The notes under the pieces: generated by a model
What the model saw: only the letters and a program-made list of their open reading frames with translations
Databases searched by the model: none
What the model was told of the DNA's origin: nothing
NCBI GenBank assembly: GCA_023150835.1
Contig: JAKLKB010000204.1
Span: 1 to 7,019 of the forward strand
Source of the DNA: Myxococcota bacterium
GTDB lineage: Bacteria; Myxococcota_C; UBA6777
DNA: 7,019 nucleotides
Direction of reading: 5' to 3'
Made by a program: the position numbers and the translations under genes
Shown: one piece after another, positions 1 through 7,019 of the stretch
Layout of the letters: every line of letters begins with the position of its first letter
Numbering within the stretch: position 1 is the stretch's first letter

Positions 1-32
1 TTGGGCAGCCACAGGGGGCTGCCCCTACATTT
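1..32. repeat. Palindromic repeat, copy 1 of the GGGCAGCC family
   Basis: A short hairpin unit: GGGCAGCC (3-10) pairs with GGCTGCCC (17-24) around a 6-base loop, followed by the tail CCTACATTT. The flanking TTGGGCAGCCAC and GCCCCTACATTT recur almost unchanged at 77-110, with a different loop. Such GTAGGGGC/GCCCCTAC-edged palindromes are known as dispersed intergenic repeats in several bacterial genomes; I infer this is one of those. No protein is encoded here. The unit begins at the window edge and may extend left. Confidence 0.7.
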
Positions 33-45
33 GTATGGTCGCATG

Positions 46-71
46 ATGTAGGGGCGGTTCGCGAACCGCCC
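46..71. repeat. Perfect 20-bp palindrome with ATGTAG edge
   Basis: GGGCGGTTCG (52-61) is followed directly by its reverse complement CGAACCGCCC (62-71), a perfect palindrome. The left edge ATGTAGGGGC (46-55) is the reverse complement of the GCCCCTACAT tail in the flanking copies (21-30 and 97-106). This middle unit is therefore in inverted orientation relative to its neighbours and could pair with either of them. It fits a dispersed REP/MITE-like repeat family in which the outer GGGGC/GCCCC edge is constant and the stem varies. Confidence 0.7.
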
Positions 72-76
72 GATTC

Positions 77-110
77 TTGGGCAGCCACGCCTTGCTGCCC
101 CTACATTTTT
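77..110. repeat. Palindromic repeat, copy 2 of the GGGCAGCC family
   Basis: GGGCAGC (79-85) pairs with GCTGCCC (94-100) around an 8-base loop, and CCTACATTTTT follows. It matches the unit at 1-32 at both ends but has a different loop, as expected for a stem-conserved repeat. A TTG at 77 opens the SCO reading frame inside this repeat, which is a reason not to start that gene here. Confidence 0.7.
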
Positions 111-140
111 CGAATACGCAACGAGCGTATTTCGTACAAT
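111..140 (+). promoter_or_regulatory. Inverted repeat next to a TACAAT box, possible promoter/operator
   Basis: AATACGC (113-119) and GCGTATT (125-131) form a 7-bp inverted repeat with a 5-base gap. The symmetry extends to CG at both ends if one extra T is allowed. TACAAT at 135-140 is one base off the sigma-70 -10 consensus and lies about 57 bases before the chosen SCO start. No good -35 hexamer is visible at 16-18 bases. The palindrome sits where a regulator could bind, but it could equally be another hairpin of the repeat cluster just upstream. Confidence 0.25.
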
Positions 141-196
141 CCGAAAAATACCGCGTTCTGCTTTGCATGGATGGTGCATCATCCGAAAGGTGTGGC

Positions 197-907
197 ATGA
201 CCGAGTCTTCCGAACCTTCGCGCTCCTTGGCGGAGTCTTCCGCAATCGAACCTTCGCATCCTTTGGCTGGATCTTCCGCAACCGCGCCTTCGTTGTTTCG
301 GAGTCCGTTTTTTTATGCGACGTTGTTGGGATTGATCGGGATCCCGCTGCTTTATCTTGTGCTGCCAAGGCGCATCCCCAAACCGCCGCCCGTTTTGGGG
401 CAATTGCCCGCCTTTGTCTTGCAAGATCAAGAAGGAAAGCCGTTTGGTTTAGAACAGATGAAAGGCTCGGTGTCTGTGGTGAGCTTTTTCTTTACACGCT
501 GCCCAACGATCTGTCCCCGTCTGATGGGGCAAGTCGCCAAGTTGCAACGTCGCTACGAACAAGCGCAACTGCCGATGCGGCTGGTGAGTATCTCGGTGGA
601 CCCAGAACACGACCATTCGGTGCGTTTGCGTTCCTATGGTCAGCGTTTGCGGGCGGACTTCAAGCGCTGGCGCTTTTTAACAGGCCCCCAAAAAAAGATC
701 TACGCTCTCGCAGAGGCTGGTTTTTTAACCGCCGTTAACACCCAAAAAGAACGTCCATCGGTGATGGAATTGACGCACACAGAAAAGCTGATCTTGATCG
801 ATCAACGCGGGCAGATTCGGGGTTATTACGAGTCTTCTGATCTGGGGATCGATGAAGTGTTTCATCGCTCGATTCACGTTCTTCGACAACGCAACCTTGG
901 GAGGTGA
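197..907 (+). CDS. SCO1/SenC-family copper chaperone for cytochrome oxidase assembly
   Basis: A 236-residue membrane-anchored thioredoxin-fold protein of the SCO1/SenC/PrrC family. These proteins bind copper and help build the CuA site of haem-copper oxidases. Residues 38-56 form one hydrophobic anchor followed by PRR, so the fold should face the periplasm. The copper/redox motif CPTIC is at C102-C106, followed by Pro. The family signature SISVDPEHD is at 131-139, and the third copper ligand is probably H194 in THTEKLILID. I chose the ATG at 197 because GAAAGG (185-190) sits 6 bases before it. The frame is open upstream to a TTG at 77 inside a palindromic repeat, and an ATG at 167 is also possible. 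Residues 3-32 are a Ser/Pro/Ala-rich low-complexity leader built from degenerate DNA repeats. The gene lies about 340 bases before actA, as expected for a respiratory cluster. The family call is firm; the exact start is likely. Confidence 0.9.
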   Translation: MTESSEPSRSLAESSAIEPSHPLAGSSATAPSLFRSPFFYATLLGLIGIPLLYLVLPRRIPKPPPVLGQLPAFVLQDQEGKPFGLEQMKGSVSVVSFFFTRCPTICPRLMGQVAKLQRRYEQAQLPMRLVSISVDPEHDHSVRLRSYGQRLRADFKRWRFLTGPQKKIYALAEAGFLTAVNTQKERPSVMELTHTEKLILIDQRGQIRGYYESSDLGIDEVFHRSIHVLRQRNLGR

Positions 908-1095
908 ACAATTCGATTTGCCGATTTTTCAAGTGGATAGTGATCGTTGCTCGAAAACCCTACAAAGAAACTCTGGAATTCAAAGGCTTGCATCACAAAA
1001 AGAAGCGTGCTAATACGCAGGGCGCGATTCGGAAGAGGTTTGTGGAAGCGCGAGAATACACGAAAAAAAGCGTGGAAGATCAAACGTTTCAGTAG
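904..1095 (+). CDS. Doubtful small basic ORF overlapping the SCO stop
   Basis: A 63-codon frame opening with GTG that overlaps the SCO stop in a GTGA arrangement, with GGGAGG (899-904) running into the start codon and therefore too close to act as a good ribosome site. The product would be Lys/Arg-rich, with one short hydrophobic stretch (about residues 5-16), and resembles no family I recognise. A competing frame of 77 codons exists on the other strand over the same DNA. It is most likely non-coding; the stop overlap is the only reason to list it. Confidence 0.12.
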   Translation: MNNSICRFFKWIVIVARKPYKETLEFKGLHHKKKRANTQGAIRKRFVEAREYTKKSVEDQTFQ

Positions 1096-1243
1096 AAAGT
1101 GAGTCATCGTGCGATCCTGATCTTGCAGGGCCGAAACACACGATCACAAAGCTCAGCCACCCAAGACCCTCCGTCTCCTACGCGTTCTCTTTGTAGCAGG
1201 TGATCTCCGCTTAACTCTCTTAGACAAACAAAGGTGAAAGACC
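908..1243. other. Intergenic region between the SCO gene and actA
   Basis: This 336-base stretch has no gene I can support. It should contain the promoter and leader of the act operon, but I see no convincing -35/-10 pair, strong terminator hairpin or riboswitch-like fold. The last clear signal is the actA ribosome site, AAAGGTG at 1230-1236. Whether actA is transcribed from here or by read-through from the SCO gene cannot be told from the sequence. Confidence 0.5.
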
Positions 1244-1975
1244 GTGGCCGTCATCTTTCCGCGTTGGACCAACCGATTGCCCCTAATGCTGCTTGGATTT
1301 GTAGCGGCAGGGGGCGCATTTGCAACCTTTGGCGTATGGTACTGGTTTTCTCCCGAGTTTACGGACGTGGGGTATGCCCCCGTCCAACCCGTGGCGTTCA
1401 GTCATAAACTGCACGCGGGCGAACTTGGGATGGATTGCCGTTATTGCCATTCGACCGTCGAAAAAGCTGCGCACGCCGCTGTGCCGCCGACGGCGGTCTG
1501 TATGGGATGCCATACCCAAGTCCTCCCCAAAAGCCCCAAGCTCGAACTCGTGCGCCAAAGCTATCAAACAGGCAAGCCGATTCCTTGGGTGCGTGTGCAT
1601 ATGCTCCCTGATTACTCGTTCTTTGATCACAGCGTACACGTTGCAGCAGGCGTTGGATGCGCCAGTTGTCACGGTCGGATCGACAAGATGACCCGCGTGT
1701 ACCAGCACCAACCACTGAGTATGGGCTGGTGTCTCGATTGCCACCGCGATCCGAACAAACACCTCCGCCCAAGCAACAAAGTGACGCAGATGGATTGGGA
1801 GGGTTCCACTCAACAAGTGGCCTATAATCCGTCGAAAGATCCAAGCCGCGCACGTCGCAAAGATATCGCAGCGCACCGCGACTTGATGAAAAAAGGTCAC
1901 ACGATCCGCGTTGCCAAAAATCCCCATGATGTAGTTGTCAATCCACCCGAACATTGCTCTGGATGCCACCGATGA
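1244..1975 (+). CDS. actA: Alternative complex III subunit ActA, pentaheme cytochrome c
   Basis: A 243-residue membrane-anchored multihaem cytochrome that carries electrons out of ACIII. Five CxxCH haem c attachment motifs are visible: CRYCH at 65-69, CMGCH at 86-90, CASCH at 139-143, CLDCH at 163-167 and CSGCH at 238-242. The last one is one residue before the stop. Five haems is the number known for ActA of Rhodothermus marinus. An uncleaved N-terminal helix (about residues 13-35) follows a short basic N-terminus, so the haem domain should lie in the periplasm. Several other His residues (H54, H57, H119, H129, H132) are candidate distal haem ligands. The start is the GTG at 1244, preceded at 7 bases by AAAGGTG. 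The stop overlaps the actB start as ATGA, implying translational coupling. The following actB and actC make the assignment secure against other multihaem cytochromes such as NrfB- or cytochrome c7-like proteins. Confidence 0.93.
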   Translation: MAVIFPRWTNRLPLMLLGFVAAGGAFATFGVWYWFSPEFTDVGYAPVQPVAFSHKLHAGELGMDCRYCHSTVEKAAHAAVPPTAVCMGCHTQVLPKSPKLELVRQSYQTGKPIPWVRVHMLPDYSFFDHSVHVAAGVGCASCHGRIDKMTRVYQHQPLSMGWCLDCHRDPNKHLRPSNKVTQMDWEGSTQQVAYNPSKDPSRARRKDIAAHRDLMKKGHTIRVAKNPHDVVVNPPEHCSGCHR

Positions 1976-4900
1976 AAAAAGACTTGCAAGATCCAAAATA
2001 TGCTGCGGTGAGCGAGAGTGCAGAGGTCAGCGTATCCGAACCACAGGATGCACAGACCGAGCCGCAGGCTTTCTGGCGAAGTATCGAAGATAAAGAAGGA
2101 AATCCCACCTTCCCAGCCTCTTGGGATTACGAATACACTCCCGATGCACAAGAGATCGCCGAGTATACCAACGTCAGCCGTCGTCAATTTCTCGGACTGA
2201 TGGGTGCATCGGCTGCTCTTGCGGGTGTCGTTTCGACAGGTTGTTTGCGTAAGCCAGTCGAGCGCATCTTGCCGTATGCCAAACGACCCGAAGAACTGAT
2301 CCCGGGCAAACCGCTGTTTTTTGCAACGGCTACCCACATTGGAAACGCTGTGTTGGGCTTGTTGGTGGAAAGCCAAGATGGCCGACCCACCAAGGTTGAA
2401 GGAAACCCCGAACATCCGATGAGCTACGGAGCGACGGATGTGTGGGCGCAGTCCTCTGTTCTCGATCTGTATGATCCCGATCGTGGGCAGTTTCCGACCC
2501 ATGCTCAAAAACAAGCGACATGGGATGCCGTGTTTCAAGCCCTCAAAGGCCAACTCGAAACACTCGGAAAGAAGGGCGGCGAAGGGCTTGCTATCCTCAG
2601 CGAAGCGATTCCGTCCCCGACGTTCCACGATCTGCTTGCAACGCTGAAAGCGCGCCTGCCCAAGTCTCGGTACTTTTGTTATGACACGGCGGATACTCCC
2701 CAAACATCCGAAGGTTTGGCGATGGCTGGAGCCGCCGAGACTCAAGTCAGCTACGCCCTCAACAAAGCCGATGTGATCCTTTCGCTCGAATACGATTTCC
2801 TCGGACACGAGGGAGATTCCGTTCGCCAAGCGCGTTTGTTTGCAGCACGTCGCAAGATCGACAAACAGATGTGCCGTTTGTATGCCGTCGAAGGGACATT
2901 TACAACGACGGGCGCAGCCGCTGATCACCGCCTCCGCGTTCAAAGTAGCCAAGTCGGCGAATTCTTGGGTGCGTTGGTCGCTCATCTGGCCGAGCAAAAA
3001 CACATCGCGGTGGAGGCTGGATTGCTTGCCAACTTGAGCAAGCGTGCGGAAGCTGCGAAAAAGACCCACGGTGGGGACTTTGCGAAGTGGATTCCAGTTG
3101 TTGCGGAAGATCTGGTCGCCCACAAAGGCCGCGCTGCGGTGATGGTGGGTGAGTCGCAATCGAAGCATGTCCACGCACTCGGTGCGTTGCTCAACGATGC
3201 GCTCGGAAACATCGGCCAAGACAAGCCTGTTCAATTCTTCTCAAAAGGCAACACCGCAGCGGCAGGTTCGCTGCTTGATCTGGTGGCCTCTGCGTTCAAA
3301 GGCCAAGTGCAAACCTTGATCATCCTCGGCGGAAACCCCGTATACAACGCCCCCGCCGATGTGGACTTTGCAAAGCTGTTGCAGCGTATCCCGTTCTCGT
3401 TGCATCACAGCTTCTATTCGGACGAAACATCCGCGCTGACGACGTGGTACGCGCCGATGAGCCATTATCTCGAAGCATGGGGCGATCTGCGCGCAACCGA
3501 CGGCACCACAGCGATCCGTCAACCGTTGATCGCACCGCTGTTTGACACGATTTCAGAGATCGAGATGTTGTCGTTTGTTGCGGGCGAAGCAAGCAACAAA
3601 GGCCATGATCTTGTGCGCGCCTACTGGAAAAAAACAGTCGGCGATGTCGGGTTTGAAGGCAAATGGCGCGCTTGGTTACACGACGGTGTGATCGATGGAA
3701 CCCGTGAGAAAGTCAAAGGCGTCTCCGTAAAAGCTTCCAAACTGGTCGATGCGTGGGGCGGATCCCCTGAGGCGGTATCCAAAGGCAACAGCTTTGAGCT
3801 TCGCTTTGTTCTGGACAACAAAGTCCACGACGGTCGTTTTGCCAACAACGCTTGGCTCCAAGAACTGCCTGATCCGATGACCAAACTGACGTGGGACAAC
3901 GCAGCGTTGCTGTCACCCAAAACAGCCGCAGCACTCGGCGTCAGCAACGGGACATGGGTCGAGATCAGCATCCAAGGTCGAAAGGCCGAGATGCCCGTGT
4001 TTTTTGCGCCCGGTATCGCCGAGAATACGATCGCCTTGCCGCTCGGTTATGGTCGCGCTTGGGGCCGCGTCTCGAAGGGATGCGGATTCAATACCTATCC
4101 GCTGCGTAGCTCGCTGACGATGTACCACGCCAAGGGCGCGTCGGTGAAAAAGCTCGACAAAGAAAATTACGAACTGGCTTCGACCCAAGAACACGGTCGT
4201 CTCGAAGAACCGATTACAGGGCGCAGCCGAAAAGATGCGATCTTCCGCGAACTGCCGCTTGCGGGTTATCTCGAACTCAAAGAGAAAAATCCGGGCTTCA
4301 TGGAAGATTACGAACTGATGCCCAAGAACAAGATCAAGTCCTTGTGGAAAGAACCCAATGAGCGTGGCGGCCATCAATGGGGGATGACCATCGACTTGAC
4401 GTCTTGCACAGGTTGCAACGTTTGTACAGTCGCATGCCAAGCCGAAAACAACATCCCAGTGGTCGGAAAAGCTCGCGTGCTCAAAGGCCGAGAGATGCAC
4501 TGGATCCGCTTGGATCGCTACTACACCGGACCTGTGGAGAATCCCGAAGCCGCGTTGCAGCCCGTCGCTTGTGTTCACTGCGAAACAGCGCCTTGCGAAA
4601 ACGTCTGCCCAGTTGCTGCAACGGCCCACAGCCCCGAAGGGATGAACGATATCGCGTACAACCGCTGTATCGGAACACGTTATTGCGCCAACAACTGCCC
4701 CTACAAAGTGCGTCGTTTTAACTACTTCAACTTTAACAAAGAAAACGACGAACAAAACGCGCTGCTACAGATGCAACGCAACCCCGATGTGACAGTTCGT
4801 TTCCGTGGTGTGATCGAGAAATGCAGCTACTGCGTGCAGCGCGTTAGCGAAGCCAAGATCTACGCCAAAGCCAACGGTGACGGCTATGTCAAAGATGCCT

Positions 4901-5295
4901 ATGCGTTCGCCAAAGTGAACGCCGATGGTGTCGAGGTCGTCAACGCGACTGAACTCAAAGAGTCGGTGGTTCCGGCCTGTGCGCAAGCCTGCCCGTCGCA
5001 AGCCATCGTATTCGGAGATATCAACAATCCTCAAAGTCGCGTCTCTCAACACAAAAAAGAAGCACGCGATTATGCGGTGTTGCGCGAATTGAACATTCGC
5101 CCGCGCACGACTTATTTGGCGCAGATCCGCAATCGCAACCCCAAGATCGCGCCGAAGTTGCAAGGCAAGGCAGCGGAACTCCTCGAAGGTGGTGTGAAAC
5201 CCGCCAAGGCAGGCCATGCTGCACATCACGGACACGACAAGCACCACGACAAGAGCAAAGGCGGCCAACACGACAAGGGAAAGAGCGGCCACTAA
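1972..5295 (+). CDS. actB: Alternative complex III subunit ActB, fused molybdopterin-like/Fe-S protein
   Basis: A 1107-residue fusion of a molybdopterin-oxidoreductase-like domain (about 95-790) and a four-cluster ferredoxin domain (about 805-1030). In characterised ACIII the first domain carries no molybdenum cofactor and the second relays electrons from quinol to the ActA haems. The N-terminus has the family's FWRSIED block (34-40) and a late twin-arginine signal, SRRQFLG (69-75), followed by a hydrophobic stretch to G90-C91. This layout is typical of ActB. Cysteine groups are C812/815/818/822, C867/870/875/879, C899/905/909 and C951/954/1003/1007. The third reads CIGTRYC, with Thr where a cluster Cys would be. 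This matches the three [4Fe-4S] plus one [3Fe-4S] clusters known for ActB, although which ligands share a cluster is inferred. The tail 1081-1107 is Lys/Gly-rich with eight His. The start is the ATG at 1972 overlapping the actA stop; in-frame ATG 1963 and TTG 1954 are possible but less likely. Confidence 0.95.
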   Translation: MKKDLQDPKYAAVSESAEVSVSEPQDAQTEPQAFWRSIEDKEGNPTFPASWDYEYTPDAQEIAEYTNVSRRQFLGLMGASAALAGVVSTGCLRKPVERILPYAKRPEELIPGKPLFFATATHIGNAVLGLLVESQDGRPTKVEGNPEHPMSYGATDVWAQSSVLDLYDPDRGQFPTHAQKQATWDAVFQALKGQLETLGKKGGEGLAILSEAIPSPTFHDLLATLKARLPKSRYFCYDTADTPQTSEGLAMAGAAETQVSYALNKADVILSLEYDFLGHEGDSVRQARLFAARRKIDKQMCRLYAVEGTFTTTGAAADHRLRVQSSQVGEFLGALVAHLAEQKHIAVEAGLLANLSKRAEAAKKTHGGDFAKWIPVVAEDLVAHKGRAAVMVGESQSKHVHALGALLNDALGNIGQDKPVQFFSKGNTAAAGSLLDLVASAFKGQVQTLIILGGNPVYNAPADVDFAKLLQRIPFSLHHSFYSDETSALTTWYAPMSHYLEAWGDLRATDGTTAIRQPLIAPLFDTISEIEMLSFVAGEASNKGHDLVRAYWKKTVGDVGFEGKWRAWLHDGVIDGTREKVKGVSVKASKLVDAWGGSPEAVSKGNSFELRFVLDNKVHDGRFANNAWLQELPDPMTKLTWDNAALLSPKTAAALGVSNGTWVEISIQGRKAEMPVFFAPGIAENTIALPLGYGRAWGRVSKGCGFNTYPLRSSLTMYHAKGASVKKLDKENYELASTQEHGRLEEPITGRSRKDAIFRELPLAGYLELKEKNPGFMEDYELMPKNKIKSLWKEPNERGGHQWGMTIDLTSCTGCNVCTVACQAENNIPVVGKARVLKGREMHWIRLDRYYTGPVENPEAALQPVACVHCETAPCENVCPVAATAHSPEGMNDIAYNRCIGTRYCANNCPYKVRRFNYFNFNKENDEQNALLQMQRNPDVTVRFRGVIEKCSYCVQRVSEAKIYAKANGDGYVKDAYAFAKVNADGVEVVNATELKESVVPACAQACPSQAIVFGDINNPQSRVSQHKKEARDYAVLRELNIRPRTTYLAQIRNRNPKIAPKLQGKAAELLEGGVKPAKAGHAAHHGHDKHHDKSKGGQHDKGKSGH

Positions 5296-5320
5296 GAACG
5301 GCGGTTCGTCTCTTTCTCTC

Positions 5321-5401
5321 GTTGTATCCGTCTTCAAGACGGGTGGGCATTGAAACATTCATCTCGTTGCATCCGTCTCAAAGACGGGTGGGCATTGAAA
5401 T
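5321..5401 (+). repeat. Two CRISPR-repeat-like 36-base direct repeats between actB and actC
   Basis: Two 36-base copies (5321-5356 and 5366-5401) match at 32 positions. They are 9 bases apart, and the CTC before each copy also matches. Each contains the hairpin CCGTCT-NNN-AGACGG: 5328-5342 with loop TCA, and 5373-5387 with loop CAA. Two of the four differences fall in the loop, so the stem is preserved. Each runs from GTTG to ATTGAAAC or ATTGAAAT. A ~36-base length, a short central stem and an ATTGAAAC 3' end are hallmarks of CRISPR repeats processed by Cas6 (type I/III), where the last 8 bases become the crRNA 5' handle. A 9-base gap is too short for a spacer and no cas gene is in view, so this is not a normal array. 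It could be an array remnant, a dispersed repeat or a regulatory hairpin pair. Confidence 0.6.
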
Positions 5402-5416
5402 TGGGTAGTGAAGATC

Positions 5417-6841
5417 ATGGTTTCACGTTCTGAATACTACGATTCACAGGTTCGCTATGCTGATCCGACCGAAGGTCGTGCCCCGCTGGTGTTGGGTGAC
5501 ACTTCTTTCCACCGAATCACCGAGTCCGTGACACAACCGATCGAGTCCCCGACACCGATCGGCTGGTTTATGTTCTTTTTCGTCGCGTTGTGTGGTCTGG
5601 CGATCTTGGGCGCAAGTGTCGGCTACTTGTTTTGGGAAGGCGTCGGGATCTGGGGCGTCAACAACCCTGTTGGATGGGGTTGGGCGATCGTTAACTTCGT
5701 CTTTTGGGTGGGTATCGGCCACGCTGGGACGCTGATCTCCGCTGTGTTGTTCTTGTTCCGCCAAAAATGGCGCACCTCGATCAACCGTGCCGCCGAAGCG
5801 ATGACGCTTTTTGCGGTGGCGTGCGCGTTGATCTTCCCCGGTATCCACACAGGTCGGGTCTGGATGGCGTACTACATGTTGCCGATCCCCAACCAGATGC
5901 TGATGTGGCCGCAGTTCCGCAGTCCGCTGATCTGGGATATCTTTGCGGTCAGCATCTACGGAACCGTCTCGCTGTTGTTTTGGTACGTGGGTTTGATCCC
6001 TGACCTCGCGACCATGCGCGACCGCGCAAAGACCAAACTTCGTCGCATCTTGTACGGCTTCTTTGCGCTCGGTTGGCGCGGTTCGCACCGTCATTGGCTG
6101 AACTACGAACGCGCCTATCTGTTGCTTGCTGCACTCGCTACACCGCTCGTTCTTTCCGTCCACTCGATCGTCTCCTTCGACTTTGCCACCTCCCAACTTC
6201 CGGGATGGCACACCACGATCTTCCCGCCTTACTTCGTTGCAGGCGCGATCTTCTCGGGCTTTGCGATGGTGATCACGCTGATGGTCTTTACGCGGGTGAT
6301 CTTCAAACTCGAACACCTGATCACGATCCGCCACTTTGAGAATATGGCCAAGATCATCCTGTTGACGGGTTCTTTGGTCGGCTATGCTTATACGATGGAG
6401 TTCTTCATCGCATGGTACAGCGGCAACGGTTACGAAACCTTTGCCTTTATCAACCGCGCTTTTGGTCCCTATTATTGGGCGTATTGGACGATGTTTAGCT
6501 GCAACGTCTTTGTTCCTCAGATCTTTTGGTTCAAATGGGCGCGCACCAATATCGTGGTGCTCTTTATCGTCTCGATCTTCGTCAACATCGGGATGTGGTT
6601 TGAGCGTTTCGTGATCACGGTGACGTCCTTGCATCGGGACTTTTTGCCTTCGAGCTGGGGCTATTTTGTTCCGACGATCTGGGACGTGCTGACCTTTGTG
6701 GGCAGCTTTGGATTGTTCTTTACCTTGTACTCGCTGTTTGTGCGCTTTTTGCCTGTCGTGGCGATCGCCGAAGTCAAAACCGTTGTACCCGAAGCAGACC
6801 CCCATTTTCACCCCAAAGAAGACGCCGGACACGCGGCGTAA
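5417..6841 (+). CDS. actC: Alternative complex III subunit ActC, NrfD-like membrane protein
   Basis: A 474-residue integral membrane protein of the NrfD/PsrC family. In ACIII this subunit is embedded beside ActB and carries a quinol oxidation site near the periplasmic face. About ten hydrophobic helices can be picked out, beginning near residue 48 after a soluble N-terminus. Conserved-looking polar residues within or beside helices include [10 protein letters not shown] (99-108, H102), the GIHTGRVW block (142-149), W173-D174 before AVSIYGT, and [12 protein letters not shown] (262-273, H265). These are typical of ActC/ActF proteins; I assign ActC from its place directly after actB. The C-terminus is soluble and mildly His/Asp-rich. 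I prefer the ATG at 5417, with AGTGA just upstream; a GTG at 5408 would add three residues. Either start lies within 16 bases of the CRISPR-like repeat pair, so that hairpin could influence translation. No actD, actE or actF follows within the window. Confidence 0.93.
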
Positions 6842-6849
6842 GCCCACGG

Positions 6850-6867
6850 CTTTTGCTTTGCAAAAAG
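6850..6867 (+). terminator. Weak AT-rich hairpin after actC
   Basis: TTTTGC (6851-6856) pairs with GCAAAA (6860-6865) around a TTT loop, nine bases after the actC stop. It is A/T-rich and lacks a following T-run, so it is a poor intrinsic terminator. It may instead be chance, or a structure flanking the mobile-element end proposed just downstream. Confidence 0.2.
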
Positions 6868-6874
6868 GATCTAC

Positions 6875-7019
6875 GGTCAGTCAATGACCCACCCCTAAAG
6901 GGGCGGGCTTGTTTCGGCAAGTCCGGTTGACCAGACGACAACAGAGGAAGTGGCGCAAGCCAAGTTGTTTGTAAACGATAGAGAGTATGTAGAGACCCTC
7001 GGATGCCGCCTCAGTTCGG
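6875..7019 (+). ncRNA. HEARO / IscB-type omega RNA scaffold, cut by the window end
   Basis: This stretch does not code and folds into a chain of compact hairpins. GGTCA/TGACC lies at 6875-6889, with GTCAA (6880-6884) alternatively able to pair with TTGAC (6927-6931). CCC-A-CCCC pairs with GGGG-C-GGG at 6888-6907 around TAAA. CTTG/CAAG closes on a TTCG loop at 6908-6921. ACAAC (6938-6942) pairs with GTTGT (6964-6968) and encloses TGGC-GCAA-GCCA (6951-6962), a GNRA tetraloop. The word order, from GTCAATGACC through GACGACAAC to the AGTATGTAGAGACC-type tail, matches my memory of HEARO RNAs. These are the omega RNAs encoded just 5' of iscB, the RNA-guided nuclease genes related to Cas9. I recall the family but have not aligned it. 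The exact 5' boundary is uncertain. iscB itself would lie beyond the right edge on the same strand. Confidence 0.68.

Follow-up and report, generated by a model that had tools for sequence, protein, structure and literature searches.

The act operon and the RNA at the contig end

The window, by which we mean the whole 7,019-nucleotide stretch analysed here, is the entire contig C166, one of 239 contigs that make up a 7.56 Mb genome. Its gene order is SCO1/SenC, then the alternative complex III genes actA (encoding a multihaem cytochrome), actB and actC, then 140 bases reaching the contig end. The actB gene (1954-5295) is a single ORF in which two parts of alternative complex III, the molybdopterin-oxidoreductase-like one and the iron-sulfur one, are joined. 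The features from actC onward, whose stop codon occupies 6839-6841, are as follows.

5408..6841, + strand: actC (NrfD-like), the gene 5' of the insertion (ORF; PF03916 NrfD; 99% identity in the same-genus genome G001)
6864..6879, + strand: predicted omega RNA guide, 16 nt of host DNA adjoining the element's left side (placed from the HEARO 5' end)
6865..6869, + strand: native Shine-Dalgarno (SD) sequence of actD, AAGGA, now separated from its start codon (same sequence 5' of the actD ATG at the G001 empty site)
6880..7019, + strand: left end of an IscB element, the 5' part of a HEARO omega RNA, which stops at the contig end (RF02033; copies 93-100% identical; boundary from seven aligned left ends)

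The original prediction of a HEARO/omega RNA behind actC was confirmed with the covariance model it had proposed as a check: RF02033 matched 6880-7019 on the + strand with 35.8 bits (E 3.2e-6), covering model positions 1-119 of 211, and copies elsewhere in the genome score over the cutoff. A search of the window at the Rfam gathering threshold (gathering score 83) returned nothing, since roughly half of the RNA is missing. The RNA does run off the window as predicted, at an assembly break within a repeat, but it begins 38 bases after the actC stop rather than the 33 first proposed: an alignment of seven left ends begins with the GTCAA at 6880, and their flanks are unrelated. This left boundary coincides with the 5' end of the HEARO RNA, which puts the predicted guide in the flank; we take 6864..6879 to have this function from what is known of IscB. 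The sequence GTCA stands at the end of the host flank and again at the element start (6876-6883; CTACGGTCA followed by GTCAATGACC), while other copies have it once, and the actC-side copy may therefore have a 4-nt duplication, which would shift its guide.

Copies and insertion sites in the genome

The same ~140 bases occur at six further places in this genome with 93-100% identity, at the ends of contigs C218, C106, C145, C220 and C52 and inside C193, where the copy is complete. Right ends lie on C238, C198, C100, C212, C171 and C87 and in the complete C193 copy; there are thus about seven near-identical copies, and the assembly is therefore broken. The interior of the copy between actC and actD is missing from the assembly, apart from the last ~35 iscB codons on C238, and its closest complete relative is the C193 copy (93% identical). 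The HEARO RNA of C193 scores 91 bits, exceeding the gathering cutoff, as does that of the complete C226 copy. Directly 3' of the C193 RNA is an intact iscB (NF040563, 326 bits; PF14239 RRXRR plus HNH), and the nearest solved structures to its product are IscBs, which supports the prediction of an IscB system. No transposase was found in the C193 element, and a search of the genome for a Y1 transposase gave only two borderline PF01797 matches. Since this transposase is absent from most IscB elements (PMC9755519), its lack does not exclude IS200/IS605-like membership. Decayed relatives are numerous in the genome, with iscB C-terminal and HEARO-only remnants on C135, C225, C171, C68, C180, C37 and C169 (L024, L041, L042, L027, L026, L025, L028).

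The genome's sole actD lies at the end of C238, a contig that opens with the right end of the element. Its start comprises the last ~35 iscB codons plus the right end, is 99% identical to C193 and ends one base before the actD ATG; the junction reads CGCGCCTTAAAAACG followed by ATGAAGTGGCAAAAG, in which ATGAAG is the actD start. In G001, actC and actD are adjacent and form an empty site, with the junction AAAAAGGATACGTTG followed by ATGAAGTGG. Because the C238 right end abuts the actD ATG and G001 retains the empty site, we infer that the element was placed between the native actD SD (anti-SD duplex -5.7 kcal/mol) and the actD start codon, in the same reading direction as actD. The placement within a respiratory operon suggested in the original prediction is real, and this is its exact spot. 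The physical link between C166 and C238 is drawn from synteny with G001, as no contig spans the junction, and is probable on that ground.

All seven right ends in this genome are directly followed by ATGA. With G001 as the empty-site reference, five sites could be paired on both sides and two more on one side, and at the five the insertion is precise, beside this short motif, and has not duplicated the target. Of the eight sites that could be located, six coincide with gene starts (actD, metK and four others), and the remaining two interrupt genes. The invaded metK is single-copy in the genome and is entered at its start; on C172, a divergent element likewise borders the start of a gene (DUF533/TerB). 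A SAM riboswitch ahead of the C52 copy might have matched C52 to metK, but none was found, and their pairing is tentative. Joining C106 (left) to C171 (right) as one site was rejected, since G001 has two separate intact loci. At the two in-gene insertions (C193 and C218/C87), G001 has ACGA in place of ATGA, a synonymous GAT/GAC difference both times (L016:482-483 / L103; L038 and L101), which may be due to chance or to the other lineage having lost the motif.

Gene starts and right ends in other genomes and viral contigs

IscB relatives were gathered from species genomes, further genomes, plasmids and phages, with HEARO 5' ends mapped by Rfam and right ends taken as the terminal hairpin after iscB. 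Insertions were called start-like when an ORF of at least 80 codons ran from the ATG and an in-frame stop lay upstream once the flanks were joined; background rates for ATGA came from the flanks of the same loci. Across phyla, 27 of 39 ATGA insertions were start-like, compared with 49 of 561 (9%) other ATGA sites in these flanks (p 4e-20). About a third of ATGA insertions are away from gene starts, with the same right end. A native SD (anti-SD duplex <= -5 kcal/mol) was present in the 14 nt left of the element at 52% of start-like insertions, versus 3-17% in more upstream windows (p 1e-6) and 9% at other insertions.

Genes beginning at junctions include lgt, yhbY, npdG, rsmB, DAHP synthase, fliR, oppC and a CBS protein, and the Pfam domains of metK, yhbY, npdG and the CBS protein begin at residue 2-4. 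On annotated plasmids, thioredoxin, metallophosphoesterase and two other CDS are annotated as starting at the junction, and on pMEGA the iscB stop overlaps ATGA. Cultured hosts with such annotated junctions include Anoxybacillus amylolyticus (pDSM15939_1) and Pseudoalteromonas translucida TAC125 (pMEGA). An Anaerolineae locus (L158:2073-2194) has a SAM-I/IV riboswitch match slightly above the gathering score, and a cysteine-desulfurase-like ORF starts at its IscB junction. In a Methanohalobium MAG, the archaeal L108 element (ATGA) abuts npdG at the gene start without a clear SD, while in L182, L202 and L215 the hairpin is followed by GTGA, the SD is absent and the junction has no ORF.

Right ends follow a common order of SD, terminal hairpin, short linker and ATG. 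Anti-SD pairing of the 14 nt directly 5' of the terminal hairpin averages -7.0 kcal/mol over 24 right-end clusters (-1.2 in upstream windows of the same sequences), and -5 kcal/mol is reached in 75% of clusters versus 8% of upstream windows (p 6e-8). The hairpin lies mostly 6-11 nt from the ATG, and folding of the hairpin leaves 5-9 nt between SD and ATG in most cases, or 12-17 nt in some families; the right ends therefore have the parts of a split ribosome-binding site, namely an SD, a stable hairpin and an AUG at working distance when folded. Outer stems vary in sequence among families and keep their complementarity, and the inner stem has compensatory changes; RNAalifold, run on a MAFFT alignment, did not recover the outer stem because the sequences were misaligned there. 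Automatic assignment of right ends by hairpin energy was sometimes wrong (L120/L123, L266, cyanobacterial L178 and several viral loci), and these loci were kept in, where they dilute the signal.

In the predicted fold of the actD copy, the SD AAAGGG is unpaired and is followed by the hairpin and a 9-nt linker; this SD is modest (-4.4 kcal/mol), and the fold of this right end is no more stable than shuffles. The C193 copy, away from a gene start, has a weaker AAAGAG (-2.1 kcal/mol). The 5' arm of the right-end hairpin often contains TTCCTCC, complementary to the SD just before it (e.g., L044:9920-9960), and by pairing with the SD the arm could hide it and work as a switch.

A further 80 loci from viral contigs were collected after the hypothesis was set and were processed automatically; as the pipeline had been tuned on earlier data, they represent a replication on new loci that was not fully blind. 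Where ATGA followed the hairpin (n=41), a right-end SD was present in 73% versus 9% of control windows (p 4e-12), and an ORF of at least 60 codons started at the junction in 19 of 41 against a null of 13% (p 2e-7). Among loci with a mapped left end, an SD lay left of the element in 93% of 14 start-like cases (p 1e-6) versus 42% of others. The right-end SD was found in 15 of 19 start insertions and 15 of 22 non-start insertions, a similarity that is expected if the SD belongs to the element. Viral hairpins without ATGA also had an SD in 43%, partly from misplaced right ends.

Alternatively, this may be an ordinary IscB element with an ATGA target, enriched at gene starts by the purging of in-gene insertions and carrying a tract without any translational role. 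Such elements are known to need a short target motif for insertion, IsrB has NTGA as a known TAM (PMC9581776), and two copies in this genome do sit inside genes. However, where an ATGA site interrupts no ORF, it precedes one in only 8 of 119 cases, against about 28 of 39 insertions. Insertion between SD and ATG should also do harm unless repaired, yet single-copy metK is invaded, and the purine tract is positioned at the foot of the hairpin while its reading frame varies. We consider this explanation unlikely.

In IS200/IS605 elements, what is recognised at the ends is a hairpin that has a short guide sequence at its foot. The tract could by analogy be a DNA signal for the Y1 transposase, like the guides beside the IS608 end hairpins, or it could pair with the hairpin CCTCC, its SD likeness being incidental; the complementarity of TTCCTCC in the 5' arm to GGAGG fits this reading. 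However, the tract pairs with neither ATGA nor TCAT, and L110 retains AAGGAGGT despite a hairpin without TTCCTCC. Right ends without NTGA, which belong to families with other target motifs, keep the hairpin and mostly lack the tract (mean -0.6 vs -4.9, p 1e-4). Several copies of the NP119 family have lost the pre-hairpin tract and instead carry GAAAGG or GGAGG ~10 nt before the ATG, after the hairpin (L134, L144, L166, L168, L171 and L174, from the same family of bacteria). These observations make a transposase signal improbable, more so than the purging of in-gene insertions.

Conservation of the tract as coding sequence for the IscB C terminus is very improbable: one large group does read GAA AGG AGG (ERR) in frame, but the tract occurs in all three iscB frames (ERR, KEV, PEGG, KGG; phases 0/1/2: 9, 13 and 14) and 3' of the iscB stop in six elements, so protein sequence does not hold it. 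The notion that the bases behind actC are chance hairpins and not HEARO could appeal to the missing match at the gathering threshold, but it is refuted by an E of 3e-6 for half an RNA, by the same sequence in threshold-passing copies 5' of iscB and by the right end before actD.

A proposed portable ribosome-binding site and related systems

The explanation we favor is that 6880-7019 is the left end of an IS200/IS605-like IscB (HEARO) element made up of omega RNA, iscB and right-end hairpin. In this reading the element entered directly 5' of the ATGA at which actD begins and did not duplicate its target; iscB and actD point the same way, and ATGA is the right-flank motif and presumably the IscB TAM. 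Such an insertion would separate actD from its own SD and should silence a gene. The right end may supply a replacement SD, and the folded hairpin would put this new SD at the normal distance, acting as a portable split ribosome-binding site. Ribosomes would then use the element's SD, as the sequence arrangement suggests, and actD would be translated as the cistron following iscB. Furthermore, with the guide lying outside the element on its 5' side, the omega RNA would need a host promoter, which a gene leader could supply; here the host operon promoter would probably transcribe the omega RNA plus guide.

We regard this explanation of an IscB element at the actD start as quite probable. With slightly less assurance, we think it likely that a large share of the IscB/HEARO elements found in different phyla and on viral contigs seek start codons: they would insert between the SD and an ATGA start, restore translation through a hairpin-split SD and gain a host promoter for their outside guide, which would open even single-copy housekeeping genes such as metK to invasion.

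IscB is regarded as ancestral to Cas9, and we found no account of how hosts tolerate IscB elements, nor of how an RNA is transcribed when its guide lies outside the element's 5' end. If the favored reading is true, start-codon insertion in gene leaders together with a built-in ribosome-binding site answers both questions, the replacement site making insertions harmless. It would also account for a target motif that consists of a start codon plus A, and it predicts iscB-linked expression of invaded genes. Our literature search, with the founding HEARO/OMEGA papers outside it, found none linking IscB to host-gene start codons or ribosome-binding sites; an SD is mentioned in a single OMEGA paper, where it is isrB's own. 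While the HEARO RNA and the IscB nuclease are already known, we provisionally regard the start-codon/SD right end as new.

The element agrees with HEARO (RF02033)/IscB OMEGA systems of the IS200/IS605 type in its left-edge model match, the downstream iscB with split RuvC and HNH that its C193 copy carries, its right-end hairpin, the lack of target duplication and an NTGA-type right flank. It differs in its start-codon position and its SD-hairpin-linker right end, for which no description was found. The IsrB OMEGA nickase DtIsrB likewise has NTGA as target-adjacent motif (PMC9581776) and an SD adjoining element hairpins, but in that system the SD stands where the omega RNA ends and is the one for isrB, whereas the SD reported here belongs to the right end and would act for the host gene. 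IscB families with an NTAAA-like motif, such as OrufIscB (PMC13180657), share the nuclease fold, the omega RNA and the shape of the right-end hairpin, but related right ends without NTGA in our data mostly lack an SD. In phage T4 genes 38 and 25, the SD and AUG are far apart and a hairpin between them brings them to working distance (PMC3014915), as proposed here. The T4 split site is part of a phage gene leader, whereas the one proposed here belongs to a mobile element and abuts whichever gene the element has entered.
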